From Bacteroidota bacterium (GTDB lineage: Bacteria > Bacteroidota > Ignavibacteria > Ignavibacteriales > Ignavibacteriaceae), in contig JAKAGV010000001.1 of NCBI GenBank assembly GCA_021815405.1, forward strand, positions 248,001-312,000: a stretch of 64,000 bases of DNA, read 5' to 3'. Each line of letters begins with the position of its first letter. The first letter of the stretch is position 1. Shown here piece by piece: positions 1-64,000 of the stretch. The notes below the pieces were generated by a model, which was not told where the DNA came from, searched no databases, and worked only from the letters and a program-made list of their open reading frames with translations. A program made the position numbers and the translations under genes.

Positions 1-966
1 AACAATGAAAAGGTAATAAGAAAGGTTACTAAAATACTAGATAATGGATATCGAGAAATTACTCTGACCTACTTATGGAAAACCGGAATACAAATCGAGA
101 AAGAATATTGGCTATACAAAGATGGGAAATTTTATTATTCTGATACTCCTGATATGAGTTCTACAATAATCTGTTATGATGTTACATTGAAATCTGAAGA
201 ATGTACATTCAATAATATTCTAATTTGTTTTGGATGGAGTCAAACTAAGTTTAGTTTTAATGGTAATCAATATGATATGCAAGTATATCAAAGTGATGTA
301 GGTCCGTCGGAAAATATGATCTATGTTGCAAATAATATTGGACCTGTTAAATTCTATCATGGCGGAGCAGTTGAAGAATTGATATCAATGTCTGCCGCCG
401 ATACTACGAATATTCAATTTATTTCATCACCTGAGCTACCCTTAAATAATTCTACGGACATAGCCAAATCTGTAGAATTGAAGTGGGAGAAAATCCCAAA
501 TGCAATATCTTATAACGTACAAATTTCAGAGGATCCTACTTTTTTTATTTTATATAAGAATTTAATAGGGATTACTGATACCTCAGTTTCAATTGACTCA
601 CTAAATTATTCAACAAACTACTATTGGAAAGTTGAAACAGTAGGATCTCTTGGATATAAATATTGGTCGGATATATGGCAATTTAGAACTATTAATCCTC
701 CAACCAAATTTGAATTATACCAGAATTACCCGAATCCGTTTAATCCCGGTACAACTATTAAATATGATATTCCTGATCGAGAACTTGTCGTATTAAAAAT
801 TTATGATGTATTAGGCAGAGAAGTAATGACCCTTGTAAATGAATTAAAACCAGCAGGAAGTTATGAGGTTGAATTTAACGGAAGCAAACTTTCGAGCGGA
901 ATTTACTTTTATAAACTTGAAGCCGGGGGTTATTCCGATACAAAAAAACTTTTATTGTTAAAGTGA
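1..966 (+). CDS. T9SS-sorted secreted protein, 3' part (5' end outside window)
   Basis: The frame is open from base 1, so the gene starts before the window; the ATG at 154 is internal. The visible part has a fibronectin-III-like domain (about bases 460-690, with the WEKIPNAISYNVQIS strand pattern) and then a type IX secretion C-terminal domain with the signature YQNYPNPFNPGTTIKYDIP, a VLGREV turn, and the ending FYKLEAGGY...KKLLLLK. In this family the C-terminal domain directs export across the outer membrane and is usually removed or used for surface attachment. The N-terminal catalytic or binding part is not visible, so substrate and role are unknown. Confidence 0.85.
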   Translation, partial: NNEKVIRKVTKILDNGYREITLTYLWKTGIQIEKEYWLYKDGKFYYSDTPDMSSTIICYDVTLKSEECTFNNILICFGWSQTKFSFNGNQYDMQVYQSDVGPSENMIYVANNIGPVKFYHGGAVEELISMSAADTTNIQFISSPELPLNNSTDIAKSVELKWEKIPNAISYNVQISEDPTFFILYKNLIGITDTSVSIDSLNYSTNYYWKVETVGSLGYKYWSDIWQFRTINPPTKFELYQNYPNPFNPGTTIKYDIPDRELVVLKIYDVLGREVMTLVNELKPAGSYEVEFNGSKLSSGIYFYKLEAGGYSDTKKLLLLK

Positions 967-1020
967 GCAGCATAAATAAATTATTTTATTGAATATCATA
1001 CGGGGATTTTGGTATAGTTT

Positions 1021-1056
1021 GTTGTTGCAACAACCCGCATAATTATATTAACTTTG
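1021..1056 (+). promoter_or_regulatory. Candidate promoter with 14-bp palindrome upstream of the polysaccharide cluster
   Basis: Bases 1021-1034 are a perfect palindrome (GTTGTTGCAACAAC). Bases 1049-1056 read TAACTTTG, matching the Bacteroidota -7 element TAnnTTTG, with a TTG at 1025-1027 about 21 bases upstream as a possible -33 element. It lies 45 bases before the first polysaccharide gene. The palindrome overlaps the -33 position, as an operator would. This is inference from pattern only. Confidence 0.35.
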
Positions 1057-1101
1057 TAATCAACTTTACTAAAAATAACATTCATTAAAATAAAATAACT
1101 C

Positions 1102-2319
1102 ATGAGTGAACAACAAATTCCCGAAAAGCATGTTTTTTCTGATTACATTTATATCCTTTTCAAGTGGAAGAAGTTTATTATTATAAATCTAATAATTGTA
1201 ATAATAATTTCAACCGTAATTGCTTTTTTGATGCCTGTAGATTATAAAGCCTCTGCTACAATAATGATTCCTCAAAATGAGGAAATGAGTCTTGGGGGAT
1301 TAGGCAGCATACTTGGCGGGAAATCTTCTTTAGCATCTCTGGGTGCAAGAGCCTTTGGTTTGTCTTCAAATACTACCGAGGATGTAATTCTGGGGATCAT
1401 AAACAGCAGAACCGCGTTAACGGACGCAATTAAGAGATTTGATTTAATGAAATATTATAAGACTAATAACATTGATAAAGCTCTAAAAGCTTTTAAGGGA
1501 GATATTTCATTTGGTCCAAACGAATATGGAATGATTGACTTCAGTGTGATTAATAAAGATCCGGAAACCAGTGCAGAAATAACAAATTATTTAGTTGCTT
1601 TGGTAGACAGCTTAAATATTAAATATAATATTGAAAGAGCAAGAGAAAATAGAATATTTATAGAACAAAGATATAATAAGAATGTCAAGGATTTGAAGAA
1701 TGCCGAAGATTCATTGTACAGATTTCAAAAAAAATACGGGATTGTTGCCGTACCTGAACAATTAGAGGTATCGGTTAAGGCTGCCGCAGAAATAGAAGCT
1801 GAATTAAATCAAAAAGAAATACAAGCATACTTTATGAAGCAGCAGTACGGAGTCAATTCGCCTCAATACAATGGAGTAATGGCAGAAGTGAATTTATTAA
1901 AAGATAAGGTAATGCAATTAAAAGATTCACCAAGTTTAAGTGCGACATCAAATGTACTTTTCCCATTTAAAGAAATGCCGGATATAGCAATTCAATATTT
2001 AAGAAATTATCAGGAAGTAAAAGTACAGCAGGAAATAATGGAAATTGTAATGCCCATGTATGAACAGGCAAAGGTGGATGAGCAAAAAAGCATTCCAACT
2101 ATTATGGTGCTAGATAAAGCAGTTCCGCCGGAATTAAAGTACGGACCTAAAAGAGCGGTAATAATACTTGGCGCATTTTTCTTAATACTGTTTATGATTA
2201 TTCCTTTTGTCTTCTGGGCAGAAGGCGCTGCTTCGAGAGACAATTTTAGAAATCCCCTCCAAAGTAAAGAAGCCGGATTTGCTAAGAAATTAATAAAAAT
2301 ATATAGAATGAAATTTTAG
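1102..2319 (+). CDS. Polysaccharide chain-length determinant (Wzz/GumC-type)
   Basis: This 405-residue inner-membrane protein has the usual Wzz layout: a membrane helix at about residues 25-46, a long periplasmic part with coiled-coil character (about 170-280), and a second membrane helix at about 352-373 preceded by the proline-rich AVPPELKYGPKR segment. The family sets the length of polysaccharide chains made by a Wzy polymerase, and a Wzy-like gene follows 8 bases downstream. There is no C-terminal tyrosine-kinase domain, so it is a regulator without the fused kinase. It is the first gene of the cluster, behind a candidate promoter. Confidence 0.85.
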   Translation: MSEQQIPEKHVFSDYIYILFKWKKFIIINLIIVIIISTVIAFLMPVDYKASATIMIPQNEEMSLGGLGSILGGKSSLASLGARAFGLSSNTTEDVILGIINSRTALTDAIKRFDLMKYYKTNNIDKALKAFKGDISFGPNEYGMIDFSVINKDPETSAEITNYLVALVDSLNIKYNIERARENRIFIEQRYNKNVKDLKNAEDSLYRFQKKYGIVAVPEQLEVSVKAAAEIEAELNQKEIQAYFMKQQYGVNSPQYNGVMAEVNLLKDKVMQLKDSPSLSATSNVLFPFKEMPDIAIQYLRNYQEVKVQQEIMEIVMPMYEQAKVDEQKSIPTIMVLDKAVPPELKYGPKRAVIILGAFFLILFMIIPFVFWAEGAASRDNFRNPLQSKEAGFAKKLIKIYRMKF

Positions 2320-2327
2320 CTTTTAAT

Positions 2328-3644
2328 ATGAGTTTGTTATTAATAGCTTTTATAACCATTTTGGGTATATTATTAGGAAAATACCTTTTTAAGAAGTGGA
2401 GTAATCATTTAACTTTTTATTGTATAATAATGGGAGGTCTGGTTTTTTTATATCAACTTAAATTACTTCCTTATGTGAATCTAATCCCATTAGCTTGGTT
2501 TTTTGTTATTGCCTCTTTCTTATCGTTTTTATTTGGGATAATAACCGTAGTCAGCGCTAGAAACTTATTCCCTAAGATTAAAATATTCTTTAAAGAATCA
2601 AATATTGACCTACCAATTTTTTCGGATGGCGGGAAAGCATTAAAATATTCTATCCTCTTTTTCAGTTTAATTGGATTATTCGTCGCCTTGCAAAGATGGT
2701 GGGTATTAATTCATATGTTCGGAAGTATTCAAGGAGTTATGATAAATGCTGCCATAGTTTATCGATTAAACGTTCATCGAGAGATAAAAGAATTCATTCC
2801 TATACTTCCCTCATTCGTATATATTGCTGTATTTTTATCTGGGATATATACTGCATATAAAGGAAAATTTTCTTTCCTTTCATTCTTTCCATTCATCGAC
2901 ATCGTACTAAAGGAGTTAACATATTTTGGTAGGGGTGAAATATTACTATCGCTAATGGAGTTTATGTTTTCCTTTTTATTGTTCAGGCATTTACTTAGTG
3001 ATGATAAATCAAAGAGATTTAAGTTCTCAAAAAAGAATGCAATTGTAGCATCAACCGTATTGATGGTATTCTTAATTGCTACTTCTTCTTTAATAAGAGT
3101 TTCGAGAGGAAACTATGAAAATTATGTTGGGGCAAGCAAAGGTTTAAGCTCATTAAAAAGTAATTTTATTATTTCACCTTCAATATACCTATACTTAAGC
3201 AGTGACATAGGAGTATTTAGTCAATACCTAAAAGCAGGAGGCGAACATCCATATTTTGGCGAAAATACTTTCCTAATATTTTACGATTTTTTATCAAAAA
3301 TCGGAGTAATAAAGCGACCATCTGATTTTCAAAAAGGCTATTTTATCCCGATGTGGACTAACACTGGGACGTATATAAGGGAGCTGCACGCAGATTTTGG
3401 ACCTGCCGGTGTATTCATAGGTTCATATTTAATTGGATTATTACTTACGTGGCTTTGGTTTAAATTTTTTGAAGGTAAGAATCTTATTGTATTTGCTTTT
3501 CTTGTTTATTTGTATCTGATAATAGGATTTTCATTTTTAGTTATGGTAACAAGGTTGACGCAATGGTATATTAGTCTCTTTTTCATAATTCTTTATTTGC
3601 CGCTTTTAGAGAAAGCAGCTTCAAGAAAGAGTATAGCAGTTTAA
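2328..3644 (+). CDS. O-antigen/exopolysaccharide polymerase (Wzy-like membrane protein)
   Basis: The 438-residue product is almost entirely hydrophobic, with roughly ten to twelve membrane segments and a larger extracytoplasmic loop around residues 255-350. This is the architecture of Wzy-type oligosaccharide polymerases, which join undecaprenyl-linked repeat units in the periplasm. Sequence conservation is weak in this family, so the call rests on topology and on its position between a Wzz-like and a Wzx-like gene. It starts 8 bases after the chain-length gene and probably shares its transcript. A different multi-spanning transporter is possible but less likely here. Confidence 0.7.
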   Translation: MSLLLIAFITILGILLGKYLFKKWSNHLTFYCIIMGGLVFLYQLKLLPYVNLIPLAWFFVIASFLSFLFGIITVVSARNLFPKIKIFFKESNIDLPIFSDGGKALKYSILFFSLIGLFVALQRWWVLIHMFGSIQGVMINAAIVYRLNVHREIKEFIPILPSFVYIAVFLSGIYTAYKGKFSFLSFFPFIDIVLKELTYFGRGEILLSLMEFMFSFLLFRHLLSDDKSKRFKFSKKNAIVASTVLMVFLIATSSLIRVSRGNYENYVGASKGLSSLKSNFIISPSIYLYLSSDIGVFSQYLKAGGEHPYFGENTFLIFYDFLSKIGVIKRPSDFQKGYFIPMWTNTGTYIRELHADFGPAGVFIGSYLIGLLLTWLWFKFFEGKNLIVFAFLVYLYLIIGFSFLVMVTRLTQWYISLFFIILYLPLLEKAASRKSIAV

Positions 3645-3655
3645 TTGATATTTAA

Positions 3656-5170
3656 GTGAAAGAACCGGAAACTATAAACATAACATACAGCGGTAAGTTA
3701 ATAGCCAAGAATTCCTTATTTAATTTATTGGGATACGGAATTCCTATAGTATTCGCGTTGGTTATTATCCCGTTTTTGATCAAAGGGCTAGGGACGGAAA
3801 GGTTTGGGATCCTTAATCTTGCATGGGTTATAATAGGTTATTTCAGCTTCTTTGATTTTGGAATAGGGCGAGCTTTAACAAAAATTTTAGCAGAAAAAAT
3901 CGGAGTGAACCAGGATGAAGAAATACCTGGAATATTCTGGACTTCATTTTACATGATGCTGGCTATAAGTCTTGTAGGTACTATAATTTTATTATTTTTT
4001 ACACCAACTTTTATTTATAATGTTTTTAAAATTTCTAAAGCACTTCAACCTGAGACTTTAAAAACTTTTTATGTACTTGCTCTTTCAATCCCAGTAGTTA
4101 CTACAACGGCAGGAATAAGAGGTGCACTTGAGGCTTATCAAAAATTCGGGATAATAAATGTAATTAGAATTTTCCTAGGCGTATCAATGTTCCTAGTTCC
4201 TTTGTTATGCCTGATTTTTACAAATAGTTTATTCTGGATAGTATTCTTTCTTTTAGTGGTAAGAATAATAGTCTGGTTGCTCTATTTAATTCAGTGTTTT
4301 AAATTAAATCAAAAACTCAAAAGTCAATTACGTTTTGAAAAAAAACTGATTAAACCAATACTTAAATTAAGCGGCTGGATGACGGTATCAAATATTATTG
4401 TCCCATTAATGGTTTATCTCGACAGATTTTTAATCGGTGCTTTAGTCTCGGCGACGGCTATAGCTTATTATGCAACACCATACGAAGCGGTAACAAAATT
4501 ATTATTAGTGCCCGGTGCTTTAATAGGAGTTTTATTCCCGGCATTTTCAGCAAGCTATTCAAATAATCCTGACTTTACTAAGAAGTTATCATTTAGAGCG
4601 GTCAAGTATATTTTCATATTTTTATTCCCGGTCGTTCTTTTAATCATAACTTTTGCTCATGAAGGAATGGGATTATGGCTCGGAAAAAAATTTGCAGATC
4701 ATAGTACTTTGATTTTACAACTTCTGGCAGCGGGAGTTTTGTTTAACGGAATAGCATATATTCCATTTACATTCTTACAAGGAATTGGAAGACCAGACAT
4801 AACAGCAATAGTCAATTTAATTGAACTGCCTTTTTATTGTATAGGGATGTGGCTTGCGATTAAATTTTATGGGATAAATGGTGCTGCATTAGTATGGTTA
4901 CTGAGAATGTTGGTTGATGCACTCATTTTATTTTTGTTTTCAATGAAGATTATATCTGCTCATCTAGAATTTAATTTTAAAATGAGTTATGCATATATCT
5001 TAGTTTTAGTATCAGCGTCAATACTTCCCATTTTAATAAGCAGTATCAGCTTTAAGTTTGTATTTGTTTTGGTAATTTTATCAGCGTTCTTGATTATATC
5101 ATGGAAATATTTTCTGCTTGAAGAGGAGCGAATGTATTTAATTTCTCGTATTAAAATTTTTAATTCTTAA
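3656..5170 (+). CDS. Oligosaccharide flippase (Wzx/RfbX-type)
   Basis: This 504-residue protein has about 12 to 14 membrane segments and the N-terminal polysaccharide-export pattern (KNSLFNLLGYGIPIVFALVI, then GLGTERFGILNLAW). Wzx proteins move lipid-linked sugar repeat units across the inner membrane. The start is a GTG, 11 bases after the polymerase stop; the hydrophobic core begins about 20 residues in, which fits this start. A second flippase of similar size lies at 17981-19450, outside the main cluster. Confidence 0.88.
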   Translation: MKEPETINITYSGKLIAKNSLFNLLGYGIPIVFALVIIPFLIKGLGTERFGILNLAWVIIGYFSFFDFGIGRALTKILAEKIGVNQDEEIPGIFWTSFYMMLAISLVGTIILLFFTPTFIYNVFKISKALQPETLKTFYVLALSIPVVTTTAGIRGALEAYQKFGIINVIRIFLGVSMFLVPLLCLIFTNSLFWIVFFLLVVRIIVWLLYLIQCFKLNQKLKSQLRFEKKLIKPILKLSGWMTVSNIIVPLMVYLDRFLIGALVSATAIAYYATPYEAVTKLLLVPGALIGVLFPAFSASYSNNPDFTKKLSFRAVKYIFIFLFPVVLLIITFAHEGMGLWLGKKFADHSTLILQLLAAGVLFNGIAYIPFTFLQGIGRPDITAIVNLIELPFYCIGMWLAIKFYGINGAALVWLLRMLVDALILFLFSMKIISAHLEFNFKMSYAYILVLVSASILPILISSISFKFVFVLVILSAFLIISWKYFLLEEERMYLISRIKIFNS

Positions 5171-5175
5171 AGCTG

Positions 5176-6177
5176 ATGCAGAAATCTGAGACGGCAGATA
5201 ATAAAAAAAGTATTGGGGAAATTGATCTTCCGGATAAGAAGCTATTACTTTCTTTTATAATTATTAATTATAACTTAGCCAATGAAATTGAAAACTGCCT
5301 TACCAGCCTTCTTGATAAAATTCATTCAACCCGCCAGATTAAATATGAGATAATAATTGTAGATAATAATTCTCCCGATAGAAAATTGCCTTTTGTAGAA
5401 AACAAATTCAAAAATGAAAAGGTTAGATTTTTTTATCTAGATGAAAATACCGGATTCGGTAAAGGATGTAATTTCGGCTTTTCAAAATCTTCCGGTGAAT
5501 ATATTTGTTTTTTAAATCCTGATACAATAATTAAAGAAGATATTTTTGCACAGATAATAAGCCAATTTGAAAATAATAAATCAATAGGAATTATTGGACC
5601 AAAGCAGCAAACAAGAAAACCCTTTTTTGATTTTTCGGCAGGCTATTCTCCAAATATTTTTTTTGAATTATTTAATTTATTGGGGCTTGGTGTCTTCCTT
5701 GAAGGATTTATTATTTTTCTAATAACAAAATTAAAGAAGAATAAGAACCTAGAAGTTAAATGGATTTTGGGAGCCGCAATATTTATTAGAGCAGAATTAT
5801 TTAGAGAAATTGGCGGCTTCGATAAAGATTACTTTATGTTCTTTGAAGAGGTAGACCTGTGCAGAAGAGTATCTTATAAAAATTATAAAGTTGTTTATTC
5901 TCCTAAATTAAAGATTCATCATATCGGAAGTGTTTCCGGTAAGAAAGATTACAGACTTTATACAATCAGAACATATTCCAGCAAAAATATTTATATAACA
6001 AAACATTTTAAATCTATTTATAGATTTTTATTGAAATTTCTTTTATCTGCTCAATTGTTTTCTCAGATTATTATCTGGAGTATTTTATCAATTTTTAACA
6101 GGGAAAAGTCGCAGCAGAAAATTAGTGCGTTTTTGTATTTGTTGAAACATAAAATGAAGTATGAACATAGGAATTGA
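5176..6177 (+). CDS. Glycosyltransferase family 2 (rhamnosyltransferase-like)
   Basis: A 333-residue GT-A fold enzyme. Visible are the nucleotide-sugar binding start (SFIIINYNLANEIENCLTSL), IIIVDNNSPD, FLNPDTIIKED, the acceptor segment GGFDKDYFMFFEEVDLCRRV, and a late hydrophobic stretch near residues 280-305. This arrangement matches WbbL/WcaE-like transferases, often rhamnosyltransferases, which extend a lipid-linked sugar chain on the cytoplasmic face. Sugar specificity cannot be read. The 3' end overlaps the next gene by 17 bases, so the two are likely translated together. Confidence 0.85.
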   Translation: MQKSETADNKKSIGEIDLPDKKLLLSFIIINYNLANEIENCLTSLLDKIHSTRQIKYEIIIVDNNSPDRKLPFVENKFKNEKVRFFYLDENTGFGKGCNFGFSKSSGEYICFLNPDTIIKEDIFAQIISQFENNKSIGIIGPKQQTRKPFFDFSAGYSPNIFFELFNLLGLGVFLEGFIIFLITKLKKNKNLEVKWILGAAIFIRAELFREIGGFDKDYFMFFEEVDLCRRVSYKNYKVVYSPKLKIHHIGSVSGKKDYRLYTIRTYSSKNIYITKHFKSIYRFLLKFLLSAQLFSQIIIWSILSIFNREKSQQKISAFLYLLKHKMKYEHRN

Positions 6178-7276
6178 CGCAAGAATATTAGATAGAAAAA
6201 TAAGCGGCATCGGAAGATTCTTAAAAACTTTTTTAGAAGAGCTGCCGGCAGTGGATAAAGACAATAAATATTTCATTTTTTCCTATGGAAATCTAAATAT
6301 TAACCCGGGTTATTATACCAACGTTTCTACAATCAGAAGCTTTCTTCCTCAAAAGCTATTCGCTCCTTTTTGGTGTAATTTCATATTGCCGCATTTTTTA
6401 AAAAAGAATAAGATCGATATACTTTTCTCGGTTAATCAGCTTATTCCTTTAATCAAAATAAAAAATATAAAATATATATTAGTCCTGCACGATGTTATAT
6501 ATAAAGTAGATAAGACATTTCATCCTTTCATTTATAGGAAATATTTACAGTTCTTCACATATTTTTCTATTAAGAGCAGCGATTTAATAGTGACCGTATC
6601 TCAGTATTCAAAACAAGATATAATGAGGTATTATAAAGTTTCGGAAGATAAAATAAGAGTTGTTTACGAAGCAGCGGAAAAGGAATTTAGGATTATTGAT
6701 CTAACAGAAAAAGATAGACAAAAGATAATGGAGATTCTCGGTTTTCCCAAGAACATTGTTCTTTATGTAGGAATGATCGAGAATAGGAAGAACATAAGAG
6801 GTATTTTAAGGATTGCAGATGAAGTATATTTGAAAGATACCGATATTAAATTCGTACTGATAGGCAAAATAGGTTATGGAGGGGAGAAATTATTAGAGGA
6901 AATTAAACAAAGGAAAAATATTATTTATTTAACTAATGTCAGCGACGAGCTTTTAAAAAAAATATATAATATTTCTACTGTCTTTTTGTTTCCATCATTT
7001 TATGAGGGATTCGGTTTCCCGCCTTTGGAAGCCATGCAATCCGGATTACCGGTGATAGCTTCTAAAAATACTTCCTTGACTGAGATTATTGATAACGGCG
7101 GCTTGCTTCATGAAGCTAATGACCATCAATCATTTGTTAATGATGTTTTAAGATTAATTGAAGACAAAGAATTCCATTTGGACATTAAAAACAGGGGAAT
7201 CGAAAGAGCCAAAGTTTTTAATATAAATAAAACAGTAAATGATCTTGTCAGTGTGTTCAATTCATTTAAGCAATAA
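6161..7276 (+). CDS. Glycosyltransferase family 4 (GT-B fold)
   Basis: The 371-residue product has the GT4 C-terminal signature: GMIENRKNIRGILRI for the donor-site loop and the EX7E motif in FYEGFGFPPLEAMQSG, followed by GLPVIASKNTSLTEI. The N-terminus (MNIGIDARILDRKISGIGRF) is typical of mannosyltransferase-like members. GT4 enzymes are retaining transferases using nucleotide sugars. It overlaps the preceding GT2 gene by 17 bases. A 118-base gap to the next gene holds no recognisable signal and may be where an internal promoter sits. Confidence 0.87.
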   Translation: MNIGIDARILDRKISGIGRFLKTFLEELPAVDKDNKYFIFSYGNLNINPGYYTNVSTIRSFLPQKLFAPFWCNFILPHFLKKNKIDILFSVNQLIPLIKIKNIKYILVLHDVIYKVDKTFHPFIYRKYLQFFTYFSIKSSDLIVTVSQYSKQDIMRYYKVSEDKIRVVYEAAEKEFRIIDLTEKDRQKIMEILGFPKNIVLYVGMIENRKNIRGILRIADEVYLKDTDIKFVLIGKIGYGGEKLLEEIKQRKNIIYLTNVSDELLKKIYNISTVFLFPSFYEGFGFPPLEAMQSGLPVIASKNTSLTEIIDNGGLLHEANDHQSFVNDVLRLIEDKEFHLDIKNRGIERAKVFNINKTVNDLVSVFNSFKQ

Positions 7277-7394
7277 GCCTTAGCTTTCATAATAACTTGC
7301 GAAAAATTTAATATATTTATGATTGTTTGTTCAAAAATTAATTCAATGTAACCTATTTTTATAATAAGAGCTAATTTTTAATCGCTGAAATGAA

Positions 7395-8201
7395 ATGCTG
7401 AAAGTCTTATTAGTAACACAAGACGATCCTTTTTATATTCCAATATTTTTTAAAGAACTATTTAAAGTAGACATTTCTCGGAAGTTTGAACTTCTTGGAA
7501 TTATAATACAGCCTCCGCTCGGAAAGAAATCAATCAAGAAATTGATTTTCCAGATGTTGGATTTTTACGGCTTGTTTAATTTTCTACTCCTAGGGACAAA
7601 ATACGCAATATATAAATTATTTAATACCTTAGCTCTCAGAGTTTTTAACGGAAAATTTCCCGGCGTCTTTTCTGTAGAACACATATTGCGTAAGAAAGAT
7701 TTAAGAATTATCCAAATAAAAAATATTAATGCGAAAGAATCTTTGGATTATCTTTCGGGTTTTAATCCGGATATTATTTTTTCAATTGCGGCAAGCCAGG
7801 TATTCAAAAAAGGAATATTAGAACTGCCTAATATCGGGTGCTTCAACATACATACTTCTAAGCTTCCAAAAAATAGAGGAATGATGCCTAATTTTTGGTC
7901 GCTTTATAATTATGATAAAGATGCTTACAGTGCGATTACCATACACAAGATGAATGAAAACTTGGACGATGGTGAAATATTATTACAGAAAGATTTTAAA
8001 TTAGACCCGAATGAATCATTAGATACTTTAATTAGAAGGACAAAAAAGTTAAGTGCCGAAATTTTCTTACAAGCGATTGACTTACTTAATAACAATAAAA
8101 TAGATTTCATTAAAAATGATTCTACAATGGCTACATATAATTCCTTCCCGAAAAAGGATGACGTTTTGAGATTTAAAGCCAAGGGGCTCAAAATAAGATG
8201 A
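7395..8201 (+). CDS. Formyltransferase-family protein, probable sugar N-formyltransferase
   Basis: This 268-residue protein carries the formyltransferase core: CFNIHTSKLPKNRG (the N-x-H catalytic pair and the S-K-L-P-x-x-R-G loop), then YSAITIHKMNENLDDGEILL with the catalytic aspartate. The methionyl-tRNA formyltransferase C-terminal domain is missing, and the N-terminal about 110 residues are divergent. In polysaccharide clusters such proteins usually formylate an amino sugar with 10-formyl-tetrahydrofolate. The stop overlaps the start of the deacetylase gene (ATGA), so the two are translationally coupled. A role on another amine cannot be excluded. Confidence 0.78.
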   Translation: MLKVLLVTQDDPFYIPIFFKELFKVDISRKFELLGIIIQPPLGKKSIKKLIFQMLDFYGLFNFLLLGTKYAIYKLFNTLALRVFNGKFPGVFSVEHILRKKDLRIIQIKNINAKESLDYLSGFNPDIIFSIAASQVFKKGILELPNIGCFNIHTSKLPKNRGMMPNFWSLYNYDKDAYSAITIHKMNENLDDGEILLQKDFKLDPNESLDTLIRRTKKLSAEIFLQAIDLLNNNKIDFIKNDSTMATYNSFPKKDDVLRFKAKGLKIR

Positions 8202-9043
8202 AGGCTCTTTTAAGTATAGATGTGGAAGATTGGTTTCAAGTAGAAAATTTGAAGCAGGCGATTGACCGTAAATCTTGGAACAGTTACGAATCAAGAGTTG
8301 AAAAAAATATTAACTTAATTCTTCAGTTATTAGATGATAGAAATACAAAAGCAACATTTTTTGTCTTAGGCTGGATTGCAGAGAAACATCCCGCATTAAT
8401 AAAAAAGATATTTAATGAGGGACATGAAATTGCGTGTCATGGCTATAACCATGAGCTAGTCTATTCACTTTCACCGGAGAAATTTCATGAAGATGTTTCA
8501 TCAGCAAAAAAATTGTTAGAAGATATTACGGGGGATAGAATTATTGGTTATCGGGCACCGAATTTTTCGATTACCGATTCAGCTATAGATATTCTAAGCT
8601 CTTTAAATTTCAGATATGATTCCAGTTTATTCCCGATTATTTTGCATAATAGATATGGCAGACTTAATAATTTCCCTGTCAATAATAAAACTATATTTGA
8701 AATAAAGAAAAACTTTTTCCAGATAGAATTATCATATTATGAATTTTTGAATTTAAAGCTGCCATGGGCAGGAGGATTTTATTTCAGGTTTATTCCGTAT
8801 TATATTTTTAATAAGGGGATAAATTCAATTTTAAAGAATAAAGAATATTATATTTTTTATATTCATCCATGGGAGTTCGACCCCGGACAGCCAAGAATTA
8901 AAAATATTAAACTCAATTATAAGCTTAGACACTATACTAATCTGCACAAGACTGAAAATAAGTTTAAGAGACTTATTCAAGATTTCAGATTTTCTCCAAT
9001 TAGGGAAATTATTCTACCGGTAAAAGAAAATTTAAAAATATAA
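8198..9043 (+). CDS. Polysaccharide deacetylase, XrtA-associated type (NodB + DUF3473)
   Basis: A 281-residue NodB-fold deacetylase. It shows motif 1 (LLSIDVEDWFQVE), motif 2 with the metal histidines (ACHGYNHELV), motif 3 (GYRAPNFSIT), and the C-terminal HPWEFDPGQPR plus RHYTNLHKT segment seen in the DUF3473 subfamily found near exosortase loci. It removes N-acetyl groups from sugars. No exosortase is visible in the window. The start overlaps the stop of the formyltransferase gene by 4 bases, so deacetylation and formylation may be successive steps on one amino sugar; that link is inference. Confidence 0.87.
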   Translation: MKALLSIDVEDWFQVENLKQAIDRKSWNSYESRVEKNINLILQLLDDRNTKATFFVLGWIAEKHPALIKKIFNEGHEIACHGYNHELVYSLSPEKFHEDVSSAKKLLEDITGDRIIGYRAPNFSITDSAIDILSSLNFRYDSSLFPIILHNRYGRLNNFPVNNKTIFEIKKNFFQIELSYYEFLNLKLPWAGGFYFRFIPYYIFNKGINSILKNKEYYIFYIHPWEFDPGQPRIKNIKLNYKLRHYTNLHKTENKFKRLIQDFRFSPIREIILPVKENLKI

Positions 9044-9057
9044 TTCCTCTACTGTGA

Positions 9058-9894
9058 ATGGAATATAGTAATAACATATTAGTAAGTATAGTTATGCCAA
9101 CATACAACCGTGCAGGTACTTTAGGTATGGCAATTGAAAGTGTGTTAAAACAGTCGTTCCAATCTTGGGAATTAATTATTGTCGACAATGAATCTACTGA
9201 CAATACAGAAGAAGTCGTAAAAAAATATTCAGAAAAAGATAAAAGGATTAAATACTGCTATGTAAAAAAAAGCAGTAATAAAGGTATCTCCGAATATTTG
9301 AATTACGGAATTTCTATTGCAGAAGGAAGATATATAGCACGACTTGATGATGATGATGAATGGTATGATCAGAATAAGTTATCAAAGCAGGTAGATTTTC
9401 TGGAACAAAATAGCGACTATATTTTAGTTGGTGGAGGGGCAGTAATGGTAGATGGGAATAGAAAAGAAATATTTAAGTTTTACAAAAGGGACAAAGATGA
9501 TATAATAAGGAGACATGCTTTGTTGGCAAACCCTTTTTGGCATAATACAGTTATGTTTAGAAAAAAAGAAGCTTTGGAATTAGGAGGATATAGAAATTTT
9601 AGATTTGTAGAAGATTGGGATTTATGGCTTAGGTTTGGGGAAGTCGGAAAACTATATAATTTCAAAGAGTATTTTTCTTTGTACATGAATGCCGGTCAAA
9701 ATTTGTCAGTTGGTAATCAGAAACTTGCAGCAAAGACTATTTTGAAGCTAATCAAATTATATCGATATAAATATCCAAATTATTGGAAAGCTTTTATCAT
9801 AAACTTTTTGCAATATATGTTTGCATTTTTACCTTTGTTTATTAAAAAAAGAGTACAGAATTTTTTATTTTTTGTTAAAAGAAATTATTTATAA
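9058..9894 (+). CDS. Glycosyltransferase family 2
   Basis: This 278-residue GT-A enzyme begins with SIVMPTYNRAGTLGMAIESV, has IIVDNESTDNTEE, the metal-binding ARLDDDDEWY segment and the late EDWDLWLRFGEVG acceptor motif. This is the EpsE/WcaA-like pattern of cytoplasmic glycosyltransferases in polysaccharide synthesis. A hydrophobic patch near residues 245-262 may attach it to the membrane. It starts 14 bases after the deacetylase and stops 17 bases before the initiating transferase. Donor and acceptor sugars cannot be told. Confidence 0.86.
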   Translation: MEYSNNILVSIVMPTYNRAGTLGMAIESVLKQSFQSWELIIVDNESTDNTEEVVKKYSEKDKRIKYCYVKKSSNKGISEYLNYGISIAEGRYIARLDDDDEWYDQNKLSKQVDFLEQNSDYILVGGGAVMVDGNRKEIFKFYKRDKDDIIRRHALLANPFWHNTVMFRKKEALELGGYRNFRFVEDWDLWLRFGEVGKLYNFKEYFSLYMNAGQNLSVGNQKLAAKTILKLIKLYRYKYPNYWKAFIINFLQYMFAFLPLFIKKRVQNFLFFVKRNYL

Positions 9895-9911
9895 AATTTT
9901 TTAGTTCCATA

Positions 9912-11315
9912 TTGAACAAAACATTCGAAAAAATATTAATACTTTTTATAGACTTCATCACCATCAACCTTGCATGGATGATTTATTATCAGCTCAGGGT
10001 AACATCCGGATGGTTTGAAGTGCTGGGCAGACCTGAATTCTACCTGCCCATGTTTGTAATTTATTTTTACTGGCTTGTTATTTTTACTTTTGTCGGAATG
10101 TATAGAACGTGGTTTGCTGCGTCAAGATTGGATGAGCTTTCTACTTTGTTCAAGGCATCGTTTGTAGGGATTTTTGTTTTATTCTTCTTAATTTTTATTG
10201 ACGACTACATTAACGGTGTCGGTTCGGCAACAAGGATTTTACTTTTTATTTATTGGGGATTGTTTTTATTCCTTACCGGTGCCGGAAGATTATTTATCAG
10301 AAGCTTCCAGCGAAAGCTGCTAATAAAAGGAATCGGACGGAAGAACGCTCTTATTATCGGCTTTAATGAAAAAGCAAAAGAAGTAATGAACCAGATTAAA
10401 CAGCATCCGGCTCTCGGTTTGGATGTAGCTGCTTTCATTCCGGTGAACGGTTCAAAAATTTCTGATGAATACGAAGGTGTTAAAGTTGTAGATTCAATTA
10501 CTAATCTTACAAGTGATATTGATAATTATAATGCTAAAGAAGTTGTAATAGCCTTAGAGAAAGAAGAAAGAGATTCTTTAGTTGAAATTATTGCAAAGTG
10601 CGAAACAAAGAACGTCGGGTTAAAAATTGTTCCCGATCTTTATGAGATTTTAAGCGGACAGGCAAAGACCTCGCAGATATACGGCATTCCTCTTATCGAC
10701 ATAATGCCGCAGTTGATGCCGGAGTGGGAAAAAAGATTGAAGAGGCTTATCGACATTCTGGTATCTTTTTTAATCTTATTAGTAACTCTTCCGGTTACTT
10801 TAATTACTGCTGCCGCAATTAAATTAGACAGTGTCGGACCTGTATTTTTTACACAGGAAAGATGCGGCATTGACGGGAAAATATTTAAGATGATAAAATT
10901 CCGTTCGATGAGGAAAGATGCGGAGAAATTAACCGGACCGGTTTGGTCGCAGAAGGATGATCCGAGGATAACCAGGGTGGGGAAAATAATACGTAAAGTA
11001 AGGATTGATGAAATTCCTCAGATGTTAAATGTATTGAAAGGTGAGATGAGCATTGTTGGTCCGAGACCGGAGAGACCGTATTTTGTTGAGAAGCTTGCAA
11101 CTGAAATTCCATATTATAAGCGGAGATTAAAAGTCCGTCCGGGCATAACCGGCTGGGCGCAGGTAAAGCATAAATACGATGAATCAATTGAAGATGTTAA
11201 GGTGAAGCTGCGATATGATTTATTCTATATTGAAAATATGTCACTGAGAATGGATTTCAAAATTTTGTTTAGAACGGTGTTTATTGTACTGCTGGGTAAG
11301 GGTCATTACGACTGA
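9912..11315 (+). CDS. Initiating polyprenyl-phosphate sugar phosphotransferase (WbaP/WcaJ-type)
   Basis: The 467-residue product starts with a TTG and has four or five N-terminal membrane helices, a CoA-binding-like central domain (about 140-265), and the full C-terminal phosphoglycosyltransferase domain (about 275-467). Key pieces are the re-entrant helix, IKFRSMRKDAEK, the catalytic Asp-Glu in KVRIDEIPQMLNVLKGEMS, IVGPRPERPYF and RPGITGWAQV. The family transfers a sugar phosphate to undecaprenyl phosphate and so starts repeat-unit assembly. A second protein in this window (12978-14963) carries a related domain without these residues. Confidence 0.9.
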   Translation: MNKTFEKILILFIDFITINLAWMIYYQLRVTSGWFEVLGRPEFYLPMFVIYFYWLVIFTFVGMYRTWFAASRLDELSTLFKASFVGIFVLFFLIFIDDYINGVGSATRILLFIYWGLFLFLTGAGRLFIRSFQRKLLIKGIGRKNALIIGFNEKAKEVMNQIKQHPALGLDVAAFIPVNGSKISDEYEGVKVVDSITNLTSDIDNYNAKEVVIALEKEERDSLVEIIAKCETKNVGLKIVPDLYEILSGQAKTSQIYGIPLIDIMPQLMPEWEKRLKRLIDILVSFLILLVTLPVTLITAAAIKLDSVGPVFFTQERCGIDGKIFKMIKFRSMRKDAEKLTGPVWSQKDDPRITRVGKIIRKVRIDEIPQMLNVLKGEMSIVGPRPERPYFVEKLATEIPYYKRRLKVRPGITGWAQVKHKYDESIEDVKVKLRYDLFYIENMSLRMDFKILFRTVFIVLLGKGHYD

Positions 11316-11381
11316 TAAATATAAATTAAAAATTAGAAGGATTTATTCTTGAAAAGTTTAATTACACAGAGTACCAGAGAG

Positions 11382-11440
11382 ATTACACAAAGCAGCACAG
11401 AGGAAAAACTTTGTGATTCTCTGCGCCTTCTTTGTGTAAT
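11382..11440. repeat. Intergenic hairpin repeat (ATTACACAAAG ... CTTTGTGTAAT)
   Basis: Perfect 11-bp arms at 11382-11392 and 11430-11440 enclose a 37-base loop with a second short pairing (CAGAG/CTCTG). Purine-rich CACAGAG words surround it. No U-tract follows, so it is not a clear terminator. It resembles short dispersed palindromic units of bacterial intergenic DNA. The stretch 11455-11549 downstream has only low-complexity sequence related to bases 55650-55710 on the other strand. Confidence 0.6.
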
Positions 11441-11549
11441 TCAGTGGTATGAAAAATTTATATGAAAATAATTATAGTAGTAAACTCTAATCGATGGGCA
11501 CAAGACTCTTTGCTCTTTGCCCTATGCGTTTTGCGCAAAAAGGAGGCGA

Positions 11550-12272
11550 ATGCCTGAGAAATCTTTAGTGATTATCCCGACTTACAACGAGATAGAAAAC
11601 ATCCAGTTGATTATTCCAGACCTTTTAGGCAGGTACAAGAATAATCTTGACATATTAATTGTTGATGATAATTCTCCGGATGGCACCGGCAGTTTTGTTG
11701 AAGAGCTTGGCAAGACTAATGAAAGAGTAAAGCTGATAAAGAGAGAAAAGAAAAACGGCTTAGGTACGGCTTATGTAGCGGGCTTTAAATATGCATTGCA
11801 GAATGATTATGATTTTATTTTTGAGATGGATGCGGATTATTCGCATGATCCGAAAGAGATAAAGAATTTTTTACGGGCAATAAAAAACTATGACCTGGTT
11901 TTGGGAAGCCGGTATGTAAAAGGTGTAAATGTTGTTAACTGGCCTATTCGCAGGCTGCTGCTTAGTTACTTTGCGAACATATATACTAAACTCGTAACAG
12001 GGATGCCGATTAAAGATGCGACCGGCGGCTTCAAATGTTTTAGAAGGAGAGTTTTGGAATCGATTAATCTTGATAAGGTTAAATCGAATGGTTATGCTTT
12101 CCAGATTGAGATGACATATAAAGCATGGAAGCAAGACTTTAAGATTGGCGAAATTCCTATTATCTTTATAGACAGAACGATGGGACAGTCGAAGATGTCT
12201 AAGAAGATTGTCCGCGAGGCGGTGTTTATGGTTTGGAAGCTGAGATTGCGAAGCATATTTGGACTACAGTGA
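11550..12272 (+). CDS. Polyprenol-phosphate mannose synthase (DPM1-like GT2)
   Basis: A 240-residue GT2 enzyme with the dolichol-phosphate mannose synthase pattern: VIIPTYNEIENIQLIIPDLL, ILIVDDNSPDGTG, the metal site FEMDADYSHDP, LVLGSRYVKG and ATGGFKCFRR. It moves mannose from GDP-mannose to a polyprenol phosphate on the cytoplasmic side. There are no C-terminal membrane helices, so it is the short DPM1 form. The ATG at 11550 follows AGGAGG by three bases and begins the conserved domain; an upstream in-frame TTG at 11517 would add residues from repeat-like DNA and is not used here. Confidence 0.87.
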   Translation: MPEKSLVIIPTYNEIENIQLIIPDLLGRYKNNLDILIVDDNSPDGTGSFVEELGKTNERVKLIKREKKNGLGTAYVAGFKYALQNDYDFIFEMDADYSHDPKEIKNFLRAIKNYDLVLGSRYVKGVNVVNWPIRRLLLSYFANIYTKLVTGMPIKDATGGFKCFRRRVLESINLDKVKSNGYAFQIEMTYKAWKQDFKIGEIPIIFIDRTMGQSKMSKKIVREAVFMVWKLRLRSIFGLQ

Positions 12273-12273
12273 G

Positions 12274-12751
12274 ATGAAAGCAAAAGAATTGTTCGACAGA
12301 TTTTTAGAAGTTTTTGATGCTTTAGAAAGAGAAGAAGTAGAATATGTACTGATTGGTGGATTTGCAGTTGTTCTATACGAAATGCCTCGATTGACACAGG
12401 ATTTAGATATATTTATACAATCAAAGCAAGAGAATATTAACAAGCTGCAAAAAGCTTTGTTTGCTGTTTTTAATGACAATAGTTTTTTTTGAAATAACTT
12501 ATCCGGAACTACAAAATTATCCGGTCATCCGCTATGGATCTGAAGATGGATTTTATATCGATATACTTGCTAAGATTGGCACAGCTTTTAAATATGAAGA
12601 TTTGAAGTTTGAAGAAATAAATATAGAAGGACACACAATTAAAATTGCTACTGCTGATACGCTTTATAAGATAGAAGAAAAAACCTTTAGAGCCGTTGAC
12701 AAAAATGTTTTAATTTTCTTGAAAGAATTAATTAAGAAAAGGAAAAAATAA
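12274..12751 (+). pseudogene. Nucleotidyltransferase (AbiEii/MNT-like), frameshifted at a T8 run
   Basis: The first 72 residues contain YVLIGGFAVVLYEMPRLTQD and DLDIFIQ, the GG-x-A and D-x-D signature of small nucleotidyltransferases. The frame stops at TGA 12490-12492 right after eight T residues (12483-12490). Removing one T continues straight into the second frame (FFEITYPELQNY to the stop at 12751), giving a protein of about 158 residues. So the gene is one T away from intact: a true mutation, a sequencing error or slippage-controlled expression. ATG 12274 lies one base after the stop of the mannose synthase gene. It pairs with the small gene that follows. Confidence 0.75.
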
Positions 12752-12976
12752 GTGTCAATTCAAAAGTTTAAAAATTTCGAGGACGCAACAAAGGCGTTAT
12801 GGATATTTAATCCGGACGCTGGTTATTATAAAAAAGTTTCCGGTTTGTACAAGATGTTTTCACGATTAAGTAAACTACCTGTTACACCAGGTGTATTTAA
12901 ATTTAAGAATCTAAAGGAAGCACAGGAACATCGCAATTCAGAAATAAAAAAATTTTTACATAAAGTTAAAAATTGA
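12752..12976 (+). CDS. Small partner protein of the nucleotidyltransferase, function unknown
   Basis: A 74-residue basic protein read from a GTG that directly follows the nucleotidyltransferase stop. It has KFKNFEDATKALW near the N-terminus and GVFKFKNLKEAQEHRN near the C-terminus, a pattern I associate with short genes lying next to nucleotidyltransferase genes in possible toxin-antitoxin or defence pairs. No catalytic motif is visible. The tight spacing suggests co-translation with the upstream gene, which is itself frameshifted. Assignment as the partner is inference. Confidence 0.55.
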   Translation: MSIQKFKNFEDATKALWIFNPDAGYYKKVSGLYKMFSRLSKLPVTPGVFKFKNLKEAQEHRNSEIKKFLHKVKN

Positions 12977-12977
12977 T

Positions 12978-14963
12978 ATGATTCCCATGGATCTATCCAT
13001 TATCATAGTCAATTATAACGTTAAAGAGTTTCTTCAAAATCTTCTGCATTCAATTTCTAAATCTGCCGAAGGCTTAAGCTGCGAAGTAATTGTTGTTGAT
13101 AATGCATCCGATGACGGCAGCGTAGAGCTTCTGAAAGAAAAATTTCCTGAAGTTCGCCTTATATCAAATAAAAAAAATCTTGGCTTCAGCAAGGCAAACA
13201 ACCAGGGTTTGGCTGAAGCAAAAGGGAAATACATTTTACTCCTAAATCCTGATACAATTCTTCGCGAAGATACACTTCACAAAATGATCGAGTTCTTTGA
13301 ATCAACTCCGGATGCCGGTATGGCAGGATGTAAAATTCTGAATCCCGACGGCACTATACAATTAGCATGCAGACGAAGTTTCCCGGGACCATGGACTTCT
13401 TTCTGCAAAGTGACGGGACTGAGCACTATCTTTCCTAAAAGTAAAATATTTGCGAGGTACAATCTTACTTTCCTCGATGAGAATCAAACTTACGAAGTAG
13501 ACGCTATTTCCGGCTCATTCATGATGATGAAAAAGGAAGTCTATGATAAGATCGGCGGGCTTGACGAACAATTTTTTATGTACGGCGAAGATCTTGATTT
13601 ATGTTATCGCGTACAGCAATCAGGATACAAAGTATATTACGTACACACAACGCAGATAATCCATTACAAAGGCGAGAGCACCAAGCGAAGCAGCCTTGAT
13701 GAGACAAAAATATTTTACGATGCAATGAACCTTTTCGTTAAGAAACATCTCTCAAGCTCATTTCTAGTTGAAATTATTCTGCGGCTGGCAATAACTTTCA
13801 GAAAATCATTTGCTTTCCTCGGAAGGCGAAGGCTGGTACTGCTCTCAATTATACTGGACTTTATCTCTTTTGATTTGTCTTTGCTAATTGCAAATAAAGT
13901 TTATGCGCACTTTGGTCATTGGCAGGGATTCCCTAAGTTCAGTTACCCGGTAGTCTTTACAATTCCGGCTCTGCTTCACATATTGGTTGCTTCGTTTTCG
14001 GGAGTTTATAAAAAAGATACTCTTCCTATCCTAAAAAACTTTCTCGCATTCTTTATAAGCTTTATATTATTATCAGCATCAACATTTTTCTTTAAGCAAT
14101 ATGCCTACAGCAGAGCGGCAGTACTGATAACTTACTTTTTCCTTTTCTTTATATTGATTTTCTGGCGTATACTGCTGAAAATTGTTTTCAAGGTCGGATT
14201 AACCGAAGATGAATTCTCGAACAAGCGTACAGTAATCGTCGGTATGAATTCCCATTCGACTCAGCTTGCAGAGAAATTAAAATCAAAGCAGACAGACCTT
14301 CATTTTATTGAAGGCTTTATTGGGTTATCTAACAGAGATCTTGGAAAGAACATTAACGGCTTTGAAGTAATAGGGACTGTCGATAATATTCAAAAGGTTA
14401 TAAAGGAAAGAAAAATTCAGGAAGTAATTTTTTCTTCGGAAGATTTATCTTACAATCAAATGATGTCGGTGGTTGCATCCTGCCAGCGGGAGAATGTTGA
14501 ATTCAAGCTTGCCGGCAATAATCTTGATTTTGTTGTTGGCAAGACTTCGGTTTCGGTTTTGGAAGATATACCGCTAATTGAGATAAATTATAACATTTCA
14601 AATCCGCAGCACCGCTTCTTTAAAACCGTATTTGATTACGTTTTTGCAACGTTAGTTTTGTTTTTTATTTATCCTTTCATATATTTGATCGGACTGCAAA
14701 GCAAAAAGCAGAGCGACTTCAAAAAATTTATATTGAAAACCCCGAAAATTTTATCAGGCAGATATAGTTTTGTTGGTCCTCAGAATTCAACAGAGTTAAA
14801 TAATTTGTATCTTGGAAAGACAGGACTTACCGGTTTGTGGTATATTGAAAGCAGGGAAGGAACGAATTATGAAAAGCTCGATATCTTTTACGCAAAGAAT
14901 CAGAGCATCTGGCTTGATCTGGAGATTATCGGGAAAACTTTAATTAAGATGTGGGTTAGTTAA
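12978..14963 (+). CDS. Glycosyltransferase family 2 fused to a phosphoglycosyltransferase-like domain lacking its catalytic core
   Basis: The 661-residue product has a complete GT2 domain at about 1-270 (DLSIIIVNYNVKEFLQNLLH, LLLNPDTILRED, GGLDEQFFMYGEDLDLCYRV). Next come membrane helices (about 290-400), a CoA-binding-like domain (about 405-530), one more helix pair, and a short C-terminal stretch recognisable as a sugar-transferase end (RYSFVGPQN, KTGLTGLWYIESREG, SIWLDLEIIGKTL). The middle of that domain is gone: there is no FRSM segment and no Asp-Glu dyad. The GT2 part should work; the phosphoglycosyltransferase part should not catalyse and may serve as membrane anchor or partner. ATG 12987 is an alternative start. 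Confidence 0.82.
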   Translation: MIPMDLSIIIVNYNVKEFLQNLLHSISKSAEGLSCEVIVVDNASDDGSVELLKEKFPEVRLISNKKNLGFSKANNQGLAEAKGKYILLLNPDTILREDTLHKMIEFFESTPDAGMAGCKILNPDGTIQLACRRSFPGPWTSFCKVTGLSTIFPKSKIFARYNLTFLDENQTYEVDAISGSFMMMKKEVYDKIGGLDEQFFMYGEDLDLCYRVQQSGYKVYYVHTTQIIHYKGESTKRSSLDETKIFYDAMNLFVKKHLSSSFLVEIILRLAITFRKSFAFLGRRRLVLLSIILDFISFDLSLLIANKVYAHFGHWQGFPKFSYPVVFTIPALLHILVASFSGVYKKDTLPILKNFLAFFISFILLSASTFFFKQYAYSRAAVLITYFFLFFILIFWRILLKIVFKVGLTEDEFSNKRTVIVGMNSHSTQLAEKLKSKQTDLHFIEGFIGLSNRDLGKNINGFEVIGTVDNIQKVIKERKIQEVIFSSEDLSYNQMMSVVASCQRENVEFKLAGNNLDFVVGKTSVSVLEDIPLIEINYNISNPQHRFFKTVFDYVFATLVLFFIYPFIYLIGLQSKKQSDFKKFILKTPKILSGRYSFVGPQNSTELNNLYLGKTGLTGLWYIESREGTNYEKLDIFYAKNQSIWLDLEIIGKTLIKMWVS

Positions 14964-14969
14964 TTATCG

Positions 14970-15920
14970 ATGGCAAAAACAGTTTTAGATTTTGAAAAGC
15001 CTATAGTTGAGCTTGAGGCGAAGCTCGAAGAAATGAAAAGGCTTTCGGACAAAATGAACATAGAAGGTGAAATTATCAAGATTGAAGAGAAGGTCAAGGA
15101 ATTAAAGGAAGGAATTTACAAAGACCTTACCAGATGGCAGCGGGTTCAGCTTGCGCGTCATCCGGATAGACCGTACACACTTGATTACATTTACCTAATG
15201 ACGAGTAACTTCATAGAGCTGCACGGCGACCGCGGCTACAAGGACGATAAAGCCATAGTCGGCGGCTTTGCACAGCTTGATGAATACAAAGTAATGATTA
15301 TCGGGCATCAAAAAGGAAGAGATACAAAGACAAACGTGTACCGTAATTTCGGAATGCCCAATCCTGAAGGATACAGGAAAGCACTCCGCTTAATGAAACT
15401 TGCAGAAAAGTTTAATAAGCCTGTTATAACAATGATCGATACTCCAGGTGCATATCCGGGACTCGAAGCCGAAGAGCGGGGGCAGGCAGAAGCGATTGCA
15501 AAAAATCTTTTTGAGATGAGCAGGCTAAAAGTTCCGATAATAGTTACAATAATCGGTGAAGGTGCAAGCGGCGGCGCTCTGGGAATCGGAGTAGGCGATA
15601 GAATCTTGATGCTGGAGAATTGCTGGTACTCGGTAATAAGTCCGGAATCATGTTCAAGTATTTTATGGCGGAGCTGGGATTACAAAGAACAGGCTGCCGA
15701 AGCCTTAAAGCTCACCGCACCGGATTTGCTTGAGCAAAAGATAATTGACAGAATTATTCCGGAGCCACTCGGCGGAGCACATAAAGATCACCAGGAAGCT
15801 GCAAAGATTTTGAAGGATGTTTTGAAAGAAGAACTGACTCAATTATCCAAAATAAAACCGGATAAATTAATTGAGACACGTCTTGAGAAGTTTGGTAAGA
15901 TGGGTGCCTACCTGGAGTAG
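14970..15920 (+). CDS. accA: Acetyl-CoA carboxylase carboxyltransferase subunit alpha
   Basis: This 316-residue protein matches AccA in length and motifs: an N-terminal helical segment ([15 protein letters not shown]), [44 protein letters not shown], the oxyanion-hole [15 protein letters not shown], and [20 protein letters not shown]. With AccD it transfers the carboxyl group from biotin to acetyl-CoA, the first step of fatty acid synthesis. It starts 7 bases after the glycosyltransferase fusion. Other acc genes are not in the window. Confidence 0.96.
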
Positions 15921-15943
15921 GATCGATTTGATAAGGAGAAAAG

Positions 15944-16168
15944 ATGAGCAATTATAAATTTTCAGTTGTAATTGAAAAAGATAGTGATGGTTATTTTGCC
16001 TTCTGTCCTGAACTACAAGGTTGTTATACACAGGGCGAAACTTACGAGGAGGTTATAGAAAATATTAAAGATGCAATCCATCTTCATGTAGAGGATAGAA
16101 TTGAAAATGGGGAAGTTGTTCCGCAGGTAGATTCAGTTAGCATCACTTTAATGGAAATTGCAGTATGA
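15944..16168 (+). CDS. hicB: HicB-family antitoxin
   Basis: A 74-residue protein with the HicB partial RNase-H-like fold: FSVVIEKDSDGYFAFCPELQ, then GCYTQGETYEEVIENIKDAI and a final ITLMEIAV strand. A clear ribosome site (AAGGAG) precedes the ATG. HicB binds and blocks HicA and usually represses the operon. The last 4 bases overlap the HicA start (ATGA). There is no added DNA-binding domain, so it is the short HicB form. The antitoxin-first order is the reverse of the classical E. coli hicAB. Confidence 0.88.
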   Translation: MSNYKFSVVIEKDSDGYFAFCPELQGCYTQGETYEEVIENIKDAIHLHVEDRIENGEVVPQVDSVSITLMEIAV

Positions 16169-16395
16169 GTGAAAGATTGCCAAGGGTAACTGCTGCAGAT
16201 ACAATTAAGGCAATACAAAAAATCGGATTTTCATTTTCGCGACAAAGCGGTAGCCACAAAATTTATAAGAATAAAAAAGGAAATAGAATTACAGTTCCAA
16301 TTCACTCCGGAAAGATACTCCTCCCTAAAACACTAATAAGTATTTTAAAAGATGCGGAATTATCAGTTGAAAAATTTAGAGAATTATTAAAGTAA
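16165..16395 (+). CDS. hicA: HicA-family mRNA interferase toxin
   Basis: A 76-residue dsRBD-like toxin. It has LPRVTAADTIKAIQKIGFSF and the catalytic histidine in RQSGSHKIYKNKKG, followed by ITVPIHSGKILLPKTLISIL. HicA proteins cut mRNA in a translation-independent way until HicB blocks them. The start overlaps the antitoxin stop, so synthesis is coupled. Both genes look intact. Confidence 0.88.
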   Translation: MSERLPRVTAADTIKAIQKIGFSFSRQSGSHKIYKNKKGNRITVPIHSGKILLPKTLISILKDAELSVEKFRELLK

Positions 16396-16468
16396 ACATC
16401 CACTAAAAATTTCCGGCTTATCCTTCCTTTTAATAAATTTGAACGTCATTTTATTTTATACAATCTAA

Positions 16469-16888
16469 ATGTTAATTCATAAAACTGAAATAAGAGTCCG
16501 GTATGCCGATACCGACCAGATGAAATTTGTTTACAACGGAAAATATTTTGAGTACTTTGAAGTCGGCAGAACCGAAATGCTTCGCGAAAACGGATTGCCT
16601 TATCATTTCATTGAAAGCAAAGGATATCTGCTTCCAGTAATTGAGACTTATGCGAAATTTATAATTCCTGCTAAGTATGATGATATCTTAATAGTCGAAT
16701 CCAAAGTAAAAGAATACCCGGCATTCCGGATTCACATTGATTACAGAATTATTAGAAAAGGAACCGGTGAACTTATTGTCGAAGGCTTTACAGATCATGT
16801 TTTTTTAAAAGAAGCAACAAAGAAGCCTTCGAGACCGCCGGAGTTCTTTATAGAAGCGATGAAGCAGTTCTTCAAAATTAAAAATTAA
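16469..16888 (+). CDS. Acyl-CoA thioesterase (YbgC/FadM-type hotdog fold)
   Basis: The 139-residue product has the 4HBT hotdog signature: RVRYADTDQMKFVYNGKYFE with the catalytic aspartate, YFEVGRTEMLRENGL, and the LIVEGFTDHVFL strand. Such enzymes hydrolyse short or medium acyl-CoA, and YbgC members sit near the Tol-Pal system in other bacteria. Here the neighbours are hicBA and nadC, which give no clue to the substrate. The gene stands alone with a 73-base gap upstream and 17 bases before nadC. Confidence 0.85.
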   Translation: MLIHKTEIRVRYADTDQMKFVYNGKYFEYFEVGRTEMLRENGLPYHFIESKGYLLPVIETYAKFIIPAKYDDILIVESKVKEYPAFRIHIDYRIIRKGTGELIVEGFTDHVFLKEATKKPSRPPEFFIEAMKQFFKIKN

Positions 16889-16905
16889 GAATTCAAAATT
16901 AAAAA

Positions 16906-17754
16906 ATGAAGATAGACAGAAGTAACGTTGAAAAAATAATTAGGAATGCCTTAGCTGAAGATATCGGCAGCGGAGATATAACTACAAAAGCAATTGTTGA
17001 TGATAATCTAATTGGAACCGGAGAGTTTCTTGTAAAGCAGGATGGAGTTATTGCCGGTCTTGAAGTTGTTGAAATGCTTTTGAATATTTTCGATCCCAAA
17101 CTTTCATTTGAACGAAAAATATCAGACGGAGTAAAAGTAAATTACGGTAAAGTTGCAGCTTCAGTTAAAGGAAGTGCTGCTTCAATTCTGACCGCAGAAC
17201 GGACTGCATTAAACTTTCTCCAGCGGATGAGTGGTATTGCCACTATGACGAATAATTATATTGAAAAGATTAAACACACCAAAGCAAAAATTTTGGATAC
17301 CCGTAAAACAGTGCCAGGTTTAAGAGAACTTGATAAGCTTGCTGTAAAACTTGGCGGCGGCACTAATCATCGTATTGGATTATACGATATGTTTTTGATT
17401 AAGGATAACCATATCGCTGCAGCCGGCTCGATTACAAAAGCCGTTAAAAGCTGTAAAGAGTTAAGAGAAAAAAATAATTACGGATTCAAAATTGAAGTTG
17501 AGACGGAAAATCTTGAACAGGTAAAAGAAGCATTAAGTATCGGCGTGGATTTTATATTGCTCGATAATTTTGATCCCGGCGAAATAAGAAAGGCGGTTCA
17601 ATTTATTTCCGGTAAATGTTTAACCGAAGCTTCCGGAGGAATTAATTTTGATACAGTAAAAGAAATTGCCGAAACGGGAGTCGATTTTATTTCGGTCGGT
17701 GCACTTACTCATAGTGTTAAGGCATTGGATATTTCTTTGGAAATAACTATTTAA
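16906..17754 (+). CDS. nadC: Nicotinate-nucleotide pyrophosphorylase (carboxylating)
   Basis: A 282-residue quinolinate phosphoribosyltransferase, the normal length. Visible are LAEDIGSGDITT, ERTALNFLQRMSGIATMT, the substrate-binding LDTRKTVPGLRELDKLAVK, GGGTNHRIGLYDMFLIKDNH, and the C-terminal EASGGINFDTVKEIAETGVD with FISVGALTHS. It converts quinolinate and PRPP into nicotinate mononucleotide for NAD synthesis. nadA and nadB are not in the window. A ribosome site is weak, and the upstream gap repeats the word AAAATTAA. Confidence 0.95.
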   Translation: MKIDRSNVEKIIRNALAEDIGSGDITTKAIVDDNLIGTGEFLVKQDGVIAGLEVVEMLLNIFDPKLSFERKISDGVKVNYGKVAASVKGSAASILTAERTALNFLQRMSGIATMTNNYIEKIKHTKAKILDTRKTVPGLRELDKLAVKLGGGTNHRIGLYDMFLIKDNHIAAAGSITKAVKSCKELREKNNYGFKIEVETENLEQVKEALSIGVDFILLDNFDPGEIRKAVQFISGKCLTEASGGINFDTVKEIAETGVDFISVGALTHSVKALDISLEITI

Positions 17755-17801
17755 GTATGGAGTAATTAATCGTAATTAAATATTACTCAAAGAGGAAAGA
17801 A

Positions 17802-17860
17802 AACGTTTAGCGTTATTCGGAAACGAAGCCCGTCTCGTGAAGCGTCATTCGTTAAACGTT
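17802..17860. repeat. Intergenic inverted repeat (AACGTTTAGCG ... CGTTAAACGTT)
   Basis: Arms at 17802-17812 and 17850-17860 pair with one mismatch around a 37-base centre. The following stretch to 17940 can form further pairs (ACCGAAA with GTTCGGT). CG-containing words are unusually frequent here for an AT-rich genome. The 226-base gap between nadC and the flippase gene holds this and nothing else recognisable. Confidence 0.5.
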
Positions 17861-17980
17861 ATTACACAGACCAACAACGTAACGAAAGACGAAACGGGAA
17901 CCGTAACCTTACCGAAATTGGTCTCGGCTTGTTCGGTTTGTGAAGTATAGAATATGAAAAAACTGCATATAATAAACTAA

Positions 17981-19450
17981 ATGATGTTTGAAAAATTAAA
18001 GCAGCTAACTAAAGATACCGGAATTTACGGCATCAGCACAATCGTAGGAAGATTCCTTACCTTTCTTCTGACGCCGTTTTATACGCATGTTTTCAGCACT
18101 CATGATTTTGGTGTGTTTACCAACCTGTATGTTTTTATCGGGATATTCAACGTAATTTTTATTTACGGAATGGATGCGGCTTATCTTAAGTTCGCTTCGA
18201 ATCCGGAAATCGGAGATAAGAAGGATAACTTCTCGACGCCTTATCTTTTTGTTTTCGGTTCAGGAATTATATTAGGCGGAATAATCTTTCTACTACGTCA
18301 GCCGATATACGGTGCACTTGATATTCCATCGAGTGATTTCACACTTATGAATTACGTCATAGGAATTCTTTTCATTGATACATTAAACGTAGTTCCTTAC
18401 CTAACCCTTCGCCTGGAAAGCAAAGCAAAAAAGTTTTCTGCATTCAAGCTGATTAATATTACTGTAAATGTGCTACTCAATCTTTTTCTAATCTTAAAAT
18501 TGAAAATGGGAATAGAGGCTGTCTTTCTTAGTAATCTGGCAGCAACTTGTGCTTCTTTCATTTTATTGATCCCAACAGTAAAAGCAAATTTAAGATTCAA
18601 AATTAATACCGCATTGTTGAAGAGACTGTTAAAGTTCGGTTTGCCCTATCTGCCTGCGGGTCTTGCAGCCATGATGATCCAAAGCATCGACAGACCGATA
18701 CTATCTCATCTAACAAATTTAAGCACCAGTGGATTATACAGTGCAAATTACAAGCTTGGTATTTTTATGATGCTGTTTGTAAATATGTTCCAGTACGCTT
18801 GGCAGCCTTTCTTCCTTCAGAATGCAAAGGAGAAAAACGCAAAGGATATTTTTGCAAAAGTTCTAACTTACTTTACACTTGCAGCTTCACTAGTTCTCGT
18901 TGTAATTTCTCTGTTCATTTCAGATTTGGCGAAGATAAGCATTTATCATCATACAATTATCGGCGCTTCTTATTTAAGCGGATTGGTTATTGTGCCGGTA
19001 GTACTTTTCGGTTATATGTTCCTCGGTATTTATACTGTATTTACGGTAGGGATTTTTATTGAAGAAAAAAGTATTTACGTCCCGTTTATTACCGTAATAG
19101 GTGCTGCAATAAATATAGGAGTTAATTTCTGGCTGATACCGGTTATGGGAATTATGGGTGCTGCATTGGCGACATTAGCTGCTTACTTTGCAATGGCGGT
19201 AATTTACTTCTTTGTAACGCAAAGCTTTTATAAAATTAATTATGAATACGGCAAGATCGGGAAGATTTTTATTTCGATAACTGTTGCGGCGGCTATTTAT
19301 TACGCTCAATATGCCGGAGGATTTCTAACCCTGATAAATAAATTTTTAATCTTACTTTTGTTTATAATCATGCTGTTGATTTTTAATATTGGCAAAGAAG
19401 AGTTTATCTTTTTGAGGAACAGGTTCCGGGCTGCAAGAACCAAGGCTTGA
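17981..19450 (+). CDS. Polysaccharide/lipid flippase of the MOP superfamily
   Basis: This 489-residue protein has about 14 membrane segments and the N-terminal polysaccharide-biosynthesis pattern (KDTGIYGISTIVGRFLTFLL, PFYTHVFSTHDFGVFTNLYV). The charged points within helices and SIDRPILSHLTN match Wzx-like transporters. It probably flips a lipid-linked glycan. It is a stand-alone gene 3 kb from the main polysaccharide cluster, so it may serve another glycan, for example one linked to the mannose synthase at 11550. ATG codons at 17981 and 17984 are both possible starts. Confidence 0.85.
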   Translation: MMFEKLKQLTKDTGIYGISTIVGRFLTFLLTPFYTHVFSTHDFGVFTNLYVFIGIFNVIFIYGMDAAYLKFASNPEIGDKKDNFSTPYLFVFGSGIILGGIIFLLRQPIYGALDIPSSDFTLMNYVIGILFIDTLNVVPYLTLRLESKAKKFSAFKLINITVNVLLNLFLILKLKMGIEAVFLSNLAATCASFILLIPTVKANLRFKINTALLKRLLKFGLPYLPAGLAAMMIQSIDRPILSHLTNLSTSGLYSANYKLGIFMMLFVNMFQYAWQPFFLQNAKEKNAKDIFAKVLTYFTLAASLVLVVISLFISDLAKISIYHHTIIGASYLSGLVIVPVVLFGYMFLGIYTVFTVGIFIEEKSIYVPFITVIGAAINIGVNFWLIPVMGIMGAALATLAAYFAMAVIYFFVTQSFYKINYEYGKIGKIFISITVAAAIYYAQYAGGFLTLINKFLILLLFIIMLLIFNIGKEEFIFLRNRFRAARTKA

Positions 19451-19460
19451 TGCTGTTACA

Positions 19461-19562
19461 TATAGGTTATAAAGGTATATGGGTATAATGGTATAAGTTA
19501 TATGGTATAAGGTAAGCTGTGTTATTCTTCTTATACCCGTATAGCCTATACCTATATACCTT
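19461..19562. repeat. TATA/GGTATAAG-type intergenic hairpin repeat
   Basis: The left half (from 19461) and the complement of the right half (to 19562) share GGTATATGGGTATAA- and GGTATAAG-like words, so the region can fold into a long imperfect hairpin. A shorter member of the same family lies at 36545-36600. It fills the gap between the flippase and dut genes. Confidence 0.55.
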
Positions 19563-19612
19563 AATGAATTATAAAATTAAAATAACAAATCTCTTTAGAT
19601 GGAATACAATAG

Positions 19613-20068
19613 ATGGAAAAGATTCTTATAAAAGTTAAACGGATAAATCCAGGATTTGAAGATATTGCACTTCCTGCATATTCAACAGAAGGCAGCGCAG
19701 GTATGGATATCAGAGCTGCAGTTGAAAATGAAATGACAATTCATCCGTCGGAGATTGTTCTTGTGCCGACGAATCTTTCTGTTGAGATTCAGGAAGGATT
19801 TGAAATACAGGTTAGACCCAGAAGCGGGCTAGCAATCAAACATGGAATCGGAATTTTGAATTCACCGGGGACAATCGATTCGGATTACCGCGGCGAAGTA
19901 AAGATTATAATGATGAACTTCGGTAAAGAAGATTTTAAAATTTCGCGCGGCGATAGAATTGCACAGCTTGTTGTATCAAAAGTTTATCATGCTGTACTGG
20001 AAGAAAGCGATGGATTAAATTCAAGCAAAAGAGGAGAGAGAGGATTTGGGCATACGGGGAAGAAATGA
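19613..20068 (+). CDS. dut: dUTP diphosphatase
   Basis: A 151-residue trimeric-type dUTPase with its five motifs: AGMDIRAAVENEM (motif 1), RPRSGLAIKHGI (motif 2), GTIDSDYRGEVKIIMMN (motif 3), ISRGDRIAQLVV (motif 4) and the C-terminal SSKRGERGFGHTG (motif 5). It hydrolyses dUTP to dUMP, keeping uracil out of DNA and supplying dTMP synthesis. It is preceded by the hairpin repeat and followed by the gap that opens the dnaE locus. Confidence 0.96.
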   Translation: MEKILIKVKRINPGFEDIALPAYSTEGSAGMDIRAAVENEMTIHPSEIVLVPTNLSVEIQEGFEIQVRPRSGLAIKHGIGILNSPGTIDSDYRGEVKIIMMNFGKEDFKISRGDRIAQLVVSKVYHAVLEESDGLNSSKRGERGFGHTGKK

Positions 20069-20086
20069 TAACTCATGTCGTGGAAA

Positions 20087-20133
20087 CTTTGGAATAATGG
20101 AGTTCTGGAGAAATGGAATAAGACAGCTTATTC
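20087..20133. repeat. GGAATAATGGAGT-type repeat with short hairpin downstream of dut
   Basis: Words of the type GGAATAATGGAGTTCTGGAG are followed by GAATAAG-acag-CTTATTC (20116-20133), a 7-bp hairpin. The same word family recurs around the four-helix-bundle gene at 53480-54135. It may end the dut transcript, but no strong T run follows. Bases 20134-20252 hold nothing else recognisable. Confidence 0.45.
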
Positions 20134-20252
20134 TGGTTTCCTAATTCTGCAAGCGAAAAATATTGCTTAAGGTGATCTGCTAATAAATGTCACAAAAAAT
20201 ATTATAATTTCTTTTTTGCAAAAGACGCGAAGCTGAATAGAGTTTTGAATAT

Positions 20253-20530
20253 ACACTATTTTCAAAGACTTTTGGAAAAGATTGCTACAAAATGCAGCAG
20301 TTTACCTAATTTTACCTGCTGTATTAGGTAAACATTTCCGAACAGTTACCCCCCCCCCCCCGCAATACTTCTATAAACCAACTTTCTTGTAAGCGGCACG
20401 CTCATTGTAATATTTATTAAGTTAAAAAAATATTTACAATCTTTAGTGGGAGGCATTATGCAAACTTCAAAACTTTTTTCTATTTACTTATAAATTATTT
20501 TTATTTCATTAATTTTGCAGAGTTGCAGCA
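20253..20530 (+). repeat. dnaE-downstream flank, copy A, with hairpin and C13 tract
   Basis: This stretch is nearly identical to 27552-27826, which lies directly after intact dnaE. Shared parts are a perfect 11-bp hairpin (arms 20300-20310 and 20323-20333), a poly-C run (13 C at 20349-20361; 8 C then TC in the other copy), and the leader up to the lipoprotein ATG. Apart from the C tract the spacings match to the base. No dnaE precedes this copy: it joins sequence after dut instead. The repeat therefore marks an old duplication boundary. Confidence 0.85.
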
Positions 20531-21615
20531 ACGAAAGTATGATTACTCAGCCTACAATAAAACCAAGCAACACTACGGCTACAGTTAACAAGTCTACGGC
20601 AAAAACTGCTGCAGTACAGGTTTCTACAGAGGATACTGTAGTAACGCTTTCAAAGAGCGGCAAGACTTTAGAAGTGCCAAAGAGCATTACAAAAAAGCAA
20701 CTTAAGATGCTTGATAATTATTTATCAAAGCACATAAATCTCCCTTTCCAAACTGTATCGCCCAATGCATTACCTTGCGGGGAATACATTTCAACTTACT
20801 ACGAAGATACTGATAAATTTAAACCTGCTGATGGTAAATATATTGGAATTTGGACGAATTATCTGACATACTATCAATGTCTTCACTATGGTTTTAATCA
20901 GTATTTTGTTTATAATTTGGGGGGCATACAGACTGCGATTGACAGTGGTTTTATAGCTGGCAATATTATGGCAGATTTGGGCGGAGATTATACAGCAGCA
21001 TATAATTATCTTAATGGCTCACCTTCAAATATAGGTTATTATTATATTGATGAACCATATGAAAGAGGTACATATAGTACAACTCAAATTGCAAACCTAT
21101 CTTCAATTCTTTCAGCTCATTACCCTAATAGTAGGTTGTTTTTTACTAATTATACTATTCCTGATCAATATCTTGATCCAAATAATATAGTATATTGTGA
21201 AGATTTAATTACCAACAGCAATGTATTTATTCAATGTGATCAATTCTACGGAAATTGCTTCGGACATACCTATGAATATTGGGATGCATTTAAAAATTAT
21301 TATCAATCAAAAAACATTTCAAATTGGTTGCACGTAGTTATAAATAATGGAAATGAAACAGATCCTACATGTGGCTATAGGTCAACGAGTTGGCAAACTT
21401 TGATGTCAACAGCAGATGGTTTAGGAATAGATAATATTTGGCTTTATGCATATGATACTGGAGACCAAAATGCTGTTATAGATTTTACTTTGGCAGCATG
21501 GCAGTCAGGATGGATGTACAAATATCAAGATCAGATAACTACGGTATGGCAATGTACCGAATCAAATCCATGCGTCAATTGTGTTTGGCCAAATGTGGGA
21601 ACCTGGAATGTTTAA
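20458..21615 (+). pseudogene. Secreted lipoprotein copy A, nonsense codon in the signal peptide
   Basis: By alignment with the intact copy at 27754, the original start is ATG 20458 after GGGAGG. Codon 12 is TAA (20491-20493), where copy B has TCG, so the signal peptide is cut. The rest is open to 21615, including the lipobox cysteine (LQSCSNES) and about 365 residues; a TTG at 20515 could restart translation but without export. The body has GIWTNYL, YYYIDEPYERG, YVYCEDL-like strands, IDNIWLYAYD and a final Cys cluster (WQCTESNPCVNC). The strand/loop rhythm suggests a TIM-barrel glycosidase-like fold, which is inference. Long intact reading implies recent loss. Confidence 0.75.
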
Positions 21616-21718
21616 TTGTATATTTCAGGAGGCAGGTGGGTCTCTTATTAATATTTGATTCGGATCAAATTAGGTATCCATAAATTTTTTTTTGATTTGA
21701 TTTTAGTGATAATATATA

Positions 21719-22717
21719 ATGAAGTTGTTAGCAATTTTGATTCTCAATGCGTTTTTGTTAGTATTATTTTTTAATGCATGCAAGGAACAAAATAATCCGG
21801 AACAGAAGACAGGGCTGTATTCTATTAATGTTGATGGATCCGGAGAAATGCAATTAGTGAATGGAAGCGTAGGATCGTATTATTTTATTGAGGGAGATAA
21901 AATTATTTATGACTATATTTCCTCAATGAATATAGACGGTACTGATCAGCATAAAATAATACCGTCAAATGTTTTTTCAGATAATAATGTACCCGGGGAC
22001 TTTTCGATTTCGCCGAGCAGGAATAAAATTGTTTTCTCGTCATCTCAAATTTCTCCGAAAGCATCCTACTTATATTTAATGAATGTTGACGGGAGTGTTT
22101 TTAATAAAATAAGCATACTGGATACCCTATCAAATAAATCTTCTCCTCAGTTTTCCTATGATGGCAATAATATAGTATTTACCACTACATATGGTATTTA
22201 TGAAAGCAATGTCGACGGTGCAAATCTTAGGAAGTTATTAAGTAATCATTTACAAAAAAATCTTAGTTACATTCAGCCAAGCTTTTCTCCGGATGATAAA
22301 AATATAATTTACGTTGAATATAATGACTCTACTGGGAAATTTGTATCCCTTCACTTAATGAACATTTCAAGTCTAAAAGATACTATTATTTATTCTTCTA
22401 TTAATTCTTATCAATTTTACTATGAGGTATCTCCGGATTATTTTGTTTTATTTGTCATTGGTAGCTCTATAATAGAAGTTAATCTTAAAGATCTTTCAAA
22501 ACAGATTTTGGATACCGGGACTGATGCACATTATTCACCTGATTTTTCTTATATAACATATATTGACCCAAATAATACTTCTATCGATGTTTATAATTTA
22601 ACAACTGAAAACATACAAAATATTAAGATACCTGGGCGGTTTAGCAGCATAGCGGAACCAAAACTTTCACCAAATCATCAGGAAGTAATATTTTTAGGAG
22701 GAAAGTATTCTTTTTAA
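21719..22717 (+). CDS. TolB-like beta-propeller lipoprotein
   Basis: A 332-residue protein with a lipoprotein signal (hydrophobic stretch, then FFNACKEQN with the lipobox cysteine at about residue 21). Repeated segments such as LYSINVDGSGEMQLV, SMNIDGTDQHKI, LYLMNVDGSVFNKI and FSPDDKNIIYVEY are PD40/TolB beta-propeller blades, five or six by eye. Such proteins are periplasmic or surface binding modules rather than enzymes. It sits between lipoprotein copy A and a broken beta-barrel gene, with a 100-base AT-rich gap upstream. No copy exists in the second half of the locus. Confidence 0.72.
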   Translation: MKLLAILILNAFLLVLFFNACKEQNNPEQKTGLYSINVDGSGEMQLVNGSVGSYYFIEGDKIIYDYISSMNIDGTDQHKIIPSNVFSDNNVPGDFSISPSRNKIVFSSSQISPKASYLYLMNVDGSVFNKISILDTLSNKSSPQFSYDGNNIVFTTTYGIYESNVDGANLRKLLSNHLQKNLSYIQPSFSPDDKNIIYVEYNDSTGKFVSLHLMNISSLKDTIIYSSINSYQFYYEVSPDYFVLFVIGSSIIEVNLKDLSKQILDTGTDAHYSPDFSYITYIDPNNTSIDVYNLTTENIQNIKIPGRFSSIAEPKLSPNHQEVIFLGGKYSF

Positions 22718-22733
22718 TTAAGACATTTTTAAT

Positions 22734-23183
22734 ATGAAACATTATTTAACAATTATTTTCATAGCGATTATTTTGTTTTTAATTTCGTCATTTTCCTAAG
22801 CCCAATTTGTACACGTTGGAATAAGGGGAGGATACAATATATCTAAAATTCTTCCCTGGAAAGGTTCAAGTGTTAACGGAATATCAGACCGTAACGGAAA
22901 AAATATCGGGGTATTTACGGAACGTAATATCGGGAACAATCTTTCAATAAGATTGGAAGCAGTTTATTCAATGAAGGAAGTAGATAGTGGAGGACAACAG
23001 ATGTAAGGTATATTTATACAAAAATATAATTATGTGGAGGTGCCTTTGTTACTGCAATATAGTCTGCCTGTAAAATTCTTTATTAAACCCAAAGTATTCA
23101 TTGGACCGGAAATATCATTTTTGACTGATGCAAAATCTGATTACGAATTAGAAGAGAACATTTATGAAACTGATTTAATATAA
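22734..23183 (+). pseudogene. Outer-membrane beta-barrel protein, truncated and with internal stops
   Basis: From ATG 22734 one frame gives a signal peptide, then AQFVHVGIRGGYNIS, LSIRLEAVYSMKEVD, YVEVPLLLQYSLPVKFFI and KVFIGPEISFLTDAKSDY. This is the PorT/OmpA-like barrel pattern of Bacteroidota. TAA codons interrupt it at 22797 (end of signal peptide) and 23004, both where CAA would fit. The frame ends at 23181-23183, where the sequence passes into the duplicated dnaE upstream region, so the 3' end is lost at a junction. It is not functional as read. Confidence 0.75.
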
Positions 23184-23274
23184 AAACCTTCTTCATTGTC
23201 GATCTTTTTTCTTCTAAATATTGGTTAATATTCAAAAGAGAAATTCAAACCTTGTTTTTTATTTCTAAAAAAGT

Positions 23275-23409
23275 ATGTCGGATTTCATTCACCTACATAA
23301 CCACACACATTACAGTCTTCAGGACGGCGCTTGTACCGTTGACAGCTTAATTCAAGCTGCAAAGAAGAATGAAATGCTTGCTTTGGCGTTTGAAAGATTC
23401 TTTGAATAG
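23275..23409 (+). pseudogene. dnaE 5' fragment with duplicated upstream region
   Basis: Bases 23182-23371 match 23958-24149 (dnaE leader and first codons). The ORF reads MSDFIHLHNHTHYSLQDGAC and stays like DnaE for 32 residues; it then diverges into 12 unrelated residues and stops at 23407. Of about seven base differences in the coding match, five are silent, so the source allele was once under selection. The PHP-domain start is kept but no domain is complete, so no function is expected. Because the leader is also copied, it may still be transcribed. Confidence 0.85.
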
Positions 23410-23468
23410 CAATTTTTAAACAAATTGATTAACTTTCAATTAGAAAGACTAAGAAAGTAGGTAGCTGC

Positions 23469-23669
23469 ATGTTTGAGCTTAAAAAATATAAATTGAAATT
23501 TATTACCGATAAGGATGGGAACAAGACCGAAGTAATAATGAAGGTAAAGGATTTCGAAGAGTTAATAGAAGATTTAAATGACATGGCTGTTGCTGCTGAA
23601 AGAAGAGATGAGAGAACTATTACTCATGAGGAATTAAAAAAAGAATTAAAAAAGGATGGATTGTTATAA
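23469..23669 (+). CDS. Antitoxin of a RelBE/ParDE-type module
   Basis: A 66-residue acidic protein. It starts LKKYKLKFITDKDGNKTEVI and has the antitoxin-like MKVKDFEELIEDLNDMAVA helix with a charged C-terminal tail (ERTITHEELKKELKKDG). The 3' end overlaps the toxin gene by 14 bases. It should bind and neutralise the toxin that follows and may repress the operon. The family is short and weakly conserved, so the call depends on the neighbour. The pair sits between the dnaE fragment and intact dnaE. Confidence 0.75.
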   Translation: MFELKKYKLKFITDKDGNKTEVIMKVKDFEELIEDLNDMAVAAERRDERTITHEELKKELKKDGLL

Positions 23670-23919
23670 AATCCTCTGGAAGAAATCCGCGGTTAAAGAA
23701 CTGAGGGGAATTGATAAGCAATTTATTCCCCGAATAATTTCCACCGTCGAAAGCCTTTCAAATAATCCGTTGCCGATTGGGGTTAAAAAATTGAGCGGAG
23801 CTGACATTATTTATAGAATAAGAATTGGAGACTATCGAGTAATTTATAGCCTTTATGAAAAAGAACTGATTATCGAGATGGTAAAAGTAGGTCATCGAAA
23901 AGATGCTTATAAAAAATGA
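23656..23919 (+). CDS. RelE/ParE-family toxin
   Basis: An 87-residue protein with the RelE fold markers: ILWKKSAVKELRGIDKQFIP, ISTVESLSNNP, VKKLSGADIIYRIRIGDYRV and IYSLYEKELIIEMVKVGHR ending in RKDAYKK. The LSG, YRIRIGDYRVIY and VGHRKDAY pieces are typical of ribosome-dependent mRNA interferases. It overlaps its antitoxin by 14 bases and looks intact. Its position between a dnaE fragment and full dnaE suggests it arrived with, or stabilised, the rearranged segment. Confidence 0.87.
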   Translation: MDCYKILWKKSAVKELRGIDKQFIPRIISTVESLSNNPLPIGVKKLSGADIIYRIRIGDYRVIYSLYEKELIIEMVKVGHRKDAYKK

Positions 23920-23957
23920 TATACTTTTAAGAATAAATAAAATGTTTTAACCATTAC

Positions 23958-24052
23958 AAAAACTTTCTTCATTGTCAATCTTTTTTTTCTTTTAAATATT
24001 CCTTAATATTCAAAAGAGAAATTCTAATCTTGTTTTTTCATTTCTAAAAAGT
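23958..24052 (+). promoter_or_regulatory. dnaE upstream region, present in two copies
   Basis: The 95 bases before dnaE match 23182-23274 before the 5' fragment, with small length changes in T runs (T8 versus T6). The shared part includes a TTCATTGTCAATC word, T runs and TTAATATTCAAAAGAG. Conservation in both copies suggests it holds the dnaE promoter and ribosome site, but I cannot place the elements with certainty. Confidence 0.45.
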
Positions 24053-27000
24053 ATGTCGGATTTTGTTCACTTACATAACCACACGCATTACAGTCTTCAA
24101 GACGGCGCTTGCACCGTTGACGGCTTAATTCAAGCTGCAAAGAAGAACAACATGCATGCTGTTGCTTTAACCGACCACGGGGTAATGTACGGCATCGCTG
24201 AGTTCTATAAAAAAGCGAAGAAGGAAGGCATTAAACCGATTATCGGAATGGAAGCTTATGTTGTTGCAGAAGGAAGCCGTTTTGATAAAGGCAAAAGCGA
24301 GGATGCTTCGGATAAAAATGGTTCCAATGGAAAAAAGAGGACGAAACATTACCATCATCTGATTTTACTTGCTAAGAACAACGAAGGATACAAAAATCTT
24401 TCGAAGCTTTCGACGCTTGGTCATACCGAAGGATTTTATTATAAACCGCGTATCGACCTTGAGCTTCTAAGAAAATACCGCGATGGATTGATTTGCAGTT
24501 CTGCGTGTGCAGGCGGAGTTGTAGCCGCTCATCTTGTGAATAATAATTTTGATAAGGCGAGGGAAGTAGCCAAAACTTACAAGGATATTTTCGAAGAAGA
24601 TTTTTATCTTGAAATTCAAGACCACAACATGGAAGTTGAGAAGCCGGTTCTTGAAGGCATGCCGAAGCTTTCCAAGGAACTTGGAATAAAGCTGCTTGCA
24701 ACAAACGACTGCCATTATATTGAGCCTGACCACGCAATTGCTCATAATATTTTACTTCTTCTTTCAGATAAGAACGGAAGCGACTACCGGCAGCTAAGGT
24801 ACGGAACCGACCAGGTTTATTTCAAGTCTGCTGATGAAATGAAAAAACTTTTTAAGGATTACAAAGGAGCTATCGAGAACTCACTCGAAATCGAGGAGAA
24901 GATTGATGTCAGCCTGGATCAAAGCGGATATTTCTTCCCGGTGTTCCCGATTCCAAAAGATTCTCCTGCGAAAACTTTGGAAGAATATCTTGTGCTGCTT
25001 GCAAAAGATGGTCTCCTAAAAAAAATTAAAGACATCACTCCCGATGTTGAAGAGCGTTTCAACTTTGAACTTGAAACAATAAAGCAAATGGGATTTGCGG
25101 GTTACTTTCTTATCGTTCAAGATTTTATTAACTCATCTAAGAGAATGAATATTCCAGTTGGACCAGGCAGAGGTAGTGCTGCCGGAAGCTTAGTTGCTTA
25201 TGCACTTGGAATAACAAACATTAATCCATTGAATTATAATTTACTGTTCGAGCGATTCCTTAATCCGGCAAGGCGGTCTATGCCAGATATCGACGTTGAT
25301 TTTGCGGATGACAAGCGTGGTGAAGTTATAGATTATGTCCGTCAAAAATACGGAACGAACTGCGTAAGCCAAATTATTACTTTCAATAGACTATCTTCAA
25401 AAGCAGTAATTAGAGATGTTGCCCGTGTTCTTCAAATACCGATTCCGACGGTGAACAAAATTACTAAGTACATTCCTTCAAAGTTCGGTAAAGTTTATTC
25501 TATTGATCAGGCGCTAAATGAAGTCGCTGAACTTAAATGGGTGAAAGATTCAAAAGAGCCGGACATTCAGAACTTAATCAAGTATGCAAAAGTTTTGGAA
25601 GGGATGAATCGCAACTCATCCAAGCATGCGGCAGGCGTTGTTATTACTCCGGAAGACGTAAGCAACTACGTTCCGCTTGCGAATGCAGTATCGCAAGATG
25701 AAGTGGTAACACAATTCAATATGAAGGAGATTGAAGGCGCGGGCTTGCTTAAAATGGACTTCCTCGGCTTGCGAACTTTGACTATCATCCGTGATACTTT
25801 AACTCTCATCAAGAAAAATTACGGAGTTGATGTCGATATCGACAACGTTCCGCTTGACGATGAAAAAACATTTCAACTTTTCTCTAAAGGACAAACTACC
25901 GGCATCTTCCAGTTTGAATCCGGACCGATGAGAGAATACTTGAAGAAACTGAAGCCGACAACGCTGAGCGATCTTTCTGCAATGAATGCACTTTACCGTC
26001 CCGGACCAATGGAATTTATAGATGACTTTATTGCGAGAAAGTTCGGCGAGAAACAAGTAGAATATCTTCATCCTGTTCTTGAACCGATTTTAAAAGAGAC
26101 TTACGGAATAATTGTATATCAAGAGCAGGTAATTCAGATTGCAAACAGAGCCGGAGGGATGAGTTTAGCAGAAGCGGATATTCTTCGCAGAGCCATGGGT
26201 AAAAAAGATTTGAAAGCTATGGCGGAGCAGAAAGAAAAGTTTGTAGAAGGTGCTGTTAAAAACAATATCCCCAAAAAAGCTGCCGTAGAAATATTTGAAG
26301 CGATAGACAAGTTTGCAAATTACGGATTCAACAAAAGTCATTCGGTTGCTTACAGCTTTGTTGCATACCAAACGGCTTACTTAAAAGCTCATTACATGGC
26401 AGAGTTTTTAGCTGCGAACTTAACTAACGAATTCGGCAACACGAACAAAGTGACAAACTTTTTGGAAGAATGCCGCAAGCAGAAAATAGAAGTACTTCCG
26501 CCGGATGTAAATAATCCGACTGTTTCTTTCAACGTTGAGAAAGGTAAAATACGGTTTGGGATGTCGGCAATAAAAAATGTTGGTAAGTCTGCAGTTGAAG
26601 AGATAATACGAGCCAGAAATGAAATTGGAAGAGACTTCACAAGCATTTTTGATTTTTGCTTGAACGTTGATACTCGAATCGTTAATAAGCGGACGCTTGA
26701 AGGATTAGTCTTAGCCGGTGCATTCGATATGATTGACAGCAACCGGGCGAAATTATTTTCTGCTGTTGAGAATGCGCTTGAGTGGGGGCATAAATCCCGC
26801 AACTCTAAATTAACGTCCGCAAACAGCCTGTTCGGCGAAGCTGAAGAGGAAGTAAAAATTTCGGAACCTAATCTTCCAAAAGTTGAAGATTGGGTGCCGG
26901 AGTATAAGCTTGCAAAGGAAAGAGAAGTAATCGGATTTTATGTAACCGGTCATCCGCTTAGCAAATTTGAATTTGACTATAAAGCTTTCGCAACAATTCA

Positions 27001-27544
27001 TCTCGGTGAAACAGAAGAGATGATGGAAGATATTAAGGATTCGGATATTGTAAAAGCATGCGGAGTAATTACCGCTTTAAAAACAAAGATAGACAAAGCT
27101 GGCGGTACAATGGCTTTTTTTACGCTTGATGATTTCTCCGGTTCATGCGAAGCTTTAATGTTTTCCAAGGTTTATGAAAAGTGCGGCTCATATCTGCAGG
27201 AAGAAAAATGCATTTTTATTACCGGAAGAACCGAAAGCAGCGGGGATGCGATTAAGCTCCACATAGACGACGTCTTCCCGCTTGAAGATGCGCGGAATAG
27301 ATTTCTGCAAAGTGTAAAAATTATTTTCGATGAAAAGAATCACGGCGCGGAGAAAATTTCTTCCTTAAAAAAGATTCTGGAAAAGAATAAAGGAAACACT
27401 CCGCTTTACCTTCACCTTGCGTCCAACGGCTCAAAGCCGCGTTTATTCTTCTTGCGTGATTACAGAATTAAGTTTACCAATGAATTTATTTCAGAAGTTA
27501 CCGAACTGCTCGGAGAGGATGCAATCAGTCTGGGGAAGAAATAA
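24053..27544 (+). CDS. dnaE: DNA polymerase III subunit alpha (replicative polymerase)
   Basis: A complete 1163-residue DnaE1-type polymerase. The PHP domain opens with HLHNHTHYSLQDGA. The palm has PGRGSAAGSLVAYALG (about 369) and the catalytic PDIDVDFADD (about 411). Further on are NRNSSKHAAGVVITP, ALYRPGPMEFIDDF, YGIIVYQEQVIQIANRAGG and a C-terminal OB-fold (about 995-1075). It copies both strands at the fork with the clamp and loader. Fragments of another dnaE allele lie at 23275 and 30669, and the flank just downstream is repeated at 20253. The last 105 codons differ from the 3' fragment in a mosaic way, so the end of this gene may have been exchanged. Confidence 0.97.
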   Translation: MSDFVHLHNHTHYSLQDGACTVDGLIQAAKKNNMHAVALTDHGVMYGIAEFYKKAKKEGIKPIIGMEAYVVAEGSRFDKGKSEDASDKNGSNGKKRTKHYHHLILLAKNNEGYKNLSKLSTLGHTEGFYYKPRIDLELLRKYRDGLICSSACAGGVVAAHLVNNNFDKAREVAKTYKDIFEEDFYLEIQDHNMEVEKPVLEGMPKLSKELGIKLLATNDCHYIEPDHAIAHNILLLLSDKNGSDYRQLRYGTDQVYFKSADEMKKLFKDYKGAIENSLEIEEKIDVSLDQSGYFFPVFPIPKDSPAKTLEEYLVLLAKDGLLKKIKDITPDVEERFNFELETIKQMGFAGYFLIVQDFINSSKRMNIPVGPGRGSAAGSLVAYALGITNINPLNYNLLFERFLNPARRSMPDIDVDFADDKRGEVIDYVRQKYGTNCVSQIITFNRLSSKAVIRDVARVLQIPIPTVNKITKYIPSKFGKVYSIDQALNEVAELKWVKDSKEPDIQNLIKYAKVLEGMNRNSSKHAAGVVITPEDVSNYVPLANAVSQDEVVTQFNMKEIEGAGLLKMDFLGLRTLTIIRDTLTLIKKNYGVDVDIDNVPLDDEKTFQLFSKGQTTGIFQFESGPMREYLKKLKPTTLSDLSAMNALYRPGPMEFIDDFIARKFGEKQVEYLHPVLEPILKETYGIIVYQEQVIQIANRAGGMSLAEADILRRAMGKKDLKAMAEQKEKFVEGAVKNNIPKKAAVEIFEAIDKFANYGFNKSHSVAYSFVAYQTAYLKAHYMAEFLAANLTNEFGNTNKVTNFLEECRKQKIEVLPPDVNNPTVSFNVEKGKIRFGMSAIKNVGKSAVEEIIRARNEIGRDFTSIFDFCLNVDTRIVNKRTLEGLVLAGAFDMIDSNRAKLFSAVENALEWGHKSRNSKLTSANSLFGEAEEEVKISEPNLPKVEDWVPEYKLAKEREVIGFYVTGHPLSKFEFDYKAFATIHLGETEEMMEDIKDSDIVKACGVITALKTKIDKAGGTMAFFTLDDFSGSCEALMFSKVYEKCGSYLQEEKCIFITGRTESSGDAIKLHIDDVFPLEDARNRFLQSVKIIFDEKNHGAEKISSLKKILEKNKGNTPLYLHLASNGSKPRLFFLRDYRIKFTNEFISEVTELLGEDAISLGKK

Positions 27545-27551
27545 GGATTTT

Positions 27552-27826
27552 ACACTAATTTCAAAGGCTTTCGAAAAAAATTGCTACAAAATGCAGCAGT
27601 TTACCTAATTTTACCTGCTGTATTAGGTAAACATTTCCGAACAGTTACCCCCCCCTCGCAATACTTCTATAAACCAACTTTCTTGTAAGCGGCATGCTCA
27701 TTGTAATATTTATTAAGTTAAAAAAATATTTACAATCTTTAGTGGGAGGCATCATGCAAAATTCGAAACTTTTTTCTATTTCCTTTTCGGTTATTTTTAT
27801 TTCATTAATTTTAGAAAGCTGCAGTA
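27552..27826 (+). repeat. dnaE-downstream flank, copy B, with hairpin and C8 tract
   Basis: This copy begins 8 bases after the dnaE stop. The perfect hairpin (27599-27609 with 27622-27632) has no U tract, so it is at best a weak dnaE terminator. The C8 run is at 27648-27655 and the lipoprotein leader follows. Compared with copy A the match is close, with most differences in the C tract and at the signal-peptide end. The C tract lies about 100 bases before the start codon. Confidence 0.85.
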
Positions 27827-28911
27827 ATGAGAGTATGATTACAGCACCTTCAAATAAAAATGTGAAACCAATGCTGAAAGGAACAACGATACCAACCGTT
27901 TCAATGGATCATTCCATGGATACAGTAATAACACTACCCAAAAGTGGAAAGACTTTTATGCTTAACAAAAATATCCCAGCGGGCATGTTGGGTAAGATAG
28001 ATGAATATCTAACAAAGCATACGATAAGTTATTCATCTAAAGCCATACAGCCTAACCTTCCATCTTGCAATCAGCATGAAGAGCAATATTGGGAATTGGA
28101 AGAACAATACCAGCCAATTAATGGAAGAACTTTGGGTATTTGGCAAAATTGGATAGCAGACACTACTTTATTTAATTTAGGCTTTAGAGAAATAGATATT
28201 TACAATACAGTGGATAGAGATAATGCATATGATGCCGGATTTCAATATCAAAATATGATGTTCATGAATTCTGGAAACGTTTTAAACTATAATGAAAGTA
28301 ATTATAATAATGTCAATACTTCAAGTACACCAATTACTAGATGTTATATTGATGAACCTTATGACAGTGAGAACAAAGATGGACACAATCCTCAATGGGG
28401 CGTAGATAATGTACTTTCATATGCTGTCTTTTTACAGAATCATTCTGCAAATTTATTTTTGTCAAGCTTTTTAGAGTCTTCCTTTTGGAACATGTCGCAA
28501 ACTATAAATAGTTCAAATAATACTTATGTTATGTGTGATCAATATAAATATAATGTGACAAGTGATTTAACATATTGGAAAGACAGTTTTGGCTCAAGGA
28601 ATGTATCCGACTGGATGAGTTTAGAATATAATCATTCTGGAACTGGTTATCCTGATTTCAGCACAATGTTTGGAACAATAAGCAATATTGGAATAACAGA
28701 TGTGTGGCTATTTGCTGATAATTATGGCAATTTAGATTTACTCCAACAATTTAGTTATGCTGCATGGGCAAACGCCTGGCTATCAAGGATGGAACAATAT
28801 GTTACTATTGTTTATCAATGCGCAGGTAATTGTACGACATGCAACTGGCCTTACGGTAATTGGGAAATTACAAATATTTATTATGGAAGCCAACAATGGG
28901 TAAATTATTAA
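27754..28911 (+). CDS. Secreted lipoprotein copy B (possible TIM-barrel glycosidase-like)
   Basis: A 385-residue lipoprotein. ATG 27754 follows GGGAGG and starts a signal peptide with lipobox cysteine (LILESCSNESM); an in-frame upstream ATG at 27694 is not needed. After a linker comes a domain with LGIWQNWIADTTLFNLGF, CYIDEPYDSE, YVMCDQYKY, ITDVWLFADNYGN and a C-terminal Cys cluster (YQCAGNCTTCNWP). Alternating hydrophobic strands with acidic residues at their ends, notably the DEP motif, recall TIM-barrel glycoside hydrolases; this is inference. It is the only intact one of three copies here, and a small outer-membrane protein gene follows with no gap. Confidence 0.75.
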   Translation: MQNSKLFSISFSVIFISLILESCSNESMITAPSNKNVKPMLKGTTIPTVSMDHSMDTVITLPKSGKTFMLNKNIPAGMLGKIDEYLTKHTISYSSKAIQPNLPSCNQHEEQYWELEEQYQPINGRTLGIWQNWIADTTLFNLGFREIDIYNTVDRDNAYDAGFQYQNMMFMNSGNVLNYNESNYNNVNTSSTPITRCYIDEPYDSENKDGHNPQWGVDNVLSYAVFLQNHSANLFLSSFLESSFWNMSQTINSSNNTYVMCDQYKYNVTSDLTYWKDSFGSRNVSDWMSLEYNHSGTGYPDFSTMFGTISNIGITDVWLFADNYGNLDLLQQFSYAAWANAWLSRMEQYVTIVYQCAGNCTTCNWPYGNWEITNIYYGSQQWVNY

Positions 28912-29499
28912 ATGAATAATATGACTAAGATTTTAATATTGTTTTGTGCCATCTCAAGTTTATTGTATTCCCAAACATTTCAATTAGGCTTAAGATCGGA
29001 ATCTACCTGGTATAACACAACTAATGGAACAGAATCTGTGGCTTTTACTCATGCTTTTGTTACTGCTGGATTTTATGAAGAGAACGTACCTTTAATACAT
29101 AATCTTACTGAAGAAATAAGATTTGGAAGAACATTTGATCCTAATGATATGGTAGGAAATGATTTAGTATTGGCTTTTAAGTCGCGTATAATCAAAACTC
29201 CTATATCCGGATCATGGTTCTATATCACTCTTGGTTTGAATATGCATTCAAATATAGGTGATAATGGTGCTGAGTGGGCAGTTTATGTTAAAAGAATTTA
29301 TATGCTGATATTTGGAGTTGGATTTATTATGGATAAATATGTTTTCGTCGAAGTATCAACTTATTTTCCGGTTTCAAATGCAACGCTTGGTGATTATGTT
29401 TATAACTACATAAATGGCAATTTCGTATCAAAACAATGGAAATTAAATTCTTTAATAGCTATAAACTTTGGCTTAACTTTGGACATATTCCATTTCTAA
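28912..29499 (+). CDS. Secreted outer-membrane-like protein, function unknown
   Basis: A 195-residue protein with a signal peptide (ILILFCAISSLLYSQ, cut near SQ). The mature part is rich in amphipathic strands such as FQLGLRSESTWYN, WFYITLGLNMHSN and LNSLIAINFGLTLDIFHF, ending in an aromatic residue as outer-membrane barrels do. It begins at the base after the lipoprotein stop (ATG 28912, or 28921), so the two genes form a pair. It does not look like the broken barrel gene at 22734. Family not recognised. Confidence 0.6.
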   Translation: MNNMTKILILFCAISSLLYSQTFQLGLRSESTWYNTTNGTESVAFTHAFVTAGFYEENVPLIHNLTEEIRFGRTFDPNDMVGNDLVLAFKSRIIKTPISGSWFYITLGLNMHSNIGDNGAEWAVYVKRIYMLIFGVGFIMDKYVFVEVSTYFPVSNATLGDYVYNYINGNFVSKQWKLNSLIAINFGLTLDIFHF

Positions 29500-29512
29500 A
29501 TAAAACTATAAA

Positions 29513-29540
29513 AAGAAGGCTGAATTGCTGCCGCCTTCTT
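29513..29540 (+). terminator. Hairpin terminator after the lipoprotein/outer-membrane gene pair
   Basis: Arms AAGAAGGC (29513-29520) and GCCTTCTT (29533-29540) enclose a 12-base loop. A T-rich but interrupted stretch follows. It lies 14 bases after the stop of the outer-membrane gene. Confidence 0.6.
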
Positions 29541-29596
29541 AATTAAAATTTATTTTTAGTATTTAAAACTTCCCTTTATTTAAATTAACTGTTTCT

Positions 29597-29740
29597 GCAA
29601 ATACCTGGCTATCAAGAATGGAATAATACGTGACAGTTGTTAATCAATGTGCGGGTGATTGCACATCTTGCAGCTTGCCAAGTGGTAATTGGGAAATTTC
29701 GGCTATTTATTACGGAACTCAAAAATGGGTAAATTATTGA
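29597..29740 (+). pseudogene. 3' remnant of a third lipoprotein copy (C)
   Basis: The frame 29597-29740 reads ANTWLSRME, a TAA stop (29624-29626), then YVTVVNQCAGDCTSCSLPSG and NWEISAIYYGTQKWVNY. It aligns without gaps to the last 47 codons of copy B (ANAWLSRMEQYVTIVYQCAG and onward). The stop stands where copy B has CAA. Everything upstream is lost: bases 29541-29596 show no match. It is a dead fragment and shows that at least three copies once existed. Confidence 0.8.
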
Positions 29741-29748
29741 AATGTAGA

Positions 29749-30246
29749 ATGAAAGTAATATATCTGCTGATATTCTGTTATTCAATTTTATTTTTAGGCT
29801 GTTCATCAACAACCTGGATTGGTAAATATTCTTATAATAAAAGTGAAGCCTATAAGAATTTTAACAGATTTGCAAAAAACAAGGATCTTGAAGTTACTTT
29901 ATACAATGATAGCTCTTTTACACTTTATAATGGCGTAATAAAAAATGATACCTTATGTAATCTCAATAATATTACACTTTCAGGGAACAATAGTATAGCT
30001 TTGTCAAAGATAAAGAAAGTTGTTTATAAAAATCATTGGTTAGGTATTCCAATTTATATGGTCGTTGGAGCTGCTTCAGGATTCTTTATCGGTTCTATTG
30101 CTAACTCAAACAACGGTAATGGCACCTCGCGAAATCCTGAGTTAACTCCAACTTTAGGCGGTTTAATTTATGCCGTGTTTGGCTCAGTCGTAGGCGCCGT
30201 TGCCGGATGGTTCCTAAGCTATAACTATGTTTATGTCTTTAATTAA
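29749..30246 (+). CDS. Small lipoprotein with glycine-rich membrane segment
   Basis: A 165-residue protein read from ATG 29749; an upstream in-frame start would run through the copy-C remnant and is not used. The signal ends in a lipobox (SILFLGCSSTTW, Cys at about 17). A soluble part with VTLYNDSSFTLYNGVIKND follows, then two glycine-rich hydrophobic stretches (IYMVVGAASGFFIGSIA and LIYAVFGSVVGAVAGWFLS) that could span or lie in a membrane. No family is recognised. It starts 8 bases after the lipoprotein remnant. Confidence 0.6.
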   Translation: MKVIYLLIFCYSILFLGCSSTTWIGKYSYNKSEAYKNFNRFAKNKDLEVTLYNDSSFTLYNGVIKNDTLCNLNNITLSGNNSIALSKIKKVVYKNHWLGIPIYMVVGAASGFFIGSIANSNNGNGTSRNPELTPTLGGLIYAVFGSVVGAVAGWFLSYNYVYVFN

Positions 30247-30337
30247 TAGATTTTGGATTTTATTTTCATTCATCACAAATTTACTTAAACTGCAACTATT
30301 TATAACCCATGCAGAGTGTAACTCTTGGCAGGGTTAT

Positions 30338-30360
30338 GTTCGACAGTTCAACTGTCGAAC
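30338..30360. repeat. Perfect palindrome GTTCGACAGTT-c-AACTGTCGAAC
   Basis: Eleven-base perfect arms at 30338-30348 and 30350-30360 around a single C. It could be a terminator core for the lipoprotein gene 90 bases upstream, although no T run follows, or an operator or repeat unit. The rest of 30247-30564 holds nothing I recognise. Confidence 0.55.
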
Positions 30361-30564
30361 AACAGCATTAGTTCTGTTAAGTAGAAATAATTATCTTTTC
30401 CCTTGTCAACACTTGTATGAGTCGCTACTTAATCGCTTTAGAACTTCAATTAAAGCGACTTTGAAGCGATTCATCTAAGATAAGTATGGGTATTTTTCTA
30501 TTTATTCCGACGAATAGCTTGGAAGTTTCTTGGTACTTCAGAATTAAACAATGAGGATAATCAA

Positions 30565-30669
30565 CTAAGAATAATTTGAGCGGACACTAAAAATTTCATT
30601 TCCCTTTAATTCTTCTATTTCATTTTCCGAAACAGCTACCATTGCAATTGTATCTCCAAGAGCATTATA
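30565..30669 (-). pseudogene. Possible C-terminal remnant of a minus-strand gene, cut by the dnaE fragment
   Basis: On the minus strand an open frame reads YNALGDTIAMVAVSENEIEE and ends ...EIFSVRSNYS at a TAG (30565-30567). It looks like the end of a normal protein and stops abruptly where the dnaE 3' fragment begins (30669). Family not recognised; it is short, so chance cannot be excluded. Confidence 0.3.
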
Positions 30670-30986
30670 GAACCGAAAGCAGCGGGGATGCGATTAAGCT
30701 CCACATAGACGATGTCTTCCCGCTTGAAGATGCGCGGAATAGATTTCTGCAAAGTGTAAAAATTATTTTCGATGAAAAGAATCACGGAATTGAAAAAATT
30801 TCTTCATTAAAAAAGATACTTGAAAAGAATAAAGGTAACACGCCGCTTTACATTCACCTTGCGTCCAACGGCTCAAAGCCGAGGTTGTTCTTCTTAAAAG
30901 ATTTCCGGATTAAAATGACGAATGAGTTTATAAACTCTGTTACGGAATTGCTGGGGGAGGATGTAATCAGTCTGGGGAAGAAATAA
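30669..30986 (+). pseudogene. dnaE 3' fragment (last 105 codons)
   Basis: The sequence matches the end of dnaE (27231-27544) from RTESSGDAIKLHIDDVFPLE to ELLGEDVISLGKK and the stop. The first about 119 bases carry one mismatch; the remaining about 195 carry many, mostly silent, with roughly ten amino-acid changes. That mosaic means two separate alleles contributed. A TTG at 30642 could start a 114-residue product, but no ribosome site is visible. It covers only the region after the OB-fold, so no function is expected. Confidence 0.85.
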
Positions 30987-31053
30987 ATAATTCTACATAG
31001 CAAATTTCATTCAATATAATTATTATTGAATTAAAGAATATAGTAAATTGCTT

Positions 31054-31284
31054 ATGAATCTTTTAGATAGAATAACAGTAAATCCGGATATACTTGTCGG
31101 AAAGCCCACTATAAGAGGTTTAAGAATAAGTGTTGACCAAATTATCAAAGCCTTGGCTGCGGGTATAAGTCCGGAAGAAATTTTGGAGGACTATCCTGAA
31201 CTGGAAAAAGATGATATCAAAGCCGCGCTACTCTATGCATTCAAAATTTTAGAATCCGAGAAGGTATTTAAAGTCAGTGCTTAG
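31054..31284 (+). CDS. DUF433-family antitoxin
   Basis: A 76-residue protein with the DUF433 pattern: RITVNPDILVGKPTIRGLRI, SVDQIIKALAAGISPEEILE, DYPELEKDDIKAALLYAF. These are small winged-helix-like antitoxins paired with DUF5615 PIN-like toxins, and such a gene follows with a one-base overlap at the stop. ATG 31054 is chosen over the upstream TTG at 31048 because the conserved segment starts within eight residues. The module lies 70 bases after the dnaE 3' fragment. Confidence 0.85.
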   Translation: MNLLDRITVNPDILVGKPTIRGLRISVDQIIKALAAGISPEEILEDYPELEKDDIKAALLYAFKILESEKVFKVSA

Positions 31285-31652
31285 TGTCAATGCATGAATT
31301 AAAATTACTCTTCGATGTAGGTGTGAGTAAAAGAGCTGAAATTCATTTTAGAGATAAAGGATTTGATGTCTTATCAATAAGAGAGTTGAGCCCTACAATG
31401 AAAGACAGTGATATACTTGAACTTGCCGTTAAGGAAGATAGATTAGTAATTACGATGGACAAAGATTTTGGAGAACTGGTTTTTAATTCAGAAAAGTCGC
31501 ACATCGGCGTTTTACTTTTAAGGATGAAAGATGCCGGATGGATAGAAAAGATAAATGTGCTTCCTGAAATTCTTACAAATTATTCAAATGAATTAAAAGG
31601 AAAATTTTCCGTTTATCATGATAAAAAGTTAAGAATACGTCAGCAAGCATAA
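31284..31652 (+). CDS. DUF5615 PIN-like toxin
   Basis: A 122-residue PIN-like protein. It has LKLLFDVGVSKRAEIHFRDK (first acidic residue), SIRELSPTMKDSDILELAVK, and LVITMDKDFGELVF with the paired aspartates. DUF5615 proteins are predicted RNases of type II toxin-antitoxin systems. Translation starts at GTG 31284, overlapping the antitoxin stop, or at ATG 31290. It appears intact. Confidence 0.85.
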   Translation: MSMHELKLLFDVGVSKRAEIHFRDKGFDVLSIRELSPTMKDSDILELAVKEDRLVITMDKDFGELVFNSEKSHIGVLLLRMKDAGWIEKINVLPEILTNYSNELKGKFSVYHDKKLRIRQQA

Positions 31653-31708
31653 ATCAAGTTGCTTCTATTGAGTGGACGCTTATCATTTCATTTCCTTTTT
31701 CTAATAAA

Positions 31709-31960
31709 CTACTCGCATTGCGATGCCTTCGGTATAATTGCACTAATCCATTTACTTTCCCTTTTCATCAGAGCATTTTCAGCGGATTCAAGCACCTCAT
31801 TTACCTGTTTTTTTTCGGTCGAAAAATCACTTAGGAAATTTTCTATTGTATCGGCGCACTCAAGGTAATCGAATAAATTTTTAATAGGAACACGTGTGCC
31901 GCTAAAGACCGGCGTATCGCTTAGGATATCTTTAGAAATAAAAATTGCGCTTTCTTTCAT
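31709..31960 (-). CDS. Orphan DUF433-family antitoxin
   Basis: An 83-residue minus-strand protein with FISKDILSDTPVFSGTRVPI, the DUF433 start, followed by KNLFDYLECADTIENFLSDF. It ends in a charged helix and SQCE. Its expected downstream partner would lie below 31709, where only 56 bases separate it from the oppositely oriented toxin gene, so it has no cognate toxin. It is diverged from the DUF433 protein at 31054. It may be a leftover or an anti-addiction antitoxin. Confidence 0.75.
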   Translation of the reverse strand: MKESAIFISKDILSDTPVFSGTRVPIKNLFDYLECADTIENFLSDFSTEKKQVNEVLESAENALMKRESKWISAIIPKASQCE

Positions 31961-32176
31961 AACTTTTCATTTTTTATTCAAAGAGAATATTACATTTTCA
32001 TTTATGTTTATCAAAGTAAAATCAAGATGCAAAGTTTCAAATTCTTTCTTGATTTCTTTCACATTATGCAAACAATTGAAATTTCTAACACTTCGAAATA
32101 TAATTTAGTTGTTTAGCTTTTTTGGTTTTCGTAATTTTCATCCCTCAATTTTACAGCAAAGAAGGAAACTGAATTT

Positions 32177-33022
32177 ATGAGCAAGGGTAAGAACGATAAT
32201 TATTGGGCGGTTGTTCTTGGCGCTTCTTCCGGATTCGGAGCGGCAACAGCAACAAAACTAGCGGAAGACGGCTATAATATTTTCGGCATTCACCTGGACA
32301 GGCAGGCTACGATGCCGAATGTAGAGAAGATAATCAACGATATTAAATCCACCGGTTCGCAAGCTCACTTTTTCAATGTAAACGCAGCCGATGCAGTTAA
32401 AAGAGGAGAGATCATTTCGGAAATAAAAAAGATATCTTCTGGTAAACCAATCGTTAAGGTTCTTATTCATTCTTTGGCATTCGGAACATTAAAACCATTT
32501 GTCCCGGTAAATAATGAGCAGCCAATAACCAAAGCACAAATGGAGATGACACTTGATGTAATGGCACATTCGCTTGTTTATTGGACTCAGGATCTTGTAG
32601 TTAACAATTTACTTGAAAAGAAAGCAAGAATTTTTGCAATGACAAGTTCTGGCGGTCATACTGCAATTCCGTATTACGGTGCGGTATCTGCTGCAAAGGC
32701 TGCTCTTGAATCTCATGTCCGCCAGCTTTCAACAGAGCTTGGCTACATGGATGTTGCAGTTAATGCAATAATGGCAGGCGTTACCGATACCCCGGCATTA
32801 AGAAAAATACCGGGTAATGCTCCAATGATAGAAGTTGCCAAACGGAAGAATCCGAGATACCGGCTTACAACACCGGAGGATGTTGCAAAAGTAATTTCAC
32901 TTCTTTGTAAAGACGGCGGAGAATGGATTTCAGGCGGTTTAGTACATTCCGACGGCGGCGAGGATGTCGTTCAGTTTGTCGGACAAAATCCAACTGAAGA
33001 TAAAACAATATTAAATATTTAA
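32177..33022 (+). CDS. SDR-family oxidoreductase, enoyl-ACP reductase-like (FabL/FabI group)
   Basis: A 281-residue short-chain dehydrogenase. The NAD(P) loop is VVLGASSGFGAATATKLAED; the active site reads MTSSGGHTAIPYYGAVSAAK, where tyrosine and lysine are six residues apart (Y-x6-K), as in enoyl-ACP reductases rather than the Y-x3-K of other SDRs. SGGLVHSDGGEDVVQF closes the fold. It would reduce enoyl-ACP in fatty acid synthesis. A ribosome site (AAGAAGGAAA) lies close upstream. The 216-base gap before it shows nothing recognisable. Confidence 0.8.
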   Translation: MSKGKNDNYWAVVLGASSGFGAATATKLAEDGYNIFGIHLDRQATMPNVEKIINDIKSTGSQAHFFNVNAADAVKRGEIISEIKKISSGKPIVKVLIHSLAFGTLKPFVPVNNEQPITKAQMEMTLDVMAHSLVYWTQDLVVNNLLEKKARIFAMTSSGGHTAIPYYGAVSAAKAALESHVRQLSTELGYMDVAVNAIMAGVTDTPALRKIPGNAPMIEVAKRKNPRYRLTTPEDVAKVISLLCKDGGEWISGGLVHSDGGEDVVQFVGQNPTEDKTILNI

Positions 33023-33033
33023 AAAGGAAAAGC

Positions 33034-33354
33034 ATGAAACCAATTACTATTACAGACGATAATTTTCAAACTGAAGTTATAAATTCAAACCAACCGGTTC
33101 TAATTGATTTTTGGGCAACCTGGTGCGGTCCATGCCGCATGATTGCGCCAATTGTAGAAGAGTTAGCCAGTGAGTACAACGGAAAAGTAAAGATTGGAAA
33201 ACTTGACGTTGATGAAAACCAGGAAACATCAATTCGTTACGGAGTGAGAAGTATTCCTACACTTTTGATTTTTAAAGATGGAAAAATAAAAGATACAATT
33301 ATTGGTGCAGTGCCCAAATCCCAGATAGTTCAGAAGCTGAATTCAGCTTTATAA
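33034..33354 (+). CDS. trxA: Thioredoxin
   Basis: A 106-residue thioredoxin with the active site FWATWCGPCRMIAPIVEELA, the buried KLDVDENQET strand, the cis-proline in VRSIPTLLIFKDG, and a closing helix. It reduces protein disulfides in the cytoplasm using thioredoxin reductase. It follows the reductase gene by 11 bases and lies 28 bases before serA, so the three may share a transcript. No signal peptide is present. Confidence 0.95.
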   Translation: MKPITITDDNFQTEVINSNQPVLIDFWATWCGPCRMIAPIVEELASEYNGKVKIGKLDVDENQETSIRYGVRSIPTLLIFKDGKIKDTIIGAVPKSQIVQKLNSAL

Positions 33355-33382
33355 ATTTTTGTCACTAATCGTTTGGAGAGAA

Positions 33383-34966
33383 ATGAAGAAGATAATAATA
33401 ACAGATGCAGTAGATAAGAAAAGTGTGGGAATATTAGAAGGCGCCGGCTATGAAGTGAAGTATCAACCCGGAATGCCGGTAGATGAAATCAAAAATGTAA
33501 TAAAAGATTATCACGGTTTGATAGTCCGAAGCGAAACCAAAGTTACTCCAGATTTAATCGAGTTGATGGACAACATGGAAGTAATTGGAAGAGCAGGTGC
33601 AGGTGTTGACAACATTAATCTTGATGCCGCTACCCGCAAAGGTATAATTGTTATGAATACGCCCGGCGGAAATACAGTTTCCACCGCAGAACATACTATG
33701 GCGCTGATGCTTTCAATGTGCAGAAATATTGCTCAGGCAAACCAGTCGCTGCGTGCCGGTAAATGGGATAGAAAAAAATATAAAGGTACAGAGCTTCAAG
33801 GAAAAACTCTTGGTATTATCGGACTCGGTAAAATCGGTCGTGAAGTTGGAATTCGTTCTAAAGCTTTTGGAATGACTGTTATCGGATATGATCCGGTGTT
33901 ATCTGAAGAGGTAGCCGCTAAACTCGGAATAAAGTTAGTTGACCTGGATACGGTGTTTGCGCAATCGGATATAATTACGGTTCATGTTCCGCTGAACAAT
34001 GAAACTAAAAATATGATTAATGAGAAGACGATTGCAAAATGCAAGGACGGAGTTCGTTTTATTAACTGCGCCCGCGGCGGAATTATAGATGAAGCTGCAT
34101 TAGTTCAGGCGCTGGATTCGGGAAAAGCAGCCAGTGCGGCATTTGATGTGTATGTTACAGAACCTCCGGAATTTACCGGACCATTTATTCAGCATCCAAA
34201 GATTGTAACAACACCTCATCTTGGTGCTTCAACCGACGAAGCACAGGAGAAAGTAGCGATTCAAATTGCGGAACAAATTATAGACCTATTTAACAACAAA
34301 GGTGTTAAAGGCGCTGTTAATGCATCCGCAATTGAAGCAGGCAGCAGTGAAGAGATGATCCCTTATGTCCAATTAGCCGAAAGCCTAGGACTTCTTCACT
34401 CGCAATTGAACAAGGGTCAATTAAAGAAAATCAATATAAATTACAGCGGCGAACTTCTTCACAACTATACTGCGCTTCTTTCAACTGCAGTGCTAAAAGG
34501 TTTTCTTTCTCAGAAATTGACAGCGGGAGTTAATCTTGTTAATGCGCCATTTCTTGCAAAGGAAATGGGAGTTGTGGTAAATGAAACCAAGAGCAGCGCA
34601 AATGTTAATTATACTAACTTGATGACTGTGGAATTCATTACCGATAAAGAACAGCGTTCGCTTGCCGGGACAGTTTTTGGGAACAATGAGACAAGGATTG
34701 TCTACATTGACAAGTATCATCTTGAATTAAAGCCTGAAGGTTACATGCTATTTTATTACAATATAGATAAACCCGGTATGCTGGCAAATGTTGGAAGGAT
34801 TCTTGCAGACGCAAACATTAATATTGCAGGATTGTCATTAGGAAGATTTGAAGCTGGCAAGGAAGCTTTGACCGTAATAAATGTGGATAGTGAAATTTCT
34901 AAGAATGTATTGAATTCAATTTCATCTGTATCTGGTGTCCATAGTGTGTTTTCGGTAAAATTATAG
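33383..34966 (+). CDS. serA: D-3-phosphoglycerate dehydrogenase (long form)
   Basis: A 527-residue long-form SerA. It has the substrate-binding GLIVRSETKVTPDLIELM, the NAD loop LGIIGLGKIGREVGIRSKAF, NCARGGIIDEAALVQALDSG, the catalytic histidine in TTPHLGASTDEAQ, the inserted regulatory domain (about 320-445), and a C-terminal ACT domain (YNIDKPGMLANVGRILADAN). It oxidises 3-phosphoglycerate in the first step of serine synthesis and is probably controlled by serine through the ACT domain. ATG 33383 follows GGAGAG; a TTG at 33359 would only add eight residues. A shorter relative lies at 50576. Confidence 0.93.
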   Translation: MKKIIITDAVDKKSVGILEGAGYEVKYQPGMPVDEIKNVIKDYHGLIVRSETKVTPDLIELMDNMEVIGRAGAGVDNINLDAATRKGIIVMNTPGGNTVSTAEHTMALMLSMCRNIAQANQSLRAGKWDRKKYKGTELQGKTLGIIGLGKIGREVGIRSKAFGMTVIGYDPVLSEEVAAKLGIKLVDLDTVFAQSDIITVHVPLNNETKNMINEKTIAKCKDGVRFINCARGGIIDEAALVQALDSGKAASAAFDVYVTEPPEFTGPFIQHPKIVTTPHLGASTDEAQEKVAIQIAEQIIDLFNNKGVKGAVNASAIEAGSSEEMIPYVQLAESLGLLHSQLNKGQLKKININYSGELLHNYTALLSTAVLKGFLSQKLTAGVNLVNAPFLAKEMGVVVNETKSSANVNYTNLMTVEFITDKEQRSLAGTVFGNNETRIVYIDKYHLELKPEGYMLFYYNIDKPGMLANVGRILADANINIAGLSLGRFEAGKEALTVINVDSEISKNVLNSISSVSGVHSVFSVKL

Positions 34967-34974
34967 AACTAAAA

Positions 34975-35008
34975 CCCAATCCTGATTCAATCAGGATTGG
35001 GAGTTTTT
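34975..35008 (+). terminator. Strong intrinsic terminator after serA
   Basis: Eleven-base perfect arms CCCAATCCTGA (34975-34985) and TCAGGATTGGG (34991-35001), loop TTCAA, then a T5 run. It is nine bases after the serA stop and ends the fab-trx-serA transcript. Confidence 0.9.
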
Positions 35009-35145
35009 CACTTGACAAATAAAAAGGGTTATACTAATTTGAAACGTTATTGGAAAAAATAAAGTGGAACTAAATCTTCTACCTATTGTAAAAGAATTTT
35101 AGTAAAGAAAATTTAACTTAAAATAATTTAATTATACAACCCATC

Positions 35146-36528
35146 ATGAAATTCAAACTTCTACTTTCGGCACTTGTTGCGTCAACATTACTTTCAGTTA
35201 GTTATTCGCAGCAGAATTCTAGTCTTTTCGATTTTGATTATGCTCAGTTTGAGTATGATTCAGTATCAAATTATGTGGAGCTTTATTATTCATTTGACCA
35301 GTCTCAGTTGACGCCTCAGATTGTTGATAATAAAGATATTGTTGAGGGCATATTAAGCGTTTCAATTACCGATACTGCTACCAACCAGGCGATAATAGAC
35401 AAGAAGTGGATGCTGAAGTATCCGGTTGATACAACAAATAATCCGACAAAAGCACTTGTTGGTCTTTTAAATTTTGATATTCCTACAGGCGTTTATAAAT
35501 GTATCGTAAGTGTGGATGATCAATTTAATCCCAAAAATAAAAAATCAATCTCGGATTATATCAGAGTAAAACCGTTTGAAAATGATAGAGCGGCAATTAG
35601 TGATATTCAGCTAGCATCTAAAATTTTACCGAACAGTGAAAATAAAAACTCAATCTTTTATAAGAATACTTTTGAAGTTACTCCGATACCAACGCTTGTC
35701 TTCGGACAAAACCTACCGGTAGTATTTTATTACTGCGAGGTATATGAAAACAGCGATACGAAAACCGGACCGCCTTTGAAATTGAACTGTATGGTTTACA
35801 ACAGCAAAGGAAGAGTTTACTTCAGTAAGACAAAAGAGATTTTAAGAGGAGTTCCATCAAGAGTCGAAGTCGGTTCGGTGGTAGTAAATAATTTCCCAAC
35901 AGATACTTATTCTATTAAAATTACCTTGATGGACAGCCTGGACAATTTTAACAGTTCATCGATAAAAAGATTTTTTGTATATAATCCCTCGGTAAAAAAT
36001 ATTGATACTGCAGAAACACAACATCTTGGAGCGCTCACAAGCGTATTTGGCGTAATGTCCGGTGAAGAATGTGATAATGTTTTTGCTGAGTCAAAATATA
36101 TTGCAACACCAGCAGAGATTGATCAATTTAAAAAGATTGACAGTACTAATGCGAAGCGGGAGTTTTTATTTCAATTCTGGAAAAAGCGTGCCGACAATTC
36201 CGATGCTGATAAACGCGTTACTTACCAGGATTACATGAAAAGAGTTCACGAGGCAAATCAAAAATTTGGAACAATGTATAAGCCCGGCTGGAAGACTGAT
36301 AGAGGTAGAGTGCTGCTAATATACGGCGAACCGAGTGAAATCGATCGCCATCCGAATGAAACAGATTCGAAGCCATATGAGATTTGGCATTATAACGACA
36401 TACAAGGCGGAGTTATTTTTGTATTTGCGGATTTAACCGGTTTCTCTGATTATCAATTAGTAAACTCAACTGCACGAGGTGAATATAGTGATGATAATTG
36501 GCAGCAAAGAATTTCGCAAGGCTACTAA
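35146..36528 (+). CDS. GWxTD domain-containing exported protein
   Basis: A 460-residue protein with a signal peptide (LLLSALVASTLLSVSYSQQ). The C-terminal part has the GWxTD domain of Bacteroidota/Chlorobiota: ADKRVTYQDYMKRVHEANQK, PGWKTDRGRVLLIYGEPSEI, and YEIWHYNDIQGGVIFVF. The N-terminal about 330 residues look like beta-sandwich repeats. The function of this family is unknown. It stands alone between a strong terminator and a hairpin repeat. Confidence 0.88.
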   Translation: MKFKLLLSALVASTLLSVSYSQQNSSLFDFDYAQFEYDSVSNYVELYYSFDQSQLTPQIVDNKDIVEGILSVSITDTATNQAIIDKKWMLKYPVDTTNNPTKALVGLLNFDIPTGVYKCIVSVDDQFNPKNKKSISDYIRVKPFENDRAAISDIQLASKILPNSENKNSIFYKNTFEVTPIPTLVFGQNLPVVFYYCEVYENSDTKTGPPLKLNCMVYNSKGRVYFSKTKEILRGVPSRVEVGSVVVNNFPTDTYSIKITLMDSLDNFNSSSIKRFFVYNPSVKNIDTAETQHLGALTSVFGVMSGEECDNVFAESKYIATPAEIDQFKKIDSTNAKREFLFQFWKKRADNSDADKRVTYQDYMKRVHEANQKFGTMYKPGWKTDRGRVLLIYGEPSEIDRHPNETDSKPYEIWHYNDIQGGVIFVFADLTGFSDYQLVNSTARGEYSDDNWQQRISQGY

Positions 36529-36544
36529 TTACTAGGTATAAAGG

Positions 36545-36600
36545 TTCAGGATATAAGGTATAAGTGAACGTGATTTTATTTTCTCTTATACCTTGTATCT
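36545..36600. repeat. GGTATAAG-type hairpin repeat
   Basis: AAGGTATAAG (36554-36563) pairs with CTTATACCTT (36584-36593) around a 20-base loop. The words match the repeat at 19461-19562, so this is a second member of that family. The remaining sequence to 36731 is AT-rich with no clear promoter. Confidence 0.6.
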
Positions 36601-36731
36601 ATTTCTCTTTATTTGTCCGTACATAGTCATATCTTTTTCCACATCTAAATATTAAGATTTTGTTTCCATTAATTCAGTCATTTACTTAATTTAATAATTT
36701 AGAATTAAATTTAATTTTACATTTATGTTTG

Positions 36732-37601
36732 ATGGTTGACAGAATAGAATACATAATATTTTCCGGCTTTAGTCTGCTCTTTAAAATTTGCGGCTTAAAG
36801 CTGTCAAGAAGATTTTCAACTCTTTTAGCTTTTATCTTTTATTACATAATCCCAATTAGAAAAGATATCACAATAGAAAACCTTACCAGAGCCTTCCCCG
36901 AATTTGATTCAAGAAAAATAAAAAAAATTGCCTTCGGCAGCTATAAAAGCTTTGCAATTACTTTAATCGAAATTTTGTATTTACCTTGGATGAATAAAGA
37001 TGAAGCTTATAAAGCGGTGATGTGCCCAAATATAAATTTGATAAAAAGTAAGTATGCCGAACAGAATGGATTGATATTACTTTCAGCTCACTTTGGTAAT
37101 TGGGAATATATGGCAGTCTCAATTGCACTTCAAACGGGCGTTCCGTTTTCTGTGGTAGTTAAAGCACAGCGGAATACATTGGTAACCGATTGGTTAAATA
37201 CCGTTAGATGTAACTGGGGGAATAAAATTGTACCCTTAGGTATTTCAATAAGACAGATTTATAAAGAATTAAAAGACAAAAATATTGTTGCAATGGTTGC
37301 AGACCAGCGCGGTCCTTCGGATGGCGCAAAGGTAAATTTCTTCGGCAGAAAGGCGGCTGTATATTCCGGTCCAACCGTGCTTGCATTAAAGACCGGCGCA
37401 CCTATTTTATATGGAATTGCAATACGGCAGCCGGATAATACCTATTTCTCCGAATTCCATGAAATTTGTATAGACAATTTACCGGAAGATTATGAAGAAA
37501 GAGTATCCGAAATAAATCAACGCTTGACTGATTATCTTGAAAATATAATCCGCAAATATCCGGAACAGTGGCTTTGGATGCATAAGCGATGGAAGTATTA
37601 A
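36732..37601 (+). CDS. Lysophospholipid/lipid A-type acyltransferase (LpxL/HtrB family)
   Basis: A 290-residue membrane-associated acyltransferase. Key pieces are an N-terminal hydrophobic helix, the catalytic H-x4-E segment ILLSAHFGNWEYMAVSI, MVADQRGPSDGAKVNFFGRK and the closing WLWMHKRWKY. LpxL/LpxM enzymes add secondary acyl chains to lipid A. ATG 36732 is used; the TTG three bases before adds one residue. It is followed 7 bases later by a heptosyltransferase-like gene, so both probably serve lipopolysaccharide. Confidence 0.87.
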   Translation: MVDRIEYIIFSGFSLLFKICGLKLSRRFSTLLAFIFYYIIPIRKDITIENLTRAFPEFDSRKIKKIAFGSYKSFAITLIEILYLPWMNKDEAYKAVMCPNINLIKSKYAEQNGLILLSAHFGNWEYMAVSIALQTGVPFSVVVKAQRNTLVTDWLNTVRCNWGNKIVPLGISIRQIYKELKDKNIVAMVADQRGPSDGAKVNFFGRKAAVYSGPTVLALKTGAPILYGIAIRQPDNTYFSEFHEICIDNLPEDYEERVSEINQRLTDYLENIIRKYPEQWLWMHKRWKY

Positions 37602-37608
37602 TATTTTA

Positions 37609-38625
37609 ATGGAAAGAATTTTAGTGATACAAACGGCTTTTATCGGAGATGCTATTTTAACTCTTCCGATGATTCAAAAGCTTAAGAAGGATAATACAAG
37701 CAGTAAAATTGACGTTGTTTGTATTCCATCGACATTAGAGATTTTTTCTTCTTCGCCTAACGTGGAAAATGCTATTGTACTTGATAAAAAAGGAAAGCAT
37801 AAATCGATAACTGGTCTTTGGAAATTTATTAAAGAGTTAAGAAAAAATAACTACACCAGAATATATTCGCCGCACCGCTCGTTCAGAAGTTCTTTTATCG
37901 TTATGAATTTGAAAGTGAAGGAGACATACGGATTCAGTAACGCAAGCTTTCGGCATGTCTATTACAATCTTATTGAATATATTCCTTCGCATCATGAAGT
38001 ACGTAGAAATTTGAATCTTATCGGATTCGATTCTGATAATGATTGGAAAATATTGCCGGAGGTAAGAGTTCCCGAACTTAGTAGAATTAAGGTTGAAAAT
38101 TATTTATCTGAAATTAACTTCGATAATAAAGTAATCTCTATAGCACCTGGTTCTGTTTGGAATACAAAAAAATATCCTGCGGAATATTTCGAATCTATAA
38201 TCAAATACTTAACTGAAAATACATTTAAAGTGATTTTAACAGGAAGCGAAAAGGAAAAACAGCTTTGTGATTCTCTAAAAGAAAAGTTTAATCAAAATGT
38301 ATATTCATCGGCAGGTGTGTTTACACTTGTCGAAACGGTTGAGCTTATTAAAAGGACACGGCTGCTTATTACAAATGACAGCGCTTCAACCCATTTGGGA
38401 ATGTGTGCGAACATTCCGGTTCTTACGTTATACTGTTCAACTGTACCGCAGTTTGGATTTTTTCCTTATAATAACAGTAGTTCTTTTTTAAGCTTTAATG
38501 ATTTATATTGCAAGCCGTGCGGAATACATGGATACGAGAAATGCCCTGTTAAGAATTTTGCCTGTGGTTATAATTTAAAACCTGAGATTGTTATCTCTAA
38601 AATAAAGGAAATGCTTAATGATTGA
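37609..38625 (+). CDS. Glycosyltransferase family 9 (heptosyltransferase-like)
   Basis: A 338-residue GT-B enzyme of the ADP-heptose:LPS heptosyltransferase family. It starts MERILVIQTAFIGDAILTLP, has SIAPGSVWNTKKYPAEYFES for donor binding, LLITNDSASTHLGMCANIPV and a late CKPCGIHGYEKCP cysteine patch seen in many members. It probably adds a core sugar to lipopolysaccharide. It lies 7 bases after the acyltransferase gene and overlaps tsaC by 8 bases. Confidence 0.87.
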   Translation: MERILVIQTAFIGDAILTLPMIQKLKKDNTSSKIDVVCIPSTLEIFSSSPNVENAIVLDKKGKHKSITGLWKFIKELRKNNYTRIYSPHRSFRSSFIVMNLKVKETYGFSNASFRHVYYNLIEYIPSHHEVRRNLNLIGFDSDNDWKILPEVRVPELSRIKVENYLSEINFDNKVISIAPGSVWNTKKYPAEYFESIIKYLTENTFKVILTGSEKEKQLCDSLKEKFNQNVYSSAGVFTLVETVELIKRTRLLITNDSASTHLGMCANIPVLTLYCSTVPQFGFFPYNNSSSFLSFNDLYCKPCGIHGYEKCPVKNFACGYNLKPEIVISKIKEMLND

Positions 38626-39259
38626 CATAAAATATGGTGAGAAGATTAATATAGATACGGATTTTGAGACAGCGATACGGAAAGCTAAGAAGTTATTTTT
38701 AGAAGGCTCGGTGTTCGTTTATCCTACGGATACAATCTACGGATTTGGAGCCAATCCGTTTAATGAAGAAGCAGTAAAGAGAATTGACGAAATAAAACGC
38801 CGCCCACATGGCAAGATGTATATTATGCTTATAAACAGCATTGAAGTACTTACCAAGTATATTGAAATAAAGTCGGAGAAACATCTCGATTTTCTACTAT
38901 CAATCTGGCCGAATCCGGTCTCGGTTGTACTGCCGTTAAATTCTAAGACGAGTGAAATCCTGAAAGAGGACACCGCAGCATTTAGGATTCCTAATCACCG
39001 CTTCTGCCAAAGGCTTACCGGCGAGTTAGAGATGCCGCTGATATCTACCAGCGTAAACCGAAGCAGCAATCCTCCGATGGTTGAACCGAATTTAATTATA
39101 GATGAATTTGCTTCTGAAGTAAGTACTATTTTCTACACCGATAAAAAATGTTTTTATGAGGCTTCGACATTGATAGATTTAAGTGATAGCGTTCCCGTTC
39201 TTTTGAGAGAAGGGAAAATAAAATTTAACGACTTGATGGATAAGTTTGAAAAATGTTAG
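38618..39259 (+). CDS. tsaC: L-threonylcarbamoyladenylate synthase (Sua5/YciO/YrdC family)
   Basis: A 213-residue YrdC-fold protein with GSVFVYPTDTIYGFGANPFN, IKRRPHGKMYIMLINSIE, and SVNRSSNPPMVEPNLIIDEF. It makes threonylcarbamoyl-AMP from threonine, bicarbonate and ATP for the t6A base of tRNAs. There is no C-terminal Sua5 domain. It overlaps the GT9 gene by 8 bases and the M23 peptidase by 7 bases, so the genes are co-translated. A few YciO relatives are not synthases, so the symbol is a family-level choice. Confidence 0.83.
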   Translation: MIDIKYGEKINIDTDFETAIRKAKKLFLEGSVFVYPTDTIYGFGANPFNEEAVKRIDEIKRRPHGKMYIMLINSIEVLTKYIEIKSEKHLDFLLSIWPNPVSVVLPLNSKTSEILKEDTAAFRIPNHRFCQRLTGELEMPLISTSVNRSSNPPMVEPNLIIDEFASEVSTIFYTDKKCFYEASTLIDLSDSVPVLLREGKIKFNDLMDKFEKC

Positions 39260-40107
39260 AAAAAATTTTAGGTAAATTGAAGATAAAAGCTTTCAAAAAA
39301 ATCAACAGCTTTTCTATTTTGATTGTACCTACAGGAACGGGCATAGAATCAAAGACACATCATTTATCGGCACGGAAAGCTTATACTCTGGTGGGTGTAT
39401 ATACAATTGTAATCTTTCTGCTGGGATTTTTTATAATCAGTTTAACGCCAATCAAAGAAATATTTTTTCCTAAAGGAACCAACCTTACTCCAACAGAAAA
39501 GAAATTAGTCAATGAGCTAAATCAGAAAATGTATTCTTTAACGGAAGAGTTGAATAATTTAAAAGCTACAAACCAGGACCTTCAGAAGGCGTTGATGATG
39601 GGGGATTCGACGAAAACTGATTCGCTTCCAAATAAAAGAGATAAACTACATTTTCGAAAGAAAAATCCTTACGGCGGTGATGTCTTTTCCGTCTTTCAAG
39701 AAATTTTTCAACAACAGCAAGCAACTTCCCAAAAATTATTTTATTTTACAGCTCCGTTAATTGGATTTATTAGCAGAGGCTTCAATCCAAAAATCGGACA
39801 TATGGGAATTGATATTGTTGCTAAGGTTGGTACACCTGTAGCGGCTGCGGCAAGCGGTTATGTAGTATTTGCGGATTATACTGTAAGAGATGGATATATG
39901 ATGATTATAAATGATTCGGACGGATACGTTACTGTTTATAAGCATTGTTCTGTGTTATTGAAAAAACCGAGAGATATTGTAACCGGAGGCGAGATAATAG
40001 CACTTAGCGGTAATTCCGGTGAGATGACCACAGGACCTCATCTTCATTTTGAAATTTGGAAAGATGGAAAGCCAATTGACCCTAAAAATTTATTATTAAA
40101 TAATTGA
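39253..40107 (+). CDS. M23-family peptidoglycan endopeptidase
   Basis: A 284-residue protein with one N-terminal membrane helix (about residues 45-66), a coiled-coil linker (about 80-115) and a C-terminal M23 LytM domain. The metal ligands appear in KIGHMGIDIVAKVG (H-x3-D) and GPHLHFEIW (H-x-H). It cuts peptidoglycan crosslinks in the periplasm, or activates amidases if inactive. It is followed by a bactofilin gene; such pairing is common, since some bactofilins localise M23 enzymes and shape the cell. Confidence 0.9.
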   Translation: MLEKILGKLKIKAFKKINSFSILIVPTGTGIESKTHHLSARKAYTLVGVYTIVIFLLGFFIISLTPIKEIFFPKGTNLTPTEKKLVNELNQKMYSLTEELNNLKATNQDLQKALMMGDSTKTDSLPNKRDKLHFRKKNPYGGDVFSVFQEIFQQQQATSQKLFYFTAPLIGFISRGFNPKIGHMGIDIVAKVGTPVAAAASGYVVFADYTVRDGYMMIINDSDGYVTVYKHCSVLLKKPRDIVTGGEIIALSGNSGEMTTGPHLHFEIWKDGKPIDPKNLLLNN

Positions 40108-40120
40108 AGGAGATACTAAA

Positions 40121-40525
40121 TTGAAAATCCAGGAAACAACTGTTGGAAAAGATGCAGTTACGATTATAAGCGAAGGCGTAGTAATTGAGGGGAAACTTTC
40201 TAGTAAAGGAAATGTTAGGATAGATGGCACGATCAACGGAAATTTACAAGTCAGCGGTAATGTTACGGTAGGGAAATCGGGATTAGTTAACGGGGAAGTG
40301 ACAGGACAGATGATAATTCATGGCGGTAAAATTGAAGGAACACTTAGAGCATCCGATAAAGTAGTTCTGGAAGGATCATCTATTCTTAAGGGAGATATAA
40401 TCACCAAAATTTTAGTTGTAGAAGAAGGTGCAGTATTTGACGGCAACAGTTCTATGAGTTCAAAAGAGAAGACGAATTTATTTAATCCGCCAACACCGCC
40501 GTCTCCGCCTAAGGACATAAAATGA
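40121..40525 (+). CDS. Bactofilin
   Basis: A 134-residue protein with the bactofilin beta-helix: GVVIEGKLSSKGNVRIDGTI, GNLQVSGNVTVGKSGLVNGE, KIEGTLRASDKVVLEGSSIL and a short proline-rich tail (NPPTPPSPPKD). Bactofilins polymerise without nucleotides into filaments that organise the cell wall. The start is TTG 40121 after AAGGAG. The last bases overlap the next start (atpZ) by 4. The M23 gene 13 bases upstream is its likely partner. Confidence 0.92.
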   Translation: MKIQETTVGKDAVTIISEGVVIEGKLSSKGNVRIDGTINGNLQVSGNVTVGKSGLVNGEVTGQMIIHGGKIEGTLRASDKVVLEGSSILKGDIITKILVVEEGAVFDGNSSMSSKEKTNLFNPPTPPSPPKDIK

Positions 40526-40749
40526 AAATTGTAGACCCAGATGAAGACGATGAGAATTCTAATCGCGGATGGATTGTTTATCTGGGTTTGGGAACGCAGC
40601 TTGCCATTACTGTAACTGGTATGGCTTTTTTAGGATACTGGCTGGATAAAAAGTACAATTCCGAGCCATTGCTTACAGTTATCTGCTCATTTTTAGGGAT
40701 AACTGCGGGTCTTTATAATTTCATCAAAACAGTTTTGAAATCTAAATAA
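40522..40749 (+). CDS. atpZ: AtpZ/AtpI-family F0 accessory protein
   Basis: A 75-residue protein with two membrane helices and the AtpZ-type GTQLAITVTGMAFLGYWLDK segment. It opens the F-ATPase operon, where AtpZ/AtpI assist c-ring assembly or ion flow. It overlaps the bactofilin stop by 4 bases and precedes a second small membrane gene by 2 bases. Confidence 0.8.
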   Translation: MKIVDPDEDDENSNRGWIVYLGLGTQLAITVTGMAFLGYWLDKKYNSEPLLTVICSFLGITAGLYNFIKTVLKSK

Positions 40750-40751
40750 TC

Positions 40752-41126
40752 ATGTCCGAACATAAGCTGTTAAAGTTCAGCTTTATTTTTGTATTCGCTT
40801 TATTTCTAGCGGTATTTCTGCTTCATTATTTTTCAATCATTTCTTATGAGAACTTATTTTCAATTTTAATTGCAGCAATCTATACGACGGTTAATTTTGT
40901 TATAGCTGTTATTTCTATTGAATATCTTGAGAAAAAATCTCCGGAAACTGCTCTGGGAAATTTTATGAAGGGGATGCTGGTTAGGATGGTGGTATTGATT
41001 TTGCTGATTATTTTTTCCTTCAAATTCTTGGATATAAAACAGAATAGTTTTATATTTTCAATCTTAATTTTTTATATATATTACCTTATTATAGAAATTA
41101 TTTTTTTACTAAATCGTGATATTTGA
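40752..41126 (+). CDS. Small membrane protein, probable ATP synthase subunit I-like
   Basis: A 124-residue protein with four predicted membrane helices (about 8-28, 36-55, 75-92, 98-120). It resembles AtpI in size and topology, and its place between atpZ and atpB supports that. The sequence itself carries no firm motif, as is usual for this family. Confidence 0.6.
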   Translation: MSEHKLLKFSFIFVFALFLAVFLLHYFSIISYENLFSILIAAIYTTVNFVIAVISIEYLEKKSPETALGNFMKGMLVRMVVLILLIIFSFKFLDIKQNSFIFSILIFYIYYLIIEIIFLLNRDI

Positions 41127-41135
41127 ACCTGTTTT

Positions 41136-41990
41136 ATGATGCCGGATACGGTAAAAGCATTAACTGCAGCAGACACACTTAAAAAAACTGCCGAAAGTAA
41201 CAGCGATCCAAGCTGGATTATGCACCATGTTATGGATTCAAACCAAATTAGCTTTGGACCATTGGGCAGCTTAACTTTACCTCATTTACAACTTTTCGGT
41301 TTCAACATATCGATAACACGAGACATTTTTATAATGTGGTTTGTCTCTGCCGTACTTGTCATTTTATTGCTTATTGCTGCTAAAGGATATAAAAAATCTC
41401 TTGTTCCAAAAGGATTATCAAACTTTTTTGAAGTAATAATTGATTTTGTTAAGAATGAAATTGTAAAGCCTGCAATAGGTAAAGGATACGAGCCTTATAT
41501 GCCTTACATGCTTACACTATTTTTCTTTATTCTATTTTGTAACATGTTCGGTTTAATTCCGCTGCCAAACCTTGTTGTGGTTACCGGAAATGTTGCCGTT
41601 ACGGCGTCTCTGGCAATAATTTCTTTTATAGTTATCCAATACACCGGAATGAAACAGCATGGCGTAATGAAATATCTTAAGAGCCTTGTCCCTTCCGGAA
41701 TGCCTGTAATGATAATTCCGATTATGGCAGTGATTGAGCTAATTGGACTTTTTACAAAACCGTTTGCATTGTGCATTCGTCTTTTTGCAAACATGGTCGC
41801 CGGGCATATTGTAATATTCTCTCTGCTCGGACTGATTTTTATAATGCACACAATTTATGTAGCGCCGGTTTCAGTCGGCTTTACTTTGTTTATTGAGATG
41901 CTTGAAATTTTAGTTGCGTTAATACAAGCTTATGTGTTCACTATGTTGACGGCACTCTTTATCGGAATGGCTAAACATATTGAACATTAA
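41136..41990 (+). CDS. atpB: F0F1 ATP synthase subunit a
   Basis: A 284-residue integral membrane protein. The essential arginine is in KPFALCIRLFANMVAGHIVI, and VALIQAYVFTMLTALFIGMA closes the proton half-channel. It forms the proton path with the c-ring. The N-terminal about 55 residues form a polar extension with an added hydrophobic segment, longer than in E. coli. Two ATG codons (41136, 41139) can start it. It is followed by a 40-base gap and atpE. Confidence 0.95.
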   Translation: MMPDTVKALTAADTLKKTAESNSDPSWIMHHVMDSNQISFGPLGSLTLPHLQLFGFNISITRDIFIMWFVSAVLVILLLIAAKGYKKSLVPKGLSNFFEVIIDFVKNEIVKPAIGKGYEPYMPYMLTLFFFILFCNMFGLIPLPNLVVVTGNVAVTASLAIISFIVIQYTGMKQHGVMKYLKSLVPSGMPVMIIPIMAVIELIGLFTKPFALCIRLFANMVAGHIVIFSLLGLIFIMHTIYVAPVSVGFTLFIEMLEILVALIQAYVFTMLTALFIGMAKHIEH

Positions 41991-42030
41991 TTTTCAAAAA
42001 AAATAATAAAAAATACTTAAGGAGAAATAT

Positions 42031-42255
42031 ATGGATTTAGGATGGTTGAGCGCCGGGTTAGGTGCTGGTTTAGTAGTAATTGGCGCCGGTCTTGGTATTG
42101 GTAAACTTGCCGGTCAGGCTATGGAAGCAATGGGCAGGCAGCCCGAAGCAATTGCACCAATAAGAACGGCAATGATTATTGCAGCTGCTCTTATCGAAGG
42201 TATTGCATTCTTCGGATTAGTTATATGTATTTTATTGGCATTTAAAGGCGCATAG
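42031..42255 (+). CDS. atpE: F0F1 ATP synthase subunit c
   Basis: A 74-residue hairpin of two helices: a glycine-rich first helix (GLGAGLVVIGAGLGIGKLAG), the loop RQPEAIAPIR, and a second helix with the ion-binding glutamate in MIIAAALIEGIAFFGLV. The residue after the glutamate is Gly, not Ser/Thr, which suggests protons rather than sodium. A strong ribosome site (AAGGAG) precedes it, as expected for the subunit needed in many copies. Confidence 0.95.
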   Translation: MDLGWLSAGLGAGLVVIGAGLGIGKLAGQAMEAMGRQPEAIAPIRTAMIIAAALIEGIAFFGLVICILLAFKGA

Positions 42256-42318
42256 TTTTTACGAATTTTTAAGCAGGGATAACCTGCCAATCTTAAATTC
42301 TAATTAGGAATTGATTTT

Positions 42319-42858
42319 ATGATTACCGGTTTGTTTTTATCGGTTTTTATTCTGGCGGCTGAAAGCGGAAGCATAATTGATGTCGATCCGGGTGTAGTTT
42401 TTTGGACGGTGATAACTTTCATTGTACTTCTTATTATTTTGAAGAAGTTCGCATGGAAGCCGATTTTAACTGCGCTTGATCAGCGAGAAAATGCTATCCG
42501 TGAATCTTTGGATAAAGCAGAAAAGGCTAAACTTGATGCACAAAATGTACTTGAACAAAACCAGGCAAGTTTAGCAAAAGCTGAAGAAGAATCGAAGAAG
42601 ATAGTTGAGCAAAGCAGGCAGTACGCCGAAAAGCTCAAAGATCAAATTCTTCAAGACAGTAGAGACCAGGCAAGAAAAATGATAGACGAAGCATCTAACG
42701 AGATTGAACGAAAGAAAGATGCAGCACTTGATGAGTTAAAGACTCAGGTTGCTGAAATTGCAATTAAAGCTGCTGAAAAAATTCTTAAAGAAAATCTCAA
42801 CGAAGAGATGCAAAAGAAAATCGTTAACAAATACATTGGCGAAATAACCAAGAATTGA
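42319..42858 (+). CDS. atpF: F0F1 ATP synthase subunit b
   Basis: A 179-residue protein with one N-terminal membrane helix (about 24-44) and a long charged coiled coil, as in AtpF. KKFAWKPILTALDQRENAIR is the conserved juncture. It forms the peripheral stalk joining F0 to F1. It is 64 bases after atpE and 4 bases before atpH. No second b-type gene is present. Confidence 0.92.
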   Translation: MITGLFLSVFILAAESGSIIDVDPGVVFWTVITFIVLLIILKKFAWKPILTALDQRENAIRESLDKAEKAKLDAQNVLEQNQASLAKAEEESKKIVEQSRQYAEKLKDQILQDSRDQARKMIDEASNEIERKKDAALDELKTQVAEIAIKAAEKILKENLNEEMQKKIVNKYIGEITKN

Positions 42859-42861
42859 TTT

Positions 42862-43416
42862 ATGAGCGAGTATAAAGTATCAAGACGGTATGCAACTTCA
42901 CTGCTCGAATCAGCAATTGAAAAGAATATGCTTAATTCAATTGCTCGCGATATTGAGCTGGTTGTTTCAACTCTTGATGCGAACAGGCAGCTTATTCTTG
43001 CTTTATCAAATCCTGTAATAAAATCGAATTTGAAGCTGAAGGTTCTTGAGGAAATTTTTAAATCCAGAGTTAATCCGGATACAATGAATTTCCTTAAATT
43101 TCTTGTAGAAAAAAATCGTGAAGATTTACTTGATAACATTTCTAAGATTTTTCTGGAACTTCATGATGAACATCTTGGGATAGTAAATGTTGAAGTTATT
43201 TCCGCGGCAGCTTTCAGCGATGAGCAGTCCGAGCAGTTAAGGAGTAACCTGGAAAAGTTTTTGAATAAGAAAGTAAGATTGAGTTTCAAAATTAATAAAG
43301 AAATAATCGGCGGCTTTATAGCAAAAGTCAACGATACGGTTTTTGATGCCTCGCTGATTCATCAGCTTGAACTGCTGAAGACGCAGTTCCTGAAAGGCGG
43401 CGCATCGTTAAATTAA
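42862..43416 (+). CDS. atpH: F0F1 ATP synthase subunit delta
   Basis: A 184-residue OSCP/delta protein with SEYKVSRRYATSLLESAIEK at the start and a C-terminal IIGGFIAKVNDTVFDASLIH segment, both conserved. It caps the F1 head and binds the b-stalk. It lies 4 bases after atpF and 24 bases before atpA. Confidence 0.92.
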   Translation: MSEYKVSRRYATSLLESAIEKNMLNSIARDIELVVSTLDANRQLILALSNPVIKSNLKLKVLEEIFKSRVNPDTMNFLKFLVEKNREDLLDNISKIFLELHDEHLGIVNVEVISAAAFSDEQSEQLRSNLEKFLNKKVRLSFKINKEIIGGFIAKVNDTVFDASLIHQLELLKTQFLKGGASLN

Positions 43417-43440
43417 ATGAGAATTTTTTAAGGAATAAAA

Positions 43441-44991
43441 ATGGCTGAAGTAAGACCTGACGAAATATCGGCGATATTGAGGAAGCAATTATCGGGCTTC
43501 GAAAGCGAAGTAGATATCTATGATGTCGGCACCGTATTACAGGTTGGCGACGGAATAGCGCGCGTGTATGGACTTTCCAAAGTTATGGCTAGTGAACTCA
43601 TCGAATTTCCGAATAATGTTTTCGGAATGGTTCTTAACTTAGAGGAAGACAGTGTTGGCTGTGTTCTTTTCGGCGAATCGGCTTTGGTAAAAGAAGGCGA
43701 CACGGTAAAAAGAACAAAGCGCGTTGCATCTATGCCGGTAGGCGAAGAGATGCTCGGAAGAGTTATTACTCCGCTTGGACTTCCGATTGACGGCAAAGGC
43801 TCAATCAATACAAGTAAATTTTCTCCGATTGAACGGAAGGCTCTTGGTGTTATCCAGAGGCAAGGCGTTAAAGAACCGATTCAAACCGGTATCACTGCTA
43901 TTGATGCAATGATTCCTATCGGAAGAGGACAGAGAGAATTAATTATCGGCGACCGCCAAACAGGAAAGACAGCAGTTGCAATCGATACAATAATTAATCA
44001 GAAATATACTCACAGTGAAGAGGCGAAGAAGCTTGGCATTAAGCCGGTATACTGCATTTATGTTGCTATCGGACAGAAAAGTTCAACTATCGCTCAGGTA
44101 GTTGCGAAACTACAAGAATTTGGCGCAATGGAATACACAACTGTTATTTCAGCTTCGGCATCGGAGCCGGCGCCGCTTCAGTTTATCGCTCCTTATTCCG
44201 GCGCAACACTCGGAGAATTTTTTAGAGATAACGGCAAGCATGCCCTTGTTATTTATGATGACCTTTCAAAACAAGCTGCTGCTTACCGCGAGCTTTCGCT
44301 TCTGCTTAGAAGACCGCCAGGACGCGAAGCTTATCCCGGCGACGTATTTTATCTTCACTCAAGATTGCTTGAGAGAGCTTCCAAGTTAAGTGAAGACTTA
44401 GGCGGCGGAAGCTTGACTGCGTTACCGATTATTGAAACTCAGCAGGGCGACGTTTCCGCTTACATTCCAACAAACGTTATTTCAATTACAGACGGTCAGA
44501 TTTATCTTGAATCTAACTTGTTCAATGCCGGTGTAAGACCAGCAATCAACGTTGGTATTTCGGTATCTCGTGTCGGCGGTAATGCTCAAATTAAAGCGAT
44601 GAAAAAAGTTGCCGGTTCATTGAGAACAGATTTAGCTCAGTACAGAGAGCTTGAAGCTTTCTCAAAATTTGGTTCCGATTTGGATAAGATAACCCAGCGT
44701 ACACTTGCAAGAGGCGCACGTCTTGTCGAACTTCTAAAGCAAGGACAGTATGCACCAGTACCCGTTGAAAAACAAGTTGTAAGTATTTTTCTCGGAACAA
44801 ATGGTTTGCTCGATGAAATACCTGTCGGCGAAGTAAAGCAGTTCGAAAAAGAAATTCAGGATTACATCGAAGTAAATTTCAGCGGCGTTTACGAATCAAT
44901 TAAGAAAGAAAAACAATTAACGGACGAGACGATAAACAGCATTAAGAAAGCTGCTCAAGAACTATCGGCATCATTTAAGGCTCGTGCATAA
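43441..44991 (+). CDS. atpA: F0F1 ATP synthase subunit alpha
   Basis: A 516-residue F1 subunit with beta-barrel domain, the Walker A loop in [17 protein letters not shown] (about 170), Walker [20 protein letters not shown] and the [20 protein letters not shown] segment. Alpha forms the hexamer with beta and holds non-catalytic nucleotides. The catalytic beta gene is not here. A ribosome site (AAGGAA) precedes the ATG. Confidence 0.97.
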
Positions 44992-44994
44992 ATA

Positions 44995-45873
44995 ATGGCA
45001 ACGTTAAGAGACATACGGCGAAGAATCAAAGGCGTTCAAAGCACGCAGCAGATTACCAAAGCGATGAAGATGGTTGCTGCCGCCAAACTTAGAAGAGCGC
45101 AGGAAAAAATCATTAACGCACGTCCGTACGCCAATGAGATTTTCGTTATGCTCTCTCACCTTGTTACCGAGTTAGATTTAGCTGCTAATCCTTACCTCAA
45201 AAACCGGGAAATAAAGAAAGTTGCTTTAGTTGTTGTTACTTCGGATAGAGGACTTTGCGGCGCTTTCAACTCTAATATTATTAAAGAAGCCGTGCGATAT
45301 ATTGATGAGGAGCTTAAGCCGAATAATATTTCTGCCGGAATTTTTTGCGTTGGCAGGAAAGCCACAGATTTCTTCACTAAAAGAGATTTTGAAGTTCTGT
45401 ATAAGAAAGCCGGTTTGTTCTCTTTCTTAAGGTATGAATCAGCGCTTGAAATTGCTAATGAGTTGATTCGCGGTTATCTCTCCGGTGAATTCGATAAAGT
45501 TGTTATTGTGTTTAACGAATTCAAATCGATCATCCAGCAGAAGATTGTAATGAGCCAGTTCCTTCCTGTACCGGTTAACAAGCGTACCGAGGAAGAAAAA
45601 CTGGTACTTCCAAATTATATTTACGAGCCCAGCCAAGGCGATATTTTCAACTACCTTTTGCCGAAGCATTTAAAGGCACAGATGTGGCGTGTACTGCTTG
45701 AATCCAATGCTGCCGAATTTGCAGCTCAGATGACGGCGATGGATAATGCAACAACCAACGCAAAGGAATTGATTCGCACGTTAAATCTTAAGTATAATAA
45801 AGAGAGACAAGCGGCAATTACAAAAGAAATTCTTGAGATTGTATCCGGTGCAAACGCATTGAAAGCCGGTTGA
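44995..45873 (+). CDS. atpG: F0F1 ATP synthase subunit gamma
   Basis: A 292-residue protein beginning TLRDIRRRIKGVQSTQQITK, with VTSDRGLCGAFNSNI in the middle and the C-terminal ATTNAKELIRTLNLKYNKER helix, all typical of gamma, the rotor shaft. It is the last atp gene of this operon. In Chlorobium-like genomes atpD and atpC are often elsewhere, which fits the absence here. ffh follows after 26 bases. Confidence 0.96.
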   Translation: MATLRDIRRRIKGVQSTQQITKAMKMVAAAKLRRAQEKIINARPYANEIFVMLSHLVTELDLAANPYLKNREIKKVALVVVTSDRGLCGAFNSNIIKEAVRYIDEELKPNNISAGIFCVGRKATDFFTKRDFEVLYKKAGLFSFLRYESALEIANELIRGYLSGEFDKVVIVFNEFKSIIQQKIVMSQFLPVPVNKRTEEEKLVLPNYIYEPSQGDIFNYLLPKHLKAQMWRVLLESNAAEFAAQMTAMDNATTNAKELIRTLNLKYNKERQAAITKEILEIVSGANALKAG

Positions 45874-45899
45874 TTAGGTTTAGATAGGTTTAGATTTTT

Positions 45900-47231
45900 A
45901 TGTTGGAAGAATTATCTCTTAAGCTTGAAACGGCGCTGAAGAAAGTACGCGGTCAGGGAAAGCTCACCGAAAAAAATATTTCGGATACATTAAGAGAAAT
46001 TCGCCGTGTTCTTTTAGATGCTGATGTAAATTATAAAGTCGCCAAAGATTTTATCGAGAAGGTACAGCAGAAAGCTCTCGGCACCGAAGTCATTAACTCG
46101 ATAACTCCCGGACAATTAATTACTAAAATTTTTTACGATGAGCTTACTGAGCTTTTAGGCGGAAGCTCAACGGAAATAAAAATAAATGGTTCTGGCGTAA
46201 CGACTATTTTAATTGTCGGACTTCAAGGTTCCGGTAAGACTACATTCTCCGGTAAACTTGCAAAGCGGCTGAAGGAAGATAACAAACGGAAAGTCCTGCT
46301 TGTTGCGGCTGACGTATATCGTCCCGCTGCTATTCAACAATTGAAAATACTCGGCGAGCAGATTGCAGTTCCCGTCTTTTCAATTGAAGAAAAGAATGCA
46401 AGGAAGACGGTTGAAGAGTCCATTCCTTTTGCTAAAGAAAAAGGAGTCGACACTATAATAATCGATACCGCGGGTCGTCTTCATGTTGATGAAGAAATGA
46501 TGACCGAGGTTGCGGACATAAAAGAGTTGGTCAATCCGACCGAAACTCTTTTTGTTGTTGATTCAATGACCGGACAGGATGCAGTAAATTCCGCCAAAGT
46601 TTTTAATGAAAAAGTAGATTACGACGGAATAGTTCTTACAAAATTGGACGGCGATGCAAGAGGCGGTGCAGCGCTTTCGATACGTGCTGTAACAGGAAAA
46701 CCGATCAAGTTCGTAAGCAACGGTGAAAAACTTAATGCGCTGGAAATCTTTCATCCTGACAGGCTGGCATCGAGAATTCTTGGAAAAGGCGACGTAATTT
46801 CGCTGGTTGAGAAAGCCCAAAGCAATTTCGACGAAGATGAAGCCCTGAGGCTGGAAGAAAAATTAAGAAAAAATAAATTTGATTTTGATGATTTTCTTAA
46901 GCAAATTAAAGCAATAAAGAAAATGGGTTCTTTGTCATCGCTGCTCGGAATGATTCCCGGGCTCGGTTCACAGCTAAAAAATGTTAAAATTGATGACAAT
47001 GCGCTCGTTAAAGTTGAAGCAATTATAAACTCGATGACACTGCAGGAACGCACTTCTCCGAAGATACTGAACGGAAGCCGGAGAATGAGAATTGCAAAAG
47101 GAAGCGGTACTTCTATCCAAGATGTCAACCGCCTGATAAAGCAGTTCGGTGAAATGCAGAAGATGATGAGTAAGTTTTCCAAGAAAGGATTTAATAATTC
47201 TTTCTTAAATAATCTGCAAGTAAGCAGATAA
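45900..47231 (+). CDS. ffh: Signal recognition particle protein
   Basis: A 443-residue SRP54 protein with N domain (about 1-90), G domain with GLQGSGKTTFSGKLAK (about 106), VAADVYRPAAIQQLK, DTAGRLHVDEEM and LTKLDGDARGGAAL, and a methionine-bearing M domain (about 300-443). With SRP RNA and FtsY it targets membrane proteins to the translocon. The SRP RNA gene was not seen in the window. The gene is close to atpG and just upstream of rpsP, a common order. Confidence 0.96.
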   Translation: MLEELSLKLETALKKVRGQGKLTEKNISDTLREIRRVLLDADVNYKVAKDFIEKVQQKALGTEVINSITPGQLITKIFYDELTELLGGSSTEIKINGSGVTTILIVGLQGSGKTTFSGKLAKRLKEDNKRKVLLVAADVYRPAAIQQLKILGEQIAVPVFSIEEKNARKTVEESIPFAKEKGVDTIIIDTAGRLHVDEEMMTEVADIKELVNPTETLFVVDSMTGQDAVNSAKVFNEKVDYDGIVLTKLDGDARGGAALSIRAVTGKPIKFVSNGEKLNALEIFHPDRLASRILGKGDVISLVEKAQSNFDEDEALRLEEKLRKNKFDFDDFLKQIKAIKKMGSLSSLLGMIPGLGSQLKNVKIDDNALVKVEAIINSMTLQERTSPKILNGSRRMRIAKGSGTSIQDVNRLIKQFGEMQKMMSKFSKKGFNNSFLNNLQVSR

Positions 47232-47304
47232 AAATTAGGTAAAAAGTTTAATTAAAAAAATAAAAATAAAGAACTAGTAATAGTGATTTGGAGGTTCAAA
47301 TAAC

Positions 47305-47760
47305 TTGGCTGTTAAGTTAAGACTTAGAAGAATTGGAAAGAAGAAGCAACCTATTTATAAAGTAGTTGCTGCAGATTCCAGGTCTCCACGTGACGGTAAA
47401 TTTCTCGAAGCTATCGGCTTATATAATCCTTTAACAGACCCCGCGACTGTAGATATAAAAGAAGAGCGAGCTATGTATTGGTTGAACGCTGGCGCTCAAC
47501 CTACCGATACTGTTAAAAGCCTTCTTAGCCAGAAGGGAATAATTCTTAAAAGAGAATTAAAAAGAAGAGGATTAGCGGAAGAGAAAGTTCAGGAAGAACT
47601 AGCTAATTGGGCTAAGCTAAAAGAGGCAAAGGCAATGAGCAGATCTTCTAAAAAGAAAAAAGCTAAGAATGAAGTTGTTTCACAAGAAAGTGCCAATAAT
47701 CAAGTAGTTGAAAAAGTTGATGAGAGTACAGCAGAAGTAAAGGGCGCTGCTTCTGAATGA
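47305..47760 (+). CDS. rpsP: 30S ribosomal protein S16, with long C-terminal tail
   Basis: A 151-residue S16. The core is [38 protein letters not shown] and [20 protein letters not shown]. The tail beyond residue about 90 is lysine-rich then acidic. S16 is normally 80-90 residues; longer tails are usual in Bacteroidota. The start is TTG 47305, after GGAGG at 47290. It opens the rpsP-khpA-rimM-trmD-rplS group. Confidence 0.96.
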
Positions 47761-47861
47761 AGCTTCCGTTAAGGATTATAGTTCTTTTTCTTCTTTAACC
47801 GCAGTTTCGACTGTACAATATTTCTAAGAGCTCCCGGCTGTAATATAGGAGGCTTCTTTCT

Positions 47862-48095
47862 ATGAAAGAATTCATCGAATTCATCGCAAAGCATCTTGTC
47901 GATTATCCCGACAGTGTTTCTATAGAAGAGAAGGAGCAGGAGGATCATAAAATTCTTCTGTCTCTTAAAGTTCGCTCGGAAGACATTGGTAAGGTTATCG
48001 GCAGGCAAGGTAAAACTGCTCAAGCAATGCGAACGCTGTTAACTGCGGTTTCTGCAAAGGAAGGCAAGAAGGCAATTTTAGAAATATTGGATTAA
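47862..48095 (+). CDS. khpA: KH-domain RNA-binding protein KhpA
   Basis: A 77-residue single KH domain with VRSEDIGKVIGRQGKTAQAM, the GxxG loop, and the C-terminal RTLLTAVSAKEGKKAILEIL. KhpA binds RNA, usually with KhpB, and affects cell division or ribosome work. It sits in its conserved place after rpsP. ATG 47862 is preceded by AGGAGG about eight bases upstream. Confidence 0.9.
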   Translation: MKEFIEFIAKHLVDYPDSVSIEEKEQEDHKILLSLKVRSEDIGKVIGRQGKTAQAMRTLLTAVSAKEGKKAILEILD

Positions 48096-48122
48096 TATTT
48101 AACTATTGTTCTTGATTCCGAT

Positions 48123-48638
48123 GTGAATGATTATTTTTTGATTGCGAAGGTCATCTCCGTTTACGGGAGAGAAGGTTACGTTAGTGTTCGTTCTTATTCA
48201 GATTTTCCTGAAAGATTTGATGACCTGAGTAAGGTTTACATTGACTTTTTTAACGACAAGAAAGAATTTTTTGTTGAGAATGTAATAAGAAAAAAAAATT
48301 CTTTCCTGATTAAGTTCAGAAATTTCGACAACGGTGAGGATTGTAAAATCTTAACCGGAAAAGAAATTTTTGTCGATAAAGAAAATTTGTACAAGCTGCC
48401 TGAAGGTCAATACTATGTACATGACCTAATAGGCAGCATTGTTTACCGGAACAATACGATTTTCGGTAAAATTAAAGATGTTCTTCCAAACCCTGCCAAC
48501 GACGTTTATGTAATAGACGATAACGGCAAGGAGATATTGATTCCGGCTTCGTTTGAATTTATTGAAAGCTTTAACCCGGAAAAGAAAATATTGATACTGA
48601 AGCCCGGAGATGATTTTTACGAAGATGATGAGATTTGA
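48123..48638 (+). CDS. rimM: Ribosome maturation factor RimM
   Basis: A 171-residue protein with the RimM N-terminal barrel (LIAKVISVYGREGYVSVRSY) and C-terminal PRC barrel (YYVHDLIGSIVYRNNTIFGK, IDDNGKEILIPASFEFIES). It helps mature the 30S head. The start is GTG 48123. The gene overlaps trmD by 11 bases when trmD starts at 48628. Confidence 0.92.
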   Translation: MNDYFLIAKVISVYGREGYVSVRSYSDFPERFDDLSKVYIDFFNDKKEFFVENVIRKKNSFLIKFRNFDNGEDCKILTGKEIFVDKENLYKLPEGQYYVHDLIGSIVYRNNTIFGKIKDVLPNPANDVYVIDDNGKEILIPASFEFIESFNPEKKILILKPGDDFYEDDEI

Positions 48639-49308
48639 TGTTATCTCGGCTGTGCCGGAACTGCTTGTAAGCCCGCTCAATTCTAGTATTATTAAGAGAG
48701 CGCAAAATAAAGGGAAGGTTGAAATTGTAATCCACAACCTTAGGGATTATGCATTCAACAAACATAAGCAGATTGATGATAAACCGTTCGGCGGCGGACC
48801 AGGAATGGTTTTGAAGCCCGAACCGTTCTTTGAATGTATTGAAAAGCTTCTGCAGGAGAGAAGATATGACCACATAATCTTCACTACTCCTGGCGGAAAG
48901 ATTTTTAACCAAAAAGAAGCTAATCGCTTATCTCTTTCTGAAAATATAATTTTTGTTGCTGGTCATTATAAGGAAATAGATGAGCGAGTTAGGGAAAAAT
49001 TTGCAACAGATGAAATATCTATTGGAAATTTTGTTCTAACCGGCGGTGAGCTTCCGGCGTTGATAATAATTGATGCGGTTATCCGTTTGATACCCGGAGT
49101 ATTGAACGACAGCGAATCTGCGCTAGACGATTCGTTCCAGGACGGCGAAAAAATAGAAGCTCCATATTACACCCGTCCGGCAGATTACGGTGGAATGAAA
49201 GTACCGGAAGTACTTTTATCCGGCAACGAAAAAGAAATTAAAAAATGGAAAGAAGAACAATCGAAATTATTAACTGAGAAATGGAGAAATTATAATAACT
49301 GGAGATAA
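48628..49308 (+). CDS. trmD: tRNA (guanine-37-N1)-methyltransferase
   Basis: A SPOUT-fold enzyme of about 226 residues. It begins [18 protein letters not shown] and has [32 protein letters not shown] and [20 protein letters not shown], with the trefoil knot that binds S-adenosylmethionine. It methylates G37 of tRNAs to prevent frameshifting. In-frame ATGs at 48610 and 48625 are alternatives; 48628 fits the usual N-terminus. Confidence 0.95.
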
Positions 49309-49310
49309 AT

Positions 49311-49652
49311 ATGATTAACTTAAACAACATATTGCCCGAGCAGACGAAAGTAGAAATTCCTGCTTTCAATCCCGGCGACCACATCAGGGTTCATGTAAGA
49401 GTGGTTGAGGGAGATAAGGAAAGAATTCAGCCTTTTGAAGGTGACGTTATTAACGTGAGAGGTGCCGGAATCAATAAGACTTTTACAGTGCGTAAGATTT
49501 CAAGTGGTGTCGGTGTGGAAAGAATATTCCCATACTACTCTCCGAAGATTGCAAAAGTCGAATTGTTGAAGGAAGGCAATGTAAGAAGAGCCAAGCTTTA
49601 TTACCTGCGCAACCTTTCCGGTAAAGCAGCCAGAATAAAATCCAAAAGCTGA
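49311..49652 (+). CDS. rplS: 50S ribosomal protein L19
   Basis: A 113-residue L19 with [39 protein letters not shown] and the C-terminal [20 protein letters not shown]. It lies at the subunit interface. It starts 2 bases after trmD and ends the ribosomal group; a strong terminator follows. Confidence 0.97.
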
Positions 49653-49680
49653 GCGTTCCAATTAGTTTGGAAAAGAAATG

Positions 49681-49710
49681 AGGGCATAATTTTTATGCCC
49701 TTTGTTTTTT
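49681..49710 (+). terminator. Intrinsic terminator after rplS
   Basis: Perfect 9-base arms AGGGCATAA (49681-49689) and TTATGCCCT (49693-49701), a T3 loop, then TTGTTTTTT. It ends the ffh/rpsP-rplS transcript 28 bases after rplS. Confidence 0.9.
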
Positions 49711-49728
49711 ACAAAAGGTTATTTTCAG

Positions 49729-50487
49729 ATGAACATCTTTTTTCCGCAAAATATTTTTTCAAAGCTTATTGCTGAAAACCTTCCTGCACAAATGAAGAAG
49801 GATGTTGTCTTTCTTCCATCTTCTTTGCTTACTTCCGAATTGAAGAAGCACGACGACGCAGTCGGATTGATTCCAACCACCGACATAATAAAGCATGACA
49901 AGCTTTTTGTCTCAAAGTCATTTGGGATATCATTCGAAAGCTCTCTCTGCAACTCTTATATTTATTACAGTTCTTCTGAAAGCAACGTAAAAGAAGTAAC
50001 TCTTGCCGGCGATGTTTCTTCGATAGAGGTTATTCTTTGCAAAATTTTGTTTCAAGAAATGTACGGCATAGATGTGGAGACAAAGATATCTACGGATGAG
50101 ACGAAAATAAAAAATCAAAATCTGGTAATGGCAGGGGATAAAAATTTCACTCTAGAAAAGTATTCAAGCGGAATTAGTTTTGCAGAAGAAATCGAAGACA
50201 CGTTTTCAATTCCATTTGTAAATTATATTTTTGCAGCACAGGATAAAAAATTCATCAGCGTTTTAAACGAACATCTTCAGGGAATAAGCAGTTCTATTTA
50301 TGATAGAGCTGAAGAAATGAATTTCGGCACCGAGCTTTCCGACAAAACAAAAAATTACATCAAAGAAAATATCTCTTCACTTATTATGGATTTGAGCGAG
50401 CAGGATTTAGACGGAATCAACCAGATAATCCGTCTGCCGTATTACTACGGGGTAATAAATGATATAGTTGAAATAAATTATGTTTAA
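49729..50487 (+). CDS. MqnA-like protein with a solute-binding fold, function uncertain
   Basis: A 252-residue soluble protein. The distribution of motifs (VGLIPTTDIIKHDKL, LAGDVSSIEVILCKILFQEM, MAGDKNFTLEKYSSGISFAE, and SIPFVNYIFAAQDKKFISVL) recalls MqnA, the chorismate dehydratase of futalosine menaquinone synthesis, where GDKAL and the LPFV-W-A segments sit at matching places. Similarity is low, so it may be a divergent paralogue. No signal peptide. The ATG at 49729 is used; an upstream in-frame ATG at 49702 lies inside the terminator. Confidence 0.5.
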   Translation: MNIFFPQNIFSKLIAENLPAQMKKDVVFLPSSLLTSELKKHDDAVGLIPTTDIIKHDKLFVSKSFGISFESSLCNSYIYYSSSESNVKEVTLAGDVSSIEVILCKILFQEMYGIDVETKISTDETKIKNQNLVMAGDKNFTLEKYSSGISFAEEIEDTFSIPFVNYIFAAQDKKFISVLNEHLQGISSSIYDRAEEMNFGTELSDKTKNYIKENISSLIMDLSEQDLDGINQIIRLPYYYGVINDIVEINYV

Positions 50488-50526
50488 TAACTGAGCTTTT
50501 ATCGCGCATTAAAAATATTCAATAAC

Positions 50527-50565
50527 TTTGAGACTCATCCAAATCAATCCAGGATGAGTCTCAAA
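50527..50565. terminator. Bidirectional terminator between convergent genes
   Basis: Perfect 14-base arms TTTGAGACTCATCC (50527-50540) and GGATGAGTCTCAAA (50552-50565) with an 11-base loop. It is flanked by A runs on the right and sits between a plus-strand stop at 50487 and a minus-strand stop at 50576, so it serves both strands. Confidence 0.9.
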
Positions 50566-50575
50566 AAATATTAAA

Positions 50576-51766
50576 CTAAACCGCGACGTGAGAGACACTA
50601 AGGACATTGGGATTGTCGTGCATCTGTTTTATCATTTCGGTAGTAACCGGAGTTTTCAGCTTCATGGTACAGCAGGCAACAACACCGCCGTCAAAGATTA
50701 CATTTTCAATTTCTTCTATGTTAATATTTCTATCTCTGATTATGCTCATAATAGAAGCTAGTACGCCTGGCTTATCAAAATGCTTGACGACCAACTGATA
50801 ATGTGAGTCAGAAATCTTTGCTCTGTTAACCCAGTGTGCAATTACTCCGCTTGAGATAAAGTCTTTTATAATTCTGACAGTTTCCGCAGCAACCGCATTC
50901 TGTGCCTGTTCGGTTGAAGCCCCGATATGATGTGTAATATAAACATTCTTCAGTTCCTGCAAAGGTGATTTTATCTCTGCTGTTTTTTCTTCAGGTTCGT
51001 TTTTAATTACATCCATAGCAACACGGATGTTCTTCGTTTTAACAGCTTCAATCATTGCGTCCTGGTCGATGATATCTGCACGAGCAGTATTGATTAAAAG
51101 CGAATTCGGTTTCATATAACCGAACATTTCTTTATTGAATAATCCGTTTGTTTCCTTTGTTGCCGGGAGGTGAATGGTGACAACATCGCAAAGAGGAAGC
51201 AACTGACTCATTTCAGAAAAATCTTTTATCATTACGCCTTCGATTCTCGAAATGTCTTTGCCGTAAACATTCATACCCATAGCCAAAGCACGCTTGGCAA
51301 CTTCTTTTCCTATGTTGCCGACGCCGATGATTCCAAGTGTCTTTCCGAATAATCCTTCTGCTTTTGAATATTCACCTTTATTCCATTTGCCGTTTCGGAA
51401 ATCGATAACATTATCTGGGATGCGGCGGTCAAGCGAAATCATTAATCCAATTGCTAATTCTGCAACGGCAATTGAATTCATGCCCGGACAATTGGCAACG
51501 TAAACTCCTTTTTGATTTGCAGCAGGAATATCAATATTATTTACTCCGGCTCCCGCACGGATAATTAAATTTAATTTCTGACTGGCTTTGATTGTTTCAG
51601 CATTTACAATGGTAGATCTTACTACCAGAATATCTGCTTCTTTTGCGGCTTCCGGTAAATCCTTTTCGCCAAGCTTCGGCTGGTAATCAACCTCGAGGTC
51701 CATTCCTTTTAGTTGGTTGATATAAATTTCCGGGAACTTATCTGCTATTAATACTTTTACTTTCAT
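50576..51766 (-). CDS. D-2-hydroxyacid dehydrogenase with ACT domain (short SerA-type)
   Basis: A 396-residue protein with VLIADKFPEIYINQLKG, ADILVVRSTIVNAETIKA, the NAD loop LGIIGVGNIGKEVAKRALAM, TARADIIDQDAMIEAVK, ITHHIGASTEQAQNAVAAET, and a C-terminal ACT domain (KHFDKPGVLASIMSIIRDRN). It lacks the extra regulatory domain of long SerA, so it is the short type. It may be a second phosphoglycerate dehydrogenase or act on another 2-hydroxyacid. A ribosome site (AAGGAAA) precedes the ATG; hutU lies 12 bases upstream in the same direction. Confidence 0.87.
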   Translation of the reverse strand: MKVKVLIADKFPEIYINQLKGMDLEVDYQPKLGEKDLPEAAKEADILVVRSTIVNAETIKASQKLNLIIRAGAGVNNIDIPAANQKGVYVANCPGMNSIAVAELAIGLMISLDRRIPDNVIDFRNGKWNKGEYSKAEGLFGKTLGIIGVGNIGKEVAKRALAMGMNVYGKDISRIEGVMIKDFSEMSQLLPLCDVVTIHLPATKETNGLFNKEMFGYMKPNSLLINTARADIIDQDAMIEAVKTKNIRVAMDVIKNEPEEKTAEIKSPLQELKNVYITHHIGASTEQAQNAVAAETVRIIKDFISSGVIAHWVNRAKISDSHYQLVVKHFDKPGVLASIMSIIRDRNINIEEIENVIFDGGVVACCTMKLKTPVTTEMIKQMHDNPNVLSVSHVAV

Positions 51767-51778
51767 AATTATTTCCTT

Positions 51779-53443
51779 TCATTTTAACATTGGAATATTA
51801 ATGTTAAATCTTTTTGCATTGCTGATAGCACTTTCATATCCAGCATCTGCATGACGAACAATTCCCATTCCGGGATCGTAAGTTAAAACTCTCTCAAGTC
51901 TCTTTTCAGCTTCTTTGGTTCCATCAGCTACGATAACCATACCGGCATGGATGGAATTGCCTATACCGACGCCTCCTCCGTGATGAACCGATACCCAGCT
52001 TGCGCCGCCTATGGTATTAAGCAAAGCATTTAATATAGGCCAATCTGCAATAGCATCACTGCCGTCTTTCATTCCTTCCGTCTCTCTGTTCGGTGAAGCG
52101 ACTGAGCCGCAGTCAAGGTGATCTCTGCCGATAACGATTGGAGCGCTGACTTTACCTGAAGCTACAAGTTCGTTGAATATCTTTCCCATTTTTGCACGCT
52201 CGCCGTAACCAAGCCAGCATATTCTCGAAGGCAATCCTTGAAAATGAATTTTCTTTTGAGCTAAGTTGATCCAATTAATTAAAGATTTATTTTCGGGAAA
52301 AGTTTCTTTTACAGCTTCATCAGTTGTATAAATATCCTTTGGGTCGCCGGAGAGTGCAGCCCATCTAAACGGACCTTTACCTTCGCAGAAAAGAGGTCGA
52401 ATAAATTCCGGTACGAAGCCTGGAATGTCGAATGCATTTTTGACTCCATTATCTTTTGCTTCGCCGCGAATGTTATTTCCGTAATCAAAAGTTATTGCGC
52501 CGCGCTTTTGAAATTCAAGCATTGTCTGGAGATGTTTGACTATAGTCTGCTTGGCAAGTGAAATATATTTTTCGGGATTATTTTTGCGAAGGGCAACGGC
52601 TTCATCAAAGCTCATTCCCATCGGAATGTAACCATTCAAGGTATCGTGAGCGGAAGTTTGGTCGGTTAGAATATCGGGAATAATTCCTTTCTCTAAAATC
52701 TTAGGAAGAATTTCTCCGGCATTTCCTACGAAACCGATAGATAAAGCTTTCTTTTCAGACTTTGCCTTCAATACTAATTCTAAAGCCTCATCAAGATTTT
52801 CAGACAGAAGATCAATGTAGCCTGTATCTAATCTCTTTTGAATTCTGTTCCGGTCTACTTCAACTCCAAGAAAAGCAGCGCCGTTCATTGTTGCGGCAAG
52901 AGGTTGAGCTCCTCCCATTCCGCCGAGTCCGGAAGTAAGAAGAAATTTTCCGGATAGATCTGAATTGAAATATTTTCTTCCGCATTGGGCGAAAGTTTCA
53001 TAAGTCCCTTGAAGTATTCCTTGAGTGCCGATGTAAATCCAGCTTCCCGCAGTCATCTGTCCGAACATTGTTAATCCGAGATGTTCAAGTCTTCTAAATT
53101 CATCCCAGTTTGCCCAGTTGGGGACGAGCATGGCATTTGAGATTATTACACGCGGTGCATCAGCATAAGTTTTAAAAACAGCAACCGGTTTACCGGATTG
53201 AACGAGTAATGTTTCATCATTCTCAAGCTGTTGTAGGGAATTTATAATAGCTTCATAGCTTTCCCAGTTCCTGGCAGCTTTTCCGCTTCCGCCATAGACA
53301 ATTAATTCGGCAGGATTTTCGCCGACTTCTTTATCAAGGTTATTCATAAGCATGCGCATGGCTGCTTCTTGTATCCAGCCTTTGCATGAGAGCTTGCTGC
53401 CGTGCGGCGCCTTAATCTCAAGTTTTTCTTTTTCTGTCAACAT
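51779..53443 (-). CDS. hutU: Urocanate hydratase
   Basis: A 554-residue urocanase at the normal length. It shows the NAD-binding [20 protein letters not shown], the active-site cysteine in [16 protein letters not shown], and [20 protein letters not shown]. It converts urocanate to imidazolone propionate in histidine breakdown. hutH, hutI and later steps are not in the window. It is probably co-transcribed with the dehydrogenase below. Confidence 0.96.
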
Positions 53444-53479
53444 TAGTAATCCTTCTTAATACTTTAATGATATAACACG

Positions 53480-53546
53480 ATGGAGTAGTGGAATAATGGA
53501 ATTTTGGGATAAACCACAAAAGGAACATTGAAGTAATGGAGTAATG
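53480..53546. repeat. GGAGTAATGG-type repeat, right-hand of the four-helix-bundle gene's end
   Basis: The words TGGAGTAGTGGAATAATGGA and AAGTAATGGAGTAATG occur here, and the related words, partly inverted, occur at 54051-54135 on the other side of the four-helix-bundle gene. A further related stretch lies at 20087-20133 after dut. Confidence 0.45.
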
Positions 53547-53549
53547 TTT

Positions 53550-54005
53550 TCATAACTCATCATTGGGTATTTTATAATAGTCTTCATTCGGTTCATGTAT
53601 TTGTTGATCCCATGTACCTTCACTTCTTTTTGATTCTAAGGCTTTGATTAAAGCTAAAAGCTTGTTTTCGACTGAATAGTGTAGCTTATCGATTTCTTCA
53701 AAAATATTTGAAGAGATTAATTCCGTTACTTTTAGCCCAATTGATCGTGTTAAAAATTCACCGCTTGATCCAAGAGCAACATTTAGGTAATACAAATATT
53801 CATTCAGACTTCTTCTGCAATATCCCTCGGCAATATTTGATGAAATAGACTGTGCCGCATCAAGTATTTGTGCTTTTAATTTAAAATCTAATCTTGGAAT
53901 ATCTTTAATAGTTTTGTTTATCAATTGGAATAACTGAATGCCTTCCTGCCATACTTCCAGTTTCATGTATCCCCGGTTTAAATTGTATCTCTTAGTATAT
54001 TCCAT
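53550..54005 (-). CDS. Four-helix-bundle protein (23S rRNA intervening-sequence / bAvd-like family)
   Basis: A 151-residue protein with KLEVWQEGIQLFQLINKTIK, AQSISSNIAEGYCRRSLNEY and YLYYLNVALGSSGEFLTRSI, the signature of the four-helix-bundle family. Relatives are encoded in 23S rRNA intervening sequences, and related bAvd proteins accompany diversity-generating retroelements. No rRNA or reverse transcriptase is nearby. The gene is flanked by similar GGAGTAATGG repeats, which suggests a small mobile cassette. An internal ATG at residue 14 is an alternative start. Confidence 0.85.
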   Translation of the reverse strand: MEYTKRYNLNRGYMKLEVWQEGIQLFQLINKTIKDIPRLDFKLKAQILDAAQSISSNIAEGYCRRSLNEYLYYLNVALGSSGEFLTRSIGLKVTELISSNIFEEIDKLHYSVENKLLALIKALESKRSEGTWDQQIHEPNEDYYKIPNDEL

Positions 54006-54050
54006 GATTTATTATTCCCGTTATTTTTATTTGTACATGTTCAATAGGAT

Positions 54051-54135
54051 TTTGGAGTATAGGAGAAATGTAATGATGGAGTAAAAATCAGAATCTCAAT
54101 GCTCAATAATTCCATTACTCCATTACTCCAACACT
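54051..54135. repeat. GGAGTATAGG / CCATTACTCC inverted repeat
   Basis: Left words TTTGGAGTATAGGAG and GATGGAGTA are mirrored by TTCCATTACTCCATTACTCC and CACTCCACTTCTC on the right, giving an imperfect hairpin. It matches the repeat on the other side of the four-helix-bundle gene (53480-53546). Confidence 0.45.
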
Positions 54136-54179
54136 CCACTTCTCAAATTTCCTATAGTCCCATAACTTTCTACTGTCTT

Positions 54180-54515
54180 TTAATCTTTAAAATGATTATC
54201 AAGAATCAGTTCGTATTGAGTAAGCATCGATTTGTAGAGCCATTTTTTCATGAACCAGCTTTTGTTCATTACTTTGGTTAAGTGCTTTACATTTTCTTCA
54301 AGTTGGTATTTCAGCTTTGTTCTTTCTTCTTTGGTTAACTTGATTGCGTCTTCATTGCTGTTAAGTTTATCCAAAAGCGAACTGAAAGTTTTTATCTCTG
54401 AGTAGTATTTATTATCTCCTTGTATTTGTTTTAGAGTTTGGTTGCAGAAGGTCTTTAATATTTTCTTTTCATTTTTATTGAACTCGAAGTTATAGTTTGT
54501 GAACAATTTCTTCAT
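54180..54515 (-). CDS. Hypothetical protein, lysine-rich helical
   Basis: A 111-residue, highly charged and probably helical protein (KEERTKLKYQLEENVKHLTK, SWFMKKWLYKSMLTQYELIL). It overlaps the 3' end of the adenosine deaminase gene by 26 bases on the same strand, so translation is likely coupled. No family is recognised and no signal peptide or metal site is visible. It could be a regulator or partner of the deaminase, but nothing shows this. Confidence 0.55.
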   Translation of the reverse strand: MKKLFTNYNFEFNKNEKKILKTFCNQTLKQIQGDNKYYSEIKTFSSLLDKLNSNEDAIKLTKEERTKLKYQLEENVKHLTKVMNKSWFMKKWLYKSMLTQYELILDNHFKD

Positions 54516-55614
54516 TTTTTCCCGTATAATTTTTGAGTGATAATAATTGGTCCTTCATAGCCTGGAAGCCCGGCTTAATTACGTTGTAAATATAATAGAG
54601 TCTTTCTTTATATGGAATGAAGGCTGACTTCATGGAATTGATGGTAATCTTTTCAACATCATCCATATTAAGATTAAAATACTCGATAGCCGTCATAAAT
54701 TCCTTAGTCATGTTTGTATTGCTCATCAGACGGTCGTCTGTATTGATTGTAACCCTAAATTTCTCTTTGAATAAGATTCCGAACGGATGATTTTCAATTT
54801 TATCTACAGCACCAGTGTGTACGTTGCTTAGCAAGCAGATTTCAAGAGGTATTCTTTTGTCAAGCACGTATTGTGCAAGATCTCCAAAGCCGACAACGTT
54901 ATTATCTTTGTCAAGAATGATATCTTCAACAAGATGAGTAGCATGACCGATGCGATGAGCCCCGCACCACTGAATAGCCTGCCATATTGATTCCTTGCCG
55001 AAAGCTTCTCCGGCATGAATTGTAATATTGAAATTTGCCCGCTGAATAAATTGAAATGCTTCAATATGTTTCTTAGGCGGATAGCCGCCTTCCTCGCCCG
55101 CGAGATCAAAGCCTACAACCCCCTGCGTTCTAAAATTAACGGCAAGTTCGGCAATCTCCAATGTATTTTTCATATTGCGCATACCGCAGAGAATTAGCCC
55201 GTAGCCGACTCCAAAATCTTTCTTGCCTTTTTCGAGTCCTTCAAGAACAGCGGAGACAACATCCTCATTATACAATCCCTTCGCAGTATGGAAGACAGGA
55301 GCGAAGCGAGTTTCAACATAGCAGACGCCGTCATTCTTCATGTCTTCCATCATTTCGTAAGCGGCGCGCTGCAGAGATTCTTTTGTTTGCATAACAGCGC
55401 AGGTATGTTCAAAGCCTTGCAGATACTCAACAAGGTTTCCCTTATTAGCACCGCGATGAAACCACATTGCAAGTTCATCCGGATCTTTGGTAGGGAGTTT
55501 ATTGTACTTTAATTCTTTTGCAAGTTCGATTATAGTTTGAGGTCTCAATCCTCCGTCAAGATGATCATGAAGCAAGACTTTGGGAACCGATTGTATGATT
55601 TGCTCTGTAGTCAA
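54490..55614 (-). CDS. add: Adenosine deaminase
   Basis: A 374-residue amidohydrolase-fold enzyme with VLLHDHLDGGLRPQTIIELA (metal HxH), VVGFDLAGEEGGYPPKKH, ITIHAGEAFGKESIWQAI, RIGHATHLVEDI, LEICLLSNVHTGAV and INTDDRLMSNTNMTKEF. It deaminates adenosine to inosine in purine salvage. The start is a TTG at 55614, with GAGG just upstream; no better ATG lies in frame nearby. Confidence 0.93.
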   Translation of the reverse strand: MTTEQIIQSVPKVLLHDHLDGGLRPQTIIELAKELKYNKLPTKDPDELAMWFHRGANKGNLVEYLQGFEHTCAVMQTKESLQRAAYEMMEDMKNDGVCYVETRFAPVFHTAKGLYNEDVVSAVLEGLEKGKKDFGVGYGLILCGMRNMKNTLEIAELAVNFRTQGVVGFDLAGEEGGYPPKKHIEAFQFIQRANFNITIHAGEAFGKESIWQAIQWCGAHRIGHATHLVEDIILDKDNNVVGFGDLAQYVLDKRIPLEICLLSNVHTGAVDKIENHPFGILFKEKFRVTINTDDRLMSNTNMTKEFMTAIEYFNLNMDDVEKITINSMKSAFIPYKERLYYIYNVIKPGFQAMKDQLLSLKNYTGKNEEIVHKL

Positions 55615-55736
55615 AAAATCCTCGCTTTTATTGGCAAAAATATTCTTTTAGAAATGGAAAAGCAAAGGGCAAAGAGCAGAAAGCAGAGAGCAATGAGTAA
55701 AGCGTGAGAGAAGAGGGAAGTACATACTCGGGAATG

Positions 55737-55791
55737 TGCACTCAGAGTATATTCAGAGCGCATTGAGAGTGCATTCAGAATGTATTCAGAT
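55737..55791. repeat. Five tandem 11-bp repeats
   Basis: Five consecutive 11-base units (TGCACTCAGAG, TATATTCAGAG, CGCATTGAGAG, TGCATTCAGAA, TGTATTCAGAT) share the consensus TGyAyTCAGAG. The period matches about one turn of B-DNA. It lies 120 bases upstream of the deaminase start and 750 bases before the surface-protein gene. Role unknown; it could bind a regulator on one DNA face. Confidence 0.7.
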
Positions 55792-56246
55792 ATATAAATG
55801 GATATAGTTCTTACTGAGCTTATCATTCGAAAATGAAAAGCCAAATTGGATTATTTGTTTAGCCCACAATTCTTAACAACATAAAATTTACCAACTTTTG
55901 CAGTTTACAATGATCCAACTGAATGCTATATGCGAGAAACAGAGTAATTTGAAAATTTTAAAATAATGTTAATTAACGTTAAAAATATTTGTTATTATTT
56001 AAAATTAGAATTATTTTATAGATGAGCTAAAAGAAGTTATTTGCATTTATTGAATTTAGTTTATAATATTTTAAGGGAAATGATTAAAATTGCAAGGATA
56101 AGACAACAAACTTGCTTTATGGTTTGGATACGATAGTCAAATGGGAAGAATTCTTTAATAAATAAAATCACTAAATGATGCTCGAATTTTTGGTTTATTA
56201 CTCTTAAACCGGTCAAATTATTTTTTTGTGAATTTTGAAAATTTTG

Positions 56247-56275
56247 TTGACAAAGGTAAAAATAATATATATTTT
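56247..56275 (+). promoter_or_regulatory. Candidate sigma-70-like promoter for the giant surface-protein gene
   Basis: TTGACA at 56247-56252 is followed after 17 bases by TATTTT (56270-56275), or after 15 by TATATT. If used, the transcript would have a leader of about 265 bases. AT-rich DNA gives such matches often, so this is weak. Confidence 0.25.
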
Positions 56276-56546
56276 TTGAGAGATAAGAAAATCTAAATAC
56301 AGAAAATATAGATTTTAAGGTTGGCTCTGGATTTTGAATAATTAAATTATCATTGGTTGAAGAGAAATATTTGAATTATTTTATACAACTAAAAGAAAGG
56401 GTACATGAAGAATATGATGAGCAGATGTTTACCGCCTTAGGGGGAACTTCCCTAAAACCACAAATCATAACAAAGTTAAATTTGTTATTTGTATCTATAG
56501 AATTCTATCACTTAAATAATTTCTAAATATATTTTTAGGAGAAAAT

Positions 56547-59500
56547 ATGATCCTTAAAAATTTACTCAAAACTTTGCTAGCGCTTGCCGTGTTTACTATC
56601 TTGGTAAGTTCGGCAACGTTTGCACAATTATCGACAGTATATGTTGACGTTACGAATGGATCGGATACATATACTGGCGCTAATGCAATAAACAATCCGG
56701 CAGGTTCGGGCCCTAAAGCCACGATAGATGCTGGTCTGAAAGCATTAGCTAATAATGGTACTCTAGTGATTATGGCGGGTACTTATGACGGAGTCGATGG
56801 GAACAATACTGCTGTAACAATCAATACTACCAACTATCCAAATTTAAAAGCTGGTGGTAGCCTAACTATTCAATTACAGAGCCTTAACTCCAATAGTGTT
56901 ATTAACCTAGCAACTGGAGGAACCTTTACTTATGACATTCCAAATGGAACTTTGAATGTTACTTCTGGTTCAGGTGCTGAATCGTTGACTTTGCCTTCTG
57001 GTATAACATTAGGCAGTCTTACAGATACCTCAACTGTCAATATTTCTAATTCTAACTATGTCCAAATTCCAAGTGGATCAACTATAACATTATACAATTC
57101 ATCAATGTTTAGTGCTCAAGCACCAAAAAGCGGAGCTAATATTTCGTTGTCATATATCGGCGCTGCTACTTTTACGGGTTCATTTACTGCCGGTGCTGAA
57201 TCTAATTACGGAAGTTATGGAACCGGGACAATCACGGTTAATGATCCTAAAGGTTCAATAACATTCCCAAATACAATTACATCTGTCGCTGGTTTTACAT
57301 TAACGAGCGGCAATGCTACTTTTAGTGGTGCTGTTACATTAGCTGACAACATTACTGTAGCAAGTGGTAATGCTACATTTAATAATACGGTTTCATTAGG
57401 TACCAATGATATATTTAATAATGGAAATGGTGCTATTACATTTAACAGCGGAGTAAATTTCAGTATTACAACTGGAAGCGCTGATGCGAATTTAGGTAGA
57501 GTTGTTAATGCTAGCACGGGTTCAATTACTTTTAGCGGAACCGCAACATGGAATGGGACCTTTGGTGCTACAAATACTTATGCAAACTATGTTATAGATA
57601 ACCAAAGTACTGGTGCTATAGCTTTTAATTCCAATTTAAGTTTTGTTTCACCTAACAGTGCTGGATTTGTCGCTACATTAACTGCGAATAACGGAGGCGG
57701 TGGAACATTAACCTTAGGTACAATCGGATATACTACTCCTAGTACTAGTAACATTGTACTGAACGTACAAAGTACTGCAGCAAATGGACATCTTAATTTA
57801 GCCGGAGGATCAATAACAGGTTTCTTAACAAATGTTGATACAACAACTGTTAATGGTGCTTTATCTTTAGCTGGTGTTCTTACAAACAGTAAACTAATGA
57901 CATTAGGTGTTAATACTTTAACACTTAGTGGCAACAATGCAAATGCAACCAACGGTGGAACTATTACTGCGACTACTGGTGGACTATTAGTAACGGCAAG
58001 CGGTGCAAATTCATTTGATGGTGGTACGCTTTCAAATTTAACTATTAACGGTGGAGGTACAACTTCAATTTTGGGTGCTGCAGTTGATTCTAATTTGACT
58101 GTAACAAAAGGAACTTTAACCGTTAGTGCTAATCTTACATCGAATGGTACAACTACACTTAATGGCGGTACAGTTAATGTAGGCGCTTTTACTTTTCAGA
58201 CTTTGAACTATCAACAAAGCTCTGGAACATTTTCTTTAGCAGCAAGTGCATCCTCAATTCTAAATGTTCTTGGTAATTTCAGTAATACAGCAGGTGCAAA
58301 TACGTTTACTGCTGGAACTGGCTCATTAGTTGAATTTACAGGTGCGACTGCTCAGACTTTTGCAGGCGGTCCTTTAATTACCGTAAGCAATTTAACTTTT
58401 AATAATACAAAAGGTATTATAACAGTTTCTCAATCAGTTAGAGCAACTGGATTGGTTACAATTGCTGCAAAAACTAATGTAGCTCTTAGTACATTAAATA
58501 TAATTCTTTTTGCCAATAATGCTGGTATCAGCAACCTCGGTTCCTATACAGCAACCGGCGGAGGCGGCGTTATATTTGGTGGTGTTAATACGATTACAGG
58601 TGCAGTTGCTAATTATACAGGTCAAACACTTTCGGGAACCGGTTCTTTCTCTAACATCACTGTTGATGTTGGCACTAGTAACTTTATTACAACGCCCGGT
58701 GGAAATAATGTTACATTTAACGGTGTTTTGTATTTAAGAAGCGGTGATCTGCAGATTACCTCTGGTGATTTCGGTCCAACAGGGACATCTGCTTTAATTA
58801 ATCGCGATATCTCCACGGGATCTGGAAGTGCTAATGGTATCGTATTGAATGGTGGTACATTTAATACGAATAAGCCTACTGTATATGACTTAACATATTC
58901 AGGTAGTTTAACGACACCTACATCAGTAGCAGTTGGAACTACAGAATTCTCTGCTGCATATGTACGTAATTTAACTATCTCTACTTCGGAAGCAACAGCA
59001 ACTAATTTGTTAACTTTAACTTCTGCAAGTACAGTTACAATAAATGGAAATTTAACTCTAACAACTCCAACTTCAGGTTATAATGAATTTGATTTACCTG
59101 CACAAGTTGATACTGTGTATGGAACATTATACGTTCAATCAGGAACAGTATTGGGAGGCGGCGCTGCTGCAGATTCAATATTTTTACCTGGAAGTGGATT
59201 GACCCATGTAGTTGCAGGAAAAGTAAGCAACCTTGGTGTATTAACTGTTACCGGCTCGGGTTCCGCATTGAACGGATCGACTGTGAAAGCTGATGCAGCA
59301 ACAATTGTAACAGGTTATGCTTTTGAACCAGCAGCTAATAGTTCCAGTTTTAACTCTGCTAATTTGAAAACAGTTGGAAACATTACTGTACAAGGAAGCA
59401 GTTCTGCAACTGGTGCAAGCGCTACTATAACAATGAATGATACTACTGCAACTTTAGGTAATTTATCAGTTGGAAATGGCGGCAACGCACCAACAGTGAA

Positions 59501-62500
59501 CTTTACTTTAAGTGGAAAAACTTCGCCGGCGCAAACAGGTAATATTATGCTAACTAATGGTAATCTTACCTATACAAGAGTCAACGATATGGTTCTCGGT
59601 GGAGGCGTAACCTTAACTGCCGGTACATTAACTCTGGGTTCTAATTTATCTGTAACTGGTGCTACCGCACAAGCAAAAGGCAATATCAACACCCAAAGCT
59701 ACACGTACACCCAGTTAGGTGGTCAAAACTATACTAGAACCAATAGCGGTACTTTTGCAGGTACATTGATCTTAGATGCTACTAATGGTAATATTAGTGT
59801 GATACCTGGTGCATCATTTGTTGTCCCAAATTTGCAGTCCATTGGTACAGCGAATGGTGTAAGTGCTGGAAAGATGACTGTCAGCAATTCATTACTATTG
59901 GATAATGCTTCTACATTTGCTGAGTCAGATACTTTATTTGTTTCTGGTAATACAGTATCTGTAACAAATGACTTTGGCGGTTTTACCGGTGCATTAGATT
60001 TAATGGGTTCTGCTGCTACAGCAACATTCGGCAATGATTACACTATTCCGACTTTGGTTGTTAACTCTACAGGAACTGTAACTATTGCTTCAGATAAGAG
60101 TACAGCGCGTACAATTACGGTTAACACTGCGTTTAACAACGTTGCTGGAACTTTAGCTCTTGGTATTAACAATTTAGTAATTACAAATCCTGCAACATTT
60201 ACTTATAAAGCTGGTGCAATTACCCAGGGCACAGGTATGCTTACATGGAACACCGGTGGTGCATTCACTCTTGCAGCTACAGGTTTTTCAATTGATAATT
60301 TAACTGTAAGTACTGCAGTTAATGTTGGTACAAGTGCATTTTCGGTAAATAAAAACTTAATATTAAGTGCAGGAATCACTACTAGTGCTGATGGTAAGCT
60401 TACACTTGGTGATGGTATACAATTAACAAGAACAGCAAATGCTGCTACATTATCAAATATACCGACCTTTGCAGGAAAAACTAATGTAACTTATAATACA
60501 TACACTGGTGCTGTTGATATTACTACAGGTAATGAACTGCCTACCTCTGCGACTAATCTTAATAATCTTACAGTTTCAGCAGGTGCAAATCATGTAGTAT
60601 TAGCTTCGGCAATAACTGTTAATGGAACGTTAACATTGGCTAATTTATTAGATAATACTAATAAGGCTATTACAATGGCAAACGCTTCTACACTTGTTTT
60701 ACAAATTACTGGAACTTCAGCTTTGAGCAAAGATCTTGTCAAAGCAGGTTCTATGTCATTAGTTTATGATGGTGCAACATCTACATCAACAAGAGAACTC
60801 GGTGCATTGCCCCATCCCACATACACTGGAGCCATAACTGTTAAATCAGCAACTGTTCAGTTAGACGGTGATTTAACAACCAGCGGAGTATTCACTTTAT
60901 CTGGCGGCAGCTTTGATATGAATGGTAACAATCTATCATTTGCAAACGATGTTATATTTACTTCTGCTAGTAGTGCTATTGTGAACAGCGGCGCAGCCAA
61001 AGCGTTAAGCTTTACAGGAAATGCAAATACTGCATTAACTCTACAAAACAATTGGGCTGTCCCTGCTACAATTAACTTTACCTTAAATAAAACTAATGGT
61101 AAAAATATGGTTACTTTTAGCGGCGGTAATCTTTCGTTTGTCAATCCAAGTGCTACAGGCCCGAATCTCTTCTTTGTTAATGGATTACTTGTAGCGGCAG
61201 GAAACCAAACAGTAACCTTAGTTCAAAATAATAGTGGCAACGGGCAGGCTGCAATTCAAGGTTATGATAGAACCGGTGTAACCGGAACTAACATGAGCCA
61301 AATTGTTGGAAAAGTGATTAAGAATGTTGTAGCAGGTGCTAATGGAGTTGGAAGATATGAATTCCCTGTTGGCTCAGATACAGCATATATGCCGGCAGCA
61401 TTTACATTCCCTTCTAATCCAGTATACGGCTTTAATCTTGCTGTTGCTGCAGTTGATACTACTCCTGCGGGAACAAATGGATTGAGCGCCTTAAATCTTG
61501 CTTATCCTAACTTCTACTGGTTAATAAGTTCGGATGTTAACCTTGGAACAGCAATAACATTCAATCTTGAATTAACTGCTCAAGGTTTCGCTAATTTCAG
61601 TAACATAGCAGATCTGAAAATAATCAGAAGAGTAGATGGCGATACAACTGCTAACCAGTGGGTATTGCAAGGTAGTAATTATGATAATTATTTAGTCGGC
61701 AGCACTCCTACCGTAGATAACACTGGTTCAACCGGTGGAATTAATCCTGCAGGTGCCAGATTTACATATGGATTAAAGGTTGTTGCTCCTACTGCGTTTA
61801 CAGTTTCTGGAAAAGTTACTTACGGAAACGGTGCAACTGGAGTAAAGAATGTAATAGTTACATTAAACCCAGGCGGTATGACAGCAACTACAGATACAAC
61901 TGGTGCATATTCAATTGCTAATGTACCAAATGGTACTTATACAGTTGCAGCTACTTCAAGCAATGCTTGGTTAGGCGCAAATGCTACCGATGCATTACTT
62001 GCATCTAATTATTACAATGGTACTCAAACTTTAACAACAATACAGCAACTAGCTGCTGATGTGAATGTCAGCGGTTCTGTTAACAATACAGATGCTTTAT
62101 TAATAGTAAGAAGATTTGCAGGATTAGATAATTCATTTGCTGCAGGCAACTGGGTATTCACTACTGCGAACTTAACTGTTAATGGTGCTAATGCAACTGC
62201 TAACTTATCAGGATTAGTTGCCGGTGATGTTAATGCATCAGATGATCTGAGCACGCTGAAACGTTCAAGCACAGTTAGCGTAGTTTCAGAGGGTCAATTA
62301 AAAGTAAATGGAAAAGATGCGATTGAAATTCCTGTGGAAGCAGGAAGTAATATGAGCCTTGGAGCGATAAGCTTAAGGTTAACATATCCTACAAACCTTG
62401 TTACATTCGAAGGTGCAACTTCGGGTGCAAGCGTAATTGCAAATGATCAAAACGGGCACATTACAATTGCATGGGCTGATCTATCAGGCGGCAAGAATCC

Positions 62501-62957
62501 GTTTAACGTAAAAGCAGGCGAAAGCTTAGTTACGTTGAAATTTAAGCCTACAGCCGAATTCAAGACTGGTACTCAGTTCAGTTTAAGTGTGGACAATGAT
62601 GCTAGTGAATTTGCAAAAGAGGATGGCAGTGTTTTAAGCAGCGCTTCTATAAAAGTTCCTTCTGTTGAAGCCACTGTTCCTACACAGTTTGCTCTTAAAC
62701 AAAACTATCCAAACCCATTTAATCCATCTACAACAATAGAATACGATCTGCCTGCTAATGGTATGGTCAGACTCGTTATCTATAATGTACTAGGTCAAGA
62801 AGTAGCTACACTAGTTAACCAAATGGAAAATGCAGGCTCATACAAGATAGTATGGAACGCAGATAATTTGGCTAGCGGAATGTATATCTACAGAATGACA
62901 GTAGAATCTGGAAGCCAGAAATTCACTCAAGTCCACAGAATGATGCTTCTAAAGTAA
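56547..62957 (+). CDS. Giant T9SS-sorted surface protein with beta-helix, dockerin-like and cohesin-like parts
   Basis: A 2136-residue protein. A signal peptide (LALAVFTILVSSATFAQ) leads to VYVDVTNGSDTYTG, a common start of right-handed beta-helix domains. Residues about 100-1680 are low-charge Gly/Thr/Asn/Ser/Ala-rich repeats with many GTLTLS- and NLTV-type strands. About 1752-1830 is a carboxypeptidase-regulatory-like fold (SGKVTYGNGATGVKNV). About 1834-1900 is dockerin-like (ADVNVSGSVNNTDALLIVRR, then GDVNASDD). About 1918-2035 is cohesin-like, and 2041-2136 is the T9SS domain (QNYPNPFNPSTTIEYDLP). It is likely a surface fibre or scaffold-bound protein. AGGAG precedes the ATG by six bases. 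Confidence 0.82.
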   Translation: MILKNLLKTLLALAVFTILVSSATFAQLSTVYVDVTNGSDTYTGANAINNPAGSGPKATIDAGLKALANNGTLVIMAGTYDGVDGNNTAVTINTTNYPNLKAGGSLTIQLQSLNSNSVINLATGGTFTYDIPNGTLNVTSGSGAESLTLPSGITLGSLTDTSTVNISNSNYVQIPSGSTITLYNSSMFSAQAPKSGANISLSYIGAATFTGSFTAGAESNYGSYGTGTITVNDPKGSITFPNTITSVAGFTLTSGNATFSGAVTLADNITVASGNATFNNTVSLGTNDIFNNGNGAITFNSGVNFSITTGSADANLGRVVNASTGSITFSGTATWNGTFGATNTYANYVIDNQSTGAIAFNSNLSFVSPNSAGFVATLTANNGGGGTLTLGTIGYTTPSTSNIVLNVQSTAANGHLNLAGGSITGFLTNVDTTTVNGALSLAGVLTNSKLMTLGVNTLTLSGNNANATNGGTITATTGGLLVTASGANSFDGGTLSNLTINGGGTTSILGAAVDSNLTVTKGTLTVSANLTSNGTTTLNGGTVNVGAFTFQTLNYQQSSGTFSLAASASSILNVLGNFSNTAGANTFTAGTGSLVEFTGATAQTFAGGPLITVSNLTFNNTKGIITVSQSVRATGLVTIAAKTNVALSTLNIILFANNAGISNLGSYTATGGGGVIFGGVNTITGAVANYTGQTLSGTGSFSNITVDVGTSNFITTPGGNNVTFNGVLYLRSGDLQITSGDFGPTGTSALINRDISTGSGSANGIVLNGGTFNTNKPTVYDLTYSGSLTTPTSVAVGTTEFSAAYVRNLTISTSEATATNLLTLTSASTVTINGNLTLTTPTSGYNEFDLPAQVDTVYGTLYVQSGTVLGGGAAADSIFLPGSGLTHVVAGKVSNLGVLTVTGSGSALNGSTVKADAATIVTGYAFEPAANSSSFNSANLKTVGNITVQGSSSATGASATITMNDTTATLGNLSVGNGGNAPTVNFTLSGKTSPAQTGNIMLTNGNLTYTRVNDMVLGGGVTLTAGTLTLGSNLSVTGATAQAKGNINTQSYTYTQLGGQNYTRTNSGTFAGTLILDATNGNISVIPGASFVVPNLQSIGTANGVSAGKMTVSNSLLLDNASTFAESDTLFVSGNTVSVTNDFGGFTGALDLMGSAATATFGNDYTIPTLVVNSTGTVTIASDKSTARTITVNTAFNNVAGTLALGINNLVITNPATFTYKAGAITQGTGMLTWNTGGAFTLAATGFSIDNLTVSTAVNVGTSAFSVNKNLILSAGITTSADGKLTLGDGIQLTRTANAATLSNIPTFAGKTNVTYNTYTGAVDITTGNELPTSATNLNNLTVSAGANHVVLASAITVNGTLTLANLLDNTNKAITMANASTLVLQITGTSALSKDLVKAGSMSLVYDGATSTSTRELGALPHPTYTGAITVKSATVQLDGDLTTSGVFTLSGGSFDMNGNNLSFANDVIFTSASSAIVNSGAAKALSFTGNANTALTLQNNWAVPATINFTLNKTNGKNMVTFSGGNLSFVNPSATGPNLFFVNGLLVAAGNQTVTLVQNNSGNGQAAIQGYDRTGVTGTNMSQIVGKVIKNVVAGANGVGRYEFPVGSDTAYMPAAFTFPSNPVYGFNLAVAAVDTTPAGTNGLSALNLAYPNFYWLISSDVNLGTAITFNLELTAQGFANFSNIADLKIIRRVDGDTTANQWVLQGSNYDNYLVGSTPTVDNTGSTGGINPAGARFTYGLKVVAPTAFTVSGKVTYGNGATGVKNVIVTLNPGGMTATTDTTGAYSIANVPNGTYTVAATSSNAWLGANATDALLASNYYNGTQTLTTIQQLAADVNVSGSVNNTDALLIVRRFAGLDNSFAAGNWVFTTANLTVNGANATANLSGLVAGDVNASDDLSTLKRSSTVSVVSEGQLKVNGKDAIEIPVEAGSNMSLGAISLRLTYPTNLVTFEGATSGASVIANDQNGHITIAWADLSGGKNPFNVKAGESLVTLKFKPTAEFKTGTQFSLSVDNDASEFAKEDGSVLSSASIKVPSVEATVPTQFALKQNYPNPFNPSTTIEYDLPANGMVRLVIYNVLGQEVATLVNQMENAGSYKIVWNADNLASGMYIYRMTVESGSQKFTQVHRMMLLK

Positions 62958-62994
62958 AGAGCCTTATAGGAGGGGTCTTTATTTAAAACTTCAT

Positions 62995-63028
62995 AGGATC
63001 CCGGCAAAAGCCGGGATCCTTATTTAAA
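62995..63028 (+). terminator. Intrinsic terminator after the giant surface-protein gene
   Basis: Perfect 11-base arms AGGATCCCGGC (62995-63005) and GCCGGGATCCT (63010-63020) with an AAAA loop, then TATTTAAATT. It is 38 bases after the stop and 26 bases before the next start. Transcription of the cohesin gene may thus be separate or by read-through. Confidence 0.85.
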
Positions 63029-63053
63029 TTCTAAATATGAGTGAAGGATACTT

Positions 63054-64000
63054 ATGAAAAAAATATTTTATTTGTTTGTTGGTATTTTACTGTTGAGCAC
63101 GTTTAATGCATTTGCTCAAGGTACAACAATGTCCCTTGGAACAGTAACTGCAGCAGCGGGAGATACAGTACTCGTGCCAATAAATGTTTCGAATTTTAAT
63201 AATGTTGGTGCTATATCGTTAAAGATCTCATATAATAGTGCGTCGCTTACATATGTTGGAGTAGTAAATGCGCCTACAGGAGTTAATTTTACAGATAACG
63301 CAAGTGGAGGTGTGGTTACACTCGGGTGGTTTGATGCTACAGCTTCTTCTCCAGTAAATATTTCAAACGGGAAATTAGTTGATTTAAAATTTGTTTTCAG
63401 CGGAACGACAAGCAATCTAACTTTTAATACTTCTCAATGTGATATTGCAAATGAAACTGCCACATCACTTTCAGTTACTTATACAAATGGTGCGGTAAAT
63501 TCAAGTTCATCAACAAGTCTTTCTATACCAAATGTTACCGCTACACCTGGAAGTAATATTTCCGTTGCGGTTCAATCTCAGCATTTTAATAATGTCGGGG
63601 CTGTATCATTAAAAATCTCTTATGATACTACAAGTTTAGTTTTCTTAGGCATTGCAAATACAATTAATAGTGCTAACTTTACATCGAGTGCCAGCAATGG
63701 AATAATTTCATTAGGTTGGTTTGATGCAACAGGTACTCATCCGATATCGGTTGATACTCTTGCTAAGCTATTAGATTTACAATTTAAATTCAAAGGCGGT
63801 ACAAGCTCATTGTCATTTAATACCGCTCAATGTGATATTTCAAATTCTACAGGGGTTTCTCTAACAAACGTAAATTATGGAAATGGACAAGTATCTGCTA
63901 CGGCAGGAACAACTCCTTCGCTAAAGCTGGGAACTGTTACCGGTCAAGCAAATGTAAGTGTTCCATTAACTGTTCAATCTTTTAATAATGTCGGAGCGAT
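63054..64000 (+). CDS. Secreted protein of tandem cohesin-like repeats (3' end outside window)
   Basis: From ATG 63054 the frame is open to the window end (315 codons). A signal peptide (KIFYLFVGILLLSTFNAFAQ) is followed by two complete cohesin-like repeats and the start of a third. FNNVGAISLKISY, GWFDAT and CDI-type strands recur, spaced 130 then 132 residues (F at 63195, 63585, 63981). Cohesins bind dockerins. The neighbour upstream has both dockerin-like and cohesin-like parts, so this may be a scaffold protein, but binding is inferred. The C-terminus, and any T9SS domain, are not visible. Confidence 0.8.
   Translation, partial: MKKIFYLFVGILLLSTFNAFAQGTTMSLGTVTAAAGDTVLVPINVSNFNNVGAISLKISYNSASLTYVGVVNAPTGVNFTDNASGGVVTLGWFDATASSPVNISNGKLVDLKFVFSGTTSNLTFNTSQCDIANETATSLSVTYTNGAVNSSSSTSLSIPNVTATPGSNISVAVQSQHFNNVGAVSLKISYDTTSLVFLGIANTINSANFTSSASNGIISLGWFDATGTHPISVDTLAKLLDLQFKFKGGTSSLSFNTAQCDISNSTGVSLTNVNYGNGQVSATAGTTPSLKLGTVTGQANVSVPLTVQSFNNVGA

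Follow-up and report, generated by a model that had tools for sequence, protein, structure and literature searches.

In this study, we describe two adjacent genes whose products, proteins A and B, probably form the core pair of a cell-surface cohesin-dockerin docking system that holds dockerin proteins without a T9SS tail of their own. The genes lie at the end of the window, which is the whole 64,000-nucleotide stretch of DNA that was analysed. "Scaffold" is our best reading of these sequences, and we infer the pairing from them. Their features, all on the + strand, are as follows.

56547..62957, +, protein A, an ORF of 2136 aa (CnaB with a dockerin predicted to be embedded in it, cohesin, T9SS tail)
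56547..61796, +, A residues 1-1750: signal-peptide-like start and repetitive beta-strand-rich region, as read from the translation
61797..61952, +, A 1751-1802: first part of a CnaB / carboxypeptidase-regulatory-like sandwich (Pfam and fold)
61953..62141, +, A 1803-1865: dockerin, first calcium loop degenerate (Pfam and fold)
62058..62093, +, A 1838-1849: intact calcium loop DVNVSGSVNNTD
62142..62246, +, A 1866-1900: predicted CnaB closing strands after the dockerin, ending in G-D-V-N-x-S (model; sequence test mixed)
62271..62654, +, A 1909-2036: cohesin of A (Pfam genome search, local profile and fold)
62706..62918, +, A 2054-2124: T9SS C-terminal sorting domain of A (over cut-off)
62995..63020, +, terminator-like 11-bp hairpin in the A-B gap
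63054..64000, +, first 315 of the 1090 aa of protein B, which extends beyond the window as far as C23:314326
63123..63506, +, B 24-151: cohesin 1 (Pfam and local cohesin profile)
63507..63902, +, B 152-283: cohesin 2 (Pfam and local cohesin profile)
63909..64000, +, B 286 on: start of cohesin 3, which is cut by the window end

Modules of proteins A and B

The dockerin, cohesin and T9SS tail modules are genuine; sequence and fold searches agree on them, and they go beyond chance because matches over the cut-offs of curated families are accompanied by a gene order that recurs elsewhere. An earlier note on this DNA, made from the sequence, had described a 2136-residue T9SS-sorted protein with dockerin-like and cohesin-like parts, and Pfam and fold searches recovered all of these modules. 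The neighbouring protein of tandem cohesin-like repeats in the same note is B, a protein of 1090 aa in which six Pfam cohesins are accompanied by Big_9 and by a T9SS tail. The dockerin segment, placed by the note at residues 1834-1900, had to be moved: the dockerin occupies approximately residues 1803-1865, and residues 1866-1900 are modelled as the end of the CnaB sandwich.

No Pfam family above cut-off was detected in residues 1-1750 of A in the protein-level scan, and no catalytic domain was found in A as a whole (Pfam scan); by eye, the beta-strand-repeat region is adhesin- or solenoid-like. The N termini of A and B resemble signal peptides, as judged only by eye.

Six stretches of B matched PF00963, with 224.5 bits and a protein E value of 6e-67. 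The cohesin of A was not picked up by the protein-level Pfam scan; in the genome search it scored 26.7 bits against PF00963 (cut-off, 24.1; window positions 62316-62582), and it matched the local cohesin profile, which had A's cohesin among its members, with an E value of 1e-40. A profile built from B, A and one further cohesin matched solved type I cohesins with E values of 1e-10 to 2.5e-8, 6kgc being found at 1e-10. The cohesin fold was modelled for A alone, in which model residues 163-299 superimposed on the ScaC cohesin (4uyp_A) with a Z score of 14.2 and an rmsd of 2.7 A over 134 residues; the cohesins of B were assigned by profile match. Like a multi-cohesin scaffoldin, B is non-catalytic as far as the Pfam scan shows; no carbohydrate-binding module was found on it in that scan (E 0.1).

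The T9SS export route claimed for the pair was borne out by the tails on both proteins and by machinery in the genome. Por_Secre_tail scored 34.6 bits in A and 39.7 bits in B (Pfam cut-off, 27), and TIGR04183 matched both. The tail is also present on the remaining two intact cohesin proteins of the genome (L002 and L006), so that all cohesin-bearing proteins seen in this genome are tailed. A genome search gave an SprA_N match of 160 bits and 14 matches over cut-off to the PorV family, together with at least 139 T9SS tail matches, 150 of the 175 candidates having been scored.

A terminator-like hairpin lies between A and B and weakens an operon reading, so that the two genes may not share one full-length transcript. 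Among the 15 A-B gaps folded, such a hairpin recurs in those of relatives; the gaps of L070 and L139, both outside the set of 13 gaps counted, have no strong hairpin, and with L070 added the count is 11/14 (p 4.8e-5).

A divergent dockerin and its predicted CnaB host domain

Residues 1812-1856 of A matched Dockerin_1 (PF00404) with 34.5 bits against a Pfam cut-off of 22.9. The model has the three-helix dockerin fold in both structure searches: ranks 1 to 25 in Foldseek were all dockerin chains, with E values of 0.0096 and up and none below 0.001, and the 24 matches listed by VIA were dockerin or X-dockerin chains (best Z score, 8.8; rmsd, 2.5 A over 61 residues).

Calcium ligands had been proposed as a test of the dockerin, and the two loops gave different answers. 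In an alignment of 70 sequences, loop 2 is canonical and near-invariant (D1 in 68/70, N or D3 in 69/70, N9 in 66/70 and D12 in 70/70), whereas in loop 1 the ligands at positions 1 and 3 are not conserved, W occupies position 5 in 67/70, and N9 and D12 are retained. Only loop 2 is therefore an intact calcium-binding F-hand loop in these 70 sequences, rather than the usual two, and the domain is a divergent dockerin.

The model suggests that the dockerin of A sits inside the CnaB sandwich. When CnaB profiles were scored with the dockerin excised from A and from two deacetylases of the same genome, SdrD_B rose from 26.9 to 32.0 bits in A and from 37.1 to 38.4 bits in the 561-aa deacetylase, and was unchanged in the 563-aa deacetylase (31.1 to 31.0 bits). 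CarboxypepD_reg rose for A only (33.5 to 34.0 bits) and fell in both deacetylases (39.8 to 38.5 and 41.6 to 40.0 bits). As this sequence test was mixed, the proposed insertion rests on the model.

Other dockerin proteins in the genome

The earlier note had asked whether the genome encodes other dockerin proteins, and it does: PF00404 occurs in five places, namely, A, two polysaccharide deacetylases and two beta-helix proteins. Both deacetylases (561 and 563 aa) end in an A-type CnaB-dockerin module and lack a T9SS tail; they are thus tail-less enzymes. Plant-polymer hydrolases with a dockerin were absent from the five places. An SLBB/Wzz-type pair stands beside two of the 10 loci inspected (L004, by Pfam, and L057, by eye) and not beside the other eight, and an exopolysaccharide role of the deacetylases is only a hint. 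Perhaps the docking system would serve to trim the cell's own exopolysaccharide.

Recurrence and co-occurrence in related genomes

Of 56 A-like genes detected by their dockerin alone, taken from the best 80 of 218 loci, 29 have a cohesin gene next, Natronoflexus included; the next gene encodes two or more cohesins in 20 of these and is itself A-like in 3, and the other 27 A-like genes have no adjoining cohesin gene. A second figure, 13/17, is biased, since its regions were hand-picked, partly for closeness of dockerin and cohesin. Cassette counts exclude A-like genes with less than 700 bases downstream, ORFs ending at a locus edge and post-dockerin stretches outside 150-260 aa; duplicate loci were dropped before these counts and before the count of C-terminal CnaB-dockerin proteins given below. 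In the 12 cassettes listed for the class, the multi-cohesin gene has three or six cohesins, and the T9SS tail is present in 12/12. B-like genes are not all tailed: neither Pfam nor NCBIfam shows a tail in the four-cohesin protein of L121. A recurring A-B pair is what a docking scaffold would predict.

The CnaB-dockerin also ends 34 distinct tail-less proteins, at most 40 residues from the C terminus, and 33 of these have no cohesin in their visible part, some being 5'-cut. In four genomes a tail-less dockerin protein lies approximately 200 bases upstream of a gene with an N-terminal cohesin, and in L143 an adaptor that combines three cohesins with a CnaB-dockerin adjoins tail-less dockerin enzymes. 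Among tail-less dockerin rows with downstream room, duplicates included, a cohesin gene is next in only 5/50.

Across 294 genomes of the class, a strong cohesin was found in 15 of the 18 genomes with a strong CnaB-dockerin versus 1 of the 276 others, under strict cut-offs set after the hits were seen and with statistics that ignore phylogeny. With looser cut-offs, the proportions were 24/36 versus 34/258. In these searches no more than 13 or 14 candidates were scored in any one genome, and the counts are lower bounds. Three genomes (G018, G008 and G232) have a CnaB-dockerin and no cohesin down to E 0.1, although Pfam finds no dockerin in the two CnaB-dockerin proteins of G232; G263 has a CnaB-dockerin with only a weak cohesin match. 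Among 80 family genomes searched by Pfam, 10 have a dockerin without a cohesin and 4 show the reverse. The T9SS scaffold of the earlier note is therefore retained as to its real modules, its export route and the recurring pair; it did not extend to a cellulosome in the strict sense, and genomes with dockerin but no cohesin count against it.

Alternative explanations

It can be envisioned that the dockerin of A-like proteins pairs with the next cohesin of its own chain and stiffens the stalk near the membrane, leaving the cohesins of B to serve other partners. The single-chain model of the 300-residue CnaB-dockerin-cohesin segment of A suggests, because of its high pTM (0.89), that the cohesin is fixed in place against its own CnaB-dockerin, whose dockerin could then be occupied in cis, and the post-dockerin stretch is of similar length (~220-245 aa) in most A-like proteins. 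However, such a clasp would account neither for the CnaB-dockerin that terminates 34 distinct proteins, nearly all without a visible cohesin, nor for the frequent separate multi-cohesin gene downstream, and we regard it as unlikely. The alignment of dockerin and cohesin within A-like chains, at 34 rows (effective number, 27), was too small for covariation.

Two further explanations dispense with pairing altogether. Cohesin folds elsewhere serve as spacers, and the long beta-strand-repeat region of A, with no catalytic domain found, would suit a plain T9SS adhesin in which cohesin and dockerin are calcium-stabilised spacers that never pair; this is improbable given that the two domains co-occur across genomes in a recurring gene order, that enzymes end in the CnaB-dockerin and that the three-cohesin adaptor of L143 stands beside dockerin enzymes. 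The CnaB-dockerin could instead be a sorting or anchoring signal of tail-less proteins with no cohesin plug, as its position at the end of those 34 proteins and its presence in genomes without detected cohesin would allow. A-like proteins, however, carry it internally in addition to a normal T9SS tail, and its fold marks the domain as a dockerin, one in which a calcium loop is conserved; this makes a mere signal very improbable.

Discussion

For the docking system that we favour, we postulate that A and B would enter the periplasm by Sec and cross the outer membrane by the T9SS, their C-terminal tails fixing both outside, as the tails and the machinery suggest. B would be a non-catalytic scaffold presenting six type-I-like cohesins, and A a long surface protein with a CnaB-built dockerin and one cohesin of its own; since A has both, it could plug into B or into a second A molecule with its socket still free. 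Secreted CnaB-dockerin proteins without a T9SS tail, here the two polysaccharide deacetylases, would be held at the surface by the cohesins of A and B. No route over the outer membrane is evident for this tail-less cargo. There is a small chance that the pairing acts as export adaptor as well as anchor, untailed enzymes binding a tailed cohesin protein in the periplasm and being carried through the T9SS channel; if so, one tailed scaffold would ferry several untailed cargos.

From sequence, the T9SS-tailed cohesin cassette appears to recur in both Ignavibacteriota and Bacteroidota, the cultured Natronoflexus pectinivorans being one of its carriers. Cohesins, dockerins or cellulosomal structures are stated to be absent from Melioribacter roseus (PMC3534657), from two soil cellulolytic species (PMC6247017) and from Paraporphyromonas, where the absence is called "consistent with other Bacteroidetes" (PMC5831590), while a paper on Bacteroidota single-cell genomes reports Pfam dockerins (PMC10266427). 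Judged by titles, abstract beginnings and passages, the literature searched contained no account of such a T9SS cassette from either Ignavibacteriota or Bacteroidota, subscription papers being mostly out of reach. A recurring cassette would qualify the published view of absence for a sizeable group, M. roseus not being among the genomes examined; it would offer surface engineering a Gram-negative docking system, and it raises the testable question of how dockerin enzymes that lack a tail get past the outer membrane.

A cellulosome-like system was inferred from sequence in 2021 for Ca. Stygibacter, of the Cloacimonadota, with a scaffoldin of 3,755 aa on which CBM2 and CBM3 are present (PMC8542988). 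According to the accessible parts of that paper, it resembles A and B in having a non-catalytic tandem-cohesin protein whose C-terminal domain would attach it to the cell's own surface, where a T9SS review is cited, and signal-peptide enzymes with dockerin tags, and like them it is known from sequence; it differs in the CBM2 and CBM3 of its scaffoldin and in its phylum, and those parts mention neither a two-gene cassette nor a dockerin that is CnaB-embedded or half-calcium, of the kind proposed here (PMC8542988).

The clostridial cellulosome (CipA/CipC type) shares the type I cohesin and dockerin families, a multi-cohesin scaffold and enzyme-borne dockerins. Unlike it, the present system has no cellulase or CBM detected on its parts and two dockerin enzymes in the genome, and it belongs to an outer-membrane bacterium, with T9SS tails and a single intact calcium loop. 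The X-dockerin dyads of CipA (4wi0) and R. flavefaciens CttA (4iu3) likewise join an Ig- or CnaB-like X module to a dockerin, and A matches 4wi0 across the X module-dockerin joint (E 4.5e-3). In CipA the X module simply stands ahead of the dockerin, whereas the dockerin of A is modelled inside the CnaB sandwich and not after it. Non-cellulosomal cohesin and dockerin modules were reportedly described by Peer et al. in 2009. Those of Archaeoglobus (2xdh) and C. perfringens (2jh2) likewise occur outside cellulosomes; the present modules differ from them in forming a two-gene T9SS cassette that recurs, in which they have a multi-cohesin protein as partner and, as we propose, a tail-less enzyme cargo.

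Architecture of proteins A and B

The window covers bases 248001-312000 of contig C23, in an assembly of 31 contigs totaling 4.97 Mb. The features considered here are the following.

56547-62957, + strand: protein A, a CnaB-like module, then a dockerin, a cohesin, and a T9SS tail
62995-63020, + strand: terminator-like hairpin between A and B
From 63054, + strand: protein B (1,090 aa in locus L001), six cohesins, a Big_9 domain, and a T9SS tail

Pfam identified the A dockerin with an E value of 2.4e-8 and the B cohesins with an E value of 6e-67 for the whole protein. A profile of eight cohesins (six from B, one from A, and one from the protein of locus L002 in the same genome) matched the solved structures of Clostridium acetobutylicum and C. 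cellulolyticum scaffoldin cohesins at 1e-10 to 2.5e-8. The CnaB-dockerin of A, that is, the dockerin module joined to a CnaB-like sandwich, matched double dockerin 8x39 at 5.7e-5 and X-dockerin 4wi0 at 4.5e-3, and the dockerin module of one polysaccharide deacetylase of this genome matched the CelS dockerin at 9e-6. In an AlphaFold2 model of A residues 1747 to 2046 (34 sequences; mean pLDDT, 93.8; pTM, 0.89), model residues 163 to 299 aligned with cohesin 4uyp_A (Z, 14.2; rmsd, 2.7 Å over 134 residues). When a dockerin-only model (70 sequences; pLDDT, 91.7; pTM, 0.78) was searched with Foldseek, ranks 1 to 25 were all dockerins, none with an E value of <0.001, and all 24 VIA rows listed were chains of dockerins or X-dockerins, the best of them with a Z of 8.8 (rmsd, 2.5 Å over 61 residues). 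The dockerin-like and cohesin-like parts of A and the cohesin repeats of B, proposed in an earlier note, are supported by these Pfam, profile, and fold matches.

The dockerin itself is unusual. Several CnaB and transthyretin-like chains spanned residues 5 to 146 of the A model, yet only about 76 to 92 residues were aligned; 5aq0 (81 residues), for example, aligned over 79 residues at 1.7 Å. Because helices 67 to 111 cannot be part of the sandwich, the A dockerin appears in the model to be inserted within the CnaB domain, which strands 123 to 145 would close; a sequence-level test of this insertion gave a mixed outcome. As for calcium ligands, across 70 dockerin sequences the second loop proved canonical, whereas in the first, positions 1 and 3 lacked a conserved ligand and position 5 was tryptophan in 67.

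Candidate partners in the same genome

The earlier note had called for a genome-wide count of dockerin and cohesin proteins. Other dockerin proteins are present: PF00404 occurs at five places, four besides A. These and a further single-cohesin protein are as follows.

L003 and L004: polysaccharide deacetylases (563 and 561 aa) ending in CnaB-dockerin
L005:8404-12114 and L006:5418-9638: beta-helix proteins, classical (two-loop) dockerin between cohesin-like domains, T9SS tail
L002: 1,112-aa protein, one cohesin, T9SS tail

No T9SS tail was found in either deacetylase. The beta-helix proteins represent a second dockerin class, the cohesin-like domains of the L005 protein being recognized by eye only. 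Cohesins were seen in A (one), B (six), the L002 and L006 proteins (one each), and contig C5 (one, interrupted), giving at least 10 matches, nine among the matches listed, with 14 of 47 candidates scored. The C5 gene (L090:7443-8609) encodes a cohesin, an SdrD-like part, and a T9SS tail, with an in-frame TGA within the cohesin and the tail behind it; it is probably a pseudogene. The T9SS route is represented by SprA, 14 PorV-family matches over the cutoff, and at least 139 tail matches (150 of 175 candidates scored).

Conservation of the cassette

Among 80 family genomes, Pfam found cohesin in 35 and dockerin in 41 (both, 31; cohesin only, 4; dockerin only, 10). In 294 class genomes, CnaB-dockerin (E ≤1e-20) was found in 18, cohesin (E ≤1e-12) in 16, and both in 15 (Fisher P = 2e-21), with cutoffs chosen after the hits were seen; at looser listing cutoffs the counts were 36, 58, and 24 (P = 3e-11). 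Neither P value is corrected for phylogeny, and the counts are lower bounds, at most 13 or 14 candidates per genome having been scored. Three genomes with CnaB-dockerin (G018, G232, and G008) yielded no cohesin at an E value of 0.1, and a fourth (G263) has a weak one; the two G232 proteins in question contain no dockerin according to Pfam.

Neighbors were counted in 80 named loci (the best 80 of 218) found by the dockerin module alone, for distinct relatives of A with room downstream. The next same-strand gene bears a cohesin for 29 of 56 A-like genes, two or more cohesins for 20, and is itself A-like for 3. One such pair is from Natronoflexus pectinivorans DSM 24179, with a T9SS tail over the cutoff in both genes; no tail was found in the four-cohesin protein of L121. 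The multicohesin gene of the 12 class cassettes listed carries three cohesins in ten and six in two, always with a tail (12/12), and in the L072 cassette a single-cohesin gene intervenes. By a profile built for this analysis, the tail is present in 35 of 37 cohesin proteins without CnaB-dockerin among the fetched class loci.

A hairpin of at least 11 pairs (G-T counted) occupies 11 of 13 A-B gaps (the window, L032, L036, L037, L074, L075, L077, L078, L079, L092, and L093), compared with 17 of 82 same-strand control gaps from those loci (P = 1.4e-5). Two additional gaps, in L070 and L139, have no strong hairpin; with L070 added, the count is 11 of 14. The hairpin sequences are unrelated to one another, and the hairpin may set the A:B ratio.

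Dockerin proteins as candidate cargo

CnaB-dockerin lies within 40 residues of the C-terminal end in 34 distinct proteins, 13 of which match a profile made from the two own-genome deacetylases; others scanned by Pfam include GH18, CotH kinase, DMFA2-like, C39, M14, and S8 peptidase, alpha-amylase, and beta-helix proteins. The L004 deacetylase adjoins an SLBB protein and one that resembles Wzz/tyrosine kinases (L004:4921-10113), a hint that it may act in exopolysaccharide modification.

A cohesin gene neighbors a tail-less dockerin gene in 5 of 50 rows (duplicates counted), and most lack one. In L033, L034, L035, and L038, a gene starting with a cohesin lies about 200 bases downstream of tail-less CotH or DMFA2-like dockerin proteins (those of L034 and L035 outside the Pfam scan), and it closes with a tail in L034 and L038, where the contig includes the end of the gene. 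Three consecutive genes at L143:2322-9672 encode an adaptor (three cohesins and CnaB-dockerin), an alpha-amylase-dockerin, and a subtilase-dockerin.

Interpretation and known systems

Our best reading is that A, B, and the dockerin proteins constitute a surface docking system, in which tailed cohesin proteins would serve as sockets and dockerin proteins as plugs, with A acting as both; which partners bind, that the proteins lie at the surface, and what the system is for are all inferred. Alternatively, the A dockerin may rest against A's own cohesin, a less likely cis contact with which the high pTM of the model of residues 1747 to 2046 would be compatible. Within the docking reading, the boldest proposal, that tail-less cargo crosses the outer membrane carried by a tailed cohesin protein, seems unlikely.

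Our literature search found no paper on a T9SS cohesin cassette in Ignavibacteriota or Bacteroidota. Three papers state that cohesins, dockerins, or cellulosomal structures are absent from related bacteria (PMC3534657, PMC5831590, and PMC6247017); in another, Pfam dockerins are reported from single-cell genomes of Bacteroidota, with cohesin only in Christensenellales (PMC10266427). In Cloacimonadota, dockerin enzymes together with a tandem-cohesin scaffoldin that has a C-terminal surface attachment domain were inferred in 2021 (PMC8542988). The hydrolases and CBM of the cellulosome were looked for here and not found, so the A-B cassette, although proposed to work as a cellulosome scaffold does, is not classed as a cellulosome.
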